The translations under genes and the position numbers were made by a program. A stretch of DNA of 6,401 nucleotides from positions 1-6,401 of the forward strand of contig CAMLNH010000168.1 in assembly GCA_946481355.1 (NCBI GenBank). The letters run 5' to 3'. Positions 1 to 6,401 of the stretch are shown in pieces (positions within the stretch are counted from its first letter, which is position 1; each line of letters starts with the position of its first letter). The stretch comes from an uncultured Curvibacter sp. (GTDB taxonomy: Bacteria > Pseudomonadota > Gammaproteobacteria > Burkholderiales > Burkholderiaceae). Below the pieces are notes generated by a model that worked only from the letters and a program-made list of their open reading frames with translations, ran no database searches and was not told the origin of the DNA.

Positions 1-635
1 AAATCATGGTGGCCGCGCGCGGCGGCGCCGACCCGGCCCTGAACTCGCGCCTGCGCCTGGCCGTGGAGCAGGCCCGCAAGGCCTCCATGCCCAAGGACAC
101 GCTGGAGCGCGCCATCAAGAAAGGCGCGGGCCTCACGGGTGAGACGGTGCACTTCGAACACGTGATGTACGAGGGTTTCGCCCCGCACCGCGTGCCCGTG
201 ATGGTGGAGTGCCTGACCGACAACGTGAACCGCACCGCACCCGAGATGCGCGTGCTCTTCCGCAAGGGCCAGCTCGGTACGTCGGGCTCTGTGGCCTGGG
301 ACTTCGACCACCTGGGCCTGATCGAGGCCGAAGCGGCGAAACCGGATGCCGACGTGGAAGTGGCCGCCATCGAAGCCGGCGCGCAGGACTTCGAAGCCGC
401 CGGTGAAGACGGCGTGGCCGTCTTCCTCACCGACCCCGCCGACCTGGACCTCGTGAGCCGCGCCCTGCCGGCCCAGGGCTTTACCGTGCTGTCCGCCAAG
501 CTGGGCTACAAGCCCAAGAACCCGGTGGATCCGGCCAGCCTGAGTGCGGAGCAACTAGAGGAGGTAGAGGCTTTCCTGGCGGCCATCGATGCGCACGATG
601 ACGTGCAGCATATGTATGTGGGCTTGGGCAGCTGA
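1..635 (+). CDS. YebC/PmpR-family protein, 5'-truncated by the window edge
   Basis: The reading frame is open from the left edge and stops at TGA 633-635. The first whole codon (3-5) is Ile, followed by Met at 6-8. That Met matches the internal 'EI(M/Q)VAAR' stretch of the family and is not a start, so roughly 30-35 N-terminal residues lie outside the window. Family hallmarks counted from that Met are MPKD (28-31), an AIKKG stretch (36-40), YEGFAP (55-60), [10 protein letters not shown] (68-77), GSVAWDF (94-100) and a C-terminal DDVQHMY (198-204). Members are cytosolic proteins of about 240-250 residues, long annotated as DNA-binding regulators and more recently linked to translation through stalling motifs. 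The sequence differs clearly from the usual betaproteobacterial YebC as I remember it (for example [11 protein letters not shown]), so it may be a YeeN-like second paralogue; I give no symbol for that reason. Family assignment is secure, exact role is not. Confidence 0.93.
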
Positions 636-648
636 GCCTGCTCGCTCA

Positions 649-665
649 TGGGTGGCAGTCACCCA
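649..665 (+). terminator. Possible weak hairpin terminator after the YebC-type gene
   Basis: TGGGTG (649-654) and CACCCA (660-665) form a perfect 6-bp stem with a 5-nt loop, 14 bases after the stop codon. There is no U-tract after it, so it would be at best a weak or factor-assisted terminator and may be chance. Confidence 0.25.
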
Positions 666-682
666 GCGGCGGCGCCGGCCAG

Positions 683-695
683 AAGCGGACGCTCA
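683..695. repeat. Left copy of a 13-bp inverted repeat flanking the insert
   Basis: AAGCGGACGCTCA here is the reverse complement, with one mismatch (12 of 13), of TGAGTGTCCGCTT at 1823-1835. The two copies lie on either side of the cassette genes in inverted orientation. No matching terminal structure extends beyond 13 bases, so this could be scattered intergenic motif material and not transposon ends. Confidence 0.4.
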
Positions 696-926
696 GGATT
701 TGCGCCGAAAGCTGTCGCTCCATGACCCTGTTGGGGGATATCACCTCGCCATCCGGCTTCCTAGAATGCGTAAGGCCGCTGCGTGGTCTGTCGGTTTCAT
801 TTATACCTGCACAAAAGCCCCTTAGATTAAGACTTCTTCAATCGCGACAAGACCTTAGGGTGGATCCAATGGACGGTTTATCACGCAGCAGCCGTTTTAT
901 TTCGCAGACTTTGCGATCTACATCAC

Positions 927-933
927 GTTAGGC
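927..933 (+). other. Integron-type core site (GTTRRRY), left cassette boundary
   Basis: GTTAGGC fits the integron crossover consensus GTTRRRY, cut between G927 and T928. It is the exact reverse complement of the R'' box GCCTAAC of the attC at 1377-1383. This is expected because, in a free circular cassette, the first bases of the cassette complete its own attC. The match ties 928 and 1439 together as the two ends of one cassette. What lies to the left (attI, or a secondary GTT target) cannot be decided because no attC or integrase is seen upstream. Confidence 0.85.
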
Positions 934-1439
934 GTCTTATGCACGCATACGAACGAATTGCAAACTTCGAAATTGTCCTAGCGCGCTTTGGTCAGTGGCC
1001 AAGCTTTCACGACGGAGAGGTTCATCAGGTCGTTCTAGATCGGATGCGCCGTCATTCAAACGGCGCCTACTACGCGAGCATTGAGCTCAAGCTGCGCGGC
1101 TGGATCATGACGTCTGAAGTCACAGAGGCCGGCTACTACAAGCTCGAACACGATTCAGTGGTTCACTTTCTATTCGAAGATGTCAGTGAAGTAGAACTGT
1201 TCGGCTTAAATCACCAGAACGTCTTGTCGTCCCTTGATCTGGAACTAGCAGAAGACCAAGAGAATGGGGCCACTCTTCTCTCTGTCGAATTGGGTGATTG
1301 CTTTGGTTTGTCTGGCTCATTCAAAGCGCTGCGGGCCAAAGTCGTGTCAGTCGTTCCATATGCAGGCGAAGCAGCCGCCTAACCCTTCCATCGAGAGGAC
1401 ATGCCCCGGCAAGCCGGGTCATGCCTCTCATGTCAAACG
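928..1439 (+). mobile_element. Complete integron gene cassette (512 bp)
   Basis: The unit runs from T928 of the left core site to G1439 of the attC crossover. It has the standard compact layout: about 11 bases of leader, one open reading frame covering most of the length, then an attC that overlaps the stop codon. Its base composition is visibly less G+C-rich than the neighbouring chromosomal genes; for example, bases 1141-1200 contain 25 G or C out of 60. Cassettes are promoterless and move by integron integrase, which recombines the folded bottom strand of attC. No integrase gene is present in the window, so mobility would depend on an enzyme supplied from elsewhere. Confidence 0.85.
939..1382 (+). 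CDS. Cassette-borne Imm50-like immunity protein
   Basis: The 147-residue protein has no signal peptide or membrane segment. Motifs recalled for the Imm50 group of polymorphic-toxin immunity proteins are visible: FGQWPSFHDGEV (residues 17-28), an alternating beta-rich centre with EAGYYKLEHDSVVHFLF (63-79), ELFGLNHQNVL (86-96) and a late ELGDCFGLSGSF (117-128). Imm50 is predicted, largely by genome context, to neutralise a secreted toxin domain; no toxin gene lies beside it here. The ATG at 939 follows the core site by five bases, and the AGG of TTAGG may serve as a modest ribosome binding site. The stop TAA (1380-1382) lies inside the attC R'' box, typical of cassette genes. Expression would need read-through from upstream, since no strong promoter is visible. 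The family call rests on motif memory, not on a search. Confidence 0.72.
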   Translation: MHAYERIANFEIVLARFGQWPSFHDGEVHQVVLDRMRRHSNGAYYASIELKLRGWIMTSEVTEAGYYKLEHDSVVHFLFEDVSEVELFGLNHQNVLSSLDLELAEDQENGATLLSVELGDCFGLSGSFKALRAKVVSVVPYAGEAAA

Positions 1440-1445
1440 TTAGGA
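1377..1445 (+). other. Integron attC recombination site (59-base element)
   Basis: The outer boxes are R'' GCCTAAC (1377-1383) and R' GTTAGGA (1439-1445). Inside is a long imperfect hairpin. CAT (1389-1391) pairs with ATG (1430-1432), GAGAGG (1393-1398) with CCTCTC (1424-1429), CATG (1400-1403) with CATG (1420-1423), and CCCGG (1405-1409) with CCGGG (1414-1418) around a small loop. C1392 and A1399 are left unpaired on one arm only, and a C1404/T1419 mismatch interrupts the stem. In the bottom strand the two bulged bases are a G and a T, matching the extrahelical bases known to orient attC for the integrase. The unpaired spacer between R and L boxes is also present (1384-1388 and 1433-1438). 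All elements of a working attC are present. The last six bases of R' belong to the following DNA. Confidence 0.93.
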
Positions 1446-1446
1446 G
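1442..1446 (+). promoter_or_regulatory. Ribosome binding site for the zinc-ribbon gene, built from the cassette junction
   Basis: AGGAG lies 6 bases before ATG 1453. Its first four bases are part of the R' core GTTAGGA, so the recombination junction itself supplies the translation signal. Confidence 0.75.
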
Positions 1447-1452
1447 CCGGAA

Positions 1453-1728
1453 ATGTTCTGCCCTGCCTGCAACACTCAAAACAGCGCCATGGCGACCCAT
1501 TGCTTTCAATGTCGAACGCAGTTAATCCTCCTCGAGCAAGATCGGTCACCTGAAGTGAAATCAACCATGCGGAAGATGGATTACCGCATATACGGCGGTA
1601 TCGGCTTTGCGGTGTTTTCTGCCATTGGTTTTGTGGTGTTTCAAAGTGGCTTCGCCGCAGTCTTCTTTGGTTTTGCTGGCGGAGTAATCGGCCGCTACAT
1701 CGCCCATCAAAAGGCGAAAGGTCTTTGA
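1453..1728 (+). CDS. Small zinc-ribbon membrane protein, function unknown
   Basis: The 91-residue protein begins with CPAC (C3, C6) and CFQC (C17, C20), a four-cysteine zinc ribbon with a 10-residue gap. A polar linker of about 25 residues follows, then a strongly hydrophobic glycine- and phenylalanine-rich stretch from about residue 47 to 83. That stretch is long enough for one membrane helix or, more likely, a tight two-helix hairpin around QSG (64-66). The C-terminus is basic (HQKAKGL). Such ribbon-plus-membrane proteins are common small hypotheticals; I do not recognise a specific family or function. The start is well supported by AGGAG six bases upstream. The gene begins straight after the attC crossover, as a second cassette gene would. 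However, no attC follows, so it is either a cassette that lost its right end or a gene into whose leader the first cassette inserted. Confidence 0.72.
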   Translation: MFCPACNTQNSAMATHCFQCRTQLILLEQDRSPEVKSTMRKMDYRIYGGIGFAVFSAIGFVVFQSGFAAVFFGFAGGVIGRYIAHQKAKGL

Positions 1729-1822
1729 AGACTACAGCTATCACTCAGGCGAAATGCGGGCCATGACACCTGACATCTCGGTCAAGCGCAGAGTGCGTTC
1801 GGCATCCGCCTGCCTCTGACAT

Positions 1823-1835
1823 TGAGTGTCCGCTT
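1823..1835. repeat. Right copy of the 13-bp inverted repeat flanking the insert
   Basis: TGAGTGTCCGCTT matches the reverse complement of 683-695 at 12 of 13 positions. The GTCCGCT part recurs in direct orientation at 1851-1857, on the other side of the hairpin at 1833-1849. Confidence 0.4.
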
Positions 1836-1849
1836 TCCAAACTGGAAAG
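1833..1849. terminator. Perfect 7-bp hairpin between convergent genes, possible terminator
   Basis: CTTTCCA (1833-1839) and TGGAAAG (1843-1849) pair perfectly around a 3-base loop. The position, between two convergent genes, suits a bidirectional terminator. No T-tract follows on either strand, so the role is uncertain. Confidence 0.3.
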
Positions 1850-1933
1850 GGTCCGCTGTGGGGCGACAGCAGCTACCGGAAAACCCTCAAACCGCCGGCT
1901 TCAGCTTCGCCACCTGCAGCACATCCCACCCGC

Positions 1934-2797
1934 TCAGGCCACCGAGCCGTCCTGCAGCATGCGCACCAAGCGCAGCAGCTGGGGTCGGGCCTCCTGCAGG
2001 AGGAAGTTGGGCGAGAGCTTGACCGCCGGCCCGCCGCAGCTGATCACCATGAGCGGACCGGTGCCCTCAAGCCGGAAGGCCGCCGCGATCGCATGGACGT
2101 CCTTCTGCCAGTCGCCGAAGGAGAGGCAGCAACCATGGGCCTGCTGGTCGGCCAGCGCCTGCTTGATACCCGCCCTGATCCGGGGCCAGGCTTTCTCATC
2201 CTGCGCCCGGATACGTTCCAGCAGATCCTCGCGCTCCATTTCGCTGCAAGCGGCCAGATAGGCACGCCCCATGGCACTGGTGGCCAGCGGGATGCGCGAG
2301 CCCACGTCGAGGCTGAGCGTCAGCGCGGACTCGCTGCGACAGTTCTCTACGTAGATCATGCCGAGCCGGTCACGCAGGCCCAGGGAGACCATGGCCTGCG
2401 TGCCGTCGGCCAGGTCCTGCATCAGAGGGCGCGCCAAGGGCCGCACATCCACGCGCGCCAGCATGGCGCCCCCCAGGGCCAGCACCGCACTGCCCAGCCT
2501 GTAGCCGCTGGAGCCTGCGCCGTCTGTCGCCGGCTCCAGGTAACCCTCGCGCGTGAGGGTGTAGGTCAGTCGGGAGATGGTGGACTTGGGCAGACCACAG
2601 CGACGCGCCAGCTCCTGGTTGCCCAGCAGACGATCACGCGTGCGGAACGCGCTGAGCACCTGCAGGCCCCGCGCCAGGGCGGTGACGAAATGGCGGTCCT
2701 GGCTGGGGCGGGGGCTGCGTGCTGTCGCCGGACTTGCGGCGCCCTGTCCCGGCCTTGAAGCTCTGGCTTTGTTCTGCATAGCGGAATTATTGACCAA
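1934..2797 (-). CDS. IclR-family transcriptional regulator
   Basis: The 287-residue protein is slightly longer than the usual 250-280 because of a Ser/Ala/Arg-rich N-terminal tail. The winged helix-turn-helix spans about residues 37-100, with GNQELARRCGLPKSTISRLTYTL (59-81) as the helix-turn-helix and GYRLGSAVLALG (98-109) leading into the linker. The C-terminal effector-binding domain covers about 115-282, with VENCRSESALTLSLDVGSRIPLATSAMGRAYLA (150-182) and GCCLSFGDWQKDVHAIAAAF (222-241) as typical IclR blocks. Such proteins are dimeric DNA-binding regulators of catabolic and transport genes. The likely start is TTG 2797, because an AAGGAG lies four bases upstream; the ATG at 2779 has no ribosome binding site at a usable distance. 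The gene is divergent from the substrate-binding-protein gene at 2962, and a palindrome matching a site near its own start lies between them, so self-control and control of that gene are likely. The effector is unknown. Confidence 0.93.
   Translation of the reverse strand: MVNNSAMQNKARASRPGQGAASPATARSPRPSQDRHFVTALARGLQVLSAFRTRDRLLGNQELARRCGLPKSTISRLTYTLTREGYLEPATDGAGSSGYRLGSAVLALGGAMLARVDVRPLARPLMQDLADGTQAMVSLGLRDRLGMIYVENCRSESALTLSLDVGSRIPLATSAMGRAYLAACSEMEREDLLERIRAQDEKAWPRIRAGIKQALADQQAHGCCLSFGDWQKDVHAIAAAFRLEGTGPLMVISCGGPAVKLSPNFLLQEARPQLLRLVRMLQDGSVA
2771..2787. promoter_or_regulatory. Candidate IclR operator, copy overlapping the 5' end of the regulator gene
   Basis: GTTCTGCATAGCGGAAT is a 17-bp imperfect palindrome centred at 2779. 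It matches the core of the palindrome at 2898-2926 at 15 of 17 positions. It lies just inside the regulator gene if TTG 2797 is the start, or covers the start codon if ATG 2779 is. Binding here could block the regulator's own expression. Confidence 0.5.
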
Positions 2798-2800
2798 GCC

Positions 2801-2807
2801 TCTCCTT
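2801..2807 (-). promoter_or_regulatory. Ribosome binding site supporting the TTG start of the IclR gene
   Basis: On the minus strand AAGGAGA is followed by GGC and then TTG (2797). The AAGGAG core is four bases from TTG but about 22 bases from the ATG at 2779, which favours the TTG start. Confidence 0.55.
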
Positions 2808-2897
2808 TTGTGAAGTCTGTCGCTTAGGCGTCATCTCAGGGGCTAGTGATAGGTTCAATATGGGCAATCACTTTCAAAATCCGCACAGCGCTTCCCA

Positions 2898-2926
2898 CCA
2901 TGAGTTCTGCATTGCGGAACTCATGG
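2898..2926. promoter_or_regulatory. 29-bp palindromic operator, likely IclR binding site
   Basis: The half-site CCATGAGTTC (2898-2907) is repeated in exact inversion as GAACTCATGG (2917-2926). The inner GCA/TGC also pairs, giving 13 of 14 matched base pairs around a central T at 2912; the only unpaired step is T2908/G2916. The inner 17 bp recur near the regulator start (2771-2787). It sits 35 bases upstream of the binding-protein ATG, in the divergent promoter region. Neither arm is followed by a T-tract, so an operator explains it better than a terminator. IclR proteins commonly bind such 15-17-bp palindromes; the assignment to this particular regulator is inference from position. Confidence 0.7.
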
Positions 2927-2948
2927 ATCGCCCAAGAACACATTCATC

Positions 2949-2953
2949 AGGAG
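2949..2953 (+). promoter_or_regulatory. Ribosome binding site that fixes the binding-protein start
   Basis: AGGAG lies eight bases before ATG 2962. It selects this start over the in-frame ATG at 2860, whose 34 extra residues would be polar, would hide the signal peptide and would place the operator inside the gene. Confidence 0.85.
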
Positions 2954-2961
2954 ACTCGATC

Positions 2962-4104
2962 ATGCTGAGCCTATGGACACGCGTCCTGTTGCTGGGTCTT
3001 TCCGGCTGCCTTACCCTGGCACATGCCGCGGGGCCCACCGACGACATCGTGATCGGACAGGTGGCGCCACTGACCGGCACCATCGCCGGCACCGGCACAG
3101 AATACGTGGCCGGTGGGGCGGCCTATTTCGCCCACGTGAACGACAGTGGTGGCATTCATGGTCGCAAGATCCGCGTGGTCGTCAAGGACGACAGCTACAA
3201 GGCAGACCAGACCCTCGCCCTGACACGCCAGCTCCTGGCCGAAGACAAGCCGATCGCCCTGTTCGGGTTTGTGGGCACCGCCAACGTGCTGGCCCTGAAC
3301 AAGAACAAGGTACTTGAAGAAGCGGGCGTCGCCCTGCTGGCGCCGTATACCGGCGCGCAGGACCTGCGCAACCCCACCCACCCCAACCTCTTCCACATCC
3401 GTGCCAGCTACACCGATGAAACCGCAGGCATGGTGGAGCATCTGCACACCATCGGTGTGCGCCGTATTGCCGTGATGTACCAGGACGATGCCTTCGGCAA
3501 GAGCGGTTTGGCGGGCGCCGAATCAGCCATGAAAAAACTGGGCCTGGAGCTCGTTGCCAAGGGCGGCTACGACCGCACCAAACCCGAAGAGGTCGATGCA
3601 GCCGTGGCCGCCATCGCGCCGGCCCAACCTGACGCCGTGATCATGGTGTCGGTGAACCGGGCATCGGCGGCCTTCATCAAGAAGTTGCGCGCCCTGGGCA
3701 GCCAGGCGCAGCTGTTCAGCATCTCGGTGGTGAACTTCAAGGAGCTGCTGGTCAACGCCGGCGAGGACAAGGCACGCGGCATCGGCATCTCCCAGGTCAT
3801 GCCCTATCCCTACTCGGCCCGGGTGCCGGTGGTGCGTGAGTTCCAGACGCTGATGGCCAAGTACCAGCCTGACAAGGTGATTTCCTATGCCAGCATCGAG
3901 TCCTTCATCGCCGCCAAGATCCTGGTCGAAGCCTTGCGCCGCAGTGGGCCCGAGCCCACGCGCCAGAAAGTCATCGCCCAGCTCGATCGCCTGAACAACT
4001 TCGACGTGGGCGGCTTCCGGGTCACCTTCGCCCCGGACAACCACTCGGGCTCGAAGTTCATGGAGGTCACGGTGATCGGCCGTGATGGCCGTCTTCTGCG
4101 CTGA
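2962..4104 (+). CDS. ABC transporter substrate-binding protein, branched-chain amino acid (LivK) type
   Basis: The 380-residue product starts with a signal peptide: R7 followed by the hydrophobic run VLLLGLSGCLTLAHA. Cleavage is probable around A22/A23. An LSGC at 13-16 also resembles a lipobox, so lipoprotein anchoring is possible. The mature part is a type I periplasmic binding fold (Peripla_BP_6). It has the opening DDIVIGQVAPLTG (27-39), the GTEYVAGGAAYFAHVNDSGGIHGRKI region, FVGTANVLALNKNKVLEEAGVALLAPYTGA with the usual ligand-pocket loop, and YQDDAFGKSGLAG before the second lobe. The family delivers branched-chain amino acids, amides or aromatic acids to LivHMGF-type transporters, but no permease or ATPase gene is adjacent. 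The ligand cannot be read from sequence. It is probably regulated by the divergent IclR protein through the palindrome at 2898-2926. The stop is six bases from the convergent helicase gene. Confidence 0.93.
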   Translation: MLSLWTRVLLLGLSGCLTLAHAAGPTDDIVIGQVAPLTGTIAGTGTEYVAGGAAYFAHVNDSGGIHGRKIRVVVKDDSYKADQTLALTRQLLAEDKPIALFGFVGTANVLALNKNKVLEEAGVALLAPYTGAQDLRNPTHPNLFHIRASYTDETAGMVEHLHTIGVRRIAVMYQDDAFGKSGLAGAESAMKKLGLELVAKGGYDRTKPEEVDAAVAAIAPAQPDAVIMVSVNRASAAFIKKLRALGSQAQLFSISVVNFKELLVNAGEDKARGIGISQVMPYPYSARVPVVREFQTLMAKYQPDKVISYASIESFIAAKILVEALRRSGPEPTRQKVIAQLDRLNNFDVGGFRVTFAPDNHSGSKFMEVTVIGRDGRLLR

Positions 4105-4110
4105 GCTGCG

Positions 4111-6401
4111 TCAAGTCACCGGTGTGAGTTTGGCCACCGACAACGCCAGCCATTTGGTGCCATGCCGCGGGAAACTGATCTGCGCGCGAGCATCGTCGCC
4201 CGAACCTTCGAGCGTGAGCACCTTGCCCTCGCCGAACTTGTTGTGGAAGACCTGCATGCCGACCTTGAGGCCGGTGGCCGCTTCCTGCGCCTGCTGGACG
4301 ACCTTGGTGCTCGAAGCACTGGTGGCACCGGTGTCACGCCCGTAGCCCCCTGAGTAACCGCTGGTCGCGCCGCCCTGCCAGCCGGGGCCCCAGCTCTCGC
4401 GCTGGCGGTTGTAGCCCGCGGCGGGCGGCGCAAAGCCACTGCCGAAGCCCTGGTTCTTGGGGGTGATCCACTTGAGCGTCTCTTCGGGCAGTTCGTCGAA
4501 GAAACGGCTGCGGATGTGATAACGCGTCTGGCCGTGCAACATGCGCGTCTGCGAGTGGCTGAGGTACAGGCGCTGACGCGCGCGCGTGATGGCCACGTAC
4601 ATGAGGCGGCGCTCTTCCTCCAGACCGTCGAAGTCGTTCATGGAGTTCTCGTGCGGGAAGAGGCCTTCTTCCAGGCCTGTGATGAAGACCACGTCGAACT
4701 CCAGGCCCTTGCTGGCGTGCACGGTCATGAGTTGCACGGCCTCCTGGCCTTCCTGCGCCTGGTTGTCACCGGCTTCGAGAGCGGCATGGGTCAGGAAGGC
4801 CGCCAGCGGCGACATGACCTCGCCGCTCTCCTCGTCCGGCACGGCACTGGCAGCGGCTTCGATGGCCTCGGCCTCGCGGCCGAAGCCTTCGATGCTGACA
4901 AAGCTCTCCGCCGCGGTGACCAGCTCTTCCAGGTTCTCGATGCGGTCGGCGCCTTCGCGCTCGGTCTGGTAGTGCTCGATCAGGCCGCTGTGCTGCAGCA
5001 CGAGTTCGATGATCTCGCGCAGGGTCAGGCCCTGGGTCTGCTCGCGCAGCACGTCGATCTTGGCGACGAAGGCGCCGAGGTTGGCGCCGGCTTTTCCCTG
5101 CAGTTGGCCCACGGCGTCGTGCAGCGAGCTGTTGGCCGCGCGCGCCGCGTCCTGCAGCTGCTCGATGGAGCGTGCGCCGATGCCGCGCGGCGGGAAGTTC
5201 ACCACGCGCAGGAAGCTGGTGTCATCTTTCGGGTTCTCCAGCAGGCGCAGGTACGCGAGCGCATGCTTGATTTCGGCGCGCTCGAAGAAGCGCAGGCCGC
5301 CGTAGACGCGGTAGGGAAGGCTGGCATTGAACAGCGCGGTCTCGATCACCCGGCTCTGCGCATTGCTGCGGTAGAGCACGGCAATCTCCTTCTGGCTCGT
5401 GCCCTCGCGGATGAGCTGCTTCATCTCGTCGATCATCCACTGCGCCTCGGCGAAATCGCTCACGGCTTCGTAGACGCGCACGGGTTCACCCGCGCCCTGG
5501 TCGGTGCGCAGGTTCTTGCCCAGGCGGTGCTTGTTGTGGCTGATGAGGGCGTTGGCCGTGTCCAGGATGTTGCTGTGGCTGCGGTAGTTTTGCTCCAGCT
5601 TGATCTGGTGCTGCACCTGGAACTCGCGCACGAAGTCGGCCATATTGCCCACGCGCGCGCCACGGAAGGCGTAGATGCTCTGGTCGTCGTCGCCCACGGC
5701 AAACACCGCGCCCATCTGGCCGTCGGCACGCGGTCGGCCTTCGGCGTCGCAACCGGCCAGCAGCTTGATCCAGGCGTATTGCAGCTTGTTGGTGTCCTGG
5801 AACTCGTCGATCAGGATGTGGCGGAAGCGCCGCTGGTAGTGCTCGCGCACCGGGTCGTTGTCGCGCAGCAGCTCATAGCTGCGCAGCAGCAGCTCGCCGA
5901 AATCCACCACGCCTTCGCGCATGCACTGGTCTTCGTAGAGCTGGTATATCTCGACCTTCTTGCGCGTGTCGGGGTCGTTGCCGTCCACCATGTTCGGGCG
6001 CAGGCCCTCTTCCTTGCAGCCGGCGATGAACCAGGCCAGCTGCTTGGGCGGAAAACGTTCCTCGTCCACATTGAACTGCTTGCACAGCCGCTTGATGGCG
6101 CTGAGCTGGTCCTGCGTGTCCAGGATCTGGAAGGTGGCCGGCAGGTTGACCGTGCGATGGTGGGCGCGCAGCAGGCGGTTGCACAGGCCGTGGAAGGTGC
6201 CGATCCACATGCCGCGCACGTTGACGGGCAGCATGGACTGCAGGCGCGTCATCATTTCGCGCGCGGCCTTGTTGGTGAAGGTCACGGCCAGCACGCCGCC
6301 GGGCGAGACCTGGCCCGTCTGCAGCAGCCAGGCGATGCGCGTGGTCAGCACGCGCGTCTTGCCGGAACCTGCGCCCGCGAGGATGAGCGCGGGCTCGGGC
6401 G
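4111..6401 (-). CDS. uvrD: UvrD/PcrA-type ATP-dependent DNA helicase, N-terminus cut by the window edge
   Basis: The frame stays open to the right edge, giving 762 visible residues and lacking only about 20-30 N-terminal ones. Superfamily 1A helicase motifs are all visible: Walker A GAGSGKT (6355-6375), motif Ia TFTNKAA, motif Ib GTFHGLCNRLL, motif II DEFQDT (about 5791-5808), motif III VGDDDQSIYAFRGA (about 5656-5697), motif IV NYRS (about 5578-5589), motif V VHASKGLEFD (about 4693-4722) and motif VI MYVAITRARQRLYL (about 4561-4602). A flexible Gly/Ser/Tyr-rich linker and a C-terminal Tudor-like domain (GLKVGMQVFHNKFGEGKVL onward) close the protein, as in UvrD and PcrA. The enzyme unwinds DNA 3'-5' in nucleotide excision and mismatch repair and can interact with RNA polymerase. 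Met or Val codons downstream of Walker A, such as GTG 6351, cannot be the true start. UvrD fits better than Rep because of the Tudor-like end. Confidence 0.96.
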   Translation of the reverse strand, partial: PEPALILAGAGSGKTRVLTTRIAWLLQTGQVSPGGVLAVTFTNKAAREMMTRLQSMLPVNVRGMWIGTFHGLCNRLLRAHHRTVNLPATFQILDTQDQLSAIKRLCKQFNVDEERFPPKQLAWFIAGCKEEGLRPNMVDGNDPDTRKKVEIYQLYEDQCMREGVVDFGELLLRSYELLRDNDPVREHYQRRFRHILIDEFQDTNKLQYAWIKLLAGCDAEGRPRADGQMGAVFAVGDDDQSIYAFRGARVGNMADFVREFQVQHQIKLEQNYRSHSNILDTANALISHNKHRLGKNLRTDQGAGEPVRVYEAVSDFAEAQWMIDEMKQLIREGTSQKEIAVLYRSNAQSRVIETALFNASLPYRVYGGLRFFERAEIKHALAYLRLLENPKDDTSFLRVVNFPPRGIGARSIEQLQDAARAANSSLHDAVGQLQGKAGANLGAFVAKIDVLREQTQGLTLREIIELVLQHSGLIEHYQTEREGADRIENLEELVTAAESFVSIEGFGREAEAIEAAASAVPDEESGEVMSPLAAFLTHAALEAGDNQAQEGQEAVQLMTVHASKGLEFDVVFITGLEEGLFPHENSMNDFDGLEEERRLMYVAITRARQRLYLSHSQTRMLHGQTRYHIRSRFFDELPEETLKWITPKNQGFGSGFAPPAAGYNRQRESWGPGWQGGATSGYSGGYGRDTGATSASSTKVVQQAQEAATGLKVGMQVFHNKFGEGKVLTLEGSGDDARAQISFPRHGTKWLALSVAKLTPVT

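Follow-up and report, generated by a model that had tools for sequence, protein, structure and literature searches.

The locus and its features

The window, i.e. the whole stretch of 6,401 nucleotides analysed here, carries between yebC and a gene for an IclR-family regulator a compact array, for which the following features were assigned:

3-635, + strand: yebC, left neighbour, cut by the window (TACO1/YebC domains)
676-1865, + strand: probable integrase-less integron unit with left end, attI, two cassettes and right end (profiles, blastn of 676-931, attC)
676-773, + strand: conserved left end (end profile)
861-933, + strand: attI, crossover between G927 and T928 (profile; relatives' matches ending at the core)
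869-931, + strand: leader frame in attI, 20 codons, stop codon within the core
928-1439, + strand: cassette 1, 512 bp, bounded by the core and the attC ends
939-1382, + strand: ORF of cassette 1, Imm50 family (PF15594, 28.3 bits against a cut-off of 27.1)
1377-1445, + strand: attC of cassette 1 (bottom-strand fold, two covariance models, identity to a dfrB attC)
1440-1821, + strand: probable cassette 2 of 382 bp, deduced from a core (1439/1440) plus a decayed attC
1453-1728, + strand: ORF of cassette 2, encoding 91 aa with a zinc-ribbon-like N-terminus (Zn_ribbon_RanBP, 23.6 bits, below the Pfam cut-off of 27)
1768-1827, + strand: probable decayed attC of cassette 2 (model matches, likeness to the attC of locus L072, no fold)
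1819-1877, + strand: conserved right end, outer terminus at about 1865 (42 bits with the right-end model R1; alignment A1)
1934-2797, - strand: IclR-family regulator, right neighbour (domain match)

The training rows of R1, of the left-end profile and of the attI profile include the window, whose scores with them are to be read with this in mind.

A cassette with a well-preserved attC and a probable second cassette

An earlier note on this DNA had proposed a cassette of 512 bp, exact to the base, from the match between the left core GTTAGGC (927-933) and the R'' box GCCTAAC (1377-1383). These two heptamers are indeed exact reverse complements and the sole two matches in the window; the match alone is weak evidence, because 12 of 200 shuffled windows contained as many core and box matches. 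The folded attC described in the note, with a bulged G and a bulged T on the bottom strand, is found as a hairpin of 1377-1445 in which both bulges are present (-22.1 kcal/mol, z -7.1; equalled by 0 of 200 shuffles). With complementary R''/R' boxes and a bottom-strand hairpin with extrahelical bases, 1377-1445 has the features by which an integron cassette is recognized. Moreover, 64 of its 69 bases are shared with the attC that closes a dfrB cassette of a class 1 integron carried by a Comamonas testosteroni plasmid; four of the five differences make up two compensatory stem pairs (1396/1426 and 1397/1425), and the fifth lies at position 1445, the final core base.

As an Rfam search gave no match for the attC, we judged it with covariance models built here. 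Model R2 comprises 12 attCs, none of them from the window, among them the dfrB attC and a relative of 1768-1827 from L072, and has its outer stem set three columns out of register; it scored 1377-1445 with 48.6 bits, a value obtained with the dfrB attC in the training set. Model R3 comprises nine attCs in the correct register, close relatives excluded; with it, the covariance-model check proposed in the note returned 1377-1445 as the top match in the window (19.4 bits, E 0.0043). Taken together, the core and boxes, the fold, the likeness to the dfrB attC and the R3 rank set the cassette at 928-1439. Of 230 candidate proteins, 181 proved to be relatives of its Imm50 protein at E<=0.001, the best being 99% identical; many of them are encoded on short contigs from metagenomes, as one might expect of cassette genes.

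The note had seen no further attC in the window, a view that we revise: 1768-1827 is probably a second, decayed attC that closes a cassette at 1440-1821. The segment ranks second in the window with both R2 and R3, is 79% identical to the L072 attC over 48 bp and directly precedes the right end, in the same place as the last attCs of other units. Its R2 score is 27.4 bits, with the L072 relative among the training rows; with R3 it reaches only 12.8 bits (E 0.13), which is not significant, and no stable fold of 1768-1827 was obtained (z +0.2). CALINs being defined by at least two attCs without intI, the tally for the 6.4-kb window is one clear attC and one probable decayed attC.

An attI homologue with a leader frame

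Upstream of cassette 1, the attI profile, made from 18 sites including the window, scores 861-933 with 74.7 bits. Window segments 684-931 and 831-931 match the nearest genomes found, G001 and G002 (flanking genes with 81-88% DNA identity), at places far from yebC. Both matches end at the core, and beyond it lie different genes, those of G001 with attCs. Matches to the profile of at least 30 bits are found beside intact or broken intI in 7 of 11 loci (G291, a training row, and G004, G138, G389, G399, G312 and G162), in a set of intI loci that excludes the 57-residue matches in L146, L149 and L150 as too short. The intI loci of G001, G003, G011 and G229 are missed by the profile, a point against the explanation favoured here; the plasmid class 1 integron L061 gave no match either. 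Judged by profile and relatives, 861-933 is an attI homologue, so that the attI of a complete integron is represented; an intI beside it is absent from the 6.4-kb window. The cassette is accordingly not flanked by plain chromosome, as the note had assumed, nor isolated: it follows an attI homologue, a probable second cassette comes after it and recurring unit ends lie on both sides.

A short leader frame runs through the attI, with a likely ribosome site (AGGGTGG at 857-863, by inspection), and the start codon of cassette 1 comes 7 bases after the leader stop. Of 26 distinct attIs, 22 have this stop inside the core. The frame is open over at least 20 codons in 24 of the 26, which is modest evidence, since the other two frames are also often open (14/26 and 17/26). 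The ORF-11 leader frame of attI1 likewise ends in the core, and by this likeness translation of the leader would probably hand ribosomes to the cassette 1 gene. A promoter scan of 600-2000 found none.

Absence of the integrase

The window encodes no integrase, as the note had stated: tblastn at E<=1e-12 found none, and within 640-940 no trace of intI was better than E 5.9. The comparison of 676-868 with intI yielded no remnant, a point against the loss of intI; against intI-attI spacers, the only similarities of the same segment were a pair of 18-base stretches (E 0.054 and 0.66). Among related genomes, the sole trace of intI in G302 (one contig, 3.8 Mb) is a fragment of 37 bits, interrupted by a stop and below the cut-off; G362 and G002 likewise have none over the cut-off; and G001 has one, 1.3 Mb away from its unit.

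In two further genomes, G312 and G162, an inverted right-end motif begins at the end of intI, and in both the gene is damaged. Only residues 15-104 of intI match in G162, where attI, genes, attC and the far end are retained, and the match is split over two frames in G312. These loci look like intermediates in intI loss. Because this end adjoins a damaged intI in both genomes, we read the units as derivatives of end-bounded integrons minus intI; against this reading, an end lies beside intI in just 2 of the 9 intI loci scanned.

Recurrence and turnover in Comamonadaceae

Family searches were run against 399 or 329 genomes drawn from a larger group. With 670-935 as DNA query, matches occurred in 19 of 399 genomes and were strong (E<=4.2e-20) in three of them, G001, G302 (two places) and G362. 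An order-wide search of 399 genomes with 676-935 gave G001 and three short matches, and a plasmid search with 636-935 gave no match. Left and right ends occur together in G001 (L070), G002 (L073), G018 (L191), four units of G302 (L107, L108, L131, L132) and three units of G362 (L109, L110, L123). G362 and G302 have eight places where opposed left and right motifs are separated by 0.46-2.5 kb; at most of these attI, genes and attCs lie between the ends, and at several the last attC runs into the fixed right end. At L128 a gene is bounded by ends without an attI. Just outside the L128 unit, a weak tyrosine-recombinase match with a stop was noted (G302:C1:833547-833741, 22 bits).

Under strict filters R1 matched 56 of 399 Comamonadaceae genomes; 53 of 396 is the fairer count, since G001, G302 and G362 supplied training rows. 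An attC running into the right end was seen at 8 of 30 loci with R2, four of them copies of one transposon, and at 7 of the 30 loci scanned with R3; the right-end repeat also occurs outside arrays. In 10 of 10 genomes the bare end pattern gave fewer matches than the same pattern reversed as a control, so that bare-pattern counts prove nothing; end pairs were judged by reading.

The two ends of the window unit resemble each other in inverse orientation. Segment 684-720, when reversed, matches the right end with 10.3 bits (E 0.0027), and the likeness is attained by 20 of 4836 random pairs. The corresponding figures are 11 of 1500 null pairs for L073 and 46 to 1426 of 1500 for eight other units. 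That the ends are clearly inverted copies in just 2 of the 10 units tested is a point against our lead reading.

One site at an aminotransferase gene, common to G002, G302 and G362 (L073, L126 and L132), holds a unit in each genome; the flanks are 85-89% identical and the insides are without similarity. By this comparison, an inherited unit has changed its contents. Two G302 units at different places are 80% alike over 259 bp, and one small gene and its right-end repeat recur with 93% identity in G302 and G362 at sites that are not orthologous, and would have moved between such sites. Past the first right end of L126, L129 and L130, small genes alternate with right-end-like repeats. Such pairs of small gene and repeat may form gene units of a second type.

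An empty unit, i.e. attI joined to a right end, was sought in 329 genomes: there were 0 exact pattern matches and seven with one mismatch, and the surroundings of these seven contained no left end and no attI better than E 0.5. For the window no empty site was found, the closest genomes, G001 and G002, placing yebC elsewhere; for L131 and L125 (12 genomes each) the searches returned variable loci without a clean join. With respect to gene order, yebC stands left of the unit in the window and between a binding-protein gene and uvrD in L001 and L002. In G001, G002 and G389 (L239, L240 and L244), queA is followed by a partial second copy of its own 3' end, a pattern reminiscent of a place where islands integrate.

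A related array on a Tn3-family transposon

Three genomes, G217, G371 and G271, have a common 6.35-kb segment that is at least 99.95% identical, is bounded by 42-bp inverted repeats and has differing flanks (L182:154-6502; L184:2345-8688; L185, reverse, 3217-9566); a fourth, G229, has a part copy comprising the last 2.6 kb (L183). The segment encodes a Tn3-family transposase, a resolvase, a chlorite dismutase-like gene and a cupin gene, the latter named from plasmid records. It carries an end-bounded cassette pair without intI that closes in an attC and a right end; its left end is a weak match (18.1 bits), and no attI was found in the 6.35 kb. The cassette part has matches in 586 plasmid records, 18 of which cover at least 80% of it; among these 18 are plasmids of Cupriavidus metallidurans (pMOL28), Salmonella and E. 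coli, at 99.9%.

Origin of the unit

We consider it probable that 676-1865 is a small integron with an attI, two cassettes and conserved ends that lacks intI, and that it belongs to a Comamonadaceae set whose most likely source is end-bounded chromosomal integrons from which intI was deleted. The cassettes would have entered at G927/T928 by recombination between attI and attC, catalysed by an integrase that either is encoded elsewhere or acted before intI was lost. The unit would then be a storage site whose position is inherited and whose contents can change.

The note's own reading, in which an integrase put a single cassette at an ordinary place in the chromosome (attG-type or SALIN), agrees with the lack of intI in the window; we regard it as very improbable, given that the unit ends flank both sides and that the attI homologue immediately upstream belongs to a profile that matches such sites beside intI genes. 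A somewhat unlikely but serious candidate is that the units are vestiges, remains of old integrons minus intI that undergo no more movement or recombination. The decayed second attC of the window, the broken intI genes of G162 and G312 and the lack of an intI over the cut-off in G302 and G362 are what one would expect of relics; the differing cassettes at the one site common to three genomes, the attCs of the window and of other units that still fold, and the presence of several units per genome speak against it.

Spread of the units by transposition is possible. In its full form this alternative makes them MITE-like, non-autonomous elements whose attI and cassettes are copied by a transposase acting in trans, one integrase serving several docks. 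Conserved ends and several units at unrelated places of one genome (the dispersed copies typical of MITEs are present in G302 and G362), the likeness between the two G302 units, the 93% identical gene and repeat of G302 and G362 and the inversely alike ends of the window and L073 all point this way. We nonetheless hold it to be unlikely: no target duplication, the mark of a MITE, was seen by eye in the printed flanks of eight units, 8 of 10 end pairs are without clear inversion, the bare end pattern stays below its reversed control in all 10 genomes, the 329 genomes yielded no empty unit and no transposase could be tied to the unit ends. Still more doubtful, in our view, is a wider scheme in which Comamonadaceae possess a dispersed integron: several small, transposable attI docks without intI, whose contents one IntI, chromosomal or visiting, supplies and reshuffles in trans, with first cassettes expressed through the leader and units that can be lifted onto transposons and plasmids.

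Relation to known systems

Integrons flanked by MITEs, and the integron mobilization unit, are enclosed by short ends and carry no transposase of their own. Our unit shares the short ends and the absent transposase; unlike them, the attI unit is itself short and lacks intI. Its leader frame ends in the core like ORF-11 of class 1 attI1. In PMC7923331, CALIN and SALIN denote attC sites without an integron integrase; the unit is like them in that its cassettes have attCs and intI is not nearby, and unlike them in that it keeps an attI with a leader frame and conserved ends and recurs in related genomes. Its attI and attC type resemble those of betaproteobacterial chromosomal and class 1 integrons as presented in PMC5460862, from which it differs by the lack of intI and by several units per genome. 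The Delta-attI gene cassettes of mobile integrons are, according to PMC12901181, cassettes closed by pieces of attI; in both cases attI sequence lies away from its usual single place, but in our unit the attI is in its normal position ahead of the cassettes. In searches of open-access literature no title or abstract dealt with dispersed attI units without intI, which is weak evidence as most subscription papers fall outside this scope. The parts are already known; the recurrent, end-bounded form that keeps its attI did not turn up in those searches.

Implications

The unit bears on the origin of resistance cassettes, as the window attC nearly equals that of a dfrB cassette. For dfrB, an origin in Comamonadaceae hosts has been proposed, in contexts considered to lack mobility markers (PMC11662351). 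A related end-bounded cassette pair is already on a Tn3-family transposon in this family, and its cassette part is on plasmids. Searches based on intI have nothing to find in such units.

The usual picture of an integron is one integrase, one attI and one array, with cassettes elsewhere being debris. If an attI unit without intI stays at its inherited site while its contents change, storage need not be coupled to the enzyme, and Comamonadaceae may keep gene storage apart from the enzyme of capture.
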